64,000 nt of DNA from Chthoniobacterales bacterium. Lineage in GTDB: Bacteria > Verrucomicrobiota > Verrucomicrobiia > Chthoniobacterales > UBA10450. Where the stretch lies: positions 62,001 to 126,000 of the forward strand of contig JACDGS010000004.1 in NCBI GenBank assembly GCA_013821455.1, given 5' to 3'. The notes beneath the pieces were generated by a model. It was not told the DNA's origin and did not search any database. It saw nothing but the letters and a program-made list of their open reading frames with translations. Positions 1 to 64,000 of the stretch are shown piece by piece. Positions within the stretch are counted from its first letter, which is position 1. Each line of letters starts with the position of its first letter. A program made the translations under genes and the position numbers.

Positions 1-573
1 ATCGATGCCTATGGCACTCGTACTTTTCCCGGCACGGTAGAAGAGATCGCCAACACTGGGACTACCACCGGCACCGGCACGCAGGAAGAGGTGACTAATT
101 TCCAAGTCAAAATCCGTATCGACAAACCGGATCTGCGCCTGCGTCCCGGGCTTAGCTGCACTTCCGATATCCAAACTCAGATGGTGAAAGATGTCGTCGC
201 GGTGCCGATCCAGAGCGTCACCATTCGCAGCGGCGACAGCAATCTAAGTCCCGAGGAAATCGAGAAGAAGAAAGAGACCGCGAGCGCGAAAGACCAGGGC
301 GATAACAACGCCGAGGTGCAGAACGACCGTCTTGCAAAACAGACGGCGAAAGAAGAGCGCGAGAAGTTAAAAAAAGTCGTCTTCCTCAAAGATGGCGGCA
401 CAGCGAAAATAGCTGAGGTCACAACTGGCATAGCAGACGATACCAACATCGAAATCAAAACCGGAATCAAGCCCGGCGACGAAGTCATTTCCGGCAGCTA
501 CAGCGCAATTAGCCGCAAGCTCAAGAACGGCGCCAAAGTCGAGTTCGAGAAGCCGGGGACGACCAGTAAGTAA
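1..573 (+). CDS. Efflux periplasmic adaptor (MacA/HlyD family), 5' end missing
   Basis: Open from the first base of the window, so the N-terminal part is outside; about 190 codons remain. The visible part carries the end of the beta-barrel domain (a stretch rich in Thr/Gly, then VKIRIDKPDLRLRPGLS, typical of the adaptor motif before the membrane-proximal domain) and a final domain ending KPGDEVISGSY. A charged, Lys/Glu-rich insert lies at about residues 80-125. Family members are periplasmic adaptors that link an inner-membrane pump to an outer-membrane channel. It is followed 63 bp later by a MacB/LolD-type ATPase, which supports a MacAB-like tripartite system. The family is clear; the exact substrate cannot be read. 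Confidence 0.85.
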   Translation: MDAYGTRTFPGTVEEIANTGTTTGTGTQEEVTNFQVKIRIDKPDLRLRPGLSCTSDIQTQMVKDVVAVPIQSVTIRSGDSNLSPEEIEKKKETASAKDQGDNNAEVQNDRLAKQTAKEEREKLKKVVFLKDGGTAKIAEVTTGIADDTNIEIKTGIKPGDEVISGSYSAISRKLKNGAKVEFEKPGTTSK

Positions 574-636
574 GGTGTCGGCAGCGATGACCGTTTCCAA
601 GTCCCTTCGCTTCCTGCCGTCTAATTGTAGTTAGAA

Positions 637-1380
637 ATGAAAACTTCCGCAGGAATCCGGCCGCCGGGTCCGCTCGTCATCGACATTGAGAACATAACCA
701 AGAAATACGTCATGGGTGAGGAGACCATCCATGCCTTGCGTGGAGTGACTCTGCAGATTCACCGCAACGAATATCTCGCCATCATGGGTCCGAGCGGCAG
801 CGGCAAATCCACCTTGATGAACATGCTTGGCTGCCTCGATACACCGAGCTCCGGCCGCTACGAATTCAACGGCAAAAGCGTCTCCGACATGGATGGTGAC
901 GAGCTGGCCGATATCCGTAATCGCGAGATAGGATTCGTCTTTCAAACCTTCAACCTCCTCCCGCGCTCGACCAGTCTGCGCAACGTCGAGCTACCGCTCA
1001 TCTATGCCGGGATCGACCCCGAAGAACGGACCGAGCGCGCCACCCAGGTCCTGAGTGATGTCGGTCTGGGCGATCGCCTAACCCATAAGCCTAACGAACT
1101 CTCCGGCGGCCAGCGCCAGCGCGTCGCGGTCGCGCGCGCGCTCGTGAACAACCCTTCCATCATCCTGGCCGACGAACCGACCGGTAACCTTGACTCCAAG
1201 ACCGGCGAAGAGATCATGGCCTTGTTCGAAAGCCTCTACCAGCAAGGCAACACCGTCATCCTCGTCACGCACGAGGCCGACATCGCGCGTCACGCGCGTC
1301 GGAGCATCCATCTGCGCGATGGCGTGGTCGAGAGTGACACTTTTAATCAGGATGTCGCCGCCGCAGTCGCGGTCCATTAA
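637..1380 (+). CDS. ABC transporter ATP-binding protein, MacB/LolD type
   Basis: A 247-residue stand-alone nucleotide-binding domain. Walker A GPSGSGKS lies at about residues 51-58, the signature LSGGQRQR near 155, and Walker [12 protein letters not shown] near 175, followed by the switch His in VTHE. The DEPTGNLD form is typical of the MacB/LolD/FtsE group. It follows the adaptor gene and would power export of a drug, peptide or lipoprotein. The expected permease gene does not follow: after the stop comes one copy of the TCGTTAGGC nonamer and then an opposite-strand sulfatase. Either the permease is elsewhere or the operon has been interrupted. Confidence 0.93.
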
Positions 1381-1474
1381 CCAAAGGCCCGCCAAAGTGG
1401 GCACACTTATACTCGTTAGGCAACAACGCTGCGTCGGACGAGCAAGGGCCACTGTTCGCGCACGACAGATGCCC

Positions 1475-3853
1475 TTAGCGAGATTTCACTGTCAGGATCG
1501 CGCTGTCACTGACAACGCTTCCCGCGCCCGCACCGATGACAACTGCATAAAGCGCGCCGTTGTCCGCAATCGTTGTGGGCGGAGTTTTATAGGAAGACTG
1601 GATCGCGCCGGGGATAGCGGAGCCATTCTTCTCCCACTGATAATACACAGGATACATTCCCGCAGCCGTGGCACTGAAACGCGCCTGTTTACCTACGATG
1701 ACGCTGGCGTTCGCTGGCTGCTGCGTAATGGTCGGTAAGACAGGCGGACGCGCGTTAAACGGTCCGTTAATCGCCAGAGTTAGCTCGTCGATCATCGCAG
1801 ACGTTGTATAACCCGAAAGGTCGCTCGTGGAAGTAACAATGGTATAGAAGACCGCAATGTTCGCTGGCTGCGGCGGGATAGTCGCGGTGTAACTCTTCCC
1901 CACCCCTGTGGCTGCGACTAACTGTGACGTAATGAACCCGTCGTTCGACCATCTGACATAGATACGCTCCTCCGGCGACTTCGCCCGGCTCGTGGCAAGG
2001 CGGATCACGATAGGATCGGTCGCAGTAGGTTGCGCGGGCTCCTGCGATCTGCGGCTAACCGTTATAGGAGGCGCGCTGGTCTTCATTACTGCCAGTTGCA
2101 TACCTGCGCCCCGCCGCAGTTGGTCGTTCGTATCGATAACTCGTATCGAGTAATAGAAGCCGTCGTCGAGCGTTATACTATTGAGCGGCCCCAGTCCTGC
2201 CGCTGACTGACTCGGCATGTTAGTGACAGAGTCGATCGCGATCGTCGCGCCGCCCCACTGTGTCGAGTAATCATGATCCGCCACGGTGGCGAAAGAATGC
2301 GTACCCGGCGTCGTATCTCCGCCCGTCGTCGCGACATGAATTGTCGCCGTCCACCAATTATAGGAGTCCGGTGTTCCTATCGGATCGGGCGCAAAGATAT
2401 CCTTCAGGTTCCACGGCGCGGTCGTATCCTGAATGTTAAAGGCATTCCAGTCGCCCGCGATAACGAGTTGGCGAATATCCGAGTCCTTCTCGAAAATGTC
2501 GTTCACGGTATTCTGTTTCCATTGGCCGTAGAGATTCTGCAAAGTAGCGACCTCAGTCGGCTTCTTCGCGGCAAGGTCTTTCGTCTCTCCAATATCTGTC
2601 ACCAGATTATAGAGAGCCGGCGGCTCGGTTTCCGTATCGCGTTCCAGGACTAACTTGTAAGGTCCATTCCGCACCGCCCAGATTGTCGTGAGCGCATCCA
2701 GAGGTCCAGTAGGTCCCAGCCCAAACCATTGCCAGAATAAGGTCCGCACGGGGCTGGCTTGCTCGCCCGAGAGATAGGGCAGGATATTTAAGCCATCGAA
2801 AACTCGATCGAGCGGCAGAGTCACTCCCACGGCCGCGGCTACGGTAGGAAAAAGGTCCAGCGACGAGACGACATCGTTGTCAATCACTCCCGCTGGGAGG
2901 CTAGCCGGCCACTGCACCGCGAAAGGCACGCGAATGCCACCTTCCAGCATATTGAGCTTATAACCGCGCAGCGGAAGGTTGCTCTTAACCGTGCCGTCGA
3001 AGTTATCCATCGACGGCGCGCCGTTATCACTTAGGAAGATAAGGAGAGTGTTATCGAAAACGCCTTTATCCTTTAAGGCTTGCACGACCTTCCCCACGCC
3101 GTCGTCCAGCGCGACAATCATGGCCGCATAAATCTTACGATCCGGATCGGTGATATAGGATACGCGATCGAGATATTCCTGCGGCGGCACATCGTAGGGA
3201 TCATGCGGAGCGTTGTAGGCCAGGTAGAGAAAGAAAGGCTGGGCCGCATGATTATTAACGAATGACACCGCATCCGCAGTAAAGACATCGGTGAGATAGT
3301 TCGGCTCGTTATAGATGGTATTGCCGTTAAGCAAATTCGCGTTGTAGTAGTCCGACTTACCGAAAAGAAAGCCGACATACTCATCAAAGCCGCGCTGCAA
3401 AGGGTAGAGGTCGAGGTCGGCAAAACCAAGGTGCCACTTGCCAAAGGCTCCGCAGACATAGCCTGCCGGTTTTAGCAGTTGGGGCAGGAGCGACTCAGTC
3501 AGCGGCAAAGCTTGCTGAGGGTTATCGCTATCCGTGTTAGGTCCGGAAGGAAAGCCGTAACGCTGTTGGTAGCGGCCAGTAAGCAGAGCAGCGCGTGAGG
3601 GGGCACAGTAGGGCTCGGTGACATAGCCATTCGTGCAAAGGATACCGCTGGCGGCGATGGCATCGATGTTAGGGGTTGGTATATCCTGGACCCCGTTGAA
3701 ACCCACGTCACCATAACCCAGGTCATCCGCGAGAATGATAACGATGTTCGGCTTTGTCTGTGCAAAGGCCTGGCCGCAAAGCAGCAGAGTCAGGAGAAGC
3801 GACGCGATGACAGTCTTAGCACGACAAGCCGACGCAAAAGTACGCGTTGTCAT
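1475..3853 (-). CDS. Secreted arylsulfatase-type sulfatase with C-terminal Ig-like domain
   Basis: About 792 residues from the chosen start. An N-terminal signal peptide (hydrophobic core, cleavage near GQAFAQ) precedes the sulfatase domain: metal-binding ILADDLGYGD, then the CAPSRAALLTGR signature whose Cys (about residue 83) is converted to formylglycine. The last 90 residues resemble an Ig-like domain (ITQQPANASVIVGKQ). Sulfatases of this family hydrolyse sulfate esters; the substrate is unknown. The frame is open upstream to 4045, but that extension translates a dispersed TGTCATCC repeat, so I start at the ATG formed by the repeat end (3853). The formylglycine-generating enzyme lies divergently next door. 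Motif-poor region; codon use differs from the neighbouring 7-37 kb block. Confidence 0.9.
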   Translation of the reverse strand: MTTRTFASACRAKTVIASLLLTLLLCGQAFAQTKPNIVIILADDLGYGDVGFNGVQDIPTPNIDAIAASGILCTNGYVTEPYCAPSRAALLTGRYQQRYGFPSGPNTDSDNPQQALPLTESLLPQLLKPAGYVCGAFGKWHLGFADLDLYPLQRGFDEYVGFLFGKSDYYNANLLNGNTIYNEPNYLTDVFTADAVSFVNNHAAQPFFLYLAYNAPHDPYDVPPQEYLDRVSYITDPDRKIYAAMIVALDDGVGKVVQALKDKGVFDNTLLIFLSDNGAPSMDNFDGTVKSNLPLRGYKLNMLEGGIRVPFAVQWPASLPAGVIDNDVVSSLDLFPTVAAAVGVTLPLDRVFDGLNILPYLSGEQASPVRTLFWQWFGLGPTGPLDALTTIWAVRNGPYKLVLERDTETEPPALYNLVTDIGETKDLAAKKPTEVATLQNLYGQWKQNTVNDIFEKDSDIRQLVIAGDWNAFNIQDTTAPWNLKDIFAPDPIGTPDSYNWWTATIHVATTGGDTTPGTHSFATVADHDYSTQWGGATIAIDSVTNMPSQSAAGLGPLNSITLDDGFYYSIRVIDTNDQLRRGAGMQLAVMKTSAPPITVSRRSQEPAQPTATDPIVIRLATSRAKSPEERIYVRWSNDGFITSQLVAATGVGKSYTATIPPQPANIAVFYTIVTSTSDLSGYTTSAMIDELTLAINGPFNARPPVLPTITQQPANASVIVGKQARFSATAAGMYPVYYQWEKNGSAIPGAIQSSYKTPPTTIADNGALYAVVIGAGAGSVVSDSAILTVKSR

Positions 3854-3963
3854 CCTGAGCCGGCGGAGCCCGGCGAAGGACCTCGCAAGCGTCCGACGAC
3901 GACCAACTTGAAATACGTGCCGAGTGACGCTTGAGGGGTCCCTCGCTTCGCTCGGGATGACAA
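3848..3963. repeat. Dispersed palindromic repeat, copy 1 (TGTCATCC...GGATGACA)
   Basis: An imperfect inverted repeat of about 115 bp in the sulfatase/FGE intergenic region. The outer arms read TGTCATCCTGAGC and GCTCGGGATGACA. Inner arms contain the shared core words GAAGGACCTCGCAAGCGT and GGGGTCCCTCGCTTCGC. Seven further copies occur in the window. The ATG used as the sulfatase start lies in its terminal AGGATGACA. Confidence 0.85.
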
Positions 3964-4072
3964 CTTGCCTCCTCTTGATAAAAGAGCGTCCAGAGAAACT
4001 CTTCGAGAGATTCAGCGTATTCATAAGGTTATTGTTTTGCTGCAAGGCAGTGTGAATGAATGGTGTCCCTAA

Positions 4073-5155
4073 GTGTCAAGCCTAAGTTTTATCACTAGTC
4101 AGTTATCCCTCTTGCTTGCTGGCGCACTTATCGCTTCCGGCGCGGCGCCGGCTTCTCCTCATATCCCATTATCGCCGACGGCTGCCGCGCGGCCCGCGCC
4201 ATCTCCCGCAGGAATGGTCTGGATAAGCGGCGGAGAGTTCGCCATGGGCGCGGCAGACTTACCCCCCGCACTTTGCGGCGGGATGGGCAACCATCCTTCG
4301 CACGACGCACAACCGGTTCATCCGGTCCAAGTGAGCGGCTTCTGGATGGATGTCACGGAAGTAACTAACTCTGACTTTGCCCGCTTTGTTAAGGCAACAA
4401 GATATGTCACGCTCGCGGAGCGCGCGCCTTCGCCGCGGGATTTCCCGAATGTCCCCAAGGATCAGCTTGTAGCCGGTTCGTTAGTCTTCACGCCTCCGAC
4501 TCATCCGGTATCACTGCAGGACTTTCGGCAATGGTGGCGCTATCAACCCGGAGCCGATTGGCGGCATCCGACCGGACCCGGAAGCAACCTAAGTGGGAAG
4601 GAACAGTATCCGGTTGTCCATGTGGCCTATCCGGACGCCTTCGCGTTTGCGACCTGGGCAGCCAAACGCTTGCCCACGGAAGCGGAATGGGAATTTGCCG
4701 CCCGCGGCGGTCTCCCCAGCAAACTCTATCCCTGGGGCGATGAGTTCCGTCCTAACGGGAAATGGATGGCTAATACTTATCAGGGACATTTCCCTAACGA
4801 GGATAAGGCCGAGGATGGCGTTGCCGGCATTGCGCCGGTGAAGTCTTATCCGCCCAATGGCTCTGGCCTTTACGACATGGCGGGGAACGTCTGGGAATGG
4901 TGCGCGGATTGGTATCGCGCCGATACCTATCGCCAGTTAGCGGCGCAAGGCGCGATCACGCGCAATCCGCAAGGCCCGAATGATTCCTTCGACCCGGATG
5001 AGCCAAAGGCGCAAAAGCGCGTGCAACGCGGCGGCTCCTATCTTTGCACGGATCAGTATTGCACGCGCTACATGGTCGGCGCGCGCGGCCGGGGCGAGGT
5101 GAACACCAGCAGCAATCACGTCGGATTCCGCTGCGTCCGAGACGGGGCGCGCTGA
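4073..5155 (+). CDS. Formylglycine-generating enzyme (FGE/SUMF1 family)
   Basis: A 360-residue exported protein; GTG start at 4073 followed by a hydrophobic signal sequence. The FGE-sulfatase domain begins at MVWISGGEFAMG and contains the family motifs RLPTEAEWEFAARGG, YDMAGNVWEW and a C-terminal RGGSYLC..C. The two cysteines near residues 325 and 330 correspond to the active-site pair of true FGE, and GFRCV closes the domain. Such enzymes oxidise the sulfatase signature cysteine to formylglycine. It is transcribed divergently from a sulfatase with exactly such a cysteine, so the pair very probably forms an enzyme and its maturase. Confidence 0.92.
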   Translation: MSSLSFITSQLSLLLAGALIASGAAPASPHIPLSPTAAARPAPSPAGMVWISGGEFAMGAADLPPALCGGMGNHPSHDAQPVHPVQVSGFWMDVTEVTNSDFARFVKATRYVTLAERAPSPRDFPNVPKDQLVAGSLVFTPPTHPVSLQDFRQWWRYQPGADWRHPTGPGSNLSGKEQYPVVHVAYPDAFAFATWAAKRLPTEAEWEFAARGGLPSKLYPWGDEFRPNGKWMANTYQGHFPNEDKAEDGVAGIAPVKSYPPNGSGLYDMAGNVWEWCADWYRADTYRQLAAQGAITRNPQGPNDSFDPDEPKAQKRVQRGGSYLCTDQYCTRYMVGARGRGEVNTSSNHVGFRCVRDGAR

Positions 5156-5202
5156 TCTTGCCCCGCCCCCCGACTGCCTTCTGGAACGGCGGCTGATTTA
5201 GA

Positions 5203-6084
5203 CTAAGGCTGGTAGCGTTTCTCGCCGGCGCTGATCGCGACTTGTAACTCATTACCCGGCGGAGCGAGAGGACAAGTAGCAAACGGGGTGAAGGCGCACG
5301 GAGGATTCTCCGCTTTGTTGAAGTCGAGCACCGTCTTGCCATTCACCGCCTTCTCCGCGTAAAGGAAGCGCCCAGTTTCGTCCGTCGCAGTAGAGTTAGA
5401 AGCGTCGCGGAAGATAAGGAAAAGGGAGCCATCGTCCTCGTTCACTGGCTGCAAAGAGTAATCCTTACCTTTAAGAGAAAATTTCAGGATGCCAGGGCTC
5501 TTCATCTTGAAATGCCCACCTAGGACATTTGGAACCATCACTTCTTTTGGTTCCGGATAAGCGTCCAGAGTAGCATCCACCTTGTAACTCTCATCGATCG
5601 GAAACCATTGCTGTCCTTTGAAGGTAACTCTCGCTTTACTCTGGCTATCCTTTAGGCGAATGCCAAAGCGATCGTCGCGCTGAATGAGATAGAAGCGCTG
5701 ACTCCCAGTCTGAATTTCCGTCGGCTTCCCCTTATCATCAGAGTGAAGAGCGATGGTCGAGACTGGCTGGCCCTCACTCAATGCTTCGATACCCTTCTCG
5801 ACCCTTAAAGTTGCTACTCCATTCTTAAACTCGATCTCGCCAAATTTTCCTTCTTTGAAGTTATCCGTCAGCCGCACATCGAACGTAGAGCCGGCCCCGA
5901 TGGTGTTCACTCCATCTTTCAGCCAAAACAATCCCACGAGAGTTAGCCAGCCGTTTTCTTTCTTCAGATCGGCTTCCTCATCGCTCCGCCATTTCACGAT
6001 CGATTGCACATAGTCTGACTCAGACTTCACGGAAGCGACCAGGACGAGCGCGAAGAGAAGGAAAATGATGGAACGTATCTTCAT
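5203..6084 (-). CDS. DUF1684 domain protein, exported
   Basis: About 293 residues from the methionine that opens the signal peptide (MKIRSIIFLLFALVLVAS); seven extra codons are possible upstream. The body has the DUF1684 hallmarks: KENGWLTLVGLFWL near the N terminus, a central RFGIRLKD and FPIDESY, and the C-terminal ENPPCAFTPFATCPLAPPGN with GEKRY at the end. The molecular function of DUF1684 is not known to me. It is convergent with the FGE gene, with only 47 bp between stops, and lies in the motif-poor block. Confidence 0.85.
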   Translation of the reverse strand: MKIRSIIFLLFALVLVASVKSESDYVQSIVKWRSDEEADLKKENGWLTLVGLFWLKDGVNTIGAGSTFDVRLTDNFKEGKFGEIEFKNGVATLRVEKGIEALSEGQPVSTIALHSDDKGKPTEIQTGSQRFYLIQRDDRFGIRLKDSQSKARVTFKGQQWFPIDESYKVDATLDAYPEPKEVMVPNVLGGHFKMKSPGILKFSLKGKDYSLQPVNEDDGSLFLIFRDASNSTATDETGRFLYAEKAVNGKTVLDFNKAENPPCAFTPFATCPLAPPGNELQVAISAGEKRYQP

Positions 6085-6171
6085 ATAATCGGCTATATGC
6101 CCCAATAAGTTTCGTTCTGCCAGCGGTACGACTCTTGCAGTCAGAGCGAAACAAGGGAAAATCCACGCACT

Positions 6172-6573
6172 ATGCTCTGGCGTTATCTACAAAACCTAAA
6201 CAAAGGACGACTTATTCTTTGGTGTTACTTCATTTGGTATATGGTGGTGGTCGTTCGCTACTTCGATCCGAGTCCCCGGTTATGGATTACTTCCCTGGGA
6301 TTGAGCGCGATTATTGGCTTCGCGCTTTATCTGAGCGCAACCGCTGGCAAAACCAAAACGCGGCTGGATCGCTGGACACTCTTCCGCTTGTTTCTCATGC
6401 CTTTCTGCGTTTCGAGTTTTGCGGCTCTGGTCAAAAGCAAAGGGTTCATTCTTATCTTCTCGCGAGACCCGAGAGAGTTGTTCGTCGCACTCGCCTTTTG
6501 CGTGCTACTCGCCGGAGTGACTTGGCTCGCGAGGCGAACGAATCCCCTGGCCCGAGATCGTGTAATCACATAG
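6172..6573 (+). CDS. Small polytopic membrane protein, unknown function
   Basis: A 133-residue protein with about four hydrophobic segments (near residues 14-30, 40-56, 70-88 and 105-122) and short charged loops such as AGKTKTRLDRW. I recognise no catalytic motif. It is divergent from the DUF1684 gene and followed by a dispersed palindromic repeat. The hydrophobic pattern and sensible composition suggest a real gene; an overlapping frame on the same strand looks like a shadow. Confidence 0.6.
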   Translation: MLWRYLQNLNKGRLILWCYFIWYMVVVVRYFDPSPRLWITSLGLSAIIGFALYLSATAGKTKTRLDRWTLFRLFLMPFCVSSFAALVKSKGFILIFSRDPRELFVALAFCVLLAGVTWLARRTNPLARDRVIT

Positions 6574-6981
6574 CTACGCTGTCATCCCGAGTGGAGCGAG
6601 GGACCCCGCAAGCGTTGTTTGAGTAGTCACGTCCTCACTAGTTTGCGAGATCCCTCGACTACGGTGCACTACGCTCGGGATGACAAATGAATTTGCGCTA
6701 GAGAGATAGCTCCTCCGGATAAGCAATCATTCACCTCGGCTGAGTGACTTAGCTATCTAAGTCTCCTGCCGTTCTTACCAAACCGAAAAGCTAGATCTCA
6801 TCATCAAGCCTGGCCGGTCGGTAAAGGACCGCATGGATGCGGCTTCCCACTTCTCCCGGAGGCTCCGCTAACAGCATCGCCGCCGCGTTATAAGGAAGCT
6901 CGTAATCGAATGAGACAATCATGCGCTGACTTTGCGCGTTTGATGAATCCATTTACGGACCCCGTGCGGAGAACCGGACGC
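6574..6981. other. Intergenic region upstream of the carotenoid operon
   Basis: About 400 bp without a confident gene. It holds repeat copy 2 (6580-6685). A short minus-strand frame of 43 codons (6922 down to 6791) has protein-like composition but no recognised family and overlaps the alternative crtN starts. The operon promoter must lie here; I could not assign -35/-10 boxes. Confidence 0.5.
6580..6685. repeat. Dispersed palindromic repeat, copy 2
   Basis: About 106 bp with outer arms TGTCATCCCGAG and CTCGGGATGACA. It lies directly after the small membrane protein gene and before the carotenoid operon. Same inner words (GGACCCCGCAAGCGT and GAGATCCCTCG) as the other copies. Confidence 0.85.
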
Positions 6982-8544
6982 ATGCACTCTTTGCAAACGC
7001 CTCGCACGCCGGCTTCTCATCGCACGCGCGAAGTCGTGGTCGTCGGCGCCGGTCCGGGCGGACTGGCTGCCTCCATCCTTCTGGCGGCGGCTGGGATGCG
7101 CGTGCGTGTCATCGAGCGGTTGCCGATCGTGGGCGGCCGCACCTCCTCGATCGAGGCCGGTGGTTTTAAGTTCGATCTTGGCCCGACCTTTTTCCTTTAC
7201 CCGCGCGTGCTCGAAGAAATTCTGCAGGCGGCCGGGACATCTCTCGCCGCGGAGGTCGAGCTCGTTAGGCTGGATCCGCACTACCGGCTGACCTTTGGCA
7301 GCGGCGGATCGCTCGACTGCACACCCGCGCGCGCGGAAATGGAGCGCCAGATTTGCGCCCTCGCGCCTAACGATGCCGCAGGTTTCGGGCGATTCCTCGA
7401 AGACAACCGGCGCAAGCTCGCGCTCATGCAGCCGTGCCTCGAAAACGCCTTTCCGGGCTGGGGCTCAGTGCTGAATACGCGCCTGCTCAAGCTCCTTCCG
7501 ATGCTCCGTCCGCACCAGTCGATCGACAGTTATCTGAAGCGATTTTTCACCGACGAACGCATCCGGCTCGCCTTTTCCTTTCAGTCGAAATACCTCGGGA
7601 TGTCGCCCTTCCGTTGCCCGAGTCTCTTCTCGATTCTCTCTTTTTTGGAGTACGAATACGGAGTCTTCCATCCGTTAGGCGGCTGTGGCGCGATCACTGC
7701 CGCGCTCGCGCGCGTGGCCCGGCGGATTGGGGTTGAGATTCAACTTGATGAGCCGGTCGAGGAAGTGCTCATGGAAAATCGACGCGCCACCGGCGTGCGC
7801 ACCAGTCGCGGCGTTTACGAAGCCGATGCAGTCGTTTTGAACGCGGACTTCGCGCGCGCCATGACACGGCTTTTCCCTAACGACAAGCTGCGGCGCTGGA
7901 ACCGGCAAAGAATGGCGAAGAAGAAATTCTCCTGCTCGACCTTCATGCTCTATCTCGGGATTGAGGGCCGCTACGAATTGCCGCACCACAACGTCTATGT
8001 CTCGGCTGATTACGAACGGAATCTGGACGAAATCGAAAACCGGCATGTGCTCTCGAGCGATCCTTCGTTTTATTTGCAGAACGCCTCTGTCACCGATGCG
8101 TCGCTCGCGCCTGACGGGATGAGCACGATCTATCTGCTCGTGCCCGTCACGCATCAGCACGCGAATGTCGATTGGATGCGCGAGAAAGAGCGGTTTCGCG
8201 CCGTCGTTCTGGGACAGGCGGCGAAAGCCGGCTTCCACGATCTGGAACGGCGTATTCGCTTCGAGCGCGTGCTCACGCCTAACGAATGGGATCAGCAGCA
8301 CGAGATCCATTTGGGCGCGACTTTTAACCTCGCGCACAATCTCAGACAGCTTCTGCATTTGCGACCGCACAACCGCTTCGAAGACGTCGATGGCGTTTAT
8401 CTGGTGGGCGGTGGGACGCACCCAGGGAGTGGTTTGCCGGTGATTTTTGAGTCGGCGCGGATCAGCTCGCGGCTGCTGTTAGAGGATTTGGGCGTCTCAT
8501 CCGCGCTCCGCGCGCAGCCGGCGCTGGAGGAAGTACTCGCTTGA
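6982..8544 (+). CDS. Carotenoid desaturase, CrtN/CrtI family (first copy)
   Basis: About 520 residues from the ATG at 6982, which has GGAG about ten bases upstream; ATGs at 6943 and 6910 are also possible. An N-terminal dinucleotide-binding fold (VVVGAGPGGLAAS) is followed by GGRTSSIE and DLGPTFFLYP, hallmarks of phytoene/diapophytoene desaturases. The C-terminal FAD motif reads YLVGGGTHPGSGLPVI. It is the first gene of a five-gene, stop-to-start overlapping set. Context with an aldehyde dehydrogenase, acyltransferase and GT2 points to the C30 (diaponeurosporene/staphyloxanthin-like) branch, so it is probably CrtN-like. Whether it desaturates or oxidises cannot be decided from sequence. Confidence 0.88.
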   Translation: MHSLQTPRTPASHRTREVVVVGAGPGGLAASILLAAAGMRVRVIERLPIVGGRTSSIEAGGFKFDLGPTFFLYPRVLEEILQAAGTSLAAEVELVRLDPHYRLTFGSGGSLDCTPARAEMERQICALAPNDAAGFGRFLEDNRRKLALMQPCLENAFPGWGSVLNTRLLKLLPMLRPHQSIDSYLKRFFTDERIRLAFSFQSKYLGMSPFRCPSLFSILSFLEYEYGVFHPLGGCGAITAALARVARRIGVEIQLDEPVEEVLMENRRATGVRTSRGVYEADAVVLNADFARAMTRLFPNDKLRRWNRQRMAKKKFSCSTFMLYLGIEGRYELPHHNVYVSADYERNLDEIENRHVLSSDPSFYLQNASVTDASLAPDGMSTIYLLVPVTHQHANVDWMREKERFRAVVLGQAAKAGFHDLERRIRFERVLTPNEWDQQHEIHLGATFNLAHNLRQLLHLRPHNRFEDVDGVYLVGGGTHPGSGLPVIFESARISSRLLLEDLGVSSALRAQPALEEVLA

Positions 8545-9755
8545 TCGCGGAGATCGCGGCCGCGCGCCAGGCGCAGCGAAAATGGGAAGCGGAACCGCTG
8601 CGGCGACGACTCGAAGTCGTTAGGCGATTGCGTCTCGCCATTGCTGTGGAAGCGACCGCGCTCGCGCGCCTCGCGGCCGCGCCTAACGATCGACCGGTAG
8701 CGGAAAAACTCGTCTCGGAAGTGATTCCGCTACTCGATGCCTGCCGCTTTTTGGAGAAGAACGCGAGCTGGATTCTGCGCGAAAAACGGCACGGCGCGCG
8801 CGGACGGCCGCTTTGGTTACGCGGTTCTTCCTTCGTCGTTAGGCGGAAACCGTTCGGCGTCGTGCTCGTGGTCGGGCCGGGAAATTATCCCCTCTTCCTG
8901 CCGGCAGTGCAGTTGCTCCAGGCCCTCGTCGCGGGCAACGCCGTGCTCGTGAAACCGGCGGAGAACTGCAGCGCGTCGTTAGGCTGGCTCCGCGCCCACA
9001 TGTCGATCGCCCCCAACTTGGTTCAGTTGCTCCCGGAACCGCCGGAGTCGGCGCGAGCCGCGGTCCGCGCCGGGGTTGATAAGGTCGTCTTTACCGGCTC
9101 TTCCGAGAACGGCCGCAGCCTGCTCGCAATCATGGCGGAACGAAACACGCCCGGCGTCTTCGAGCTTTCCGGCGCTGATTCTGTATTCGTTAGGCAAGAT
9201 GCGGACCTCCTGCGGGCCGCGAAGGCGATTGATTTTGGACGACGCCTTAACGCCGGCAACACCTGCATGGCGCCGCAATTCGTCTTCGCTCATGCAAACG
9301 TAGTAAAGCGCTTGCGCGAAATGCTGGAGGCCGACATCGAAGTCCGTTCTTTTTCCTCCGACGCCGAGGCGCTGGAATCGGCTCGCGCGGCAGAGTTTGG
9401 CCTGGGCGCGTCGATCTTTTCGGCCGACGAAATGGCGGCTCGTGCTTTTGCTCAGCAGTTGCCCACCGGCTTCGTCACCATCAACGACATGATCGTAGCA
9501 ACGGCCGATCCGCGTTTCCCATTCGGTGGCGTGCGCGCCAGCGGTTTCGGCACGACGCGCGGAGCCGAAGGTTTGCTCGAGATGACTTATCCGCACGTAG
9601 TCGCGACGAGACGCGGTCGCTCGCTGCCGCACCTCGGCAAATCGCATCCGGCCGACGCCGCACTTTTCGCAGCGTATATCAGGAACGCTTACGGCCGCCG
9701 GAGCTGGAGTTCCGCCCGCGAATTGATCCGGGTCGCACGGAAGCGCCGCGCCTAA
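8541..9755 (+). CDS. Aldehyde dehydrogenase of the carotenoid cluster
   Basis: 404 residues starting from a TTG that overlaps the previous stop (TTGA). The fold is recognisable from GVVLVVGPGNYPLFLP, the NAD-binding VFTGSSENGRS, the catalytic Glu in FELSGAD (about residue 208) and the nucleophile Cys in GNTCMAP (about 242). The protein is shorter than the 480-residue norm, as in CrtNc-like carotenoid aldehyde dehydrogenases. It would oxidise a carotenoid terminal aldehyde to the acid. Six exact nonamer copies lie in this gene. It ends in a variant nonamer that supplies the TAA stop (GCCTAACAA near 9749). Confidence 0.87.
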   Translation: MIAEIAAARQAQRKWEAEPLRRRLEVVRRLRLAIAVEATALARLAAAPNDRPVAEKLVSEVIPLLDACRFLEKNASWILREKRHGARGRPLWLRGSSFVVRRKPFGVVLVVGPGNYPLFLPAVQLLQALVAGNAVLVKPAENCSASLGWLRAHMSIAPNLVQLLPEPPESARAAVRAGVDKVVFTGSSENGRSLLAIMAERNTPGVFELSGADSVFVRQDADLLRAAKAIDFGRRLNAGNTCMAPQFVFAHANVVKRLREMLEADIEVRSFSSDAEALESARAAEFGLGASIFSADEMAARAFAQQLPTGFVTINDMIVATADPRFPFGGVRASGFGTTRGAEGLLEMTYPHVVATRRGRSLPHLGKSHPADAALFAAYIRNAYGRRSWSSARELIRVARKRRA

Positions 9756-9757
9756 CA

Positions 9758-11293
9758 ATGGCTCGCGTCGGCATTATTGGCGGTGGTTTGGGCGGCCTCG
9801 CGGCGGCTTGCACGCTCGCCGCGCGCGGTCACGCGGTGGTTCTTTTCGAGCGCAACGAATGGCTCGGCGGCAAGGCCGCGGTGCTGGAGCAGGACGGCTT
9901 TCGCTTCGACATGGGGCCGACAATTCTCACCCTCCCCTCGGTCTTGCGCCGGATTTTTTCGGAGGCAGGACGCGACCTCGACGACTCGTTAGGCCTCGTT
10001 AGGCTGGATCCGCAATGGCGCTCTTTTTTCGATGACGGAAGCGTGCTCGATCTGCATTCCTATCCGGCGGCGATGCGAAAAGCGCTCGCAGAATTTTCTC
10101 CACGAACAGATGTGGCGCGGGGTTACGAGCGGTTTCTGCAACTCTCCGAGCGGCTCCATCGCATCTCGCGCAATTGGTTTTTCTACCGGCCCGTCGGCGG
10201 TCTGCGCGACATGTTCGACGCCGGAAACATGGTCCAGGCGGGAACGTTAGGCGACGTCCTTGCCATGCGTATGGGCCGGAGTGTGGCCGGGACGGTGCGC
10301 AGCTTTATCAGCGACCAGCGGGTCGCGCAGATGGTCGATCATTTTACCCAGTACGTCGGCTCTGCGCCCGACCAGTCGCCCGCCGTGCTCTGTGGGATCG
10401 CGCACATGCAGACGAGCGAAGGCATCTGGTATCCGCGCGGCGGGACGGGCGAGGTTGCAAAAACGCTCGTTAGGCTGGCGACGGAATTAGGAGTGGAGAT
10501 AACGACCGATTGTTGCGTTCGCCGAATCACAACGGACCGCGGAGCGGTGAGCGGAGTCGAATTGGAAAACGGCGAGTTCGTTAGGCTGGACGCGGTCGTG
10601 GCCAACTCCGACGCGGTGCGGACGCATCGGGAATTGCTAGGAGGAGTGAAGGCTTTCGAGCGGCGTCGGCGTTACGAACCGGCGTGCTCTGGCGTGGTGC
10701 TATATCTCGGGTTAAAGCGGCGCGCGCCGCAGCTATTGCATCACAACTTCGTTTTCTCGCGCGACCCACACGAGGAATTCGATTTCATTTACCGGAAGGG
10801 CGAACCGGCGCCCGATCCGACCTGCTACGTTTGCGCGCCGGCGCAAACCGATCCGACGGTCGCGCCTAACGACGGTGAGGCGCTCTACGTTTTGGTGCAC
10901 GCGCCGTATCTGCGAAAAGGCCAGGACTGGCGCAAAATGTTTCCTGCTTATCGCCGAGTCATTCTGGAGAAATTACGCCGGACCGCCGGTCTGGAAATCG
11001 AAGCGGATATCGTGACCGAGAGCGCGCTCACGCCGCAGGATATTCACGATCGTTACGCGGTGTTGGACGGCGCGATTTATGGGCTGGCGAGTCACGGAAA
11101 ATTTTTCGGCGCGTTCAAGCCTAACAATCGCAGTCCCGACCTGCGCGGTTTGTATTTGGCCGGCGGCGCGGCCCATCCTGGCCCGGGCATGCCGATGGTT
11201 TTGATGTCGGGCTGGATCGCAGCGGATGCGCTTGACCAGGACATCGGCGGTGTGGCCGGACGATCGCCCGCGACGCTGGCGGAGCGCGTGTGA
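9758..11293 (+). CDS. Carotenoid desaturase/oxidase, CrtI/CrtP family (second copy)
   Basis: 511 residues. The N terminus is a dinucleotide-binding fold (GIIGGGLGGLAAACTL) with GGKAAVLEQDGFRFDMGPT; the C terminus has YLAGGAAHPGPGMPMVLMSG. Similar to, but clearly diverged from, the gene at 6982. Two CrtI-family enzymes in one cluster is the arrangement expected for C30 carotenoid acids, one acting as desaturase and one as terminal oxidase (CrtP/CrtNb). Two bases separate it from the preceding stop, and its own TGA overlaps the next start (GTGA). Two nonamers sit exactly ten bases apart at 9986 and 9996. Confidence 0.88.
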   Translation: MARVGIIGGGLGGLAAACTLAARGHAVVLFERNEWLGGKAAVLEQDGFRFDMGPTILTLPSVLRRIFSEAGRDLDDSLGLVRLDPQWRSFFDDGSVLDLHSYPAAMRKALAEFSPRTDVARGYERFLQLSERLHRISRNWFFYRPVGGLRDMFDAGNMVQAGTLGDVLAMRMGRSVAGTVRSFISDQRVAQMVDHFTQYVGSAPDQSPAVLCGIAHMQTSEGIWYPRGGTGEVAKTLVRLATELGVEITTDCCVRRITTDRGAVSGVELENGEFVRLDAVVANSDAVRTHRELLGGVKAFERRRRYEPACSGVVLYLGLKRRAPQLLHHNFVFSRDPHEEFDFIYRKGEPAPDPTCYVCAPAQTDPTVAPNDGEALYVLVHAPYLRKGQDWRKMFPAYRRVILEKLRRTAGLEIEADIVTESALTPQDIHDRYAVLDGAIYGLASHGKFFGAFKPNNRSPDLRGLYLAGGAAHPGPGMPMVLMSGWIAADALDQDIGGVAGRSPATLAERV

Positions 11294-12033
11294 AGGAGTC
11301 GGTTCAACCGCCGAAGATCTCGCAGTTCCTGCTGCGTTTTTTTCACCGTTACAGCACTGCGTATCTGCGCCGGCATTTTCATTCGGTGCGGTTGCTGCGC
11401 GGCAATTCCCCGCCTAACGAGTCTGGCACGCCGCTGGTGATTTACCTGAATCATTCCTCCTGGTGGGACCCGCTCGTTTGCCTTTTGCTCGCCGGGAAAT
11501 TCTTTGGTCAACGACAGTCCTACGGACCGATGGAGGAGAGGGCGCTCGGTCGCTACGGCTTTTTCAAACGGCTGGGGTTTTTCCCAGTCGAATCCGGCAC
11601 GCCGCGGGGCGCGGCGCAATTTCTCCGCACCTCCGAAGCGATTCTGGCTCGGCCGGAGACGGCGCTTTTCGTCACGCCGCAAGGCCGATTCGCCGACGTG
11701 CGTTCGCCACTTCTTTTCTCCGGCGGCCTGGAACATCTCGCAGAGCGCGCGCCGCAAATTTTGTTTGTGCCGCTGGCTTTGGAATACACTTTTTGGGAGG
11801 AACGGAAGCCGGAAGTGCTGCTCGCTTTTGGAAAACCAAGGCGCAGCGACTTGCTTGCACGTCTGGCCGAAACTCAGGCCCAACTTTCCGCCGCGGCGCA
11901 ACGTCGTTTGCCTAACGAGTGGCAGATTCTGTTGCAGGGGAAGAGCGGCGTGAACTGGCCTTACGATCTCTGGCGCTGGAGTCGCGCGCGCTGGCGCGGG
12001 GAGCGGTTCGAGCGGGAGCACTCGCGGCTGTGA
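11290..12033 (+). CDS. PlsC-like acyltransferase (CrtO-like)
   Basis: 247 residues, GTG start overlapping the previous TGA. The lysophospholipid acyltransferase domain is marked by LNHSSWWDP (the NHxxxxD catalytic motif with a Ser/Trp-rich middle), GFFPVESGTPRG and VTPQGRFAD. In staphyloxanthin synthesis an acyltransferase (CrtO) puts a fatty acid on the sugar of the carotenoid glycoside. Position between the second desaturase and GT2 supports that role, but a phospholipid acyltransferase role cannot be excluded. Confidence 0.82.
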   Translation: MKESVQPPKISQFLLRFFHRYSTAYLRRHFHSVRLLRGNSPPNESGTPLVIYLNHSSWWDPLVCLLLAGKFFGQRQSYGPMEERALGRYGFFKRLGFFPVESGTPRGAAQFLRTSEAILARPETALFVTPQGRFADVRSPLLFSGGLEHLAERAPQILFVPLALEYTFWEERKPEVLLAFGKPRRSDLLARLAETQAQLSAAAQRRLPNEWQILLQGKSGVNWPYDLWRWSRARWRGERFEREHSRL

Positions 12034-13142
12034 TCTGGCTGGTTTCGCTCGCCTTTCTTTGCGCGCTCGGTCCGGCTTTGCTTTTTGTCCGCAATCTCGG
12101 CGAGCTCAAGCCGCCGCCGCCATCGGCCGCAAACGCCTCGGCGGCGGTTTTGATTCCGGCGCGAGACGAAGAGCGAAATATCGCCACCGCTGTAAAAGCG
12201 GCGCTGGAAAGCGGAGCTGCGGAGGTGATCGTGCTCGACGACCACTCGAGCGACGGCACGGCTGAGATCGTTAGGCAAATTGCGCGGAGCGACGCGCGCG
12301 CCCGGCTCATCTCAGGCCAGGCACTGCCCGCGGATTGGCGCGGAAAAAATTTCGCCTGTGCGCAGCTCGCGGACTCCACCGCGCAGCCGGTGCTCATTTT
12401 CCTCGACGCGGATGTGCAGTTGGCGCCGGGTGCAGCGGCGCGCCTGGAAGCATTTCTTCAGGAATCTGGCGCTGAATTGGCGAGCGGTGTCCCGCGCCAA
12501 ATCACCGTCACTTTTTCGGAGCAGTTGCTGGTGCCGCTGATTCATTTCGTACTGCTCGGCTTTCTGCCGTTAACACGAATGCGCGCCTCGCAAGACCCGG
12601 CGTACGGGACCGGTTGCGGCCAACTTTTCGTGGCGCAACGCGCGGCCTATCGCGCAGGCGGAGGACACGCCGCGATCCGCGGAAGCGTGCACGACGGACT
12701 CGCGTTGCCGCGAAATTTTCGCCGCCGCGGTTTTCGCACCGATCTCTTCGACGCGACCGACGTGGCCACCTGCCGGATGTATCGCAGTAACCGCGAGGTT
12801 TGGGCCGGCCTAACGAAAAACACGCATGAAGGCCTGGGCGCGCCGAAGGTCATTGGACCGATGACGCTGCTCCTCCTGCTCGGTCAGGTGGCGCCTTTCA
12901 TCTTTTTTTTCACCAGTAATTCAAACGCGGTCAGAGTAGTGAGCGCGCTCGGGATCGCTTTCGCTTTTCTGCCGCGCCTGCTTGCGTGGCGGCGTTTTCG
13001 GCAGCCGCTCGTCGCCGCGGTTCTGCATCCTCTCGGCATTTCGGCGCTCGTCGGCCTGCAATGGTTCGGATTGATTCGTCACCTCCTCGGCCGCCCCGCG
13101 ATCTGGAAGGGCCGCGCTATTTTCAGCAGCAGCAAGGCGTGA
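12030..13142 (+). CDS. Family 2 glycosyltransferase of the carotenoid cluster (CrtQ-like)
   Basis: About 370 residues from a GTG that overlaps the stop of the acyltransferase gene; the frame stays open upstream but that stretch overlaps the acyltransferase. An N-terminal membrane segment precedes the GT-A domain: VLIPARDEERNIATAV, then VLDDHSSDGT and IFLDADV (the DxD metal site). Three hydrophobic segments follow at the C terminus. This architecture matches CrtQ, which glucosylates diaponeurosporenoic acid. It is the last gene of the overlapped set. Confidence 0.86.
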   Translation: MIWLVSLAFLCALGPALLFVRNLGELKPPPPSAANASAAVLIPARDEERNIATAVKAALESGAAEVIVLDDHSSDGTAEIVRQIARSDARARLISGQALPADWRGKNFACAQLADSTAQPVLIFLDADVQLAPGAAARLEAFLQESGAELASGVPRQITVTFSEQLLVPLIHFVLLGFLPLTRMRASQDPAYGTGCGQLFVAQRAAYRAGGGHAAIRGSVHDGLALPRNFRRRGFRTDLFDATDVATCRMYRSNREVWAGLTKNTHEGLGAPKVIGPMTLLLLLGQVAPFIFFFTSNSNAVRVVSALGIAFAFLPRLLAWRRFRQPLVAAVLHPLGISALVGLQWFGLIRHLLGRPAIWKGRAIFSSSKA

Positions 13143-13191
13143 GGCGCTCTCTTTTTTCTCGCTCTGTCGTGGCGGAGGCCGATCCTCTACC

Positions 13192-13554
13192 ATGAACAAA
13201 TTCGCGTTGATTTTTGCCTTCATCCTGCCGGCGCTCGCCCTCGCTCAGGGTCCGAAATCCGGACTCACCGGCTCAATCGTCATCGGCCCCGTCACGGGCG
13301 GTCCGATGAAGAAAAGCACGTCCGAGACGAAGCCGCTGCCGAATACGGCTTTCGAGGTGAAGCAGGGCGAAAAGGTCGTCGCCACTTTTCAGACGGACGA
13401 AGCCGGACATTTTCAGGTTTCGTTAGGCGCCGGGCACTACGAGGTGGCGAAGAAAGAGAAAAGCGCGATGGGCTTTTTCGGGCCGTTCCAGGTGGATATA
13501 GCCGACGGGAAGATGGAGAACGTGGAGTGGAAATGCGACAGCGGCCTTCGTTAG
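13192..13554 (+). CDS. Small exported protein with prealbumin/CnaB-like repeat fold
   Basis: 120 residues with a clear signal peptide (cleavage near ALALA-QGP). The mature part (PLPNTAFEVKQGEKVVATFQTDEAGHF..., split here) looks like a carboxypeptidase-regulatory or SpaA-type beta-sandwich: a property followed by a 'delivered to the next turn' pattern T-D-E-A-G-H-F. No enzyme motif. The stop codon TAG is part of a TCGTTAGGC nonamer at 13548. Function unknown. Confidence 0.65.
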   Translation: MNKFALIFAFILPALALAQGPKSGLTGSIVIGPVTGGPMKKSTSETKPLPNTAFEVKQGEKVVATFQTDEAGHFQVSLGAGHYEVAKKEKSAMGFFGPFQVDIADGKMENVEWKCDSGLR

Positions 13555-13556
13555 GC

Positions 13557-13976
13557 ATGGATCATCTCACGGCCGGCGGTTGTCTCTGCGGCGCAGTCCG
13601 CTACGAAGCGAGCGGCGAACTGCGCAACGTGACCCATTGCCATTGCGCAGATTGTCGCCGGAGCGCGGGCGCGGCTTTCGTGACCTGGGCTTCGTTTTGG
13701 CAGAAAGATTTTCACTTCATGAAAGGCGAGACGCGCGAGCTGGAATTCGCCGGACGGCTGCGCGGATTTTGCCCGAACTGCGGCACGACTCTCACCTTTC
13801 GCTCGTCGCCCGCGACCGACGAAATCGACGTGACCGTCGCGAGCTTCGACGAGCCAGCGAAGGTTTGGCCGGGGGATCATATCTGGGTCGAGGATCGTCT
13901 GCCTTGGATCGCGCTGGCGGATGGTTTAACGGTGTATCGACGAAACCGATCGGAAGCTGTCGCGGGAAATTCGTGA
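13557..13976 (+). CDS. GFA/CENP-V domain protein (zinc-binding)
   Basis: 139 residues; ATG at 13557 lies three bases after the stop of the preceding gene and inside the tail of a nonamer. The zinc ligands are visible as GGCLCGAVRY, HCHCADCRRS and CPNCGTT, the pattern of the GFA family (glutathione-dependent formaldehyde-activating enzyme and related proteins). Most members are of unproven activity, so the name should not be read as a function. Confidence 0.88.
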   Translation: MDHLTAGGCLCGAVRYEASGELRNVTHCHCADCRRSAGAAFVTWASFWQKDFHFMKGETRELEFAGRLRGFCPNCGTTLTFRSSPATDEIDVTVASFDEPAKVWPGDHIWVEDRLPWIALADGLTVYRRNRSEAVAGNS

Positions 13977-13983
13977 ACCTTAT

Positions 13984-14002
13984 CGGCGGTTACAAACCGC
14001 CG
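13984..14002. terminator. Hairpin between convergent genes
   Basis: A perfect eight-base stem (CGGCGGTT / AACCGCCG) with a three-base loop sits between the convergent GFA and OmpH stops. There is no T-run on either side, so it may be a factor-dependent bidirectional terminator or simply a REP-like palindrome. Confidence 0.5.
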
Positions 14003-14011
14003 CTCCGTCAC

Positions 14012-14596
14012 CTACGGTTTCGTCGCAGACTTCTTCAGTTGGGCGATGACTTCCGCGGTAAAATCGTCGATCTCGCGCGCAAAAAGCACCGGCGAAAAGC
14101 CGTTGAAACTCGCGCCGGATTTGTCGAAAACGAGATCCATCTTTTTCTCCTTCACGATCTCGAAGACGACGGTCGTGATGTCCTGCACGAGCTGTTCTTT
14201 CGTACGCTGGATTTGCTGCTGAATCTGCTCTTCGCGGGTTCGACGGAACTCGGCGATCTCACGCTCCATCGTTCTGATCTGTGCGATTTTTCCATTCCGT
14301 TCTTCGGTCTTCGCAGCCTTCCCTTCCTCGCTCAACGCGGGACCTTCGAGTCGGGTGTCGAGGAGTTTGACCTCTGCCACTGCTTTCTTGTAGGCGTCCG
14401 CGCGGTCGTTGAGTTCCCTGGTCGCTGCTTCTTTCGCAGCGGCAATTTTTTTCTCGGCCTCCGCGGTTTTGCTGTAGCTCTGGAAGACGCGATTCATGTC
14501 AACGGTGCCGATCTTCAGTTGTGCCTGTGCCTTTCCAGTGGCGGGCAGGCACGACGCGAGAAGACAGAGAAGCAACCCTTGTCGCATGCGGTTCAT
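14012..14596 (-). CDS. OmpH/Skp family periplasmic chaperone
   Basis: 194 residues: signal peptide ending near GKAQA, then the Skp/OmpH opening LKIGTVDMNRVFQSY, a long Lys/Glu/Ala-rich coiled-coil (residues 40-140) and a C-terminal KKMDLVFDKSGASFNG strand. Skp-type proteins hold unfolded outer-membrane proteins in the periplasm. Unusually it is the third gene of an operon headed by a sigma factor: its ATG overlaps the stop of the putative anti-sigma gene (ATGA). Confidence 0.88.
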   Translation of the reverse strand: MNRMRQGLLLCLLASCLPATGKAQAQLKIGTVDMNRVFQSYSKTAEAEKKIAAAKEAATRELNDRADAYKKAVAEVKLLDTRLEGPALSEEGKAAKTEERNGKIAQIRTMEREIAEFRRTREEQIQQQIQRTKEQLVQDITTVVFEIVKEKKMDLVFDKSGASFNGFSPVLFAREIDDFTAEVIAQLKKSATKP

Positions 14597-15177
14597 GGCG
14601 TGTGGGCGATCGCGTTCTCGCCGAGGAGAGCCTGAACCGGAAGATCGATTCGCAAGCGGGTTGGCGCGCTGGCATCGTCGCGCTCAGAAACCGGATTAAC
14701 CGCGAGAGAAGTCGCGCGCCAGGAGGCCAGTTCCGCCGCGCTCAAACGCAAAGTGAGTTGCTGAAGCACGACATCATCACGCCGCGACACCGCCGGCAAA
14801 CGAGCGGAAGTCGCTTCCCATTTTCCCAAAAAAGCAGCCCCCAGACCGATGAGAAAACAAGCCGCGAGGGGCAGAAGACGCCCCCATCTCATCGTCGCGT
14901 GTCGGTCACGACGCAATTGGAGATTCGTTAGGCAAAGATGCAGTTGGCCGGTCACGCGGTGTGGAATTTCGCGCGCATATTCCGCGAGCAAGCGATCGCG
15001 CCGCGCCGCCACTTCGCACAAAGCGGCCTCCACCGGAAAGGCGCTCGTCAGCACCGCGCGCAAAGCGGCACGCCGCGCCCGGCCGAGGGCGGGAACACCG
15101 TCGAGGAGCCAATCGCGCTCCGCCGCCGCGCGCTGGAAGGCGCCGTTCCACTCGTCGTTAGGCGCGCGCTCAACCAT
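14593..15177 (-). CDS. Putative anti-sigma factor (single-pass membrane protein)
   Basis: 194 residues with one transmembrane segment (about residues 98-115, RLLPLAACFLIGLGAAF), a basic cytoplasmic-type N-terminal half and a C-terminal half likely to be periplasmic. Its start overlaps the end of the sigma-factor gene by eight bases. This topology and position are those of an anti-sigma factor. No HxxxCxxC zinc motif of the ZAS class is present, so it would belong to another class. I recognise no family; function is inferred from topology and operon. Confidence 0.55.
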   Translation of the reverse strand: MVERAPNDEWNGAFQRAAAERDWLLDGVPALGRARRAALRAVLTSAFPVEAALCEVAARRDRLLAEYAREIPHRVTGQLHLCLTNLQLRRDRHATMRWGRLLPLAACFLIGLGAAFLGKWEATSARLPAVSRRDDVVLQQLTLRLSAAELASWRATSLAVNPVSERDDASAPTRLRIDLPVQALLGENAIAHTP

Positions 15178-15865
15178 CGGAGTTCGTGAGGTTGAAGCGG
15201 CCGAGGATAACGAGCAGTCTCTCTTTCGCTCTGGTCAGCCGGGTGCAGACCGTCTTTGGATTCAGGGCGCGAATCGCGGCGATTTCCTTGAAAGTGAGAT
15301 CTCCGAAAAAGTGGAGATGGACGAGGTCCCGATCGGTTTCGTCGAGCTGATCGAGCGCCCGGTGCAACACCTCCGCGCGATCGCTCGCGGCGGAAATTTC
15401 GGCGGGCGATCTGGCTTCATCGCACGCTTCATCGGCATCGCGCAGAGCCACGATGACACCAGCGCCGCGTTTTCGTGCGGAGCGCAACCGGTGCCAGGAG
15501 GCCGCTTGTTTCGCCGCGATCCCGAAGAGCCATCCGCGAAAGGAACCTTTGCCCGTAAAGGAACTGACGCCTGCGATCGCCGCCTCCAGCGCTGCCTGCG
15601 CAATGTCTTCCGCGTCCTGCAGATCGAACGAACGATAGAGACGATGCACGAACGTCACCAAAATTGGCCACGCGATCGTGAACAAAGTGTCCCACGCCAG
15701 GACATCACCTTCACGGCAAGCTGCGCCGAGTGTCTCCATCTCTTCCCAGCGCGACCGCTCCGTCGTCGGGTCGCGCAGGAACTCCGCTTGCGTCTCCGAC
15801 GCGCGCTCCACGCCCTGCATTCCCGCGGATAACGCGACCGGTAGATAAGAAATCATCGACTCCAA
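15170..15865 (-). CDS. ECF-type RNA polymerase sigma factor
   Basis: Up to 231 residues; a start at 15739 would give a more typical ECF length of about 189. Region 2 is seen in LYRSFDLQDAEDIAQAALEA and GSFRGWLFGIA, and region 4 in LDETDRDLVHLHFFGDLTFKEIAA (read in two pieces) with a helix-turn-helix. It heads an operon with a putative membrane anti-sigma factor and OmpH/Skp, suggesting control of envelope stress genes. No target promoter can be read here. Confidence 0.85.
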   Translation of the reverse strand: MESMISYLPVALSAGMQGVERASETQAEFLRDPTTERSRWEEMETLGAACREGDVLAWDTLFTIAWPILVTFVHRLYRSFDLQDAEDIAQAALEAAIAGVSSFTGKGSFRGWLFGIAAKQAASWHRLRSARKRGAGVIVALRDADEACDEARSPAEISAASDRAEVLHRALDQLDETDRDLVHLHFFGDLTFKEIAAIRALNPKTVCTRLTRAKERLLVILGRFNLTNSDG

Positions 15866-15947
15866 AGCCTGGTAAACTTTCGCCTCCCACCAGACTGGTC
15901 GCGAACGCGCGCGCGATTACTTCAAAAATTTTGGCAAATCTGCCGTC

Positions 15948-16655
15948 TTAACTTTTCTTCGGGCGCGGATATTTCAGCCGGTATTCCGCGAAGCATTCAT
16001 CACCGACCACGCGCATTCCGCCTAACGAGCAATGGACGCTCGCGGGGAGAAATGTCGAGCCGCGTCCGGTCAGGGTCGGCGCGCCTTTCCCGCCGAAGAC
16101 GTAAGGCGCGATGGTGAGGTTGAGTTGATCGACCAATTGTAACTCGAGCAGGCCGCGAAAAAGTTCCGCCCCGCCTTCGCAGGCGACGCGGCGCACGCCG
16201 TACTCGCTGCGCAGTTGTTGCAGCATGCGCGGCAGGTCCACCGTGCGCGTTTCACTGAGACGCAGCGTCGCTTTTTCGCGCAAGGCCACCTGGAATTTTC
16301 GCGGCATGCGCGTGGTGGAAAAAATGACAATGCGCGAAAAATCGGTCTGGAAAATATTCAGCGCGGGATCGATCCGGCCTTCGTTAGAAACGATCACGCG
16401 CAACGGGTAGGCGGCCTGGCCACGGGCTTCGCGTTCCGCGCGCATGGCCGGGTCGGGCAGGCCGAGGCGGACGTTGTCGCGGGTGAGCGTGCTCCGGCCG
16501 ATGAGGACGGCGTCGCCTAACGACCGCTGCCGCAGGAGGTGACGCTTGTCTTCGCGCGAAGTGAAATCGACCGGCGAAAAAGCGCGGGTCGTGATTTTGC
16601 CATCGACGGTCATGGCAAAGGTGGCGGCGACGAAGGGGCGACGGGCGCGGGTCAT
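15948..16655 (-). CDS. RibD C-terminal / DHFR-like reductase
   Basis: About 235 residues from ATG 16655. It opens RPFVAATFAMTVDGKITT, typical of the reductase domain of RibD (5-amino-6-ribosylamino uracil reductase), with LIGRSTLTRDN and a C-terminal VRRVACEGGAELFRGLLE that forms the NADPH site. No deaminase domain is attached, so it is a stand-alone reductase; it may act in riboflavin synthesis or be one of the many uncharacterised RibD_C proteins. A pair of perfect palindromes overlaps the start codon. Confidence 0.85.
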   Translation of the reverse strand: MTRARRPFVAATFAMTVDGKITTRAFSPVDFTSREDKRHLLRQRSLGDAVLIGRSTLTRDNVRLGLPDPAMRAEREARGQAAYPLRVIVSNEGRIDPALNIFQTDFSRIVIFSTTRMPRKFQVALREKATLRLSETRTVDLPRMLQQLRSEYGVRRVACEGGAELFRGLLELQLVDQLNLTIAPYVFGGKGAPTLTGRGSTFLPASVHCSLGGMRVVGDECFAEYRLKYPRPKKS

Positions 16656-16688
16656 AGGTCTCATATGACCTATGGGTCCTATAGGACC
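16654..16688. repeat. Two adjacent ATAGGTC palindromes
   Basis: Positions 16654-16673 form a palindrome with arms ATAGGTC and GACCTAT. Positions 16675-16688 are the perfect palindrome GGTCCTATAGGACC. They lie between the flippase gene stop and the RibD-like start codon and overlap that start. Either an operator or a small simple-sequence repeat; translated upstream they read as Ile-Gly-Pro repeats. Confidence 0.6.
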
Positions 16689-16692
16689 TATC

Positions 16693-17721
16693 TCACTCGT
16701 TCTCCGCGATTTCATGTTCGAGCGTGGCCACTTTTCCGCGGATCTCGCTCAGCTTCACGTGTCCTTTTTGGCCGCTCGGTTTGTAAAAGAAATAAACGAT
16801 CCCGCCGGGCGAACACGAGATGAGCATGACCAGAAAACTCATCGAGCCGATGAGGACCGCGACCGCCTCAGGCACACCACACAAGCCGTGGAGCATGATC
16901 TGGAAAATCTTCTCGCGCAGACCGACGCCAGCGAAGCTGATTGGCAGTGATGAGATTGTGCGCTCGACCGGCAGGATGGCGAAAAAATCGATCACGCCCA
17001 CGCGCACACCGAAGCCGCGGGCGACGCAAAGGAAGGTCGCGAACGTCGCCAAATGCGCGATGATCGACGCTCCGAAAGCGAGGAGCGTCGCGCGCCAATG
17101 ATGCGCATAAAGATGATAGGAAGCGGAGAGCTCAATCAATTTTTCGCGACCGGGAAAACGCGCCGGCAGCGAATGCGCGAGGTTAAAGCCGCTGACGACA
17201 AACGAAGTCACGAGCATGAGCACAGCACCGCCGAGAATGGCGATGAGCAACCAGACCAAATGGCGCGTTTCCTGAAGCTGGGTGAGCCATTGATAACGCA
17301 GCGCGATCAGAGTGCCGGTGATGCTAATGAGCGCGACCAGCCCGACCATGCGATCGAAGACCACGGCGAGGAGTGCGCCGGTCGCTTTGCCCGGAGTTTC
17401 TTTGAGCAGGAGGTAGCTCTTCATGATGTCGCCACCCGTGCCACCAGGCAGGAATTGATTGTAAAACATCCCGATCAAAAAAAGGCCGGACACGCGCGGG
17501 ATGGTGAGGCGGATATTTTGCACCTGCAAAAGAATGTGCCAGCGAATGGCGGCGACGAATTCCACCACGCAATAAGCGAGGATCGCCGCGATGACCCAGC
17601 GATAGTCCGCGGTGCGCAACGCGATCGCCATCTGCGCACGCTTTTGCGGGTCGTGAAAAACCCAGAACAAAACCGCGATCGTGACCGCGATCTGGACTAA
17701 CGAGATCAGGACTTTTTTCAT
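16693..17721 (-). CDS. LPG-synthase-TM / UPF0104 family flippase-like membrane protein
   Basis: 342 residues, about eight membrane segments, no MprF catalytic domain. The diagnostic stretch is RWHILLQVQNI, then FYNQFLPGGTGGD, MKSYLLLKE and VFDRMVGLVAL, shared by the flippase half of MprF and by stand-alone members near hopanoid and lipid genes. It probably moves a lipid across the inner membrane; the substrate is unknown. Confidence 0.85.
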   Translation of the reverse strand: MKKVLISLVQIAVTIAVLFWVFHDPQKRAQMAIALRTADYRWVIAAILAYCVVEFVAAIRWHILLQVQNIRLTIPRVSGLFLIGMFYNQFLPGGTGGDIMKSYLLLKETPGKATGALLAVVFDRMVGLVALISITGTLIALRYQWLTQLQETRHLVWLLIAILGGAVLMLVTSFVVSGFNLAHSLPARFPGREKLIELSASYHLYAHHWRATLLAFGASIIAHLATFATFLCVARGFGVRVGVIDFFAILPVERTISSLPISFAGVGLREKIFQIMLHGLCGVPEAVAVLIGSMSFLVMLISCSPGGIVYFFYKPSGQKGHVKLSEIRGKVATLEHEIAENE

Positions 17722-17799
17722 GAACGGCAGCGCAGCTTAGTTTAAGAGGCAGCGTCGGCAATCGGCATGTCGCGCGTGCAGCGCGCGCCGCCGCACACC

Positions 17800-17896
17800 T
17801 GTCGCCGCTTCGCTGTGCGTAGCGCGGGTATCGACGCCAGGTTGCCTAACGCCTAACGAAACCGATACCCACGCCTCCCACCGGGAGGCGGCTACA
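17800..17896. repeat. Inverted repeat, GGGAGGCGGCTACA family
   Basis: About 95 bp containing CTTCGCTGTGCG near the left end and GGGAGGCGGCTACA at the right end, with GGTATCG / CGATACC as inner arms. The copy at 30523-30636 shares these end words. Two nonamers (17844, last base changed, and 17851, exact) overlap in the centre, reading GCCTAACGCCTAACGA. Confidence 0.65.
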
Positions 17897-18809
17897 TCGC
17901 GCCGAAGCGCTCTCTCCAGAGAGTGACAGAGCGGCGAATTTCGTCCGCAGTTTTGCGCGGGCTCATTTCCCAGACGTAAAGACAATCGGGCGGAAGAAGC
18001 GGAACCAGTTTTTCCAAATCCACGTCACCGGCGAACGGCGGCTGATGATCCTGCGCCGGCCAAATGCAATCCTGCAAATGACAGCCTAACGTTCGCGGAC
18101 CGATCGTCCGCAGCCATGCCGCGTGATCAACAAAGCCGAGATTTTCCTTGATCTGGATGTGTCCCATGTCGTGCCAGTAGCCAACGTTAGGCGCGGCCAA
18201 TTCGTCGAGGAGCGCGGGCAGTTCGCGCTCACTCGGAATTTCTTCGTAGCCACGCCGGCCTTCGATTCCGAGCCGGATATTTTTCGCCGCGGCATGCTCG
18301 ATGATCGGCTTTAGACATTCCTTCACGCGGGCAAGATAAACGTCGGCGTGGGCCTCGCGCTTTGCGACCGCGGTAACTTTTCGTTTTACGTACCCGCGCG
18401 AATACATCTTCCCGGCTTTGGCGAGATCGATCAGCGGATCGGTCACCGCCGAAATCGGGACGCGACCACAATGCAAAACCACAAAAGGCGCTTCCAGTCG
18501 CGCCGCAAAATCGATCGTCTGGAGTGTCTGCTTCACCGCCCGCGCGCGCTCCTGCGCGGTGCGCGCGGAGAAAGTGTAACAATCGGGTGACGCGCCCATA
18601 ACCTCGACCGGCAGCGGGCAAAAATTATGCAGGCTGCTGAAGCGCACTTCGCCAGCCTCGAACATTTTCTGAATCCCCGGCATGAGGGAAATGCGAATGC
18701 CGTGACCGAGCTCGATCACGTCGAAGCCGAGTTTCTCTTTGATCTCGCCCAGCATGGCGTCGCCGGCAGTGTGGCGGCTCGAATTCCAGCAGGTGGAAAA
18801 AGAAATCAT
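17892..18809 (-). CDS. Sugar phosphate isomerase/epimerase-like TIM-barrel protein
   Basis: 305 residues of the AP-endonuclease-2-like TIM barrel superfamily. Metal-site style motifs include FVVLHCGRV, LGIEGRRGYEE, VGYWHDMGH and LGCHLQDC, each ending a barrel strand with His/Glu/Asp. Such proteins are xylose isomerase-like epimerases or related enzymes; substrate unknown. It precedes the flippase gene on the same strand after a repeat-filled gap of 170 bp. Confidence 0.8.
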   Translation of the reverse strand: MISFSTCWNSSRHTAGDAMLGEIKEKLGFDVIELGHGIRISLMPGIQKMFEAGEVRFSSLHNFCPLPVEVMGASPDCYTFSARTAQERARAVKQTLQTIDFAARLEAPFVVLHCGRVPISAVTDPLIDLAKAGKMYSRGYVKRKVTAVAKREAHADVYLARVKECLKPIIEHAAAKNIRLGIEGRRGYEEIPSERELPALLDELAAPNVGYWHDMGHIQIKENLGFVDHAAWLRTIGPRTLGCHLQDCIWPAQDHQPPFAGDVDLEKLVPLLPPDCLYVWEMSPRKTADEIRRSVTLWRERFGAM

Positions 18810-18827
18810 CTCGTTGCCTAACGAGTG

Positions 18828-20162
18828 TTAGACGGGAGCAACTTCCGGCGCGACCACGGCAAATGCGGCGGCCGGTTCCGGCGCCTGATTCAAACGGGCG
18901 CCAATCCAGATGAGGATCGCGAGAGAACCGATCCCATAAAATACCGCGGAGGCGGCAAGCGCGGTCCGCATTCCGATCGCGTCCGCCAGACTCGTCACGC
19001 CCAAACCGGAAACGGGCAAAAGGCCAAAAAAACTCAAGCCCATAACCGCGGAGACGCGGCCGCGCAGATGCGAGGGCGCGCGTTCCTGCACGATCGTGTT
19101 CGAGAGCCCGAAGATGAGGGACAAGCCTAACGAGGTCACCACCAGCGCGGCTGCCGCCGGGGGGAATCCATTCACCCGGCTCAACGCGACCACCGAGCAA
19201 GTCACCGCCGCAGTCGCCAGCATCATCGAAGCGCCACGTCGCGCGCGCGGAATCATAATCAAGAAAATCGCACCGATGACTGAGCCGACCGCCGAAGCCG
19301 CCATGATGAAACCGAGTTTGTCCGGCCCGAGTTTCAGCACGTCGCGCACGTAAAGCGGCATCATGACCGAGACCGTGGGAAAAATGCAGAGCGTCATGAC
19401 CGCGATCATGCCGACCATGGCCAGGCTCGGCTTATCCGAGCGGACGTAGCGAAAACCATCCTTGAACCCGCTCGCGCGCATCGCTTCTTCTTCTTTGCTC
19501 CCGGGAACGCGCGCGGGCAGCGACAGAAGCGCGATGATCAAAGCGACAAAGGAAAACGCGTTGATAAAAAATGCCATGGCCGCGCCGAAAGCCGCCACGA
19601 CCAGACCTGCGACCGACGGGCCGACGAGACGCGAACAATGAAAAACCGCGCGATCGAGCGCGACGGCGCTCGCGATTTCCTCGCGCCTAACGAGTTCAGG
19701 GACGAGCGCGGAAAGCGACGGATGTTCGAAGGCAAAAGCGACGCCCAGCAATCCCGCGACGACGATGATGTGCCAGATTTGGACGCGCCCAGAGAGGATG
19801 AGGAAGCCGAGAATAGCCGCGAGGATGATCTGCGCGATCTGCGTCCCGACGAGGATGCGGCGCTTATCGAAGCGATCGGCCGCGGAGCCGCCGAACATCG
19901 TGAGAAAAATCATCGGCACCCCGGCGGCGAATTGAACCAGGCCAAGCATGATTGCTTTATTCGTTAGGGTGCTCATCACCCAGCCCTGAGCCATGATTTG
20001 CATCCAGGTCCCGGAGTCGGAGATGGAAGAGCCGATGATGTAGCGGCGGAATGGGCCCGCGCGCAGCAATGCGAAGGTCTCGCGTCCCCAGGATGAGTTG
20101 CCTGTTTTCATCGGAGGCAACAAATACGCGGTGAAGGATGGAGCCGCAATCGGGCCGCTCAT
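18828..20162 (-). CDS. MFS transporter, EntS/MFS_3 type
   Basis: 444 residues with about twelve membrane segments. The family loop between helices 2 and 3 reads GGSAADRFDKRRILV. N-terminal FRRYIIGSSISDSGTWMQ is typical of the MFS_3 (enterobactin-exporter-like) group. The first 17 residues may be non-coding since ATG 20111 also suits the family. Substrate unknown. Nineteen bases separate it from the TIM-barrel gene, with a nonamer (18816) in the gap forming a CTCGTT/AACGAG stem. Confidence 0.85.
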   Translation of the reverse strand: MSGPIAAPSFTAYLLPPMKTGNSSWGRETFALLRAGPFRRYIIGSSISDSGTWMQIMAQGWVMSTLTNKAIMLGLVQFAAGVPMIFLTMFGGSAADRFDKRRILVGTQIAQIILAAILGFLILSGRVQIWHIIVVAGLLGVAFAFEHPSLSALVPELVRREEIASAVALDRAVFHCSRLVGPSVAGLVVAAFGAAMAFFINAFSFVALIIALLSLPARVPGSKEEEAMRASGFKDGFRYVRSDKPSLAMVGMIAVMTLCIFPTVSVMMPLYVRDVLKLGPDKLGFIMAASAVGSVIGAIFLIMIPRARRGASMMLATAAVTCSVVALSRVNGFPPAAAALVVTSLGLSLIFGLSNTIVQERAPSHLRGRVSAVMGLSFFGLLPVSGLGVTSLADAIGMRTALAASAVFYGIGSLAILIWIGARLNQAPEPAAAFAVVAPEVAPV

Positions 20163-20304
20163 TGCCAGTTAATTAAATGTGGGATGATCTCATCCCGCGC
20201 GATGCCGAAGGCGGAGGCCTGCGGATAGACTCTCGTCGCGACCGATTTAAAAAGGTTCGAAATTCGCGGCGCACCATGCTTTCCCAGCACGGCGCTCCAA
20301 AACT

Positions 20305-20345
20305 GCGGGCTGGAAGCCCGCTCGACGGATCAGGCAGGATGCCTG
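20305..20345. terminator. Two small hairpins downstream of the citrate synthase gene
   Basis: Stem GCGGGCT/AGCCCGC with loop GGA at 20305-20321, then CAGGCA/TGCCTG with loop GGA at about 20331-20345. They lie just past the citrate synthase stop. No T-run is seen, so a REP-like element is as likely as a terminator. The rest of 20163-20347 shows nothing I can assign. Confidence 0.4.
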
Positions 20346-20347
20346 AG

Positions 20348-21469
20348 TTACCGTTCGTCGAGCGGGACGACTTTTTTCCCGACCGGCTCGCCGACGTACT
20401 CGCTCAGCGGACGATAGAGGCGGTTGTCCTCGAGCTGCTCGAGGACGTGCGCGCACCAACCCGAGCAGCGCGCGATCGCGAAAACGGGCGTAAAGAGATC
20501 GGTCGGAATGCCTAACGAATAGTAAACCGTCGCGGAATAGAAATCGACGTTCGCGTTCAGGTTCTTCTTTTCCTTCATCAACTTCGCGATCCGCTCCGAC
20601 ATGTTGATCCATTTCGGATCGCCCAACTGCGCACTGAGCTTCATCGCCATCTTCTGCAAATGCGGCGCGCGCGGGTCGAGCGTTTTGTAAACGCGATGGC
20701 CGATGCCCATGATCTTTTTCTTCTGGGCGAGCGCATCTTCGATGTAGGCATCGACTTTGTCTTCGCTGCCGATTTCCTCCAGCATTTGAATGACGCCTTC
20801 ATTAGCGCCGCCGTGGAGCGGACCTTTTAACGTTCCGATCGCGGAAGTGATTGCGGAATAAATATCACTCAGAGTCGCAATCGTAACACGCGCGCTAAAG
20901 GTCGAGGCGTTGGTCCCGTGGTCAGCGTGGAGGACGAAAGCGACGTCGAGGGTGTCGGCCGCTTCCTGCGCCGGCGCTTCGCCGTTCATGAGATAAAGAA
21001 AGTGCGCCGCTTCGCCGAGATCTTCGCGCACCGGCGGCAACTCTTTCCCCTGCCGCGCGCGATGAAAATAAGCGGCGATGACCCCGATCTTCGCGGTGAT
21101 GCTGCGCGCGCGATCCTTGTTCCGCTCCGGCGAGGAGTCGTCGAGATTCTCATCGTAAAGCCCGAGCATGGAAACCGCGGTGCGGATCACATCCATCGGG
21201 CCGGCGTTTTTGGGCGCGCTCTTTAGAAAATCGAGGACGCCCTGCGGCAGTTGACGCTGCGAGCGCAAAGTGTCGCGACAATCTTCCAGCTCGCGGCGGT
21301 TAGGCAGTTTGTTGTTCCAAAGAAGATAAACGACTTCCTCGTAACTCACCTTTCCCGCGAGCTCGTTGATGTCGTAGCCGGCATAAATGAGCTGGCCCTT
21401 ATCGCCGATGACCTCGCTCAAACGCGAGCTGTTGGCGACGATTCCTTCGAGTCCTCTGGCGACAGGCAT
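20348..21469 (-). CDS. gltA: Citrate synthase
   Basis: 373 residues, the compact form. The catalytic residues are all present: His in GPLHGGANEGV, His in MGIGHRVYK and Asp in NANVDFYSA; the final IARCSGWCAHVLEQ is the usual CoA/oxaloacetate segment. Condenses acetyl-CoA and oxaloacetate at the start of the TCA cycle. It is the last gene of the run sucC, two VOC genes, sucD, gltA, and 40 bp follow sucD. Confidence 0.95.
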   Translation of the reverse strand: MPVARGLEGIVANSSRLSEVIGDKGQLIYAGYDINELAGKVSYEEVVYLLWNNKLPNRRELEDCRDTLRSQRQLPQGVLDFLKSAPKNAGPMDVIRTAVSMLGLYDENLDDSSPERNKDRARSITAKIGVIAAYFHRARQGKELPPVREDLGEAAHFLYLMNGEAPAQEAADTLDVAFVLHADHGTNASTFSARVTIATLSDIYSAITSAIGTLKGPLHGGANEGVIQMLEEIGSEDKVDAYIEDALAQKKKIMGIGHRVYKTLDPRAPHLQKMAMKLSAQLGDPKWINMSERIAKLMKEKKNLNANVDFYSATVYYSLGIPTDLFTPVFAIARCSGWCAHVLEQLEDNRLYRPLSEYVGEPVGKKVVPLDER

Positions 21470-21509
21470 ACTTAGCGGGGTTGAGAGGAGGCGGAAAACA
21501 CGGCGGAGA

Positions 21510-22391
21510 TTAGGCGCGTTCCTTCATCCGCGCAATGAGCGTGTCCGCCATCGTCGCCGGTGTGTCGGCGACCGCGATGCCGGCGGCTTTGAGCGCGGCG
21601 ATTTTGCCTTCGGCCGTGCCTTTGCCGCCGGAGACAATCGCGCCCGCGTGGCCCATGCGACGACCAGGAGGCGCGGTCACCCCGGCGATGAAAGCGGCCA
21701 CCGGTTTTTCGCAATTATCCTTGATCCAAGCGGCCGCTTCTTCTTCCGCGGTGCCGCCGATTTCGCCGATGAGGATGAGCGCTTCGGTCTTGGGATCGTC
21801 GTTGAAAAGTTTCACGGCATCGAGGTGCGACATGCCGTTGATCGGATCGCCACCGATGCCGATGCAGGTCGATTGGCCGTAACCGCGCGACGTGAGTTGC
21901 CAGACTGCTTCGTAGGTGAGTGTGCCGCTGCGCGAGATGACGCCGACGTTGCCGGGTTTGTGAATGTATCCCGGCATAATGCCGATTTTGCATTCACCCG
22001 GCGTGATGATACCCGGGCAATTCGGACCGATGAGCCACGATTTTTTTCCAGCCATCTCGGCTTTCACGCGCATCATGTCGATGACCGGAATGCCCTCGGT
22101 AATGCAGATGACCAACTCGACGCCCGCGTTGACCGCTTCGAGAATTCCATCTGCCGCGCCCGCCGCCGGGACGAAAATAACAGACACGTTACAACCCGTT
22201 TCCTGGCGCGCTTCCCAGACTGTGTCGAAGACCGGCACTGTGTTGTCGAACTTCTGCCCGCCTTTTCCGGGCGTAACGCCAGCGACGACATTCGTTCCAT
22301 ACTCCATGCACTGGCGCGCGTGAAACCCGCCGGCACTACCGGTGATTCCCTGAACGCAGAGGCGCGTGTTCTTATCAACAAGGACAGACAT
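21510..22391 (-). CDS. sucD: Succinate-CoA ligase, alpha subunit
   Basis: 293 residues starting [19 protein letters not shown]. CoA-binding [16 protein letters not shown], then [28 protein letters not shown] and the phospho-His in [12 protein letters not shown]. With SucC it makes succinate and ATP/GTP from succinyl-CoA. Placed after two VOC-family genes that separate it from sucC, an unusual arrangement. Confidence 0.96.
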
Positions 22392-22424
22392 AATCGAATG
22401 AGGACCGCAGCAAAGCGGGAAGGA

Positions 22425-22514
22425 ATTTGGAAACCAGGAAACCAGGAAAAGGATCGAAATACATTCCTGCCCTGCTGCTTCCCTGACTCATTCCTGGTTT
22501 CCTGGCTTCCAAAT
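22425..22514. repeat. Long inverted repeat in the sucD / VOC spacer
   Basis: Left arm 22425-22448 and right arm 22491-22514 match over 24 bases with one mismatch (the word AAACCAGGAA is repeated in the left arm). The pairing extends outward with GGGAAG / CTTCCC. The loop is 42 bases. Inside an operon this would form a strong RNA hairpin and could set the SucD:SucC ratio or protect the transcript. Confidence 0.8.
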
Positions 22515-22527
22515 CTTCCCTTTTTCG

Positions 22528-22896
22528 TTAGGCGGATTTGCGTTTGTGCACGAGAAGTTTGTTTCCGTCGGGATCACGAAACTGCGCCATGAAACAGACG
22601 GGCGTTTCCGTTTTTTCCATGTCGAATTTTACGCCACGCTCTTTCAATTTCGTGATCGCCGCGTCGATATCGTCCACCTCAAACGCGATCGTGGTTCCAT
22701 CGCGCGACGGCTGCCAGTTCTCATGCTGACCGACGCCGATCGTGACGTCGCCAACTTCGAATTCCACCCAGGGATAATTCTCCGGCGAAGACCCAGCCTT
22801 CAATTCCAGCGTCTCCTCGTAAAATTTCCGCGCCCGCTTGAAATCGGAAACGGCCACCGCCACGAAAGCAACTTCCTTGATCATATCGTTAGGCAT
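22528..22896 (-). CDS. VOC-family (glyoxalase/dioxygenase fold) protein
   Basis: 122 residues with the vicinal-oxygen-chelate pattern: VAFVAVAVSDFKRARKFYEETL at the N terminus, a central beta strand GDVTIGVGQHE, and the C-terminal CFMAQFRDPDGNKLLVHK. Its start overlaps the stop of the second VOC gene by eight bases. About 40 percent like its neighbour by eye, suggesting tandem duplication. Reaction unknown. Confidence 0.85.
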   Translation of the reverse strand: MPNDMIKEVAFVAVAVSDFKRARKFYEETLELKAGSSPENYPWVEFEVGDVTIGVGQHENWQPSRDGTTIAFEVDDIDAAITKLKERGVKFDMEKTETPVCFMAQFRDPDGNKLLVHKRKSA

Positions 22897-23251
22897 CTTT
22901 CAATTTGTGAATCCCAATTCGGTTTCCATCCGGATCCAGCACCAGCGCCATGCGGCAGACCGGCGATTCGAAAACTTCCCAGAAAAATTCTACCCCCGCT
23001 TTTTTCAGCTCTGCGACCGCCTCGTCGAGATTCTCCATCTCGAGCGCGACGCCGATGCCGTTCGCGGCCGGTTTCCAATCGTCACTCGCCGGCACGAGCG
23101 CGAGCGTGGTGGAACCGAGATCGTACTCGACCCATTTTCCATCCATGAAATCGCGCGATTTCGTTAGGCCGATAATGCCCTCATAGAATTTTCGCGAACG
23201 ATCCATCTCTGTGACCGGCACCGCGACAAAACTAACATTGGCGACCTTCAT
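22889..23251 (-). CDS. VOC-family protein, tandem copy
   Basis: 120 residues, [35 protein letters not shown] and [21 protein letters not shown] overlaps the sucC stop (ATGA), so it is translationally coupled to sucC. The two VOC genes are in the middle of the sucCD operon, which suggests a role linked to succinyl/methylmalonyl-CoA chemistry (methylmalonyl-CoA epimerase is a VOC protein), but these lack enough similarity for me to call that. Confidence 0.85.
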
Positions 23252-24435
23252 TTTCCCTCCGCGGCTTTGACAACTTTCTGCGCGGCATCGCCCAGGTCGT
23301 CCGCCGTAATCACAGGCAGTCCGGAGTCAGCGATGATTTTCTTCCCGGCCTCGACGTTCGTCCCTTCCAGCCTAACGACTAAAGGAACCGGCAGCTTCAC
23401 CGCTTTGACTGCATTGATGATGCCCTGCGCGATGACATCACACTTCATGATCCCGCCAAAAATGTTCACCAGGATCGCCTTTACCCGTTTATCGGAGACG
23501 AGGAGTTTGAAGGCTTCGGTGACCTGCTCCTCCGTCGCACCGCCGCCGACGTCGAGGAAATTGGCCGGGCTGCCGCCGTAGAATTTAATGATGTCCATCG
23601 TCGCCATGGCGAGGCCGGCGCCGTTGACGAGACAGGCGATATTGCCGTCGAGGCCGATGTAATTGAGCCCGTGCTTCGAGGCTTCGACTTCGCGCGGATC
23701 TTCCTCGGCGGTGTCGCGCATCTGCGCGATTTCGGGATGCCGATAAAGCGCGTTGTCGTCGAAGTTAAATTTCGCATCGAGCGCAAGGACTTCGCCGGTC
23801 TTCGTGACGACGAGCGGATTTACTTCCACCATCGAACAATCCGACTCGATGAAAGTCCGATAAAGCGCGCTGAAAAGCTTCGCCGCCGGTTTGATTTGCT
23901 CCGAGGTAAAGCCGAGTTGCTTCGCCAGTTTACGCGTCTGAAAAGGTTGCAAACCAGCGAGCGGATCGATCGGCTCGCGCATAATTTTCTCGGGGGATTT
24001 TTCGGCCACTGTTTCAATTTCCACGCCGCCTTCCGTGCTCGCGACGATCAGCGGCGCGGCCGTCGCGCGATCGAGCAGCACCGCAAAATAAATCTCCCGC
24101 TCGATGTCGGCCGATTCGGCGACGAGCACCTGATTGACGACGCGCCCTTCCGCACCGGTCTGATGCGTGACGAGCGTTTGCCCAAGCATCTTGCGCGCGA
24201 CTTCTCGCGCCTCGTTAGGCGATTTCACGATGTGGACACCGCCTTTAAAGCCATTCTGGAAAGTCCCCTTCCCTCGTCCGCCGGCATGCACCTGCGCTTT
24301 CACGACGATTTCCTTATCGCCAATTTCGCGCGCGATTTTTTCCGCCTCCTCCGGCGTCGAAGCGATCTTCCCACGGGTCGTCGCAGCGCCGAATTTTTGC
24401 AGCAACTCCTTCGCCTGATATTCGTGGATGTTCAT
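23248..24435 (-). CDS. sucC: Succinate-CoA ligase, beta subunit
   Basis: 395 residues, standard length. [16 protein letters not shown] opens the ATP-grasp domain; [18 protein letters not shown] is the nucleotide loop; VEVNPLVVT and [12 protein letters not shown] carry the metal ligands; the CoA-ligase domain has [15 protein letters not shown] and IFGGIMKCD. First gene of the succinyl-CoA ligase / citrate synthase operon. Confidence 0.96.
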
Positions 24436-24503
24436 GCGCGTATCGCGAGCACCATTAAGCCCGCGAACCGCGCGCGGGGCAAATCGATTTCTGAACAGAT
24501 ACC

Positions 24504-25601
24504 CTAATCGCGGGCGTCCTCGATCAGGCGCGCGAAGTCGGCGAAGAAATAGCTGGCGTCGTGCGGGCCGGGAGCGGCTTCGGGATGGTATTGCACACTG
24601 AAAATCGGCAGCTCACGGTGACGCATTCCTTCCACGGTGCCGTCGTTCAGGTTGATGTGAGTCACTTCAATCTCGTTAGGCAACGAAGCGGCATCGACGG
24701 CGAAGCCGTGGTTCTGCGCGGTGATTGCAACTTTTCCAGTCGTGAGGTCTTTCACCGGCTGATTGCCGCCGCGATGGCCGAACTTCAATTTGAAAGTCCG
24801 CCCGCCGAACGCGAACCCCAGCACCTGATGCCCAAGGCAAATTCCAAAAATAGGAGTTTGGCCCATCAATCCTTGGACCGCTTCGTGTGCATAATCGAGC
24901 GCGGAAGGATCGCCAGGACCATTCGAGAGAAATACTCCGTCCGGTTTCAGCGCGAGAACTTCCGCAGCCGTCGTAGCCGCAGGAACGACGGTGACGCCGA
25001 AGCCATTTTGGCGCAGCCGGCGCAGGATGTTTTCTTTTATCCCGTAATCGTAGGCGACTACACGATGCCGAATCGGCGGAGCGTTTTGTTCCGCCGCTTC
25101 CCATTCGTAAGTGGACGGCGTGGTCACCTCGCGCACGTAATCCATCCCGATCACTCCCTCACCTTCGACGGCGCGCTGGATGGCTTCTTCGCCGGAAAGT
25201 CCTTCACTCGTTAGGCAGGCCTTCATCGCGCCGCGGGTGCGCAGGTGGCGAGTGAGCGCGCGGGTGTCGATGCCTTGCGCGCCGGGAATCTTCCAGTGCC
25301 GCAGATAATCTTGGAGCGAACTTTCCGAACGCCAGTTGCTCGCAATCTCACTCACTTCCTCGACGACAAAGCCACGCACATGCGGCGATCGGCTTTCGGC
25401 ATCGGCGTCGTTCGTTCCGTAGTTGCCGATGAGCGGGTAAGTCATGGCCACGATCTGGCCGCGATAGGAAGGATCGGTCAGCACTTCCTGGTAGCCAGTC
25501 ATGGAAGTGTTGAAGCAAATTTCGCCGACGCACGTGCCGGCTGCGCCAAAAGATTCGCCCTCGAAAATCCGTCCATCTTCGAGAGCGAGGAGCGCGTGCA
25601 T
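24504..25601 (-). CDS. carA: Carbamoyl-phosphate synthase, small (glutaminase) subunit
   Basis: About 365 residues from ATG 25601; twelve more codons are open upstream but the family starts [16 protein letters not shown]-terminal domain with [21 protein letters not shown]; glutamine amidotransferase domain with the nucleophile Cys in [11 protein letters not shown] and the His-Glu pair in [11 protein letters not shown]. Supplies ammonia to CarB for arginine and pyrimidine synthesis. carB is not in the window. Confidence 0.95.
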
Positions 25602-25654
25602 GTTGGCGCACTCTGGGCGCTCGCCAAAAAATTTCAATCCGCTAGATTCTCGGA

Positions 25655-26095
25655 GTGAGCGAACCGGAAATCGATCCCGCCAGCATTCCGCTTTTGTTCC
25701 CCGATCCGGTGATCGAATTCTACTTGGCGAAAATTGATCGCGCGACTATTCGCGAGCGACTCAAGATGAGTGTCGACGAACGGCTCGAGGCGCTGCAAAA
25801 GCAGGGGAACGCCGATGCGGCTGCGCAAAAGGCCCTCGTTAGGGAAGAGTCACCCCCCTGGCCTCCGAAAAAAGGCACGATCAACATGGGCGTTGATCCA
25901 GCGTGGTTTGCCGAAGCGAGAGCGGTGCCGTTGCTCGTCCCCGATCCGGTGATTGAAGCGTATCTGGAGGATGTTGACCGCAGCCTGATTCGACAGGCCT
26001 TGCGGCTTTCTGTACCCGAACGATTCGAGAGATTCAATCGCCTCGTTCGCGGAGCCCACGCCCTGCGGCGCGCCAGCAAGAACGACAGGCGATGA
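25655..26095 (+). CDS. Protein with an internal duplication, possible partner of the next gene
   Basis: 146 residues from a GTG. Residues about 11-48 and 91-128 are duplicates: each has PLL-x-PDPVIE-x-YL, then DR(A/S)-x-IR and (M/L)SV-x-ERLE/F. No family is recognised. Its stop overlaps the start of a nucleotidyltransferase-like gene (ATGA). The coupled pair resembles toxin-antitoxin or AbiE-type two-gene modules, with this protein in the antitoxin position, but the duplication is unusual and the assignment is inference. Confidence 0.6.
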
Positions 26096-26616
26096 GCACG
26101 GAGACCGATTTTCCGTTGGTCTTGCGCACACTCGTCGAAGCTCGCATCGATTTTATCGCGGTCGGAGCGATCGCCGCCATCGCCCAGGGGATTATTTGTA
26201 CGACGGACGACGTCGACGTCGTTTACGCGCGGTCGCCCGAAAATATGCAGCGTATCGTGGCGGCGCTCGCCCCTTTCGATCCTTATCTGCGTGGCGCGCC
26301 TCCCGGTCTGCCCTTTCGCCTCGACGAGCGGGCGCTGAGTCACGGCCTGAACTTCACCTTTGAGACCAGTATCGGAAATGTCGATCTCCTGGGCGAAATC
26401 AGCGGCGGCGGGAGCTTCGAGCAGTTGCTGCCGTTCGCAGAAACCAAGACAGCTTTTGGCGTTCAATTCCTGAGTGTGGGACTCGACAAATTAATCCTCC
26501 TGAAGCGCGCCGCCGGCCGGGCAAAAGATTTCGAGATGGTCGCGCGCTTGGAAGCGGCGCGTCAGGAAAAAATTGCCGGCCAAAAACCCGCTTCGGCAGA
26601 AGGCTCGGCTCGTTAG
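26092..26616 (+). CDS. Nucleotidyltransferase-like protein (MNT/AbiEii-type fold)
   Basis: 174 residues. VEARIDFIAVGAIAAIAQG followed by TTDDVDVVYA looks like the G-[GS]-x(9)-D-x-D core of polymerase-beta-fold nucleotidyltransferases (here VGAIAA in place of GG/GS, with DDVDVV). Downstream GNVDLLGEI gives the third acidic residue and GLDKLILLKRAAGRAKD is typical of AbiEii/MNT-type toxins. Coupled to the duplicated protein upstream. The TAG stop is inside a nonamer (26610). Confidence 0.7.
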   Translation: MSTETDFPLVLRTLVEARIDFIAVGAIAAIAQGIICTTDDVDVVYARSPENMQRIVAALAPFDPYLRGAPPGLPFRLDERALSHGLNFTFETSIGNVDLLGEISGGGSFEQLLPFAETKTAFGVQFLSVGLDKLILLKRAAGRAKDFEMVARLEAARQEKIAGQKPASAEGSAR

Positions 26617-26621
26617 GCACA

Positions 26622-26658
26622 AAACAAAAAAACGCCCGGACCATTTCTGATCCGGGCG
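26622..26658 (-). terminator. Intrinsic terminator of the 6S RNA transcript
   Basis: Perfect eight-base stem CGCCCGGA / TCCGGGCG (26633-26640 and 26651-26658) with a ten-base loop. On the minus strand it is followed by a run of seven T's. It lies just downstream of the 6S RNA and at the end of the plus-strand nucleotidyltransferase gene. Confidence 0.85.
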
Positions 26659-26663
26659 CTTGA

Positions 26664-26852
26664 GAGTATTACCCCGCCAGTGCCGTTTAGGCGGACGACC
26701 CGTTCCCTTCTGGTAACGGGCGGGTGACCGTCGCCGGAGCGTCTGACTTCCAATGAAGGCCTGCCATCTTCCCCTAACGACCTAGCCCCCTGTGCTAACA
26801 ACATCGGTCCGGGCATCACACCTGTAATCTCGAACACCGCAGGGTAAAATTT
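26664..26852 (-). ncRNA. ssrS: 6S RNA
   Basis: Read on the minus strand, the 5' segment (26850 downward: TTACCCTGC, then GGTGTTCG) pairs with the 3' segment (about 26665-26685: ACGGCACTGGCGGGGTAA) to form the long closing stem of 6S RNA, with one bulged G. The middle carries GCCCGGACCGATGTT on one side and GACGCTCCGGCGACGG on the other, in the places of the conserved strands around the central bubble. Length about 189 nt, near the 184 nt of E. coli 6S, and an intrinsic terminator follows. 6S RNA mimics an open promoter and sequesters the housekeeping RNA polymerase. No protein gene fits this region. Confidence 0.7.
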
Positions 26853-26962
26853 GTCCCGCCACTCGGGCGTCGAAAGCCGTCGATTGAGAGCTGAAAGTAG
26901 ACGCAAATAGGTCTTTGAACCTTCAACCCTCAAGCGGCGTCTCTCGACTTATCAAAGAACCG

Positions 26963-29320
26963 TCATTCCCGCAGTTCCACTCCCAGCTCGCTCCGCAAAC
27001 GCTCGCGAATCCGGTCGTGGGCCGCGTTCACTTCGTCGCTGGTGAGTGTCCGGTTTTTGTCCCGGTATGTCAACGAATACGCCAGAGATTTTCGGTCGCC
27101 GCCGGAATCCGCGGAGCCTTTTCCGCTGAACAAATCAAAGAGCTCTACCTCCACGAGAAGCGGCTCGGAGCCACTCGTTAGGCTGGAAAGGATCGCGGCG
27201 TGCGTGATCGACTCCGGCGCGAAGAGCGCGATGTCGCGCGTGATGGAAGGGAACCGTTGCAGGTCTTGAAAACGGCGAGTCTGCGTGGTGATCTCGAAAT
27301 CGTTAGGCAAATTTAATTCCGCCAGAAAAACTGGCGCCGTCGCGCCCGCCGGCGCCGCATGCGCGGACGAAACCTGACCAGCCACTCCAATTTGGCGCTT
27401 CTCGGAAAAAACATTTGTCACGAGCGCAAAATTTGGACTTTCGGACCGCTCCAGGCGCAACGATCCCAGCCCGAGCGCTTCCAGCGCGCCTTTCAGGTCG
27501 AACAAATCAAGCGGCCGCGCGCGACCACCGCGCCAGTTCGCCTGACTCTCCGCCTGACCCGAAAGAAGGAGCGCAACGCGACGCGCCTCCGCGCCATCCG
27601 GAGGGAAAAAGGCGCGGCCGATTTCGAACAGCCGCACGCTCTTCGCGCCGGCGCGCACGTTGCGTTCGAGCGCGCCCAGCAATCCCGGCACGAGACTCGG
27701 CCGCAACGCGACATGATCTTCGCTGAGCGGATTGCGCAACTCGACCGCCCCTTCCCCAAAACCGCCGCCTAACGACTCACGGCCGACGAGCGCGGACGTG
27801 CGCGCTTCGCAGAAACCGCGGGCTGCGAGTCGCTGCCGCAACTTGCTCTCGAAATCATAACGGCGATCCGCGGACGAAACCGCGCTGAAGCAACTCCGGT
27901 TCGAGCCCTCGATCCGATTGATCCCGAAGACTCGCACCACCTCTTCGATCAGATCGACTTCGCGACGCAGATCGGCGCGGTAACTGGGAATTTTCCACGT
28001 CGCCTGCTCGATAGTCCCGCCCAGTTTTTCAAGGCCGAAACCTTCGAGAATTCGATCCGCTTCCGATGGTAAAACCGCGGTACCAAGGAGCTGACTGCAA
28101 CGCGCGTAACGCAACGAAAAGCCGGTCGGGGGCGCTGGTAAAATTCCCGCGACGACCGTTTCGTTGGCGGGCGCGCCGCCAGCGATTTCCTGCAGCAACT
28201 GCGTCGCGCGCGCAGAAGCGCGCAGGATCATTCCCGGATCGACGCCGCGCTCGAAGCGATAGCTCGCGTCGCTCGGCAAGTTCAGTTCGCGCGCCGTCCG
28301 TCGAATATTCGAGGGTTGGAAATAAGCGCTCTCCAAGACGATGGCGCGCGTCGCTTCCGTCACTCCGCTCTCGTCGCCACCCATCACTCCGCCAATCCCC
28401 ACAGCGCGCTCGGCATCGGCGATCAGGAGCATTTTCTCATCGAGTTGATAAGTGCGGCCGTCGAGCGCAAGGAACTTCTCGTTAGGCCGAGCGAGTCGCA
28501 CGTTGATCCCGCCGGTTAATTTAGCGGCATCAAAAGCGTGCAACGGCTGGCCGAGTTCGAGCATCACAAAATTCGTGATGTCCACGACGTTGTTGACCGA
28601 GCGGAGACCGACCGCTTCGAGCTTCGCGCGCAGCCAGGCGGGACTCGAACCGACGGTCACATTCTCGATCCGTCGCGCGGAGTAAAACGGGCACTCGTTA
28701 GGCGCACTGATTTGCACCTCCGCGCGTTCGCGCGTCGCCGGCTCGGCGATCTCCAATTTGCGCAAAGGCTTTTGCGTGAGCGCGGCGATCTCACGTGCGA
28801 GTCCGTAATGGCTCAGGAGGTCGGCGCGGTTCGGCGTGATTTCGACATCGAGGATGGTGTCGTTAGGAAAAAGTTCGCCGATTGGCGCACCTATTTTTGC
28901 TTCCGGCGAAAGGATCAACAGACCGGCGGAGTCTTCCGCGAGGGCGAGTTCTTTGGCGCTGCAAAGCATGCCCTGTGACTCGACGCCGCGCAGTTTGCTC
29001 GCTTTGATTTTGAAGTCGTTAGGCAAAACTGCACCGGGCAGTGCGAGCGGAACCTTGTCGCCGACTTTGTAATTTTTCGCGCCGCAAACGATCTGGCGCG
29101 GCTGGCCGCTGCCGTCATCCACCTGGCAGACGCTGAGGCGGTCAGCGTTTGGGTGTTCCGTCGAGGCGTTAATCTGCGCGACGACGACATGCTCAAAATT
29201 CGCGCCGCGTTTTTCGATCCCTTCGATCTCGACGCCGGCGAGCGTGAGCAATTCCGCGAGCGTGGCGGTGTCGTTAGGCAACTCGACAAATTCGCCGAGC
29301 CAGTTCAGGGAAAATTTCAT
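26963..29320 (-). CDS. pheT: Phenylalanine-tRNA ligase, beta subunit
   Basis: 785 residues, full length. It opens MKFSLNWLGEFVEL; the tRNA-binding (EMAP) domain follows with VCQVDDGS and VCGAKNYKVGDKVPLALPGAV (split in family alignments); B3/B4 with PFYSARRIENV and LPSDASYRFERGVDP; B5 and the catalytic-like core; and a C-terminal ferredoxin-fold anticodon-binding domain (RFPSITRDIALF ... YSLTYRDKNRTLT). Forms the alpha2beta2 synthetase with PheS. The gene carries seven exact nonamers. Confidence 0.96.
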   Translation of the reverse strand: MKFSLNWLGEFVELPNDTATLAELLTLAGVEIEGIEKRGANFEHVVVAQINASTEHPNADRLSVCQVDDGSGQPRQIVCGAKNYKVGDKVPLALPGAVLPNDFKIKASKLRGVESQGMLCSAKELALAEDSAGLLILSPEAKIGAPIGELFPNDTILDVEITPNRADLLSHYGLAREIAALTQKPLRKLEIAEPATRERAEVQISAPNECPFYSARRIENVTVGSSPAWLRAKLEAVGLRSVNNVVDITNFVMLELGQPLHAFDAAKLTGGINVRLARPNEKFLALDGRTYQLDEKMLLIADAERAVGIGGVMGGDESGVTEATRAIVLESAYFQPSNIRRTARELNLPSDASYRFERGVDPGMILRASARATQLLQEIAGGAPANETVVAGILPAPPTGFSLRYARCSQLLGTAVLPSEADRILEGFGLEKLGGTIEQATWKIPSYRADLRREVDLIEEVVRVFGINRIEGSNRSCFSAVSSADRRYDFESKLRQRLAARGFCEARTSALVGRESLGGGFGEGAVELRNPLSEDHVALRPSLVPGLLGALERNVRAGAKSVRLFEIGRAFFPPDGAEARRVALLLSGQAESQANWRGGRARPLDLFDLKGALEALGLGSLRLERSESPNFALVTNVFSEKRQIGVAGQVSSAHAAPAGATAPVFLAELNLPNDFEITTQTRRFQDLQRFPSITRDIALFAPESITHAAILSSLTSGSEPLLVEVELFDLFSGKGSADSGGDRKSLAYSLTYRDKNRTLTSDEVNAAHDRIRERLRSELGVELRE

Positions 29321-29339
29321 AACGCCGCTTCGCGTTTTA

Positions 29340-29476
29340 TTCCGGGGAGCGCACGCGCCCTCGCGTGCCGTTTGCGGCGCCTCGCCGCAAACTTCTTGGA
29401 AAGGCCGCTGCCAAAAAAGTTCGTGATGGCGGGGGCGCCATCACCAGCACGCGAGGCGCGTGCGCTCCCCAGAAAT
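29340..29476. repeat. Large palindromic repeat between pheS and pheT
   Basis: An imperfect inverted repeat of about 135 bp, outer arms GGGGAGCGCACGCGCC and GGCGCGTGCGCTCCCC, with inner arms built from GCGCCTCGCCGCAAAC and GGCGGGGGCGCC. It fills most of the 169-bp pheS-pheT gap, in a place where these two genes are usually adjacent. The transcript would fold into a long hairpin. Confidence 0.8.
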
Positions 29477-29489
29477 CGTGCGCGCGGGC

Positions 29490-30509
29490 TCATGACGCGA
29501 ATTGGCGCAGGAAACGCAGATCGTTTTGCGCGAAGAAACGGATGTCGGGGATGTCGAACAGGATCATGGCGAGACGATCCATTCCGAGACCGAAGGCGAA
29601 GCCGGTCCATTTCTCCGGGTCGTAAGCCGCATCGTGACGCGCGCGATTTACTTCTTCGAAAACCGCCGGATGCACCATCCCGCAGCCCGCGACTTCGATC
29701 CATTTCTCGCCGCTCTTGAGCGCTTTCGATTTCACGTCGATCTCGAAACTCGGCTCCGTGAACGGAAAATAGTGTGGGCGAAACCGCACCGCCGTGTCGC
29801 TCCCAAAAAGCTCGCGCAGAAAATATTCCAGCGTGCCTTTCAGGTCCGCGACACTGACGCCTTCATCGACATAGAGACCTTCGATCTGGTGAAACTGCGC
29901 GCTATGGGTCGCGTCCACTTCGTCGCGCCGAAAAGCTGCGCCGGGCGCGATCACGCGGATGGGCGGTCCGGCGCTTTCCATGGTACGGATTTGAACGGTG
30001 GAAGTGTGCGTCCGCAGCAAGCGGCCGTCCGGTAAATAAAAAGTGTCGGCTTCGTTTCGCGCCGGGTGATCGGGCGCGGTGTTGAGCGCGTCGAAGCAAT
30101 GCCATTCGTCCTCGACATCCGGGCCTTCCGCGAGTGCGAAACCCATCCGCCGAAAAAGCCCGATGGCGCGGTCGAGCATTTGCGTGAGCGGATGGAGCGC
30201 GCCGAGTTCGTTAGGCGTGCCCGGCAGCGAAATATCGATCTCGGCGAGCGCACCGGATTCACTCGCGGCGCGAAGCTTTTCACTGGCCTGCTCGAGCGCC
30301 GCGGCGACCGCAGTTCGAGATTGGTTCAGCAATTTCCCGACGACCGGACGCTCTTCTTTCGAGAGCGTTTTCATCTGCTCGCTCCACGCGGAAATGCTGC
30401 CGCTCTTTCCGAGATAACGCACGCGCGCGGCCTCGAGCGCCTGTTCGTTAGGCGCGCCTGCGATCTCGGCGAGCGCGGCGTCGCGGAGTTCCTCGAGCGG
30501 GTGCATCAT
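29490..30509 (-). CDS. pheS: Phenylalanine-tRNA ligase, alpha subunit
   Basis: 339 residues from the MMHPLEELRD start; the frame is open much further upstream (to 30896) but that extension covers a repeat and the rplT gene. Class II synthetase motifs: the coiled-coil N-terminal arm, FALAEGPDVEDEWHCFDALN, motif 2 FRRDEVDATHSAQFHQIEG, and motif 3 GFAFGLGMDRLAMILF. Partner of PheT; located in the usual rplT-pheS-pheT order. Confidence 0.95.
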   Translation of the reverse strand: MMHPLEELRDAALAEIAGAPNEQALEAARVRYLGKSGSISAWSEQMKTLSKEERPVVGKLLNQSRTAVAAALEQASEKLRAASESGALAEIDISLPGTPNELGALHPLTQMLDRAIGLFRRMGFALAEGPDVEDEWHCFDALNTAPDHPARNEADTFYLPDGRLLRTHTSTVQIRTMESAGPPIRVIAPGAAFRRDEVDATHSAQFHQIEGLYVDEGVSVADLKGTLEYFLRELFGSDTAVRFRPHYFPFTEPSFEIDVKSKALKSGEKWIEVAGCGMVHPAVFEEVNRARHDAAYDPEKWTGFAFGLGMDRLAMILFDIPDIRFFAQNDLRFLRQFAS

Positions 30510-30522
30510 CGTGAACACTGTA

Positions 30523-30636
30523 GATGCTTCGCTGTGCGAAGCACGGGACGGGCGAGCAACGGAATTTAGCGCGCGAGATTTCGCGCGCCTCGCGGTCGCA
30601 TCTCCTGCGCCTCCCACAGGAAGGCGGCTACAAATC
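30523..30636. repeat. Inverted repeat, GGCGGCTACA family (second copy)
   Basis: About 112 bp in the rplT-pheS spacer. It shares CTTCGCTGTGCG with the left part and CCTCCCACAGGAAGGCGGCTACA (positions 30613-30635) with the right part of the copy at 17800-17896. Inner arms are GCGCGAGATTTCGCGCG-like. Confidence 0.65.
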
Positions 30637-31027
30637 AGGCCGCGCTTTTGTTTTTTGACTCGCTCGACTTTTTCTCGAGCGCGTTCTTCACCGTCGCGAC
30701 GATGTTCTTGAAGGCTGCTTCGTCCGTGATGGCGAGATCGGAAAGAATCTTGCGATCGAGCTCGATCCCCGAGGCTTTCAAGCCTTCGGCGAACCGGCTG
30801 TAGGTCATCCCTTCCGCGCGGACGGCGGCGTTGAGCCGCTGAATCCAGAGCATGCGGAAGTTGCGCTTCCTGGTTTTGCGATCGCGATAGGCCCAATACT
30901 TTCCCTTCATCGTCGCGTCTTTCGCGTAGCGGAAAAGTTTCGATCGGCGGCCGCGAAAACCTTTGGCGGAATCGACGACGCGTTTGCGGCGCTCGCGGCT
31001 GGCGGGCGCGTTAGTGGCTCTTGGCAT
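30635..31027 (-). CDS. rplT: Large ribosomal subunit protein bL20
   Basis: 130 residues. [36 protein letters not shown] and [19 protein letters not shown] (shown in parts) match L20; it is about 12 residues longer than usual with a Lys/Ser-rich tail. First gene of rplT-pheS-pheT. The normal upstream partners infC and rpmI are not here; the neighbour is an oppositely oriented cyclase gene. A strong Shine-Dalgarno GGAGGA nine bases before the ATG lies inside a hairpin. Confidence 0.95.
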
Positions 31028-31035
31028 GTTGTTTT

Positions 31036-31055
31036 TCCTCCGAAATCATTCGGAG
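31036..31055 (-). promoter_or_regulatory. Hairpin that covers the rplT ribosome-binding site
   Basis: On the minus strand CTCCGAA and TTCGGAG pair perfectly around a TGAT loop (31038-31055). The right arm contains part of the GGAGGA Shine-Dalgarno (31036-31041). L20 controls its own operon in many bacteria by binding the leader mRNA; this small hairpin is a plausible switch, though it does not copy the E. coli structure. Confidence 0.55.
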
Positions 31056-31080
31056 AATCTCCTGCGAGCGAGTTGTTGAT

Positions 31081-31117
31081 TCGTTAGGCTCTCTCCGACC
31101 TCACTCGCTCGTTAGGC
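31081..31117. repeat. Direct pair of TCGTTAGGC nonamers upstream of rplT
   Basis: Two exact copies (31081 and 31109) in the same orientation, starts 28 bases apart, in the divergent rplT / cyclase intergenic region. Outside coding sequence, so not explained by codon choice. Confidence 0.8.
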
Positions 31118-31210
31118 GCAAAATGCGCCAGGTGGACAGATCCGCCGACGCTTCTTCTGGGAAACGTCGGGCTGGGAAAATAGGCGGAGGCGCCGGGATG
31201 ACAACCGAAA

Positions 31211-33361
31211 ATGACGTTGGCCGTGCGGCCCAAGATTTTCTACAATGCGCCTGTGCATTGGTTGGGCCGGAATCGACTTCTTATCCTCGCGGCGATCTGT
31301 CTTTTCTTTACCGGGCTCATTCTGCTTTTCCACTACACCCCGGGCGTGCCTTTTTTCTCCGTCGTCTGGTCGGGGGAAACTCGCTTCGAAGATTTCCTGC
31401 AAAGGGAAGGACGGAAAACACCGACGCGGGCTGATTTCGTCCTTCTCGGAATCGACCAGAGCACGATGGAGTTGCCGCCTTTCGAGCCGAGCGAGCTGGC
31501 GAACAACCGCGCCTTCCAATTGATGACCGCGCGGCCTTTTCCGTGGTCACGCGAAGTCTGGGCGCTCCTCCTCGACCGGCTTTTTTCCTCGGGCGCGCGG
31601 CTGGTGATGTTTGATTTGGCTTTCAATCCGCCTAACGAAGGCGACGCACAATTTCATGCCGCGCTCGATCGTTACCGCGGCAAAGTCGTGCTCTCCGCGA
31701 ATATCGACGTGGCCCACGCCATGCAGATGATCGTGCCTAACGACAAGCTGATTCCGCCGCCACAGATGGCGGACCCGCGCGTCGGTTTCGTTAACTTCTT
31801 CCCCAATCTGCTCGACGGACGAACGCGCTCGATTTACTTCACCCTGACCGATCGGCAGCTCGCCGGCCTGCCCCCAAATCCCGGCGCGGAGATTTATCAT
31901 TCGCTCGCCGCGCGCGGGCTGGAGCAGATGGGCCGCGGCGCCGATGTCCCGCGCGATCACGATGCGCACATGATCCGCTTCTGCGACGACGATGCCTATC
32001 AGCCGCTGCCGTTATACGAAGTTTTCGATCCAAAATTCTGGCACGCGAACTACCACGACGGCGCTTTTTTCAAAGGCAAAATCGTGCTCATCGGCGGGAC
32101 CGCGCAGATCTGGCACGACGTCGTAGAAACGCCGCTCGGGCCCGGCCTGCTCGGACCGAAGGTGCATATGGAAGCGATGACCGCGGCGATGGCCCACCAG
32201 TATTTGCGCATGACGCCGCTGCCGATCGATTTCGCCCTTGTCATCGGCGCTGGGGCGCTGGCCTGGGCACTCATCGGATTCGTTAGGCGCCCGGTTATTG
32301 TGCTCCTCCTCCTCGCCGGCGTGACCCTCGCTTACCTGGCCGCGGCTCGGATCAGTTATGATCACGCCGGCCTCCTACTCGTGACCGTTCCCGTCCTCGG
32401 TAATTTCCTCCTCAGCGGCGCGAGCTCGTTAGGCTTCGAGTTCGTCCTCGAAACAATCGAGAAGAATCGCACGCGGCGCACGCTCGAGCGCTATGTCTCG
32501 AAAAATCTGGTGAAGGAAATTCTCGATAACCCCGGCGGGTTTTACAGCAGCCTGAAAGGGGTGCGCATTCCGGCGACGATTCTGTTTTCCGACATTGTCG
32601 GCTTCACCAGCCTGACGGAAAACGCCGATCCCGAAGCGCTCGTCGCACAGCTCAACGAATATCTCAGTCGCATGACAACGGCCGTTTTCGAGAATGGCGG
32701 GACGCTCGATAAATTCATCGGCGACGCGGTTATGGCAGTGTGGGGAAATGTGCGCAGTCAGGGGCCGGCAAGCGATTCGAAGATGGCGGCGCGCGCCGCG
32801 CTGGCGATGCGGCGCGAGTTAAATATTCTCAACAAAAGCTGGTTCGCGCGCGGCATCGCGCCATTCGCGATCGGGATTGGGATCAACCAGGGCGATGTCC
32901 TCGGCGCCAACATCGGCTCGCAGGAAAAAGCCGACCCAACCGTGATCGGCGACGCGGTTAATCTCGCCTCCCGGCTCGAGAGCCTAACGAGAACTTATGG
33001 GACCGATATCCTGCTCGGGCCGACCGCGACCGAGTTCGTGAGGGACGAATTTCACGTGCGCAGCGTCGCGCGCGTGCAGGTGAAAGGAAAAACCGAGCCG
33101 GTCGAGATCGCGACGCTCATCGGCGTGCGCGACGACGCGACGCTCGATCCCGAGTTGCTGCGCCATTTGGAAACGTACGAGAGCGGCTTCAAAAAATTCC
33201 GGCAACGCGAATTTCAGCAGGCGAAAATTTTGCTCTCGCAGTTCCTGGAATTTTACCCTAACGACTTCCTCGCGCAGATGTATTTGGAGCGCGTGCAGCA
33301 ATACGAAGAGTCACCGCCGGGCGAAACCTGGAATGCGGTGGAGGTGTTTCAGAAGAAGTGA
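31211..33361 (+). CDS. CHASE2-domain adenylate/guanylate cyclase (class III)
   Basis: 716 residues: one N-terminal membrane segment, a CHASE2 extracytoplasmic sensor (about residues 50-330; VLLGIDQSTMELPP, WSREVWALLLDRL, LVMFDLAFN), two or three further membrane segments near 335-400, then a class III cyclase domain (about 455-640). Metal-binding Asp residues are in ILFSDIVGFTSLTE and KFIGDAVMAVWG; ADPTVIGDAVNLASRLE holds the transition-state Asn/Arg. The purine-specifying position looks more like adenylate cyclase. Followed at 15 bp by an FHA protein. Confidence 0.92.
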   Translation: MTLAVRPKIFYNAPVHWLGRNRLLILAAICLFFTGLILLFHYTPGVPFFSVVWSGETRFEDFLQREGRKTPTRADFVLLGIDQSTMELPPFEPSELANNRAFQLMTARPFPWSREVWALLLDRLFSSGARLVMFDLAFNPPNEGDAQFHAALDRYRGKVVLSANIDVAHAMQMIVPNDKLIPPPQMADPRVGFVNFFPNLLDGRTRSIYFTLTDRQLAGLPPNPGAEIYHSLAARGLEQMGRGADVPRDHDAHMIRFCDDDAYQPLPLYEVFDPKFWHANYHDGAFFKGKIVLIGGTAQIWHDVVETPLGPGLLGPKVHMEAMTAAMAHQYLRMTPLPIDFALVIGAGALAWALIGFVRRPVIVLLLLAGVTLAYLAAARISYDHAGLLLVTVPVLGNFLLSGASSLGFEFVLETIEKNRTRRTLERYVSKNLVKEILDNPGGFYSSLKGVRIPATILFSDIVGFTSLTENADPEALVAQLNEYLSRMTTAVFENGGTLDKFIGDAVMAVWGNVRSQGPASDSKMAARAALAMRRELNILNKSWFARGIAPFAIGIGINQGDVLGANIGSQEKADPTVIGDAVNLASRLESLTRTYGTDILLGPTATEFVRDEFHVRSVARVQVKGKTEPVEIATLIGVRDDATLDPELLRHLETYESGFKKFRQREFQQAKILLSQFLEFYPNDFLAQMYLERVQQYEESPPGETWNAVEVFQKK

Positions 33362-33376
33362 TAAGCAAAAGCCGTT

Positions 33377-33880
33377 ATGCCCAAACTTTCGATCGCGCTG
33401 CACGATAACAAGATCACGCACGAGCTGACCGAGGAGAAAATCACCGTCGGCCGCGCGCCCGATAATCTGATCCAGATCGATGATCCGTCCGTCTCCAGTC
33501 GTCACGCGCAACTCATCCAGGATGGCGAGCGCTATGAACTGAAGGATCTCGATTCGACCAACGGCACGCGAGTCAACGGCCAGGTTGTTACGCAGGTCTT
33601 CCTGCACGTGGGCGATCGGGTGCGTTTCGGAAAAGTCGAGGCGCGCTATGAGTCTGAAGTAACCGGCGAAGCGCAGGCTCTGCCCGACACCGCGCAGATC
33701 AAAGCGCGTCCCGCCGCGACGAGCGAGAAGCCGGCGGATTTTACAAATGCGTCGCCTTTCCCGAATCGGAAAAAAGAAAAAGACACGGTCGGTCTGGCCA
33801 TCATGGCGGCAGGCGCGTTTGCGATTCTCGCGATGATCCTAAGCCTGTTGAATCTGCTGCGGCTGCACGCGCCGCTGTAG
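33377..33880 (+). CDS. FHA-domain membrane protein
   Basis: 167 residues. N-terminal FHA fold with the phosphothreonine-binding residues: VGRAPDNLIQ, SVSSRHAQL and STNGTRVNG. A linker of about 60 residues leads to a C-terminal membrane segment (LAIMAAGAFAILAMILSLL). Cotranscribed with the CHASE2 cyclase, so it likely acts in the same signalling pathway, possibly reading a Ser/Thr kinase signal; no kinase is nearby. Confidence 0.88.
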   Translation: MPKLSIALHDNKITHELTEEKITVGRAPDNLIQIDDPSVSSRHAQLIQDGERYELKDLDSTNGTRVNGQVVTQVFLHVGDRVRFGKVEARYESEVTGEAQALPDTAQIKARPAATSEKPADFTNASPFPNRKKEKDTVGLAIMAAGAFAILAMILSLLNLLRLHAPL

Positions 33881-33923
33881 GAACGGTATTCGCTGGGCGA
33901 AGCGGCTGAGCGCATCGTGGCGT

Positions 33924-33982
33924 TGTCATCCTGAGCCAGCGTAGCGCGAATGCGGAGGTCCTCACTCTGCTCAGGATGACAA
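33924..33982. repeat. Dispersed palindromic repeat, copy 3 (short)
   Basis: About 58 bp, outer arms TGTCATCCTGAGC and GCTCAGGATGACA. The inner part is shortened relative to the other copies; the loop holds GCGGAGGTCCTC. Between the FHA and HAD genes. Confidence 0.8.
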
Positions 33983-34041
33983 CGGGTGGCGCTCACCGAA
34001 AAGTTGCTGCGCGCACGAAGCGAGAATAAGCGCACTGCGCC

Positions 34042-34728
34042 ATGACACCCAGAAGACTCTTACTTTTCGATATCGACGGCACCCTCGTGAACACCGCCGG
34101 CGCCGGTGTGCAGGCTCTGAAGGATATCCTGCTCGATCGGTTTGGGATCGACGATGATCTCGAAGGAATTGAAATCGCCGGGCGGACCGATAGCGGAATC
34201 GTGCAGCAGATTCTGCAAAAACAAAAAATCGCGCCGACTGAAGAAACAATCGCCGCCTACCTCGATGACTACGTCGAACGTCTCGCGTGCGATTTGCCTA
34301 AACGCGCTGGTCGTGTGCTGCGCGGCATCACGGAGTTGCTGCCGCGCCTGAAAGCCAATCCGCAAAATGTGCTCGCGCTTCTCACCGGCAACATCGAGCG
34401 CGGCGCGAAACTGAAGCTCGAGCACTACGGGCTCTGGGATTTTTTTGAATTTGGCGCCTTTGCCGATGATCACCACGATCGCAATCAGTTGGGGCCTTTC
34501 GCACAGCGGCGGGCGCGCGAGAAATACGCGACCGATTTCGCGGCCGAGAACATCGACGTCATCGGCGATACGCCGCACGACATTGCGTGTGGCAAGGCCA
34601 TCGGCGCGCGCACGATCGCGGTCGCGACGGGAAACTTTTCGCGCAAAGAATTGGCGGAATGCGAACCCGACGAAGTACTCGACAGCTTTGCCGACGTCGA
34701 GGGCAGCATCGTTAGGCTGGGCTGGTAG
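34042..34728 (+). CDS. HAD-superfamily hydrolase (phosphoglycolate-phosphatase-like)
   Basis: 228 residues. HAD motif I LLFDIDGTLVNT with both catalytic Asps, motif II LLTGN, motif III Lys in the ARNQ/KY region and motif IV VIGDTPHDIACGKAIGA. A helical cap domain lies at about residues 20-95. Probably a phosphomonoesterase acting on a small molecule; the substrate cannot be told. Confidence 0.87.
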   Translation: MTPRRLLLFDIDGTLVNTAGAGVQALKDILLDRFGIDDDLEGIEIAGRTDSGIVQQILQKQKIAPTEETIAAYLDDYVERLACDLPKRAGRVLRGITELLPRLKANPQNVLALLTGNIERGAKLKLEHYGLWDFFEFGAFADDHHDRNQLGPFAQRRAREKYATDFAAENIDVIGDTPHDIACGKAIGARTIAVATGNFSRKELAECEPDEVLDSFADVEGSIVRLGW

Positions 34729-34801
34729 GTTCCGCGCCTACGTCTCCTGCCCACCGCAACAGATTGACGGCTGACGCGCAAGTGACATCATTCCTTCGGT
34801 T

Positions 34802-35116
34802 ATGATGGATCTTTCGCCTAACGTGGTGCCGCTGGAAGGCGAAATCGATCTTCACGTTTCGCCGCAAATCGGCGCCCGGCTGGCGACTCTCATTAAGCAG
34901 AAGCCGGCGAAACTCGTGGTCGATCTTTCGCAGGTGACTTACATCGACAGCTCCGGTCTCGCGGTGCTGATCGAGGCGATGCAAAACGTCGGCGCTTACG
35001 GGGGAAGCTTTGCGCTCTCTGGTTTGCAGGAAAGCGTGCGGCCGATTTTCGAGATCGCGCGCCTCGATCAGGTCTTCAGGATATTTTCCGATAGCGCGGC
35101 TGCTCTCGCGGCGTGA
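34802..35116 (+). CDS. STAS-domain protein (anti-sigma-factor antagonist type)
   Basis: 104 residues, a single STAS domain. VVPLEGEIDLHVSP, LVVDLSQVTYIDSSGLAVLIEA (given in parts) contain the phosphorylatable Ser after IDSSG, and a final helix follows. Such proteins bind anti-sigma kinases or act in partner switching. No kinase or phosphatase lies nearby. The last 49 bases overlap the 3' end of the convergent glycosyltransferase gene. Confidence 0.88.
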   Translation: MMDLSPNVVPLEGEIDLHVSPQIGARLATLIKQKPAKLVVDLSQVTYIDSSGLAVLIEAMQNVGAYGGSFALSGLQESVRPIFEIARLDQVFRIFSDSAAALAA

Positions 35117-36201
35117 TGCAGAAGCGCGAGCGTTTGCTCGACGTTAGTGGAAATATCGAAGCGGCTGGCGCGCTGAAGGATTCCAGGTTGCGCCGCACGA
35201 CGACGCTCCGGGCTCGACCAATATTGCAGCGCCGCGCTGATTTCCGCGATGTCCCCAGGCTCCTGCACGATCGAGCCGTGCACGCCGTTCTCGATAATTT
35301 CGCTGAAGCCATTCGCTCCTGTGGTGATCACCGGCAGACCGGTCGAGAGCGCTTCGAGGCAAGCATTCGAGAACGGATCGTAGAGAGTCGGCAGCAGAAA
35401 AATATCCGCGGCGGCGTAGAGCGCCTGCAAGTCGCGCACGGCGCCGAGCATCCGCACGAAACGACTCGAGCGCGGACGGCTTCGCCCGCGTCCGGCGATG
35501 AGGAGACGGAAATTTCCGCCTAACGACTCCACCGCTTCGCGCGCGAAGCGCAAACCTTTGCGCTCCCACCCGGAGCCGACAAAGAGAACCGCAACGTCGT
35601 TGTCCTCCAGGCCGAGACTTTTTCTCGCCTGGGCGCGTCGCTCTTCGCCACCGCGGAACGCTTCCAGTGGAACGCCGTTCCGCACGACGTCGATCCGATC
35701 CGCGGGATAGCCGTAAACTTCCTGCACCTCCCGTTTAACCATCTCGGAATTCGAGATGACACGACCCGCGCCACCGCGAAAGAGCGCCGCTTCCAGCTCC
35801 AACGTATCGCGATGACTGCGTCCCATTTGACGAACAAACCTTTGCCAAAATGAGGATGCGGCGTTGCGCCGGCTGAGCCAGACCTGATGAACGCCATCGC
35901 CCGCGCGATAGACATCGCATTTCCAAACCCGCTCCAGGCTGAAGAGCAGATCGCACTGGTCACGAGGCCGAACTTTTTCCAGCTCATCCGCAAAACGTCG
36001 CGGAGTTTCGCCGCGCAACCGCGTAATCGGTCCCCACGACCACTCCGTCGCCGGCCAGCTCGCGTCGGTGAAGAGCCGCATCTCCTGGCCGGCACGATTC
36101 AAGCCGCCGGCGAGACGTTTCAAGTAAGCCTCGGCCCCGCCTGTCTCCGAGTGTCCGCGACGCACGAGGCCGATCGTTAGGCGCGCGGGATTTACCGGCA
36201 T
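35068..36201 (-). CDS. Family 4 glycosyltransferase (WaaG-like)
   Basis: 377 residues with a GT-B fold. N-terminal LVRRGHSETGGAEAYLKRLA is the Gly-rich acceptor-side loop; the C-terminal half has VLFVGSGWERKGL and the GT4 donor site DIFLLPTLYDPFSNACLEALS (E-x7-E type). Together with the GT4, GT9 and MsbA genes that follow divergently it probably builds the lipopolysaccharide core. Confidence 0.86.
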   Translation of the reverse strand: MPVNPARLTIGLVRRGHSETGGAEAYLKRLAGGLNRAGQEMRLFTDASWPATEWSWGPITRLRGETPRRFADELEKVRPRDQCDLLFSLERVWKCDVYRAGDGVHQVWLSRRNAASSFWQRFVRQMGRSHRDTLELEAALFRGGAGRVISNSEMVKREVQEVYGYPADRIDVVRNGVPLEAFRGGEERRAQARKSLGLEDNDVAVLFVGSGWERKGLRFAREAVESLGGNFRLLIAGRGRSRPRSSRFVRMLGAVRDLQALYAAADIFLLPTLYDPFSNACLEALSTGLPVITTGANGFSEIIENGVHGSIVQEPGDIAEISAALQYWSSPERRRAAQPGILQRASRFDISTNVEQTLALLHHAARAAALSENILKT

Positions 36202-36251
36202 GGGAGCGAGGGCCTTTGACCTTTACTTGGGAACATTACAAACAATAGTGG

Positions 36252-37478
36252 GTGGTCATGGTGGGTGAAACCCTTAACGCCCCGCCGCGTCGCGTGTCGA
36301 GCGCTTCCGCTTCGCGCCTTCTGCCGGAGCATTTGCTGTATTCGATCTTCGCGCGCATCGGGGGCTCTGGCTTGGACACGGATGCTTTCGAAACGTTGCG
36401 CGCTTCGAGCCGTGGCGGCTTTCTTGGCAAGGCGATCGCGTACGATAATCGCCAGGAAGAAATCCCGTCCGCACGGATCGAATCGCTGCGCTGGCATCCC
36501 GTGCGGCTCCTTTCGTTTCTCGACAGCCCTTATTACTACGGCGCGAAAAAAAAGTATCTCGACTGGATTGCGTCACGACATCTCGCGAGCGGCCGCTACG
36601 ATTTGTTTCACTCGTGGTCGGGCGATTGTTTGCTCTCGCTCCGGACGGCGCATAAGCTCGGGATTCCTTCGGTGCTCGAGATTCCAACCTGGCATCGCGA
36701 TCGAGGAAAAATCAAACGCGGCCAGGCCGGCGTCGCGCCGGATTCGCGCCTTCCCTGGCACAAGCGTTGGAAGGAGAGTTTGCTCCTGCAGCGGGAACGC
36801 TTCATCGAGGAATACGATCTGGCCGATTTGATTCTCGTCCTCTCAGAACGCGCGGCCGAGACCTTCCGCGTGCAGGGTTTTCCAGAGGAGAAGCTTTTTT
36901 ACCTGCCGCGTGGGGTCGATGTGGAACGCTTCACGCCGGGCCAACCGCCACCGCATTTTCGCGCTGTTTTTTCCGGCGCGTTGATCGAGCGCAAGGGCGT
37001 GCATCATCTGCTCGAAGCTTGGGCTCAGCTCGATCTCAAGGACGCGGAGCTTTGGCTCGTCGGCTCGGTGCACGATGAGATCAAACCGTACTTGGAAAAA
37101 TACGCGCGACCGAATGTGAAGGTCATGGGCTTCGCCAAACATCCCGAGACTTACCTCAGACAGTCCACCATCCACATTTTCCCCTCACAGTGCGAAGGCA
37201 GCGCCAAAGTAACCTATGAAGCCGCGGCCTGCGGCTTGCCCCAAATAACAACGCGCGAAGCGGGCGATGTGGTCGAAGACGGCGTGCAGGGAATCATTGT
37301 GCCGCCCGCCAGCGTCGATGTTCTCGCGGCCGCCATTCAACATCTCTACGATCACCCGGAGATCGTCGCGCGCATGAGCGTGGCCGCGCGGCAGCGCGTC
37401 GTGGAAAATTTCACCTGGGACCACTTCCGCGCGCGGCTGCTCGAAGCCTACCGCGTCGCGATGCAGAGGGTTCGTTAG
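36252..37478 (+). CDS. Family 4 glycosyltransferase
   Basis: 408 residues from a GTG at 36252 (ATG at 36258 also possible). GT-B fold with LFHSWSGDC in the N-terminal half and, in the C-terminal half, FSGALIERKGVHHLLEAW, AKHPETYLRQ and IFPSQCEGSAKVTYEAAACGLP, the GT4 donor motif. The TAG stop is inside a nonamer at 37472. Four bases separate it from the GT9 gene, so they form an operon with it and MsbA. Confidence 0.87.
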   Translation: MVMVGETLNAPPRRVSSASASRLLPEHLLYSIFARIGGSGLDTDAFETLRASSRGGFLGKAIAYDNRQEEIPSARIESLRWHPVRLLSFLDSPYYYGAKKKYLDWIASRHLASGRYDLFHSWSGDCLLSLRTAHKLGIPSVLEIPTWHRDRGKIKRGQAGVAPDSRLPWHKRWKESLLLQRERFIEEYDLADLILVLSERAAETFRVQGFPEEKLFYLPRGVDVERFTPGQPPPHFRAVFSGALIERKGVHHLLEAWAQLDLKDAELWLVGSVHDEIKPYLEKYARPNVKVMGFAKHPETYLRQSTIHIFPSQCEGSAKVTYEAAACGLPQITTREAGDVVEDGVQGIIVPPASVDVLAAAIQHLYDHPEIVARMSVAARQRVVENFTWDHFRARLLEAYRVAMQRVR

Positions 37479-37482
37479 GCGG

Positions 37483-38499
37483 TTGAAGATCCTTTTCATT
37501 CAACTGAAACGGATCGGCGATCTGATCCTGACCGTCCCCGCGATTGCCGCCGCGCGGCATCATTTTCCGGCGGCGGAAATTTCTCTTATCGTCACCCACG
37601 GCTCGCGAGAATTGCTGCCGGCGATTCCGTGGGTCGATCGCACGTTCGTGGCGCGCGGACGTGTTTCCGACGTCTTACTTTGGTCCCGCATCGGGATGTC
37701 GAAGTTCGATTACTGCCTGGATTTTTCACGCACAGATCGCTCGGCATTTCTCACTTTGCTCTCCGGCGCGAAGAATCGGATCACCTATGACACCGTGCGC
37801 CGGGAACCGATTCGGCAACTGAGTTATAACCAGTTCATCCCATCCAAAGTGCAGTCCACGCATACGGTCGATTATCACCTCGCTTTGCTCGCGCCACTGG
37901 GAGTGCACGACGCTTCAGGAGAAATTCATCTCGCTCTGCCGGCGGCGGCTCAAGCACGAGCCACCGAGATTATTTCCGCGCAGCAATTGGGCGATAGCTT
38001 CATCGTCCTCCACCCTGGCTCCGCGCGTCCGGAAAAATTCTGGGAAGCAAACCGATGGGCGGAAGTGATCGACGCCTTTCCCAAAAACAACGCACCGCAC
38101 TTTGTGATCACGGGAAGCTCCTCCGCGATGGAGCAAACTCACATCGCGCTGATCAAGTCGCATCTTCGCCATCCTATCATCGATCTTTCCGGCCAAATCG
38201 ATCTGCTTACTCTCGCCGCGCTGATTCAGCGTGCGCGAATGCTGGTGACGATCGACTCCGCGCCGATGCATCTCGCCGCCGCGCTCGGAACGCCGCAAGT
38301 CGCCCTCTTTGGCCCAACGAATCCATTTCACTGGCGGCCGCGCAGCTCACCCGCGATCGTTTTGCAGGGTGACAACCCCGAGCCGTTGCGTGATTTCACT
38401 CCGCGCCAGACGCCCGCCGCAATGAAGGACATCTCGACGGCACGAGTGATCGATGCTATGCAGTCGCTGCTTTCGGCGCCATCCGCGCCTGTGTCATGA
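37483..38499 (+). CDS. Family 9 glycosyltransferase (heptosyltransferase type)
   Basis: 338 residues from a TTG start four bases after the preceding stop. ILFIQLKRIGDLILTVPAI is the classic GT9 N terminus; ILHPGSARPEKFW-like (here VLHPGSARPEKFW) and LVTIDSAPMHLAAALGTPQVALFG are the ADP-heptose-binding side. Probably transfers a heptose or similar sugar onto the LPS inner core. No exact nonamer in this gene. Confidence 0.88.
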   Translation: MKILFIQLKRIGDLILTVPAIAAARHHFPAAEISLIVTHGSRELLPAIPWVDRTFVARGRVSDVLLWSRIGMSKFDYCLDFSRTDRSAFLTLLSGAKNRITYDTVRREPIRQLSYNQFIPSKVQSTHTVDYHLALLAPLGVHDASGEIHLALPAAAQARATEIISAQQLGDSFIVLHPGSARPEKFWEANRWAEVIDAFPKNNAPHFVITGSSSAMEQTHIALIKSHLRHPIIDLSGQIDLLTLAALIQRARMLVTIDSAPMHLAAALGTPQVALFGPTNPFHWRPRSSPAIVLQGDNPEPLRDFTPRQTPAAMKDISTARVIDAMQSLLSAPSAPVS

Positions 38500-40400
38500 G
38501 CGCTCCGCCACTTCGCAAGCAGACTCTCTTAGAAACCATCCGCCTCGGCTGGCGGCCGTACCGACGTCTCTACGGCTTTGTCATGCCTTACAAGATCCGC
38601 TTCATCGTCGGGCTAGGGTTTGGTTTTCTCTACGGCGCAGTCACATCGCTCCTGCCCCTCGTGATGGCGACCGTGACCGGCATTGTCTTTCAAGGTCATC
38701 AGGTCGCTCCGAGCTCACTCGCAGCCCACCCGGAATTGATAACCGCCGGCCCGAAGATTGGCAGCTTGCTCGGCACTTCATCGGCGTTTTATAACAATCT
38801 CATCGTTCTTTGCCTCGCCATTCCCGCAGTCATGACCGTGCGCAGCCTCTGCTCCTACGCGAACACCTATTACACCTCGTGGGTGAGCGCCAAGGTCCTA
38901 ACGGATATTCGCACTCAGCTTTTCGGGAAAATGCTGAGTCACTCGATGGACTTCTTTAATAAAGCCCAATCAGGCTTTCTCATGTCGCGTATAACTAACG
39001 ACACTAACATGATGCAGGCCGCGCTCTCGAGTGTGAGCAGCGACCTCTTCAAACAACCAGTCACAGTTATCGGTGGGATTGCTGTCCTTCTCTACATGGA
39101 TTGGAAGTTCACCATTGTGACTCTGGTCTTATTCCCGAGCTGCATCATTCCGCTCAACCTCTACGGCAAACGCGCGCGCAAAGCGGTAAAGAACGAACAG
39201 TTCGGCCTCGCTCAGATGGTTGTGACGATGCAGGAGAGTTTCGCCGGAATCCGCGTCATCAAATCCTTCGCGCGGGAAAGCCTTCAGGAGAAACTCTTCC
39301 GTAAGAGTAACGAGGCGCAGTTCTCCGCTTCGATGAGACTTATCCGTTCTACGGAAGCGGTAGGTCCAATGGTAGAAACTATCGCCGCCATCGGTGTAGG
39401 TCTGGCGCTTCTCTATGTCTATGTCGCCGAACTTCCCGCCGCGAAATTCATAGCTCTTATCGGCGGTATTTTCATTCTCTACGATCCGATTAAGGCACTC
39501 AGTCGCATCCACATCATCATGCAGCGTTCCATCCAGGCGACGGTAGAGATCTTTCGTATTCTCGATTCCACTCCTTCCATCCTGGATAAACCAAACGCGC
39601 GCGCCTTACCACCCGCTGCGGGACAGATAGATTTCGATGAGGTGAGCTTCCGCTACGAAGGCGGAATCACTGACGCTCTGCACCAATTCACTCTGAGTGT
39701 CGAACCCGGCAAAAGTTACGCGCTGGTCGGCGCGAGTGGCGCGGGGAAAAGCACCATCCTATCCCTTATCCTCCGCCTCTACGATCCTACCGCTGGCAAT
39801 GTCCGCATCGACGGCCACGATCTGCGCAATGTCAAACAGGTTTCCCTGCGCGAACAGATAGGTCTCGTTTCCCAGGACACCTTTCTCTTTCACGACACTA
39901 TCTTTAGTAATATCCAATTCGGCCGGCTCGATGCGACTAAGGAAGAAATCTACGCCGCCGCTCAGACCGCCTACGCGCACGACTTCATCATGGCCCAACC
40001 CAAAGGTTATGACACAGTCATCGGCGACAAAGGCTGCCTTCTCTCCGGTGGCCAGCAGCAACGTCTCGCCATCGCGCGCGCGCTCCTAAAGAACGCGCCT
40101 ATTCTCCTGCTCGATGAGGCTACCTCAGCCCTCGACTCGGAGAGCGAGCAACAAATCCAAATCGCGCTCGAACGCCTGGCTCAAGGACGCACAGTGATAG
40201 CAATTGCGCACCGTCTTTCCACCATCCTTTCCGCTGATCAAATTGTAGTTATGGAAAAAGGTCATATCAAAGAGATTGGCACCCACAGTGAGCTTCTGGA
40301 CAAAAGCGGCTACTATCGCCGGCTCTACGACCTGCAATTCAATCGCAATCCGGAAGAACCGGGCGCTCAAGTAGAACTCTTCGCTGTCGCCGACGCCTGA
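38496..40400 (+). CDS. msbA: Lipid A exporter-type ABC transporter (MsbA family)
   Basis: 634 residues, a fused permease-ATPase. About six membrane segments fill residues 30-330. The nucleotide-binding domain has Walker A GASGAGKST, the Q-loop LVSQDTFLF, signature LSGGQQQRLAIARAL and Walker B ILLLDEATSALDSES, with the switch His in IAHRLSTI. ATG overlaps the GT9 stop. Context with LPS glycosyltransferases supports lipid A-core flipping. Motif-poor and with a different codon flavour from about 38.9 kb on. Confidence 0.87.
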   Translation: MSAPPLRKQTLLETIRLGWRPYRRLYGFVMPYKIRFIVGLGFGFLYGAVTSLLPLVMATVTGIVFQGHQVAPSSLAAHPELITAGPKIGSLLGTSSAFYNNLIVLCLAIPAVMTVRSLCSYANTYYTSWVSAKVLTDIRTQLFGKMLSHSMDFFNKAQSGFLMSRITNDTNMMQAALSSVSSDLFKQPVTVIGGIAVLLYMDWKFTIVTLVLFPSCIIPLNLYGKRARKAVKNEQFGLAQMVVTMQESFAGIRVIKSFARESLQEKLFRKSNEAQFSASMRLIRSTEAVGPMVETIAAIGVGLALLYVYVAELPAAKFIALIGGIFILYDPIKALSRIHIIMQRSIQATVEIFRILDSTPSILDKPNARALPPAAGQIDFDEVSFRYEGGITDALHQFTLSVEPGKSYALVGASGAGKSTILSLILRLYDPTAGNVRIDGHDLRNVKQVSLREQIGLVSQDTFLFHDTIFSNIQFGRLDATKEEIYAAAQTAYAHDFIMAQPKGYDTVIGDKGCLLSGGQQQRLAIARALLKNAPILLLDEATSALDSESEQQIQIALERLAQGRTVIAIAHRLSTILSADQIVVMEKGHIKEIGTHSELLDKSGYYRRLYDLQFNRNPEEPGAQVELFAVADA

Positions 40401-40463
40401 GTTTCAGGCGAAGGACGAGAGCGTCGTTCAAATCCAGCGCGCCGGTTCCCCGAATCGCTCTTT

Positions 40464-40490
40464 GCCTAACGAGTATAGGTCTCGTTCGGC
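40464..40490. terminator. Nonamer-based hairpin between convergent msbA and TonB receptor genes
   Basis: The nonamer at 40464 reads CCTAACGAG and pairs with CTCGTTCGG after a seven-base loop (one mismatch in nine). It lies between the two convergent stops (40400 and 40500), as uptake-sequence inverted pairs often do in Neisseria. No T-run is present. Confidence 0.45.
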
Positions 40491-40499
40491 CCTTGCTTC

Positions 40500-42629
40500 C
40501 TAAAACGTGTAACTCACCGTCCCATAGAATCCCCGGCGCTGCCCATACTGCGGCGCGCCGACGCCGATACCGCTGCCATCGCGCAGCTCATAGATTTTAT
40601 CTAACAGGTTAACCACGTCGAAACGCACTTTGAGCGCGCGCACTCCCCCAAGCGGAATATCTCGTTCCACTCCCAGGTTGAGAGTCTCATAAGGGTGAAG
40701 CTTTTGCGTGTTGGCAAATCCGCTGCGCAGACCATTCCCATACAACGCGTCGGCCGAGAAGGTCCACTTCTGCCAGTAATAGGACGCGCCCGCCGAAGCA
40801 CTCACCCTTTGATCGTGGTCAAGGAAGACCGAATGATCGCTGATATAAGCCAATTCATCCGGATCAAAAAGGAACTGCGCGGAGCTGACATGCTCTCCCG
40901 TGGCGTGTTCCACCCCAACATTGAGGTAACTCGAGAAGCCACCGTGCGAATAACTCGCGCTCAGTTCGCCGCCATAGATTTCACCTTCGCGATAATTAAA
41001 GGATGAAAGGATCAGAGCCGTCCCAAATTGACCTTCATCAAGAACGTTGCGGGAATGCTTATAGTACCCGTCCAACCCTATCTGGAAATCGCTCCCGATC
41101 TTTTGTGTAAATCCCGCATCGAAGTAATTCGCGCGCTCCGCTTTCACCGGAGAATTAGTGGTTATCGCAGATTCGTTCGTTGTGCCCGCAAACCTCGCAA
41201 TCGTACTCTGGTTCACATTCTCCAAAGGCGGCGGCGTAAAGTAACGAGCGTAGCCCGCATGAATTGAAGTATCTTTCCACGGTGTATAAACGACGTTTAC
41301 CCGCGGGCTAAATTGACTCTCCGTGATGACTTCATCCGATAAGTCAAAGCGGCCGCCGAAGTTGATAGTCAGTTGCTCGAACGGCTTCCACTCATCCTGC
41401 AAGTAAGAGCCGTAAAAGTAACCGTTCTGATTCGAGTTATCGGCAATGCTAAGAGGCACGTCACTGGTCTGGCTGCCTGCCGCATCCACTGGAAACACAG
41501 ACGTCAGCGTCCCCGCGCTCGCGAACGACGCATTGAAGAACAGCCCCCCGCGGACGGTATTCTGGTCATTCAGGTTGTAACTCATGTCCAACTCCGCCCC
41601 GTGAGTATAAATCTGCCGATCGACGCGCGACGCTACTCCGTTGAAGAAGAGGTCGCCGACGTTGTCTGGCCGGAACAGGACCCCGCTGTAACGAGTGAAG
41701 ATCGAAGCCTGCACATTAAAGACCTCGGACTTCTTCTGGTAGGCCAGGATGGCATAGGATGAGTTTTCCGCCTGATTTTCGTTTAGTTTCGCCGAGTCGA
41801 AGTTAGTCTCTCCATTAACTACGAAGGCCGGTGTCTGCCCGGGATTGTTTGGAATCTCGAAGTTACTTTCATTCCCACTCAGGAGAAGAGTCAAACGACT
41901 CGAATCATCGATGATATAGGAAAGATAAGCGAACTGCTTGAACTGATCCGTATCGTCATGGATGGGAGAGCTACTGCGGGTAGGATTCTCGATTCCTATA
42001 CCGCTGTGCAGATAGCTCGCGGTTCCGTAGTAAGTCAGTTGGCCGATGACTCCGCCATATTCGACGCTCGGCATGAAAGTGTCGAAACTCCCTACCTCGA
42101 GCGAAACGTCAGCGCCCGTAAAAGCGGCGCCGCTCTTGGTGTGAATATCGATCACGCCAGTTGTCCGAAAACCAAATTGCGCCGGCAATGCCCCGGTGAT
42201 CAGTGATATGTTATCGACGAACCTGGTCGATAACTCCTGCCCGAAGCCGGTGATGCCTTCCGGCAAAAGCACATCGTCGATCCGGTATTGCAGGTTAGCG
42301 TGTTCCCCACGGACGTGCAGCTGCCCGAAGGAATCCTGCGTGACTCCGGGGAAGCGCAGGATAGTTTGGTTAAAGGGTGCATCTTCGCCCTGTGCTTGCT
42401 GACTTATGCGGTCAGGTCCTACAGTATAGCGAGTCGCGCCAAGACTAGGCACGATCTGTTCTCGTGAAAGATCGAGTTCCTGACTGGTCACGACGATGTT
42501 GTTAGCGGTCGCGGCGGCGGGTGGGGCGCTCGGTGCGGGCGACGGACTGGCGGAAGCAGCCGCGACTTGCGCGGAGGCGAAGGTAGCGCTGCTGATGAGC
42601 GCGAAAATAAAAGCGATAAAGTTTTTCAA
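40500..42629 (-). CDS. TonB-dependent outer-membrane receptor
   Basis: 709 residues: signal peptide, a Pro/Ala/Ser linker, a plug domain (NIVVTSQELDLSREQ, ILRFPGVTQDSFGQLHVRG, IDDVLLPEGITGFGQ) and a 22-strand-type barrel ending in aromatic Phe (TVSYTF). Repeated barrel motifs such as NFGGRFDLSDE and YEHSRNV-like turns are visible. Imports a large substrate using TonB energy; substrate unknown. No regulator or TonB gene in the window. Located in a motif-poor block. Confidence 0.92.
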   Translation of the reverse strand: MKNFIAFIFALISSATFASAQVAAASASPSPAPSAPPAAATANNIVVTSQELDLSREQIVPSLGATRYTVGPDRISQQAQGEDAPFNQTILRFPGVTQDSFGQLHVRGEHANLQYRIDDVLLPEGITGFGQELSTRFVDNISLITGALPAQFGFRTTGVIDIHTKSGAAFTGADVSLEVGSFDTFMPSVEYGGVIGQLTYYGTASYLHSGIGIENPTRSSSPIHDDTDQFKQFAYLSYIIDDSSRLTLLLSGNESNFEIPNNPGQTPAFVVNGETNFDSAKLNENQAENSSYAILAYQKKSEVFNVQASIFTRYSGVLFRPDNVGDLFFNGVASRVDRQIYTHGAELDMSYNLNDQNTVRGGLFFNASFASAGTLTSVFPVDAAGSQTSDVPLSIADNSNQNGYFYGSYLQDEWKPFEQLTINFGGRFDLSDEVITESQFSPRVNVVYTPWKDTSIHAGYARYFTPPPLENVNQSTIARFAGTTNESAITTNSPVKAERANYFDAGFTQKIGSDFQIGLDGYYKHSRNVLDEGQFGTALILSSFNYREGEIYGGELSASYSHGGFSSYLNVGVEHATGEHVSSAQFLFDPDELAYISDHSVFLDHDQRVSASAGASYYWQKWTFSADALYGNGLRSGFANTQKLHPYETLNLGVERDIPLGGVRALKVRFDVVNLLDKIYELRDGSGIGVGAPQYGQRRGFYGTVSYTF

Positions 42630-42795
42630 GGTATAATTCTCTCGGGTTGTTCTTGGATAAAGCGGACAGGACGAGGCGCTCCACGACAGGTGGAGAACCT
42701 AACGAACAAAGGTGTGCGCCAGTCGCGCCCTTAATGGCAGGACGCCGGGAACGGAGCTAACCGCTCCAAACGAAACGGCCGGGAGTGACTAGGCG

Positions 42796-43107
42796 CTAGG
42801 AGAGCGCGGGCGGCGCGTGCTCGAAGATAGCCGCACCAAGGAAAGGCGCCGCGACCCAGACGGGAGCGAACGCCGGAATTTTCTCGAAGAGGACAGCCGG
42901 CTGCGGCGCGATCAGTGTCGGCGCCGCATCGACGTGCTCATACTTACCCGTGGCGATAAGAGTCACCGCGCACTCGTGTTCGGGAGAGCCCGCATCCGGG
43001 TGAAAACGCGCATGCAGTTGCGGCGAGGCCGCGAGACTCAGCGCCAGGAGAAACGCAGCGAACAAACTACTCGCGATCAGGGCGCGGAATTTTTCGCTGC
43101 GACTCAT
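42796..43107 (-). CDS. Small secreted or membrane protein upstream of the TonB receptor
   Basis: About 103 residues from MSRSEKFRAL (a longer frame to 43254 is open but not convincing). A hydrophobic N-terminal segment is followed by LHARFHPDAGSPEHECAVTL, with His and Cys residues that could bind a metal, then a second hydrophobic part and C-terminal FLGAAIFEHAPP. It is on the same strand as the TonB receptor, 166 bp upstream. Similar small His/Cys proteins often accompany TonB receptors, but I do not recognise a family. Confidence 0.55.
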   Translation of the reverse strand: MSRSEKFRALIASSLFAAFLLALSLAASPQLHARFHPDAGSPEHECAVTLIATGKYEHVDAAPTLIAPQPAVLFEKIPAFAPVWVAAPFLGAAIFEHAPPALS

Positions 43108-43275
43108 AACGGTGGCGAGTGTGTAACCATGTGGACGCTTGCGCAAGGCCTTTTTCCCAAGCCGCGGGATTGTCGCAAAGGCCCTCGAAACATCTTGCCC
43201 TAGCGGAGCGCGATCTCCCACACTTATCGAATGCGCAAAAAGTGTCTTACACACATCTTATAAATACGGAGGACA

Positions 43276-43391
43276 TGTCATCCCGAGCGGAGCGAGGGAC
43301 CTCGCAAGCGTTGCACGGCGCGGATATAACCCGACGGCGTCGAGGGTCGCTTGCGAGATCCTTCGCCGCGCTTCGCCGGCTCAGGATGACA
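43276..43391. repeat. Dispersed palindromic repeat, copy 4
   Basis: About 116 bp, arms TGTCATCCCGAGCGG and GGCTCAGGATGACA. It lies directly before the porin gene; as at the sulfatase gene its terminal AGGATGACA supplies an in-frame ATG (43386) just upstream of the signal peptide. Confidence 0.85.
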
Positions 43392-43400
43392 CGCTTGTCT

Positions 43401-44678
43401 ATGAAATGGCTTCAAAAGCTGAGAGTGACTGGGTCGTCCGCGGCCTTACTCTTCCTCTTCTGCGCACCGGCCGTTTTAGCCCAGGAAGCTGTCTCGACCG
43501 CACACGGCAGCAGTCGCGACTCACCCGATGAGACGGTGCAGTCCGTTCCTCCTACTCGCGGGATCGAATTCCCGGTCGCGATAACTACCGAGGTGCTAGG
43601 CAACCTCGCCGGCGGTTCTTCGCGGCATGTTATCTGGGAAAGTCTCGTCAATGTTGGTCTCGCGCTCGACTTGGAAAAGTTCGCGGGTTGGAAAGGAGGC
43701 AACATCAGTGTCCGCGCCATTTATCCGCAAGGCACCGGCCTAACGAGTATAGCTGTGCACGATTTCAATACGCTGAGCAACATCGATGGCTACGACAGTC
43801 TTCGGCTTTATGATGCCTGGTTCCAACAAGAATTCGCCGATGGGAAGGTTTCCCTCCGGATAGGACAACTTCTGGCCGACGCCGAGTTCTTCGACTCTGA
43901 CAACGCGGCACTTTTCCTGAATAGCTCCTTTGGCGCGATCCCGCTGGTAAGTCAGAATCTAAATCCACCGATTTTTCCTACCGCCGCGCCCGGGATACGT
44001 CTGCTCGCACGGCCGCTCGACTCTTTCTATGCGGAGACAGCTATCTTTAGCGGGGATACCGGCAATCCTACACTGACTAACAAGCATAACACCCGCCTTT
44101 CATTTCGTAGTAGTGACGGCGTGCTCATTTTCGCCGAGATGGGTTATGAGTGGAATATGAAGCGAGAAGCGGAGACGGCCGGGCTACCTCCTCTTGCCGG
44201 CAGTCTTAAGGTAAGTGGCTACTATGACTCCAAGGAGTTTTCAGATAGCGGCGGAGGGTCGCGACATCGGGGGGACTACTCAGTCTATGGTGTCTTCGAC
44301 CAGGAGTTATGGCACATTCAAGGGAACAAGGATCGCGTTCTCTCCTGTTTTTCTCGGGCAGGCGGCGCACCTGCGGATAGGAATACGGTGACTTGGTATT
44401 GCGATGCGGGATTCAATTTGAAAGGACTGCTCGCGGCGCGCGCTCAGGACACACTAGGTATTGCGTTTAGTCATACGGAACTAAGTCATGACTTAGTGGA
44501 TTACTCTGGCCGATTGCTCCGCTCTCATCATGAAGAGGTCTTGGAACTGACTTATCAGGCGGTGTGTAACAGTCATCTTTCCATCCAGCCGGATTTGCAG
44601 ATTATCTTTAATCCCGGAGCGACCATGCCGGCGAATACCGCGGTGGTTTCTGGTATTCGGTTGGATGTTCAGTTTTAG
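43401..44678 (+). CDS. OprB-like carbohydrate porin
   Basis: 425 residues from ATG 43401; an in-frame ATG at 43386 belongs to repeat copy 4. Signal peptide with cleavage near AVLAQ, then the OprB pattern: GNISVRAIYPQGTGLT, YDAWFQQEF, LRIGQLLADAEFF, FNSSFG-like (here LNSSFGAIPLVSQN) and PTAAPGIRL, ending in the beta-barrel Phe (IRLDVQF). Forms an outer-membrane sugar channel in the family. Diverges from the small protein/TonB receptor pair. Confidence 0.85.
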   Translation: MKWLQKLRVTGSSAALLFLFCAPAVLAQEAVSTAHGSSRDSPDETVQSVPPTRGIEFPVAITTEVLGNLAGGSSRHVIWESLVNVGLALDLEKFAGWKGGNISVRAIYPQGTGLTSIAVHDFNTLSNIDGYDSLRLYDAWFQQEFADGKVSLRIGQLLADAEFFDSDNAALFLNSSFGAIPLVSQNLNPPIFPTAAPGIRLLARPLDSFYAETAIFSGDTGNPTLTNKHNTRLSFRSSDGVLIFAEMGYEWNMKREAETAGLPPLAGSLKVSGYYDSKEFSDSGGGSRHRGDYSVYGVFDQELWHIQGNKDRVLSCFSRAGGAPADRNTVTWYCDAGFNLKGLLAARAQDTLGIAFSHTELSHDLVDYSGRLLRSHHEEVLELTYQAVCNSHLSIQPDLQIIFNPGATMPANTAVVSGIRLDVQF

Positions 44679-44966
44679 GGCGGGTCGTCACTTATACTTA
44701 TTCTTAGGTGTATATGCCGGGCTAAAACAATACCGCGGATTTTTCGCCACGGATGGACACAGATGAAACACGGATAAGAAAGAATGGCGTCAGCCTGCTC
44801 ATTTATCCGTGGGAATCCGTGTTCATCCGTGGCTCCTCTTCTTTTCCGACGCCACCAGGGTCATCACGAGTGTATTTGCAATTGCAGCCCGAGTATTGTT
44901 TGTGAGATTCCTCGCTCTGTTCGAGATGGCAATATTTGGCGCAGCGCCTCGTTCATTCACCAACTC
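44679..44966. other. Intergenic region upstream of serA
   Basis: About 288 bp. It contains the imperfect inverted repeat 44746-44832 and a degraded copy of the dispersed palindromic repeat (about 44898-44936, GAGATTCCTCG...TTCGAGATGGCA). No gene is apparent; a frame open from 44784 is a run-on of serA through these repeats. Confidence 0.6.
44746..44832. repeat. Inverted repeat, CCACGGATG family
   Basis: Left arm 44746-44777 and right arm about 44802-44832, built of the words CCACGGATG, ACACAGATG and CACGGAT, with reverse complements on the right. The arms are imperfect but long. Confidence 0.75.
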
Positions 44967-46559
44967 ATGACACCACCCAAGGTCCTCATTGCAGATCCTA
45001 TTTCCGAGCGCGGAGTGGAAGAACTCGCTGCCGGCGGCGCGCTCGACGTCGTCGTTCAAACCGGGTTAAAGGAAGCCGAAATCGTCAGATTGATTCCCGA
45101 TTTTAGCGCGATCGTGGTGCGCAGCCAAACCAAGGTCAGCGCATTGATTTTGCAGGCCGCCACCCGTTTGAAAGTCATCGGCCGTGCCGGCGTTGGCGTC
45201 GATAACGTCGATGTTGAAGCGGCCACGCGGCGCGGCGTGATTGTGATGAATACGCCCGGCGGCAATACGATCTCGACCGCGGAGCATGCCTTCTCGCTCC
45301 TCGTCTCCGTCGCGCGCAAAATCCCGCAGGCGCACGCGAATTTGCAAGCCGGTAAATGGGACCGGAAAAAATTTGAAGGGACGGAACTTTACGGCAAGTC
45401 GTTAGGCATCATCGGCATGGGCCGGATCGGCTCGGAGTTGAGCCGGCGCGCCATCGCCTTCGGCATGCGCGTGCTGGCCTACGATCCGTTTCTTTCCGCG
45501 GCACGCGCGCGAGCCTTGCAGGTCGAGTTGATCGAAGAGATCGATGAACTTCTTCCGCTTTGCGATTTTCTCACGCTGCATACTCCGCTCACGCCGGAGA
45601 CGCATCATCTCCTCAACGCTCAACGCCTAACGAAGACTAGACGCGGCGTCCGTATCATTAACTGCGCCCGCGGAGGCTTGATCGACGAGGCGGCACTCCT
45701 GGACTCGTTAGGCAACGGCCAGGTCGCCGGTGCGGCGCTGGATGTTTTCGAGACGGAGCCACTGCCTAACGACTCCCCTTTGCGCGGCGTCGCGAATCTC
45801 ATTCTCACCCCCCATCTCGGTGCCTCCACCGCGGAAGCGCAGGAAAGCGTCGGTATCGAGATCGCGCAGGCCATTCGCGCGGCTTTGCTCGAAGGCACGA
45901 TCCGAAATGCCGTGAACATGCCGAATCTCGATGCGAAAACTCTCGCCATCGTCGGTCCGCATCTGCGTTTCGGCGAAAAGCTCGGACTCTTCCTTTCGCA
46001 GGTCTCGCCGCGCCGGGTCGAGAGTTTGCACATCAACTACAGCGGAAAAGTGAATGAGGTTGATACCACTGCGATCACCCGCTCGATTTTGAAAGGCTTC
46101 CTTCATCTCGCCGGCGGTGATGATGTGAATGAGGTCAACGCGCCCGCTTTCGCCGAAGCGCACGGCATTAAGGTGACGGAATCGCGTCTGAGTGCGCCCG
46201 GCGATTATACGGACCTGCTCGAGCTGACCGCGAACGCAGAAGGCAAAACCGTCTCGGTTGCCGGCGCGTTTTTCGGCGCTACGCCGCGCATCGTTAACAT
46301 CAACGGCCGTCCACTGGAAGCGCGTCCGCAGGGCGTCGTCCTCGTGCTCGAAAACACCGATCGCCCCGGCATGGTCGGGCGCATCGGAACATTGTTAGGC
46401 GCGCACGGCGTTAACATCGCGACGATGTCGTTGAGCCGGAACGAAGCGGGCGGCCGCGCGCTGACCGTGCTCAATCTCGACACCACGCCGCCGGCCGAGC
46501 TGCTCGCGGAGATCAGCGCGAGCGATGACATTCACACGGCGCAAGTGGTGCAATTGTGA
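44967..46559 (+). CDS. serA: D-3-phosphoglycerate dehydrogenase
   Basis: 530 residues from ATG 44967, the long type with an ACT domain. MTPPKVLIADPISERGVEEL; NAD-binding GKSLGIIGMGRIGSEL; catalytic Arg in INCARGGLIDE, Glu in FETEPLP and His in TPHLGASTAEAQ; an intervening domain (residues 320-440) and a C-terminal ACT domain (VVLVLENTDRPGMVGRIGTLL, in parts). First step of serine synthesis; the ACT domain usually senses serine. Contains four exact nonamers. Confidence 0.95.
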   Translation: MTPPKVLIADPISERGVEELAAGGALDVVVQTGLKEAEIVRLIPDFSAIVVRSQTKVSALILQAATRLKVIGRAGVGVDNVDVEAATRRGVIVMNTPGGNTISTAEHAFSLLVSVARKIPQAHANLQAGKWDRKKFEGTELYGKSLGIIGMGRIGSELSRRAIAFGMRVLAYDPFLSAARARALQVELIEEIDELLPLCDFLTLHTPLTPETHHLLNAQRLTKTRRGVRIINCARGGLIDEAALLDSLGNGQVAGAALDVFETEPLPNDSPLRGVANLILTPHLGASTAEAQESVGIEIAQAIRAALLEGTIRNAVNMPNLDAKTLAIVGPHLRFGEKLGLFLSQVSPRRVESLHINYSGKVNEVDTTAITRSILKGFLHLAGGDDVNEVNAPAFAEAHGIKVTESRLSAPGDYTDLLELTANAEGKTVSVAGAFFGATPRIVNINGRPLEARPQGVVLVLENTDRPGMVGRIGTLLGAHGVNIATMSLSRNEAGGRALTVLNLDTTPPAELLAEISASDDIHTAQVVQL

Positions 46560-46605
46560 GCGCGAGAAGACCGCGACGAGGTCAATACTCGATTATTTAA
46601 AACAT

Positions 46606-46860
46606 ATGGGCGCACTTCTTGGGACACTGATCATCGGCCTCGTCATCGGCGTCATCGCGAAACTGCTGATGCCGGGCAGAGACCCCGGCGGCTGCATCAT
46701 CACGATGCTCATCGGCATCGCGGGCGCTTTTGTGGCGGGATATTTAGGGCGGGTCGTGGGTTGGTATCAGCCGGGACAGCCGGCTGGGTTTATCGCATCT
46801 ATTATCGGCGCGATGCTGCTGCTACTCATCTACCGGATGATCGCCGGGAAGAGGAGTTAG
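46606..46860 (+). CDS. GlsB/YeaQ/YmgE family membrane protein
   Basis: 84 residues with three membrane segments. LIIGLVIGVIAKLLMPGRDPGG, IGIAGAFVAGYLGR and IIGAMLLLLIYRMI are characteristic of the transglycosylase-associated (GlsB/YeaQ) family. Members are small stress-induced membrane proteins of unknown mechanism. ATG lies 46 bp after serA. Confidence 0.88.
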   Translation: MGALLGTLIIGLVIGVIAKLLMPGRDPGGCIITMLIGIAGAFVAGYLGRVVGWYQPGQPAGFIASIIGAMLLLLIYRMIAGKRS

Positions 46861-46910
46861 GTTCGAAAACGCCGCACGCGGAAATCGCGCGCGTTCGGAA
46901 TCCCCCGAAC

Positions 46911-47059
46911 TGTCATCCTGAGCGGAGCGCAGCGGAGTCGAAAGATCCCGTCGGGCTTCCGTGAAGTTCTCGCGGCGGAGACTCGAACATCCGCTTCAAG
47001 GAAACCCCGCGGGATCCCTCGACTCCGTTTCGCTGCGCTCCACTCCGCTCGGGATGACA
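46911..47059. repeat. Dispersed palindromic repeat, copy 5 (longest)
   Basis: About 149 bp, arms TGTCATCCTGAGCGG and CCGCTCGGGATGACA, with inner GAAAGATCCCGTCGGG/CGCGGGATCCCTCGAC. It lies between the convergent GlsB-like and glmS genes and may serve as their bidirectional terminator. Confidence 0.85.
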
Positions 47060-47091
47060 ACGCGCGGACGCCTCTCCGTCTCCGGAGCCGG

Positions 47092-48963
47092 TTATTCTAC
47101 GGTCACGCTTTTCGCGAGATTCCGCGGTTTATCGACATCACGGCCTAACGACACCGCGAGATGATAAGCGAACAACTGCAATGGAATCACCGTCAGCACC
47201 GGCATCGCGATGCCTTCCGCGTCGGGCACGGTGATGATGTCGTCGGCGATCCCCTTGAGCTTGACCGCGCCGCTCTTCGTGGTGACCGCGATGATCGGGC
47301 CTTTGCGCGCGCGCACTTGCTCGATGTTGTTCAGATTTTTAGAAAAAACCGCATCGTCCGGCACGATGAAGACCGAAGGCAATTCCGGCCTAACGAGTGC
47401 GATGATGCCGTGTTTCAGCTCCGCGCTCGGATGACCTTCGGCATAAAGATAAGTGATCTCTTTCACCTTCAGCGCCGCCTCCAGCGCGATCGGAAAATTC
47501 AATTGCCGCCCGAAGAAAAGCACGCCGGTCGCTTCCGCATATTTCGCGGCAATGCTCTTGATCTCGTCGCTCATCTCAAGCACGCGCTCGATTTTTTTCG
47601 GGAGCGATTGCAACGCTTCGATCAGCCGCGTTCCCTCGGAAGTCGAGAGATGGCGCATTCTGCCTAACAATAAGCCGATAAGCGTGAGGATCACGACCTG
47701 CGACGTGAACGACTTCGTCGCCGCAACGCCGATCTCCGGGCCGGCGTGCATGTAAACGCCGCCGTCGCTCTCGCGCGCGATCGTGCTCGCGACGTTGTTG
47801 CAGATGCCGAGCGTGCGGTAGCCTTTGCGCTGGCTCTCACGCAGCGCGCCTAACGTGTCCGCGGTCTCACCGCTCTGGCTAATCGCGAAGACGAGCGTGT
47901 CGCGCGTCATCGGCGCATTGCGATGGCGAAATTCGCTCGCGAATTCCACTTCGGTCGGGATTTGCGCGATATGCTCGATCGCATATTCGCCTACCATTCC
48001 GGCGTGCAAGGCGGTGCCGCAGCCGGTTAAAACCACGCGACCAACGTCGCGCAATTCCGCCGTGGTCATGTTGAGCCCGCCGAGTTTGGCGGTGCATTCT
48101 TCGATGCTCAGCCGCCCGCGCAAAGCATCGCGCACCGACCCGGGCTGCTCGAAGATTTCCTTGAGCATGTAATGCGGGTAGTCGCCCTTTTTGATGTCCT
48201 CGGCCGTGAACTCGACTTTGCTGATCGCGCGGTCGCCGCGTTCGCCCGCGAGCGAGCTGATCTCAAATTTGTCGCGCTCGACGGCAACGAGATCGAAGTC
48301 GTTCAGGTAAACAGCGTCGCGGGTATGCGCGACGATCGCGCTCACATCGCTCGCGAGAAAATTTTCGTCCTTGCCCACGCCGAGCACGAGCGGGCTCCCG
48401 CGTCGCGCGCCGACGATGAAATCGGGAATATCCGCATGACAAAGCGCGATGCCGTACGTGCCGATGACTTGCCGCAAAGCGAGGCGGAGCGCTTCCACGA
48501 GGAGCGCTTTATGACGGCGCGGATCGGTCACGCCGGCGGCGGAGTCATCGTAAATTTTCCCGACCAAATGCGCGAGCACTTCGCTGTCGGTTTCAGAGGA
48601 AAAATGATGTTCGCCCTCTTGCAGCAACGTTTCCCTGATCAGCTGATAATTTTCGATCACGCCGTTGTGCACGAGCGCGAGTTTGCCGCTCTCGTCGAAA
48701 TGCGGGTGGGCATTTTGGTCGGTCGGTTTGCCGTGAGTGGCCCAACGCGTGTGGCTTATTCCGTAATGACCCGCGACGGGATTTTCCGACATCATCTGCG
48801 AGAGTTCCGCGATGCGGCCGGCGCATTTGCGGGTCTCGACCTGGTCGCCGTCGACGATCGCGACCCCGGCTGAATCGTAGCCGCGATACTCGAGCCGGCG
48901 CAATCCATCCAGCAGAATGGGAGCGGCTTCCGCGCGACCAACATATCCGACGATGCCACACAT
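47092..48963 (-). CDS. glmS: Glutamine--fructose-6-phosphate aminotransferase (isomerizing)
   Basis: 623 residues. Cys1-type glutaminase domain opening MCGIVGYVGRAEAAP, with GISHTRWATHGKPT and HNGVIENYQ; two SIS domains with SQSGETADTLGAL and EVKEITYLYAEGH-like (here VKEITYLYAEGHPSAELKHG); C terminus ...DKPRNLAKSVTVE. First enzyme of UDP-N-acetylglucosamine synthesis. No glmS ribozyme core was recognised in the short upstream region. Confidence 0.96.
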   Translation of the reverse strand: MCGIVGYVGRAEAAPILLDGLRRLEYRGYDSAGVAIVDGDQVETRKCAGRIAELSQMMSENPVAGHYGISHTRWATHGKPTDQNAHPHFDESGKLALVHNGVIENYQLIRETLLQEGEHHFSSETDSEVLAHLVGKIYDDSAAGVTDPRRHKALLVEALRLALRQVIGTYGIALCHADIPDFIVGARRGSPLVLGVGKDENFLASDVSAIVAHTRDAVYLNDFDLVAVERDKFEISSLAGERGDRAISKVEFTAEDIKKGDYPHYMLKEIFEQPGSVRDALRGRLSIEECTAKLGGLNMTTAELRDVGRVVLTGCGTALHAGMVGEYAIEHIAQIPTEVEFASEFRHRNAPMTRDTLVFAISQSGETADTLGALRESQRKGYRTLGICNNVASTIARESDGGVYMHAGPEIGVAATKSFTSQVVILTLIGLLLGRMRHLSTSEGTRLIEALQSLPKKIERVLEMSDEIKSIAAKYAEATGVLFFGRQLNFPIALEAALKVKEITYLYAEGHPSAELKHGIIALVRPELPSVFIVPDDAVFSKNLNNIEQVRARKGPIIAVTTKSGAVKLKGIADDIITVPDAEGIAMPVLTVIPLQLFAYHLAVSLGRDVDKPRNLAKSVTVE

Positions 48964-49260
48964 ACGTTAGGCGCATCGTGCCACCTGCGTTCGGGCAAAG
49001 CAAGGAATCGACCGGGCCGCTAAGTGTGCGGAAGACAACGCAGACACTTGTCATCCTGAACCGAAGCGAAGCGGAGGTGAAGGACCCCGCAAGCTACTTG
49101 CGGTTTCCCCGCCCACTGACGCTTGCGGGGTCCTTCGCTTCGCTCAGGATGACAAGTGCGAAGATCGAATTTTCATTTTGCCCTAACGAACATCTCACTA
49201 AACGACCGCCTCGACGAAATGGACGCTGCGGAAAAGTGAGGCATCTTGCCGGACTTCCCC
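48964..49260. other. Divergent glmS/glgC intergenic region with a repeat
   Basis: About 297 bp. It holds repeat copy 6 (49049-49154) and a variant nonamer on each side (48964, 49181). Promoters for glmS and glgC must be here; none was assigned. Confidence 0.5.
49049..49154. repeat. Dispersed palindromic repeat, copy 6
   Basis: About 106 bp, arms TGTCATCCTGAACCGAAG and CGCTCAGGATGACA. Inner GGACCCCGCAAGC and GCTTGCGGGGTCC are perfect partners. Confidence 0.85.
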
Positions 49261-50562
49261 ATGCCGCAATCTCCGTCGCTGCCGCCCGGCACCACTCAGC
49301 GCACGCTCGCTATCATCATGGGCGGCGGTGCCGGCACACGTCTTTTTCCCCTAACGAAAGATCGCTCGAAACCTGCGGTGCCGTTAGGCGGAAAATATCG
49401 CATCGTCGATATCCCGATCAGCAACTGCCTCAACTCCGGCCTGCGCTCAATTTATCTCCTCACCCAGTTCAACAGCATGTCGCTCCATCGCCACATCCAG
49501 GCGAGTTACAAGTTCGATCATTTCTCGCGCAGCTTTGTCGATATTCTCGCCGCGCAGCAAACGCCGGAAGGCTCGCAGTGGTACCAGGGAACGGCCGACG
49601 CCGTCAGGCAAAATCTCCGCTACTTCCTCGAGCAACCCTACGAATATTTCCTCATCCTGAGCGGCGATCAGCTTTATCGGATGGATTTTCGTGTGCTTCT
49701 GCATCAACACATTCGGTCGGGTGCGGAGATCACGCTCGCGACCACGCCGGTGCGACGCGAAGCCGCGGCCGATTTCGGCATCATGCTCAGCGGACCCGAT
49801 CGGCGCATCACCCGCTTCGTCGAAAAACCGAAGGAGCGGGAAGTGCAGGACGAGCTCAAGCTCGATCAGCAGTTGCTCGAATCGATCGGGAGCGATTCTA
49901 ACGAAGAGCTCTTCCAGGCTTCGATGGGCATTTACGTTTTCAATCGACAGGTGCTGATCGATTGCCTGGCCAGCGATCTCGATGATTTCGGAAAGCACGT
50001 CATCCCGAAAGCGATCGGTGAACGCCAGGTCAACGTTTTCATTTTCAAAGGCTACTGGGAAGACATCGGCACGATCCGCGCTTTTTACGAAGCCAATCTC
50101 GGCCTCACGGATCTCGAACCGCAGTACAGTTTTTTTGAGGCGAACGCGCCGATTTACACGCACCCTCGTTTCCTGCCCGGGAGCAAAATCAATGGCGCGA
50201 TATTGCGCCAGGCGATCATCTCCGATGGCTGCATCATCTCCGATGCGCATATCGAGCGCAGCGTTATCGGCGTCCGCAGTATCATCAGGAGCGGCTCCAC
50301 CGTTCGCAACAGCGTAATCATGGGCGGCGATTATTTCGAGGCGAGCGCGCCCGTGCGCTCGGGGGATGCGCCACCGATCGGTATCGGGCGCAACTGCGTG
50401 ATCGACCGCGCAATCATCGATAAGAATGCGCGCATCGGCGACGGCGTTGTCATCACGCCGGAAGGAAAGCTGGAGAACGTGGACACGGAAAATTACTACA
50501 TTCGCGACGGGATCGTCGTCGTGCCAAAAGACGCCGTTATTCCTGCCGGCTTTTGGATTTAA
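49261..50562 (+). CDS. glgC: Glucose-1-phosphate adenylyltransferase (ADP-glucose pyrophosphorylase)
   Basis: About 433 residues from ATG 49261 (TTG 49246 in frame). IIMGGGAGTRLFPLTKDRSKPAVPLGGKYR (shown in parts) carries the nucleotide loop and catalytic Arg; GTADAVRQNLRY and LILSGDQLYRMDF form the active site; the C-terminal part is a left-handed beta helix. Makes ADP-glucose for glycogen. Together with malQ (55931) it indicates glycogen metabolism in this organism. Confidence 0.95.
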   Translation: MPQSPSLPPGTTQRTLAIIMGGGAGTRLFPLTKDRSKPAVPLGGKYRIVDIPISNCLNSGLRSIYLLTQFNSMSLHRHIQASYKFDHFSRSFVDILAAQQTPEGSQWYQGTADAVRQNLRYFLEQPYEYFLILSGDQLYRMDFRVLLHQHIRSGAEITLATTPVRREAAADFGIMLSGPDRRITRFVEKPKEREVQDELKLDQQLLESIGSDSNEELFQASMGIYVFNRQVLIDCLASDLDDFGKHVIPKAIGERQVNVFIFKGYWEDIGTIRAFYEANLGLTDLEPQYSFFEANAPIYTHPRFLPGSKINGAILRQAIISDGCIISDAHIERSVIGVRSIIRSGSTVRNSVIMGGDYFEASAPVRSGDAPPIGIGRNCVIDRAIIDKNARIGDGVVITPEGKLENVDTENYYIRDGIVVVPKDAVIPAGFWI

Positions 50563-50583
50563 CGCGCGAAGAAACAGCGGCCG

Positions 50584-50850
50584 TTAATAGCCGCCCGTGC
50601 CGCCGTACCCGCTCTGACCGAACGGATCGTTCTGTCCGTTGCCCAACCCTCCGGGAAGATTGCCGCGGCCTTCCCAGTTCGCAGGCTTATTCCACGGAAT
50701 CGAAGTCCCGGCGCGCGCGTCGGGGTCGGAGACGAGCGCTGTTTGCTTTGGCTTCTCCGTCGCGCAGGAGGAGAGCACGGTCGCAACGCCAAAAAGGGCG
50801 CTCGTTAGGCAAAGCGCCGAGCAAAATTTACGAATTCGTGCTTCCAGCAT
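50584..50850 (-). CDS. Small lipoprotein
   Basis: About 88 residues from MLEARIRKF. A signal sequence ends in the lipobox VLSSC, then a Pro/Gly/Asn-rich tail ending GQSGYGGTGGY. Its 5' end overlaps the 3' end of the coiled-coil gene by 23 bases. Function unknown. Confidence 0.65.
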   Translation of the reverse strand: MLEARIRKFCSALCLTSALFGVATVLSSCATEKPKQTALVSDPDARAGTSIPWNKPANWEGRGNLPGGLGNGQNDPFGQSGYGGTGGY

Positions 50851-51613
50851 AAACAACGGTGTCTCCAGGTAGGACCTGCACTCCGCGCGGCAGGCTGCTG
50901 GTGACAATGTCGCCGATAGAAGTGGTTGGTTCAACTGACGAAATGCGGACCTTGCCAATGAGCGAACCGGCGCGCATCACCAGCATTTCGGAATTCGGCA
51001 CCACGCCCTGGTGTTCGCCGATCCCGAGCACGACGAAGTTGTAGGCCTGATTGACCGCCAGGACCGTGCCATGCACGCCCGGTGTTCCCGTCCCGGATTC
51101 GCGCCGCTTCTTTTCTTCTTCGAGATTCGCCACCTGGTCCTGCGCCGCCTTGACCTTATCGCCAAGGACGGCCTTTTCCTGCTCGGCGGCGTCCAACTGT
51201 TTCTTTGTCTCCGCGAGCGCCGCGGCGTCGTTAGGCGCGCCTTCTCCCCCCCCCGCACCCGCGCCTGCAGTCGCATCGGCCACGCGTTTTTGCAGATCGG
51301 CGATTTGGGTTTCCCCGGCCTGGACTTTCGCTTCCGCCTCGGCCTGGGCAGTCTGGGCTTTACTTAAATCAGCCTGCGCGCTCTGTAATTTCGCGTCGGT
51401 GTCGGCGGCGTTGCTTTTCGCTTCGCTCAGCGCTTTCTCTTCTTCTTTGAGCTTTTTGTCGCTCGTCGCCCGACTATGAGTGGCGACATCCCGCGCGGAA
51501 GTCGTGGTGACCAACTCATTGCGCAGGCCCTTAACTTTGTTCGTATTCAGGTATCCGAAAACGAGCGAAAGCGTCATCAGCAAGATGGAAATCCCGATTA
51601 AGATTTTGGCCAT
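50828..51613 (-). CDS. Exported coiled-coil protein of unknown function
   Basis: About 261 residues from MAKILIGISI; a longer frame is open to 51718. An N-terminal membrane anchor (residues 3-22) is followed by a long Ala/Lys/Glu/Gln coiled coil (30-165) and a small C-terminal beta domain (VHGTVLAVNQAYNFVVLGIG, VRISSVEPTTSIGDIVTSSLPRG, split). Likely faces the periplasm. It forms an operon with a lipoprotein. Confidence 0.7.
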   Translation of the reverse strand: MAKILIGISILLMTLSLVFGYLNTNKVKGLRNELVTTTSARDVATHSRATSDKKLKEEEKALSEAKSNAADTDAKLQSAQADLSKAQTAQAEAEAKVQAGETQIADLQKRVADATAGAGAGGGEGAPNDAAALAETKKQLDAAEQEKAVLGDKVKAAQDQVANLEEEKKRRESGTGTPGVHGTVLAVNQAYNFVVLGIGEHQGVVPNSEMLVMRAGSLIGKVRISSVEPTTSIGDIVTSSLPRGVQVLPGDTVVYAGSTNS

Positions 51614-51794
51614 GTCTATGTAAGTGAATGCAGCAAGGCGCGGCGATTTTTCACGAGGCGCATCTTGTAGACGATGTCGCACTCGCTTGGCAACATCAAT
51701 TACGTGAAATTGCTGCAATCGCGAGATTATTGTGATCTACGCGAAGTGAATTGAAATTGCGCCGCGCGTTCTCCCGGCCTATAGCAGCACCCGC

Positions 51795-51938
51795 ATGGGC
51801 CAACAACATCGAGTTATCGTCAAACGGAAACGCCGCAAAGCTTACATCGAACGCAAGCGCGTTGCCGCGGCGGTGAAGACGCCGCGTCGCCCGGCAGCGA
51901 AGACGCGGGCGAAGAAAACGACCGAAGCTGCGTCCTAG
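51795..51938 (+). CDS. Tiny, very basic protein of 47 residues
   Basis: The translated frame begins MGQQHRVIVKRKRRKAYIER and ends with a Lys/Ala/Pro/Thr-rich tail; about a third of the residues are Lys or Arg. It is too short for the usual ORF cutoffs. TATAGC at 51780-51785 could be its -10 box, with TTGCGC 17 bases further upstream, giving an almost leaderless mRNA. Reminiscent of small ribosome- or nucleoid-associated proteins with a histone-H1-like tail; the family is not identified. Confidence 0.55.
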   Translation: MGQQHRVIVKRKRRKAYIERKRVAAAVKTPRRPAAKTRAKKTTEAAS

Positions 51939-51983
51939 CCCCCGCCGGTTGCCTTTCGACCCGCCGCCGCTTTACCGTGGCGG

Positions 51984-52388
51984 GTGCGACCTCAATATTT
52001 GTTAGTTGATGGTCACAGCATCATTTTTGCGTGGCCCGAATTGCGCGCCCTCCATAACCGCCGCACCTCGCTTGCGCGGGACGATCTCGTGCGACGTCTG
52101 CGCGACTACCAGGATTGGACCGGGATTCACGTCGTTGTAGTTTTCGATGGCAGCGGTAGCGCCGTTTCGCAGGAGTCGGCACCCGGAGAAATTCAGATTT
52201 TTTATTCGCGCACGGGCCAAACCGCGGACTCGATCATCGAGCGGCTGGCGAGCAAGTACGCGGAACGCTTCCAACTCACAGTCGCGACCGGAGATTATCT
52301 CGAACAGGAAACCGCTTCGGCCTGTGGCGCGGAAACGGTTTCGCCGGATGGCCTGCGTGATTTGCTTCTGGAAGCGCGCCCGCGCTAA
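51984..52388 (+). CDS. NYN/PIN-like ribonuclease (YacP/Rae1 type)
   Basis: 134 residues from GTG 51984. YLLVDGHSIIFAW carries the first acidic residue of the PIN/NYN fold; VVVFDGSGS and TADSIIERLA and VATGDYLEQ supply the others. YacP-type proteins are ribosome-associated or RNA endonucleases. A nonamer lies six bases after the stop. Confidence 0.8.
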   Translation: MRPQYLLVDGHSIIFAWPELRALHNRRTSLARDDLVRRLRDYQDWTGIHVVVVFDGSGSAVSQESAPGEIQIFYSRTGQTADSIIERLASKYAERFQLTVATGDYLEQETASACGAETVSPDGLRDLLLEARPR

Positions 52389-52585
52389 TCCATTCGTTAG
52401 GCGACCTTTCCTCGGAATTTGCGACTGAAGAAACTGGTGACGGACGCATAGGATTCGCTTGCCGAAATTTGTGCCTAACGAAAAGCAGACGCGGGAAGTC
52501 CCTCGCGGAAGAATTTTCTATCGCGGGCTCATTCGCGAATTATCCTGGAAGGCGCGCCCTCCCGAGTCTCTCACGAGCCTGCGCG
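52389..52585. other. Intergenic region with two nonamers
   Basis: About 197 bp between convergent stops. It has opposite-facing nonamers at 52394 and 52473, 79 bases apart. I see no gene and no clear terminator. Confidence 0.5.
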
Positions 52586-53032
52586 CTAAGCCGCCCCGAG
52601 CAGCGGCGGTCGCGCGCGGCTCAACGCTGCGCTGCGAGCGCGTTGGCGACAGGTCGCGAGCACGCGCGAGAGGACGCAATAGAGCTGCTCCACCGGCAGA
52701 TTTTTGCTGACGTAGCCATTCGCGCCGGCACGCAACGCACTGTGCATCTTGTCCTCTTCGTACCCCACGCCAGTGAAGACAATAATGGGAAGCTCAGCGC
52801 GAATCTCACGAATGTAGGTAATAAGCGAAATGCCATCCACCTTGGGCATGTTGAGGTCGACGACGACCACTTCGCAATCGTGATTTTCCAGCCAGGTGGC
52901 AGTTTGGAAACCTTCGGTCAGGGTCGCGCAGGCGTGACCCTTCATCTTTAAATAGGTGGCAAGAAAGCGGGTGATGGCCGGGTCGTCATCGATGACGAGG
53001 AAGTCGGCGCGGTCGCGAGCGAGAATTTTCAT
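52586..53032 (-). CDS. Single-domain response regulator
   Basis: 148 residues: a receiver domain (VIDDDPAITRFLATYL, phospho-acceptor Asp in VVVVDLNMPKVDG, Thr in VFTGVG, Lys in YVSKNL) with a basic 20-residue tail and no output domain. Probably passes a phosphate or acts as a CheY-like protein. No kinase neighbours it. The strand upstream on the other side holds the UvrD gene. Confidence 0.88.
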   Translation of the reverse strand: MKILARDRADFLVIDDDPAITRFLATYLKMKGHACATLTEGFQTATWLENHDCEVVVVDLNMPKVDGISLITYIREIRAELPIIVFTGVGYEEDKMHSALRAGANGYVSKNLPVEQLYCVLSRVLATCRQRARSAALSRARPPLLGAA

Positions 53033-53280
53033 AAAACAAAAAGCGGAGCGGTGGAATTCAGGCTGTTATAATTTCCAGAATGATTAAAGCAGCATCCTTG
53101 CCAACCCGGACGGCGAATTCTTTGTGCCTCGAGAATCGGCTCGCACTTGCCTAACGATTGCCTCTTTTCGCAGAGCGAGAGACGGAGACTTTCTCTGATC
53201 GATTCGTTAGGGTAACGGCCTCGCGCCGCCCAAAAATTTTCGTTGGACAGGGTCCGCTGCCCATCCAGCGTACCATCCCG

Positions 53281-55392
53281 ATGGCCCGCGAATATACCCT
53301 CCAGCGCGCACCGGCCGCGACGGCTATCAACATCGATTACGCCGCCGAGCTAAACGAACAGCAATACGCTGCCGTTACGGCCACACCTGGCCCGCTCCTC
53401 GTCATCGCCGGCGCGGGTTCGGGCAAGACGCGCACACTTACTTATCGCGTCGCTTACCTGCTCGAAAACGGTGTCGATCCGCGCAACATTCTGCTTCTCA
53501 CTTTCACGAATAAAGCCGCGCGCCAGATGCTCGATCGCGTCGCTAATCTCCTGCCGGTCGATGCCAGCGGACTTTGGGGCGGCACCTTCCACTCCATCGG
53601 CAATCGCATGCTCCGGCGGCACGGCAGCGCGCTCGGTTTCTCCAGCGGCTTCACCATCATGGATCGCGAAGACCAGAAGGATTTGCTCAACTCGGTCGTC
53701 GCCGGCGCTGGGATCGACCCAAAAGAAATCCGTTTCCCGAAAGGCGACGTCCTCGCGGATATTTTCAGTTTCGTGGTCAACACCGAGCGCTCGATGGAGG
53801 AGTTGCTCGCGGAAAAATTTCCTTATTTTCTCCCGCTCCTCGAACAGATCAAAGACATCCACGCGCGCTACGAGCGGCGCAAAAAATCGACCAACTCGAT
53901 GGACTTCGACGACCTCCTGGAGAAGACGCTGCGCATGCTCCGCGAGCACGAGGAAGTCGCGGAGTTTTATCGGCGACAATTCCAATTCATCCTGGTGGAC
54001 GAATACCAGGACACGAACAAAATCCAAGCCGACCTCATCGATCTTCTCGCCGCCGAACATCAGAACGTCATGGTCGTCGGCGACGATGCGCAATCGATCT
54101 ATTCCTGGCGCGGCGCGAATTTCCAAAACATCCTCGCTTTCCCGCGGCGCTATCCAAACGCGCAGGTCTTCAAGATCGAAATCAACTACCGCAGCGTGCC
54201 GGAGATTTTGCACGTCGCGAACGCCGCCATCGCGCCCAACACGCAGCAGTTCCGCAAAAACCTGAGCGCCGCGCGCCTAACGAATCACGCCCGCCCGGCC
54301 ATGGTCGCGCTAAACGACGGCGGCGAGCAGGCCCTTTTCATCGCGCAACGCATCCTCGAATTGCGCGACGAAGGCGTCGAGCTGAACGAGATCGCCGTTC
54401 TCTACCGCGCGCATTATCACGCGGTCGAATTGCAGCTCGAACTCTCGCGCCGCGGCATTCCTTATCAGATCACAAGTGGCGTTCGATTTTTCGAACAGGC
54501 TCACATCAAAGACGTGGCCGCCTTCATCCGCTTCGTCGCTAACCCGCGTGACGAAGTCGGCTTCAAACGCATGATTCGTCTCCTTCCGGGCATCGGCGGC
54601 AAGAGCGCGGAGAGCCTCTGGCAAGGTTGGGAACGTTCGTTAGGCGAAGCAGCCGCGGGCGTCGGCCCGGTTGTAGCCGGGGCCGCTGACTCAGTTGTAG
54701 CCGGGGGCGTTGACCCCGGCCGTGAGGACGGTGCCGCAACCCTCGCCGGGGTCACCGCCCCCGGCTACAACATCGCCTTCGGCGACCGTCTGCGTGCCCT
54801 GCCGGTCCCCGCCCGCTCGAAAAAATCGTGGGAACAACTCGCTTACACCCTCGATGAAATCGCGCCCGACGGACAACCAAAGCAGCCGACCGAGATGATC
54901 ATGTCGATCGTCGAAGCGATCTACGATGACTATGCCAAAGCCAATTTCGCCAACTACGAATTGCGCAAGGAAGATCTGACCCAGCTCGCCGCCTTCGCGC
55001 GCCAGTTCAAAGACATCCACGAATTTCTCTCGCAGCTCGCGCTCATCAGCAACGTCGATGCCGAGCCCGCCGTGAATCAGGCGGGCGAAAAAGAAGCCGT
55101 AAATTTATCCTCCGTGCACCAGGCGAAAGGCCTGGAGTTTCACGCGGTCTTCGTCATTTGGCTGACCGACGGCATGTTCCCCAGCTCGCGCTCGCTCGAG
55201 ACGCGCGAGGCCATTGAAGAAGAACGCCGCCTCTTCTATGTCGCCGTCACGCGGGCGAAGGACGAACTCTATCTCACCTATCCGCACATGCGTTTGAACG
55301 CGGGCTATGGCGACATGTTTCAGCGGCCCTCGCGTTTCCTAAAAGAAATCCCGACGCAACTAGTCGAGGATTGGAACGTTAGGCGGCACTGA
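53281..55392 (+). CDS. UvrD/PcrA-type DNA helicase with an in-frame palindromic-repeat insert
   Basis: 703 residues from ATG 53281 (frame open from a TTG at 53158). Superfamily 1 helicase motifs in order: Q motif LNEQQYAAVTA, Walker A AGAGSGKT, LTFTNKAARQM (Ia), LVDEYQDTN (II), VVGDDAQSIYSWRGA (III), EINYRSVPEIL (IV), VNLSSVHQAKGLEF (V) and LFYVAVTRAKDEL (VI). At about residues 460-500, after the HhH-like LPGIGGKSAES, a Gly/Ala/Val/Pro-rich stretch is encoded by a palindromic repeat (54670-54771). The helicase probably still folds because the insert is at a 2B-domain edge. Function: unwinding in repair and replication. Confidence 0.92.
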   Translation: MAREYTLQRAPAATAINIDYAAELNEQQYAAVTATPGPLLVIAGAGSGKTRTLTYRVAYLLENGVDPRNILLLTFTNKAARQMLDRVANLLPVDASGLWGGTFHSIGNRMLRRHGSALGFSSGFTIMDREDQKDLLNSVVAGAGIDPKEIRFPKGDVLADIFSFVVNTERSMEELLAEKFPYFLPLLEQIKDIHARYERRKKSTNSMDFDDLLEKTLRMLREHEEVAEFYRRQFQFILVDEYQDTNKIQADLIDLLAAEHQNVMVVGDDAQSIYSWRGANFQNILAFPRRYPNAQVFKIEINYRSVPEILHVANAAIAPNTQQFRKNLSAARLTNHARPAMVALNDGGEQALFIAQRILELRDEGVELNEIAVLYRAHYHAVELQLELSRRGIPYQITSGVRFFEQAHIKDVAAFIRFVANPRDEVGFKRMIRLLPGIGGKSAESLWQGWERSLGEAAAGVGPVVAGAADSVVAGGVDPGREDGAATLAGVTAPGYNIAFGDRLRALPVPARSKKSWEQLAYTLDEIAPDGQPKQPTEMIMSIVEAIYDDYAKANFANYELRKEDLTQLAAFARQFKDIHEFLSQLALISNVDAEPAVNQAGEKEAVNLSSVHQAKGLEFHAVFVIWLTDGMFPSSRSLETREAIEEERRLFYVAVTRAKDELYLTYPHMRLNAGYGDMFQRPSRFLKEIPTQLVEDWNVRRH
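54670..54771. repeat. Palindromic repeat embedded in frame in the helicase gene
   Basis: Arms 54694-54719 and 54746-54771 match over 26 bases with one mismatch; each carries GTTGTAGCCGG and its reverse complement. A third partial copy of the left-arm word lies at 54670-54690. The insert adds no stop codon and no frameshift in the plus strand. Same style as intergenic palindromes elsewhere in the window. Confidence 0.9.
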
Positions 55393-55407
55393 GTTAAGAT
55401 CAAAATT

Positions 55408-55638
55408 ATGGCCTCATCTGTAGCGGAACTCGTAAGCAAAGCCCTTGCTCTCCCCAAGCCATCGCGCGCATTTCTCGCAGAGAAGTTGCTCGAAAGCCTC
55501 GACCGCGAAGATGATTTTCCGGTCTCACAGGAATGGCTCGAAGAAATTCGGAGACGCTGTGACGACATCGATTCCGGCAAAACAGACCTGATTGCGGCCG
55601 AGGAAGTTTTTGCCCAAATCCGCGCGCGACTAAAATGA
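55408..55638 (+). CDS. Addiction-module antitoxin component (TIGR02574 type)
   Basis: 76 residues. SVAELVSKALALPKPSRAFLAEKLLESL is the characteristic opening of the addiction-module component family; the acidic remainder ends RARLK. Its stop overlaps the toxin start (ATGA). Expected to bind and silence the ParE-like toxin and the promoter. Confidence 0.87.
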   Translation: MASSVAELVSKALALPKPSRAFLAEKLLESLDREDDFPVSQEWLEEIRRRCDDIDSGKTDLIAAEEVFAQIRARLK

Positions 55639-55934
55639 TCCGAGTCCGGTTTGACCCGCGAGCGCGGGAGGAGCTGGACGCCGCTATCGCCTACTACGAA
55701 GCCGCGCAGCCGGGACTGGGACGACGGTTTGCCGAAGCCATGGAGGTTGTTGTCTGGCGCGTGCAAAAAAATCCAGAGACATACCGGGTGATCGAGGGAG
55801 AAATACGCCAGGGCCGAGTCAGACGGTTCCCGTACGGCGTTGTTTTCAGGATTCATGGCGTGGATTTGGAAATCATCGCCGTGATGCACCTTCATCGGCG
55901 GCCGGGTTACTGGCGCTCGCGGATCGGCCGATGA
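55635..55934 (+). CDS. RelE/ParE-family toxin
   Basis: 99 residues. IRVRFDPRAREELDAAIAYYE, RFAEAMEVVVWRVQKNPETYRVI (in parts) and RRFPYGVVFRIHGVDLEIIAVMHLHRRPGYW (in parts) fit the ParE/RelE fold. RelE members cleave mRNA in the ribosome; ParE members poison gyrase; which applies is unknown. Its stop overlaps the malQ start by four bases. Confidence 0.88.
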   Translation: MIRVRFDPRAREELDAAIAYYEAAQPGLGRRFAEAMEVVVWRVQKNPETYRVIEGEIRQGRVRRFPYGVVFRIHGVDLEIIAVMHLHRRPGYWRSRIGR

Positions 55935-57619
55935 ATCTCACGCCTAACGAAAAGCTGGCCGGCGTCCTCGCGCCCCTTTTCGCGCTCCGCACCGAGACCG
56001 ATCTCGGCATCGGCGATGTCGCGGCTCTGCGCGAATTCATCATTTGGTCACGCGCGCTCGGCTTCCGGCTCGTGCAGCTTCTTCCCATCAACGAAACCGG
56101 CGGTGATAACAGTCCCTACAACGCCATCAGCTCACGCGCGCTCGATCCTACTACCATCCATTTGGCTCCGGGTTCGCCCATCGACCTGAGCGACGCCGCG
56201 ATCAATGAAGTTCTCCTCGCGGTTGACCTGCCGGCTTTGCGCCGTGGCCCCGTCCACTACGACATCGTTAAGTCGATCAAGAAAAAACTCCTCGAGCGCG
56301 CCTTTGCGAGTTTCCAAACAAAATCCCCTAACGACAACTTCAACGCCTTCTGCAGCGCGGAGCAATCCTGGCTCGAGAGCTACACGCTCTTTCGCGTTCT
56401 GATGGAACAAAACGGCGAACGGGAGACCTGGGACGAGTGGCCACAAAGCAGCATTAACGCCGCGCACCAATGGCTACACTCGTTAGGCAAGGATGAGCGC
56501 GAACGTTTCGAAGAGCGCCGTCAATTTTTTCGCTATGTCCAATGGGTCGCTTACGAACAGTGGCGCGAGGTAAAAAGATTCGCCGCAGAGCACGACGTTG
56601 CACTCATGGGCGACATCCCTTTCGGCGTTAGCTATTACAGCGCGGATGTCTTCGCCCATCCGGAAAGCTTCGCCCTCGACTGGTCCGGCGGGGCGCCACC
56701 CGAGCCTTACTTCAAAGACGACGAGTTCACCCAAAAGTGGGGCCAGAACTGGGGCATCCCCCTTTATCACTGGAGCGAGATGCGGACGAATAACTTCGCT
56801 TGGTGGCGTCAGCGCGTCCGCGGAGTGAAAGAAATCTTTCACATTTTCCGCATCGATCACGTCCTTGGCTTCTACCGCATTTACGCGTTCCCCTGGCGTC
56901 CCAGTCGGAATGTCGAAATCCTACCTCTCACCTGGGAAGAAATGCTCGCGCGTACCGGCGGCCGCTTCCCGCATTTCACTCCGCGCGACGACCAGAGCTG
57001 GGAAAACTGTGAGCAGAACCGCCGCGAAGGCGAGGAATATCTGCGTGTCGTGCTCGAGGAAGCCGGCGCCACTTGCGTCGTGGGCGAAGACCTGGGCACG
57101 GTCCCAAATTACGTCCGGCCAAACCTACACTCGTTAGGCATCGCCGGTTTTAAAATTCCGCAATGGGAAACCTTTCCCGACCAGCAGCCGGTCCCGGGCA
57201 GCGCTTATGAGCGACTCTCGGTCGCCACTTTTGCCACCCACGATCACAAACCTCTGCGCGCCCTGTGGGAAGATGCCTTCGAGAGAAAGACCGAAAGCTC
57301 CGCGCAGGCCCGGCACGACTTGGAGCAGATTGCCCGTTTCGCGAACGTACCTTTGCCTAACGAGTATAAGAGCTACGCTCACGATTTTTATCCGGTCATC
57401 TTCGAAGTATTATTCCGCAGTGACTCCTGGCTTGCCATCGTCATGATCACCGACTTGTTAGGCCGGAAGGATCGCTTCAACGTTCCCGGCACCGCAACGG
57501 ATTCCAACTGGAGCCGCCGTCTGCACACCACCGTGCGCAAGTTAGGCGGTGGTCATGCCCTCCGGGAACAACTCCGCCTCGTGCGCGATCTCCTGCAGCG
57601 CAGCGGGCGAACGCTCTAA
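55931..57619 (+). CDS. malQ: 4-alpha-glucanotransferase (amylomaltase)
   Basis: 562 residues, GH77. MNLTPNEKLAGVLAPLFAL, then LVQLLPINETGGDNSPYNAIS, WANGGAPPEP-like (here DWSGGAPPEPYFKDDEFTQKWGQNW, in parts), catalytic Asp in FRIDHVLGFYRI and Glu in VVGEDLGTVP. Rearranges alpha-1,4-glucans and maltodextrins; with glgC it fits glycogen turnover. The start codon overlaps the toxin gene stop, so it is coupled to the toxin-antitoxin pair. Confidence 0.95.
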   Translation: MNLTPNEKLAGVLAPLFALRTETDLGIGDVAALREFIIWSRALGFRLVQLLPINETGGDNSPYNAISSRALDPTTIHLAPGSPIDLSDAAINEVLLAVDLPALRRGPVHYDIVKSIKKKLLERAFASFQTKSPNDNFNAFCSAEQSWLESYTLFRVLMEQNGERETWDEWPQSSINAAHQWLHSLGKDERERFEERRQFFRYVQWVAYEQWREVKRFAAEHDVALMGDIPFGVSYYSADVFAHPESFALDWSGGAPPEPYFKDDEFTQKWGQNWGIPLYHWSEMRTNNFAWWRQRVRGVKEIFHIFRIDHVLGFYRIYAFPWRPSRNVEILPLTWEEMLARTGGRFPHFTPRDDQSWENCEQNRREGEEYLRVVLEEAGATCVVGEDLGTVPNYVRPNLHSLGIAGFKIPQWETFPDQQPVPGSAYERLSVATFATHDHKPLRALWEDAFERKTESSAQARHDLEQIARFANVPLPNEYKSYAHDFYPVIFEVLFRSDSWLAIVMITDLLGRKDRFNVPGTATDSNWSRRLHTTVRKLGGGHALREQLRLVRDLLQRSGRTL

Positions 57620-57654
57620 GAACAGCGCGTCGATCCCGTCCTCAGCGCACACAT

Positions 57655-57776
57655 TGTCATCCCGATCCGGCGAAGCGCGGAGAGGGACCCCGCAACTGCA
57701 ATCCACGCCTTTTCGTTAGGCGAAGCGCCGATTTGCATTGAGAGGTCCGTCGCCGTCTGCGCGACTCGGGATGACA
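57655..57776. repeat. Dispersed palindromic repeat, copy 7 (contains a nonamer)
   Basis: About 122 bp between malQ and mdh. Outer ends TGTCATCCCGA and TCGGGATGACA. An exact TCGTTAGGC lies inside at 57713, the only one within this repeat family here, showing that the two signals are separate layers. Confidence 0.8.
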
Positions 57777-57805
57777 ACTCGTCTATCTGTGGCTAAAGAA
57801 CACTC

Positions 57806-58792
57806 ATGAATTCACCTATCAAAGTCGCCGTCACCGGCGCGGCCGGCCAGATCGGCTACTCACTCCTCTTCCGCATCGCCTCGGGCTCGATGTTTGGCCC
57901 GGAGCAACCGGTCCACTTATCGCTCATCGAAATCCCACCGGCGCTCGGCGCGCTCGAAGGCGTCGTCATGGAACTGAACGATTGCGCTTTTCCCCTTCTC
58001 AAAGGCATCACTCCAACAGCCGACCTCGCGGAAGGCTTTCGCGACGTTAACTGGGCGCTTCTCGTCGGTAGCATCCCGCGCAAAGCCGGTATGGAACGCG
58101 GCGATTTGTTAGGCATCAACGGCAAGATCTTTATCGGCCAGGGCCAGGCGATCGAGAAAAACGCCGCCTCCGATGTGCGCGTGCTCGTTGTCGGCAACCC
58201 GTGTAACACCAATTGCCTCATCGCGATGAACAACGCGAAATCAGTGCCTAACGATCGCTGGTTTGCCATGACTCGTCTCGATGAAAACCGCGCCAAAGCT
58301 CAGCTCGCGCAAAAAGCTGGCGTCGCTATGACCGACATCTCCAACATGACTATCTGGGGCAACCATTCCGCGACTCAATATCCCGATTTCTACAATGCGA
58401 AAATAAAAGGTAAGAACGCCGACCAGGTCATAGCTGACGAGAGCTGGTTGCAGGAGACTTTCATTCCTACCGTGCAGCAACGCGGCGCAGCCATCATTAA
58501 AGCTCGCGGCTCCTCGTCTGCCGCTTCCGCCGCCAACGCGATCGTCGATACCGTGCGCAGCCTAACGAGTAAAACACCCGCGGACGATTGGTTCAGCGTC
58601 GCGGTCTGTTCTGATGGCAGTTATGGCGTGGAGCAAGGCCTGATCAGTTCTTTCCCCATCCGCACTGACGGGGATACGTGGAAAATCGTCCAGGATGTTC
58701 CAGTAAACGATTTCAGTCGCGGGAAAATCGACGCGTCTGTTAATGAGCTAAGCGAAGAAAAGGCGCTCGTGAAAGACCTACTCAGTCCTTGA
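57806..58792 (+). CDS. mdh: Malate dehydrogenase
   Basis: 328 residues, MDH of the cytosolic/Thermus type. [19 protein letters not shown] is the NAD loop; [25 protein letters not shown] (in parts), [16 protein letters not shown] is the substrate loop and the catalytic His is in [12 protein letters not shown] with Asp partner. TCA cycle enzyme, complementing gltA and sucCD in this window. Two exact nonamers (58246, 58560) are inside it and one (58794) follows its stop. Confidence 0.95.
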
Positions 58793-60343
58793 CTCGTTAG
58801 GCACGAGAACTTTGCGATGGAACAGTGTCGTTCCCGGCGGCAGACATTCCAGCCGGAGCGGTTCAAACTGCGCTGCTAGATAATCCCAAAGCAATCGATG
58901 AGTCGCGGAAAAGCGCAGATCGTCCCGGCGATCGAGCGAGGCCGTGGAGAGGAGAGCCCAGTTTACTTGCTTGCTGCCCAGTTCCTGAATTTCTCTCGTC
59001 TGCTGCGCAGCGGTCGCCGGGAGAAGGAAGTATAGTTCCTGCAAGGGCGAAGGCCGCCGCAAAATCGAGTAAAGCCCGGGCGTGAACGGAGCGATAAGAA
59101 GAGTGTCCTGTTGAGTAAAATTAATCTCCGCAAACTGCCGCAGACAGTTATAGAAACGCGCTTCCGCCGCCGGCAACAACACTTCGCCGCCGGCATCGAA
59201 TTCGATCCACGGCTCGCGGGAAATGAACCGCTGATAAAATGGATTCTGCCATAGACCGAGCGTGACCCCGGCCAATGCCAGAATGGGAACCAACGCCCAG
59301 AGTCTCCGCGCGGAGAATCCAACTGCCATCGTCCCCGCGCAGAGGCCGAGGATGAATGGATGAATTGCCTGTGCAAGGTGACTACTATCCGCGCGCGAGA
59401 AAGCGTGATGCATATAGAGCAGCCCGATAAAACTGCAGGCACCAAAGAGAGAATGCTTCTGCAAACGTTCTAGACTCATCCTCAGAAGCACCATGACGGC
59501 GCCGAGATAGAAAACTGGAAGAGCGAGAAAGAAGCATCCAAGCACTACGGAAGTTATCTTTGCCACTGCGTCGCCCGTATAGAAGACTCGCCAGAGCCAC
59601 GGGATAGGTATTCCGAGGTTTGTTCCATTGTGGAAGATGGATGCGAAGGAGTCGTAATAGGCTGCGGAAAAGCCCGGCACCAACAACAGCATAACGAACA
59701 AAGGAATCGCTCCAACGACGATACCACCGCCGAACCAGAGAATCCTTGTCAACGGAGTTTCATTTCGCTTTTTCCAGGATAACAAGAGGAGCAGTGCCCC
59801 GATCGCGATCAAGTTATAGACCGCATGATTACGGCCGAAGAATAGACATAAGCCTACAAAACATCCGGCCCCGAAAATACGATTGCGCGATGGCTCCTCG
59901 ATCATGCGCGTCGCCACCAAAACAGCCCCGAGAAGAAGAGTGTGGTCAAAGATTTTATGGGACGGAAACATCCAGACCGTCAGCATGAGCCCAACCAGAA
60001 AAAGTAGTTTCCAGTCAGCAGTTAGCCGACGCGCCGCAAACAACCCGCAGCAGAGACCCACCACCTGGCAAATAGTCTCCGAAAGCCGCAGGCCGACCAG
60101 GCCTTTGCCAAAGACAAAGCTGCCGATCGCGCACCAATAATACCGGCCCGGGTCATAGGCCTGAAAATCCCGCAATGGCACTTCGCCCGCGGCTGTCCGC
60201 TGCGCGCCATACCAAAGGAACCCTTCGTCGGCGAGATTAAGTCCCAGCCGTCCTTGAAGGAGATAAGAACTACCCGCGAGAGTCAGTGCTATAAGTAAAA
60301 CGAACCACCTCGAGAGATTTAACCGTGAGTTAGTCCCACTCAC
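58778..60343 (-). CDS. Polytopic membrane protein, ArnT/GT39-like
   Basis: 521 residues with about ten membrane segments. Near the N terminus [34 protein letters not shown] is the acidic periplasmic loop of GT-C glycosyltransferases (a DxE/DExxWY-like pattern). C-terminal part without known motif. Probably transfers a sugar or builds surface glycan. Its stop overlaps the convergent mdh 3' end by 15 bases, and its start overlaps the RffA-type gene (ATGA). Confidence 0.7.
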
Positions 60344-61473
60344 GAAAAGCGAAATTCACGGAGTGCTGCTATTACTTCTTCCTGCTCCGCTTCGGTCATG
60401 CCGGTATAGAAAGGCAGGCGCAACAGCCGATCACTTGTGTCCTCTGTCACCGGACAGTCTCCCTCTTTCCCGCCAAATTCTCTACCCATCGCAGAAAGGT
60501 GCAGCGGCAGATAATGAAAGACGCTGTAAATGCCACGCGACGTCAGGTGCGCCATTAAAGCCTCGCGCGTTTCTAACGAGGGCAAGACGAGAAAATACAT
60601 ATGATAGGGTTGCGCGCAGTGCGGGGGAACGAACGGCACCTGGATACCATGCTCCGCGGCCCAATTTTTGAGCTGCGCATCGTAGGATTCCCAGACCCGT
60701 TTCCGGTTCGCTTGAATCGTTTCGCGATCCTCTAGTTGAGCGCAGAGGAAGGCGGCCAGGATATCGGACGGCAGATAGCTGGAGCCGACATCCACCCAGG
60801 TATATTTATCCACCTGACCGCGAAAGAAGCGGCTGCGATTCGTTCCCTTCTCTCGGATGATTTCGGCCCGTTCGATGTACTGCCGATCATTGATCAAGAG
60901 AGCGCCGCCTTCACCGCAGATGAAATTCTTCGTCTCATGAAAGCTAAGCGACGCCAGCGCGCCGAAAGTCCCGAGATAGCGACCGCGATAACTGCCGAAA
61001 AGACCATGAGCATTATCTTCCACCACCGGCACATTATATTTGCGACTTAATTCAAGGATGGCATCCATCTCACAACCGACCCCGGCATAGTGCACGACGA
61101 CGATCGCCTTTGTTTTACTCGTTAGGCTTCTCTCTATCTGTGTTTCGTCGATATTCAGCGTATCCGGCCTGATATCGACAAAGACCGGCCGCGCCCCGCG
61201 CAGAACAAAAGCATTGGCGGTTGAGACAAAGGTAAAGGACGGAAGAATGACTTCATCGCCGGGCTCAATGCGCAGAAGGAGGGCCGTCATCTCCAACGCG
61301 TGAGTGCATGAGGTCGTCAGTAAAGCCTTGGGAAGACCTAACTCTTTTTCAAGCAAGCCATGGCACTTTTGCGTGAAAACGCCGTCGCCCGAGATACGCC
61401 AATGACCGATCGCTTCCTGGATGAACTCCAACTCCTTTCCAGAAACGAAGGGGCGATTAAATGGAATGTGCAA
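60340..61473 (-). CDS. rffA: dTDP-4-amino-4,6-dideoxygalactose transaminase (WecE/RffA family)
   Basis: 377 residues of the DegT/DnrJ/EryC1/StrS class. IPFNRPFVSGKELEFIQEA opens the fold; the PLP Lys is in SLSFHETKNFICGEGGAL; DVGSSYLPSDILAAFLCAQLE and PYHMYFLVLPS are characteristic of RffA/WecE. Uses PLP to aminate dTDP-4-keto-6-deoxyglucose for surface glycans such as enterobacterial common antigen. The next gene is coupled by an ATGA overlap. Confidence 0.9.
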   Translation of the reverse strand: MHIPFNRPFVSGKELEFIQEAIGHWRISGDGVFTQKCHGLLEKELGLPKALLTTSCTHALEMTALLLRIEPGDEVILPSFTFVSTANAFVLRGARPVFVDIRPDTLNIDETQIERSLTSKTKAIVVVHYAGVGCEMDAILELSRKYNVPVVEDNAHGLFGSYRGRYLGTFGALASLSFHETKNFICGEGGALLINDRQYIERAEIIREKGTNRSRFFRGQVDKYTWVDVGSSYLPSDILAAFLCAQLEDRETIQANRKRVWESYDAQLKNWAAEHGIQVPFVPPHCAQPYHMYFLVLPSLETREALMAHLTSRGIYSVFHYLPLHLSAMGREFGGKEGDCPVTEDTSDRLLRLPFYTGMTEAEQEEVIAALREFRFS

Positions 61474-61512
61474 GAAAGGGCACCTTTCCCGTAAACAAGT
61501 TAGGCGCTGCGC

Positions 61513-61911
61513 TCAGCCACGGCTGCCGACAACGATACCCACCATCACCAAGGCTACTCCGACAACCTTCGGAATCGTCAGCGCTTCATGAAAAAAAACC
61601 GAACTCAGAATTAGCACGAGCAGGAATGACGAACTCATGAAGGGATAGGCATAACTTAACTCAAACTTTGTCAGGGCGGCCATCCAGCAGAGGAAGGCGA
61701 GAAAACCCGCGCCCACTCCGCTTAAAATCCAGGGATTCCAAATTTGACCAACAAGGAAAAGGATCTTGGGTGCGAATCCAGCAGGAAGGACGCCTGCCTT
61801 AGCGATTTGCCATTTAAGTACGATTTGCCCAAAGACAGTGAGTAACACCGTCCCAAGGATGGCGGCGTAGCCTGTGAGGGCGTCTGGCGATGGCTGGTTC
61901 CATTTCGTCAT
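61513..61911 (-). CDS. Small four-TM transporter of the EamA/ArnE-like group
   Basis: 132 residues with four membrane segments. GYAAILGTVLLTVFGQIVLKWQ and ELSYAYPFMSSSFLLVLILSS resemble half-sized EamA/SMR proteins such as ArnE/ArnF, which flip undecaprenyl-linked amino sugars. Adjacent to an amino-sugar transaminase, so it may flip a lipid-linked sugar. Confidence 0.7.
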   Translation of the reverse strand: MTKWNQPSPDALTGYAAILGTVLLTVFGQIVLKWQIAKAGVLPAGFAPKILFLVGQIWNPWILSGVGAGFLAFLCWMAALTKFELSYAYPFMSSSFLLVLILSSVFFHEALTIPKVVGVALVMVGIVVGSRG

Positions 61912-61991
61912 GGTCTTGTGGCATTACAACACCACGCCGCGGAAATCAATTCAGGTTCTTTTCGAGAAGAAAGCTATCGCGCCGTAGAGCA

Positions 61992-62107
61992 TGTCATCCT
62001 GAGCGGGCGAAGCGCGGCGAAGGACCCCGCAGGCGTCCTTCGGAGTCACTTACCATAGGCAACGTCGATTTACGCTTGTGGGGTCCCTCGCTTCGCTCGG
62101 GATGACA
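61992..62107. repeat. Dispersed palindromic repeat, copy 8
   Basis: About 116 bp, arms TGTCATCCTGAGCGGGCG and TCGCTCGGGATGACA. It sits between two minus-strand genes in the surface-polysaccharide cluster. Confidence 0.85.
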
Positions 62108-62172
62108 CGCTCTTTCTCTTTCCAAGATCGCCTCTATCCTACCGCAGATCCCCTGGAGAGGCGCCTCTCTCT

Positions 62173-63882
62173 CTAACCTGTCTTGGTCACCTTGCATACG
62201 GTGAAAGTCTTCCCCTTAAAGATAGTCTTCACTTCCACTTCCGTGTGATAGTGCTCTCGAATGTATTGCGCTAACATCTCCTTCTTCATCTCTACACAAA
62301 TAAGAAAGATATCGTCCCGTTGGTAAAAGGCCTGGTAGAGATCTTTAATCCCAAAAGAACGTAGACGATTTTGCACGACCGGCTCGTGGTTCCCTACTCC
62401 TAACCCGAGAAACTGCATTTCATTCGATGCCGGTTCCGCATCGCACGGAGCTTGGAACGCCTGGTAGGGGAAATCGCCGCCCCAGGTAACAAAGAGCTGA
62501 TCCGTTCGCGGTTTTAATTCCGCCAGGTCTTCGCGGAATTCCTTCTCATAGAATAGATGGTCGCCATTTAGTCTCCGTATGACTTCGATCTGATTCCAGC
62601 AGCAAAAGATCAGAGCGGAGGCAATCACAACTGGAAGCAACCACTCCGGAGTCTTTCTCGTCACAGACCTTTCGACAGACTCTTCATTCGCGCGGCACCA
62701 AAAGATCAGCTCCATGACATAGAGGCTGCAAAGCATCACCATCCAGACCCGCAACGGAAGATGACGTTCCACAATCGTAACTCCGGTGAACAGAATCCCA
62801 TACCAAAGTAAGGCGAGAAGACCAAAGACCCTTGTCGTCCCGCGACTCCTTATGAAGACAAAAGCACATAGAAACAGCGTCGCCAGCCCGCCATAGGACA
62901 TCAAAGAAGCACCTAAGTCTGGAAAGAGCTTATCCCAGTCGATCTTCGGCTTGGGCAAAAGTGCAGTGTAACGCGAGATGAAGACCAAATGTTTGAAGCT
63001 ATAAAGTTTGGGTTCGAGATAGAACCACGACGTGAGCATCCTCAGATCGTTTTGGCTCCATCCTATTCGCCGGAACAATGGCGCCGTGTTTTCATCCCAG
63101 GCTATCTTATGGCGATCGATGAATTCCGCGCGGACGTCATTGTAACTGTAAAAGTGTGTCCATCCCGGCGAATGCCGGTAATAGACGAGTTGCGTCCAAT
63201 TCAGAAAAAATGAGAGCAGAACGACGCCGCCAAGTAATGGCAACAGACGACGCCACGTGTCAGCACGACGAGTAAAAAAGAGGTAGCCATATAAGGGCGC
63301 CATCGCCAATAGGACCAGGAGCAAGCTATAAAAGCGGACCAGGCACGATAAGATAAGAAGACCTACGCCAAGAATCAGCAACCATCTATTTGCATTCTGA
63401 GACTCATAAGGTTGGTAAATGACCAGGTAGACAAGAAGAAGTCCCGCAATCGCCAGGTAACCGGCACAGATGGTGAACTGAGGACCTAGAATAACCTGTA
63501 AGTAGAATAACAGGAACAAGACTACCCAGAAACCTACTACGCTGCGACCGTGCGAAAGCCGCGAAATCACATATCCTATGATCACGCTGCTCAAGAAGAG
63601 ATAGAGATAGAGTAGCCCGCCATACCAGGCTACCTGCGGAAGATGAGTATAAAGAAACTTGAGCGTGAGGCCGATGACGAAGTGTTGGAACAAGATGAAT
63701 TCGCTGGGCAACTGGCCCAGGTTTGTCCCGGCCGCGTATAAGTTCATCGCGGCATCGTCATTCGTTTCGTAAAGCGGTAGAAGTAACGTGAGTGCGCCGG
63801 CGAATAGGGCCAGGCTCAGGAGGACGATGATGAAAAAGCTGCGGGGCGCTTTTGCCGCAAAACGACGTAACCCCCTTTTCAT
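62173..63882 (-). CDS. Polytopic membrane protein of the surface-polysaccharide cluster
   Basis: 569 residues with about ten to twelve membrane segments in the first 420 residues, then a soluble C-terminal domain (REDLAELKPRTDQLFVTWGG). Residues near LYETNDDAAMNLYAAG at the start are acidic and in a loop, in the place of a GT-C catalytic site. No firm family. With RffA and the ArnT-like protein it probably assembles or modifies a surface glycan. Confidence 0.6.
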   Translation of the reverse strand: MKRGLRRFAAKAPRSFFIIVLLSLALFAGALTLLLPLYETNDDAAMNLYAAGTNLGQLPSEFILFQHFVIGLTLKFLYTHLPQVAWYGGLLYLYLFLSSVIIGYVISRLSHGRSVVGFWVVLFLLFYLQVILGPQFTICAGYLAIAGLLLVYLVIYQPYESQNANRWLLILGVGLLILSCLVRFYSLLLVLLAMAPLYGYLFFTRRADTWRRLLPLLGGVVLLSFFLNWTQLVYYRHSPGWTHFYSYNDVRAEFIDRHKIAWDENTAPLFRRIGWSQNDLRMLTSWFYLEPKLYSFKHLVFISRYTALLPKPKIDWDKLFPDLGASLMSYGGLATLFLCAFVFIRSRGTTRVFGLLALLWYGILFTGVTIVERHLPLRVWMVMLCSLYVMELIFWCRANEESVERSVTRKTPEWLLPVVIASALIFCCWNQIEVIRRLNGDHLFYEKEFREDLAELKPRTDQLFVTWGGDFPYQAFQAPCDAEPASNEMQFLGLGVGNHEPVVQNRLRSFGIKDLYQAFYQRDDIFLICVEMKKEMLAQYIREHYHTEVEVKTIFKGKTFTVCKVTKTG

Positions 63883-64000
63883 AACTTAGCAGCAAGCTTG
63901 CAAGCTATCCGGGCTGCTCTTGCTATGACGAGGTCTCTTTGAGAAGGTCGCATTCTTTGAACTTACAGATGAAAGAAGGCCACATTGCTTTTTCAGCGGA

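Follow-up and report, generated by a model that had tools for sequence, protein, structure and literature searches.

The repeat at 54670-54771 of the window (the whole 64-kb stretch of DNA analysed here) is very probably a dimer of GTAG-type REP elements (a BIME) accompanied by a decayed REP, lying in frame within a tolerant loop of a core helicase gene of a Verrucomicrobiota-type bacterium, and its history is best accounted for by movement by RAYT transposases, with several insertions, short-tract exchange and turnover of the repeat arms. REP-like inserts occupy the same helicase site across many genera, with empty sites in sister genomes.

The repeat and its host gene

The window contains a 27-nt inverted repeat (54694-54720 versus 54745-54771, 96% complementary, separated by a 24-nt gap) and a third arm of 21 nt (54670-54690) that is 90% complementary to 54751-54771, which bears out the original prediction of a 26-base inverted repeat with a partial third arm. 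The palindromes are real; however, they are better described as three copies of one 23-nt unit than as an inverted repeat with a stray arm. This unit, a GTAG-tagged palindrome with the consensus GTAGCCGGGGGCGNTGACCCCGG, occurs three times at 54673-54768 (Table 1), with copy a degenerate and copies b and c perfect and facing each other. As read off the sequence, the stem of the unit is CCGGGG / 7-nt loop / CCCCGG, and the predicted fold of the repeat lies 6.7 sd below shuffles as RNA and 7.7 sd below as DNA.

Table 1. Positions in the window of the helicase gene and of the repeat elements within it
Feature	Position	Strand	Evidence
PcrA/UvrD-family helicase gene, ATG at 53281, 703 aa	53281..55392	+	Pfam, NCBIfam, PDB
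Left junction region SLGEAAAGVGP; TCGTTAGGC word at 54637	54637..54669	+	
REP-encoded stretch, residues ~463-496 when the initial Met is not counted (VVAGAADSVVAGGVDPGREDGAATLAGVTAPGYN), predicted disordered	54670..54771	+	AlphaFold2
REP copy a, degenerate, 3 mismatches, preceded by GTT	54673..54695	+	repeat and pattern search
REP copy b, exact GTAGCCGGGGGCGTTGACCCCGG; preceding GTT plus copy b encode VVAGGVDPG	54697..54719	+	pattern search, frame reading
Spacer separating the facing REPs	54720..54745	.	sequence, repeat search
REP copy c, exact, inverted (GTAGCCGGGGGCGGTGACCCCGG); gene reads AGVTAPGYN	54746..54768	-	pattern search, ORF

The host gene matches the Pfam models UvrD-helicase (1.1e-80) and UvrD_C (4.6e-54), its best PDB match is PcrA (1pjr), and its top NCBIfam model is PcrA, at 530 bits, under the equivalog cut-off of that model. 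The insert forms a loop after the GIG motif of the helicase, which we take from the established anatomy of PcrA/UvrD to be in the 2B subdomain. An AlphaFold2 model (mean pLDDT 85.6; made from a 26-row alignment, in which the mostly distant helicases of a named genome collection served solely as rows) has pLDDT below 50 at residues 459-494 and about 90 in neighboring residues, with the low stretch between well-ordered helices (439-459 and 499-504), and predicts that the REP-encoded residues form a disordered loop. In most pairs of filled and empty helicases the dN/dS of the flanks is 0.03-0.05 (0.19 in the pair G078/G084), values that point to a gene under purifying selection and hence functional. 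Purifying selection on the flanks and the predicted disorder together argue for a tolerated loop, and nothing shows the altered helicase suggested earlier, although the insert may still have some effect on it.

Two further observations concern the surroundings of the repeat. The word TCGTTAGG (usually TCGTTAGGC, e.g., at 54637) occurs 94 times in the window, on both strands and with no conserved flank, and reaches about 0.8-1.4 per kb where loci of this genus were read, in each of its five genomes, with none in the g4/g5 loci read. It resembles a DNA-uptake-type word; a literature search gave nothing relevant on uptake sequences in Verrucomicrobia. After the helicase gene, two small ORFs (55409-55933) form a putative pair of antitoxin and RelE/ParE-type toxin.

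Copies elsewhere in the genome and associated transposases

Other copies of the repeat word, whose presence the original prediction had proposed to check, were found by pattern searches of the 4.3-Mb genome (117 contigs) from which the window comes: GTTGTAGCCGGGG occurs 17 times versus once for the reversed control, and the full unit GTAGCCGGGGNCNNTGACCCCGG has 28 matches at ≤3 mismatches versus 0. Because contig ends are only a few dozen bases away from several of the matches, 28 is probably an undercount. At least five genes contain in-frame REPs (the helicase, NuoL, IleS, FtsK, and a fused E1/E2 2-oxoacid dehydrogenase), and parts of an alpha-amylase-family ORF lie on two contigs that end in REPs. 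The intragenic share, with 5 of the 8 clearest contig-internal REP places in frame within genes, is above that usual for REPs and like the published case of Opitutus terrae. The forward REP is open in one of its three frames (VVAGGVDPG), and the inverted REP in all three.

Transposase (Y1_Tnp) genes flanked by REPs were found in related genomes. Locus L079, from a genome of the same genus (G002), is flanked by GTAGCCGGGGGCGGTGACCCCGG, with the right REP providing the TAG stop, while L286 (G088) and L300 (G095, with a transposase frame that appears broken) are flanked by GTAGCCGGGATCGNTGATCCCGG, a GGGATC variant that is also the left arm in helicases such as those of G080 and G094. The window's own genome has eight Y1_Tnp loci, none of which is flanked by this REP, so that no cognate RAYT was found there; it may have been lost or may sit in assembly gaps, since several REPs stand at contig ends. 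Some of these eight loci (L082, L086, and L096) lie near GGAG- or GTAG-type palindromes of different sequence, suggesting that the genome holds several REP families. Within L286 (1435-2061), a RAYT ORF seemingly contains an in-frame internal REP (IAVAGIDDPG) in addition to the REPs on both sides.

Occupancy of the helicase linker among relatives

The family sample comprised 83 genomes, of which 76 contain matches to the repeat family, 72 have a helicase match, and 66 have a helicase readable across the site. The linker holds an insert (≥14 residues) in 32 of these 66 helicases, is native in 30 (a 43-residue spacing with the consensus SLNERGEITSWGERL), and has a deletion-like remnant form of 41 residues in 4, of which three show a degenerate stem resembling that of a REP (e.g., GGGATCACGGATCCC). 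Linkers differ in the outgroup families of the order and mostly lack the native motif, so the ancestral linker was deduced from within the family. Filled linkers read like VAGIGDPG...PAGVTDPGYN-FGERL. As originally described, the helicase ORF stays open throughout; however, the insert replaces native residues and is not merely added to them, with about nine lost in nearly all filled alleles (G013 retains NSWSERL). Alignments of filled and empty sisters likewise show native bases replaced, and the target duplication considered possible at the outset is not visible. In most filled alleles a W beside the insert is changed to F, a change that looks too regular for unrelated insertions.

The view of the repeat as a mobile palindrome stands insofar as a tolerated, in-frame mobile element is concerned (other genomic copies, REP-flanked RAYTs in sister genomes, and empty sites), but occupation of the same linker in 32 of the 66 helicases shows that it is not a one-off. 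Recurrence of the same extra residues in homologues, which was to count against an insertion if the palindrome was lacking, is thus half borne out, although most such homologues carry REP DNA too. REPs are more numerous in filled than in empty genomes (Mann-Whitney p=1e-6, with no correction for phylogeny), and the in-gene arms match the resident REPs of the same genome in G007, G067, and G070. The site in G028 holds a GGAG-tagged REP, of a family with 30 matches in that genome. A REP-like target sequence as the driver of insertion was rejected, since resemblance to the REP is no greater in the native linker than elsewhere in the gene (mean tail 0.42).

Similar inserts are found at other sites. 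IleS contains REP dimers at one common site in the window's genome (G000), G002, and G070, replacing EPTGEPIS-like residues (3 filled of 28 read, with an empty native linker in most others), and in NuoL one common site is filled in G000 and G024 (2 of 29 read), leaving the helicase as by far the most often occupied. The FtsK linker is variable in length, with REP dimers in G000 and, judged by the encoded peptide, in G025 and G099; elsewhere it seems to contain other repeats. In-frame repeat-like stretches of other kinds were also seen in IleS (L263, L266, L260) and in the FtsK linker (L306-L334) of relatives, including NVGG..., VAQASSLQ..., and EAGVSPA... across the two sets.

Origin of the inserts and alternative explanations

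Mapped onto a tree built from flank codons, the linker state changes 17 times, compared with an average of 21.8 for shuffled labels, and a count of irreversible gains gives 17, or 15 with weak nodes merged; overall, occupancy changes no fewer than 15-17 times. Seventeen fully independent gains are not upheld, as homologous spacers weaken this reading. Caution is needed with INDEPENDENCE: the 23-nt inter-arm spacer is alike in G027, G015, G020, G090, and G095, which represent three genera (z up to 7.6), so that many inserts are not independent and these five share a common origin despite intervening empty relatives. It is possible, at somewhat less than an even chance, that one or a few ancient insertions later spread between species and were lost by short-tract homologous recombination, with resident REPs overwriting the arms by gene conversion. 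Such a history fits the shared spacers, the regular right edge (FGE), the G027 spacer, which resembles those of g5 genomes more than that of G015 (the filled relative with the most similar flanks to G027), and the linker-adjacent residues of G078, which resemble those of the filled g5 clade; it fits poorly with the different REP family in G028, the native edge retained in G013, the flanks next to the site that remain those of their own lineage in G027/G009 and G070/G022, and the like pattern at other sites in IleS, NuoL, and FtsK. The inserts of the spacer group, of G028, and of G013 look unrelated to one another, which makes at least three types, and the inserts of G000, G004, G024, G067, and genus g4, which differ in spacer, may represent more. 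Short-tract allele exchange was probably involved in the patchy occupancy, because precise loss restoring the native linker is hard to imagine. In G087 (L114) and G100 (L106), whose flanks are ~97% identical, the helicase inserts are very different and nested, and one of them has a further REP-like type (GTAGTCCGCC TGA GGCGGA).

A more doubtful proposal is that the linker is a true recurrent target, a single codon stretch to which REP dimers of different families home, or at which they are selected, time and again. It would then be a natural hotspot of in-frame insertion, with weaker counterparts in IleS, NuoL, and FtsK, and the inserts might affect the helicase. It is unlikely that the insert was selected for a function, whether as an mRNA or DNA hairpin or as an extra 2B loop tuning the helicase: the much higher occupancy of the helicase than of NuoL or IleS and the strong predicted hairpin speak for such a role, while the sequence and length of the insert turn over even between the close sisters G087 and G100, the encoded residues are predicted to be disordered, and remnant and empty alleles persist. 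The chance that the repeat is an assembly artefact, a concern raised from the start, or a random palindrome in GC-rich coding DNA is negligible: although the assembly is fragmented and several REP copies lie at contig ends, the helicase copy is internal to a 136-kb contig, the control pattern for the full unit has no matches, and the same arrangement is found in many separate genomes.

Under the preferred explanation of a RAYT-moved REP dimer, the element would have been inserted by a RAYT itself; REPs of the GTAG kind are thought to be moved by these Y1 transposases, which act on single-stranded hairpins. For the insert to survive, its forward arm would have to be read in the only frame without a stop and its overall length would have to preserve the reading frame of the gene. 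The loop, presumably neutral in function, would tolerate the insert so that the helicase stays functional. The patchy distribution is then best read as several insertions with short-tract exchange and arm turnover; the replacement of native residues at the junction, rather than a simple split, counts against this explanation, as do the regular change of W to F, the homologous spacers, and the finding of no REP-flanked Y1_Tnp locus in the window's own genome. With filled, empty, and remnant alleles known from dozens of related species, this core helicase provides a ready test set and a comparative case for the old question of whether REPs inserted into repair genes modify the protein or are neutral passengers, and the presence of different REP families at one site allows the RAYT insertion mechanism to be examined.

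Comparison with known systems

The element fits the GTAG REP (BIME) superfamily because of its GTAG tag, GC-rich palindrome, facing dimers, and dispersed copies. As in that superfamily, the GTAG of GTAGCCGGGGGCGNTGACCCCGG lies outside the stem at one end, the palindrome is short and imperfect (stem 5-13 bp, loop 2-20), many single and dimer copies are dispersed, and a cognate RAYT is flanked by the REP (in L079, L286, and L300, not in the window's own genome). GTAG REPs are mostly extragenic, unlike the clearest contig-internal copies in G000; this location is typical of the class rather than defining, and intragenic copies are a described minority (PMC3733652).

Rickettsia palindromic elements (RPEs) are similar in being palindromes in frame within functional proteins, but those of R. 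conorii end in CGTC, and CGTC families have no associated transposase (PMC3733652). The tag of the present element is GTAG, not CGTC. IS200/IS605-type Y1 transposons have a related transposase, but the REP encodes none and would be served by one acting in trans. Target duplication is not expected for these transposons; MITEs differ from the present element, for which no target-site duplication was seen.

Published GTAG REPs and BIMEs are closest, sharing the tag, the GC-rich palindrome, the facing dimers, in-frame copies in repair genes, and the association with RAYTs. A 2013 paper described in-frame REP insertions in a UvrD/REP helicase, uvrA, recB, and other genes, with most intragenic GTAG copies in Opitutus terrae (Verrucomicrobia), and suggested that mutation or repair is altered when repair genes are REP-tagged (PMC3733652). 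Its one comparable same-site case is a Xanthomonas recB pair, sites differing otherwise (PMC3733652). No case of REPs from more than one family repeatedly filling a single site throughout a bacterial family was found in the open-access literature searched, and occupation of one spot over so many species is unusual. Genes with internal REPs are already known; the new part is recurrence at one site, filled here in numerous species within a single family and with REPs of two kinds, unlike the published GTAG REPs.
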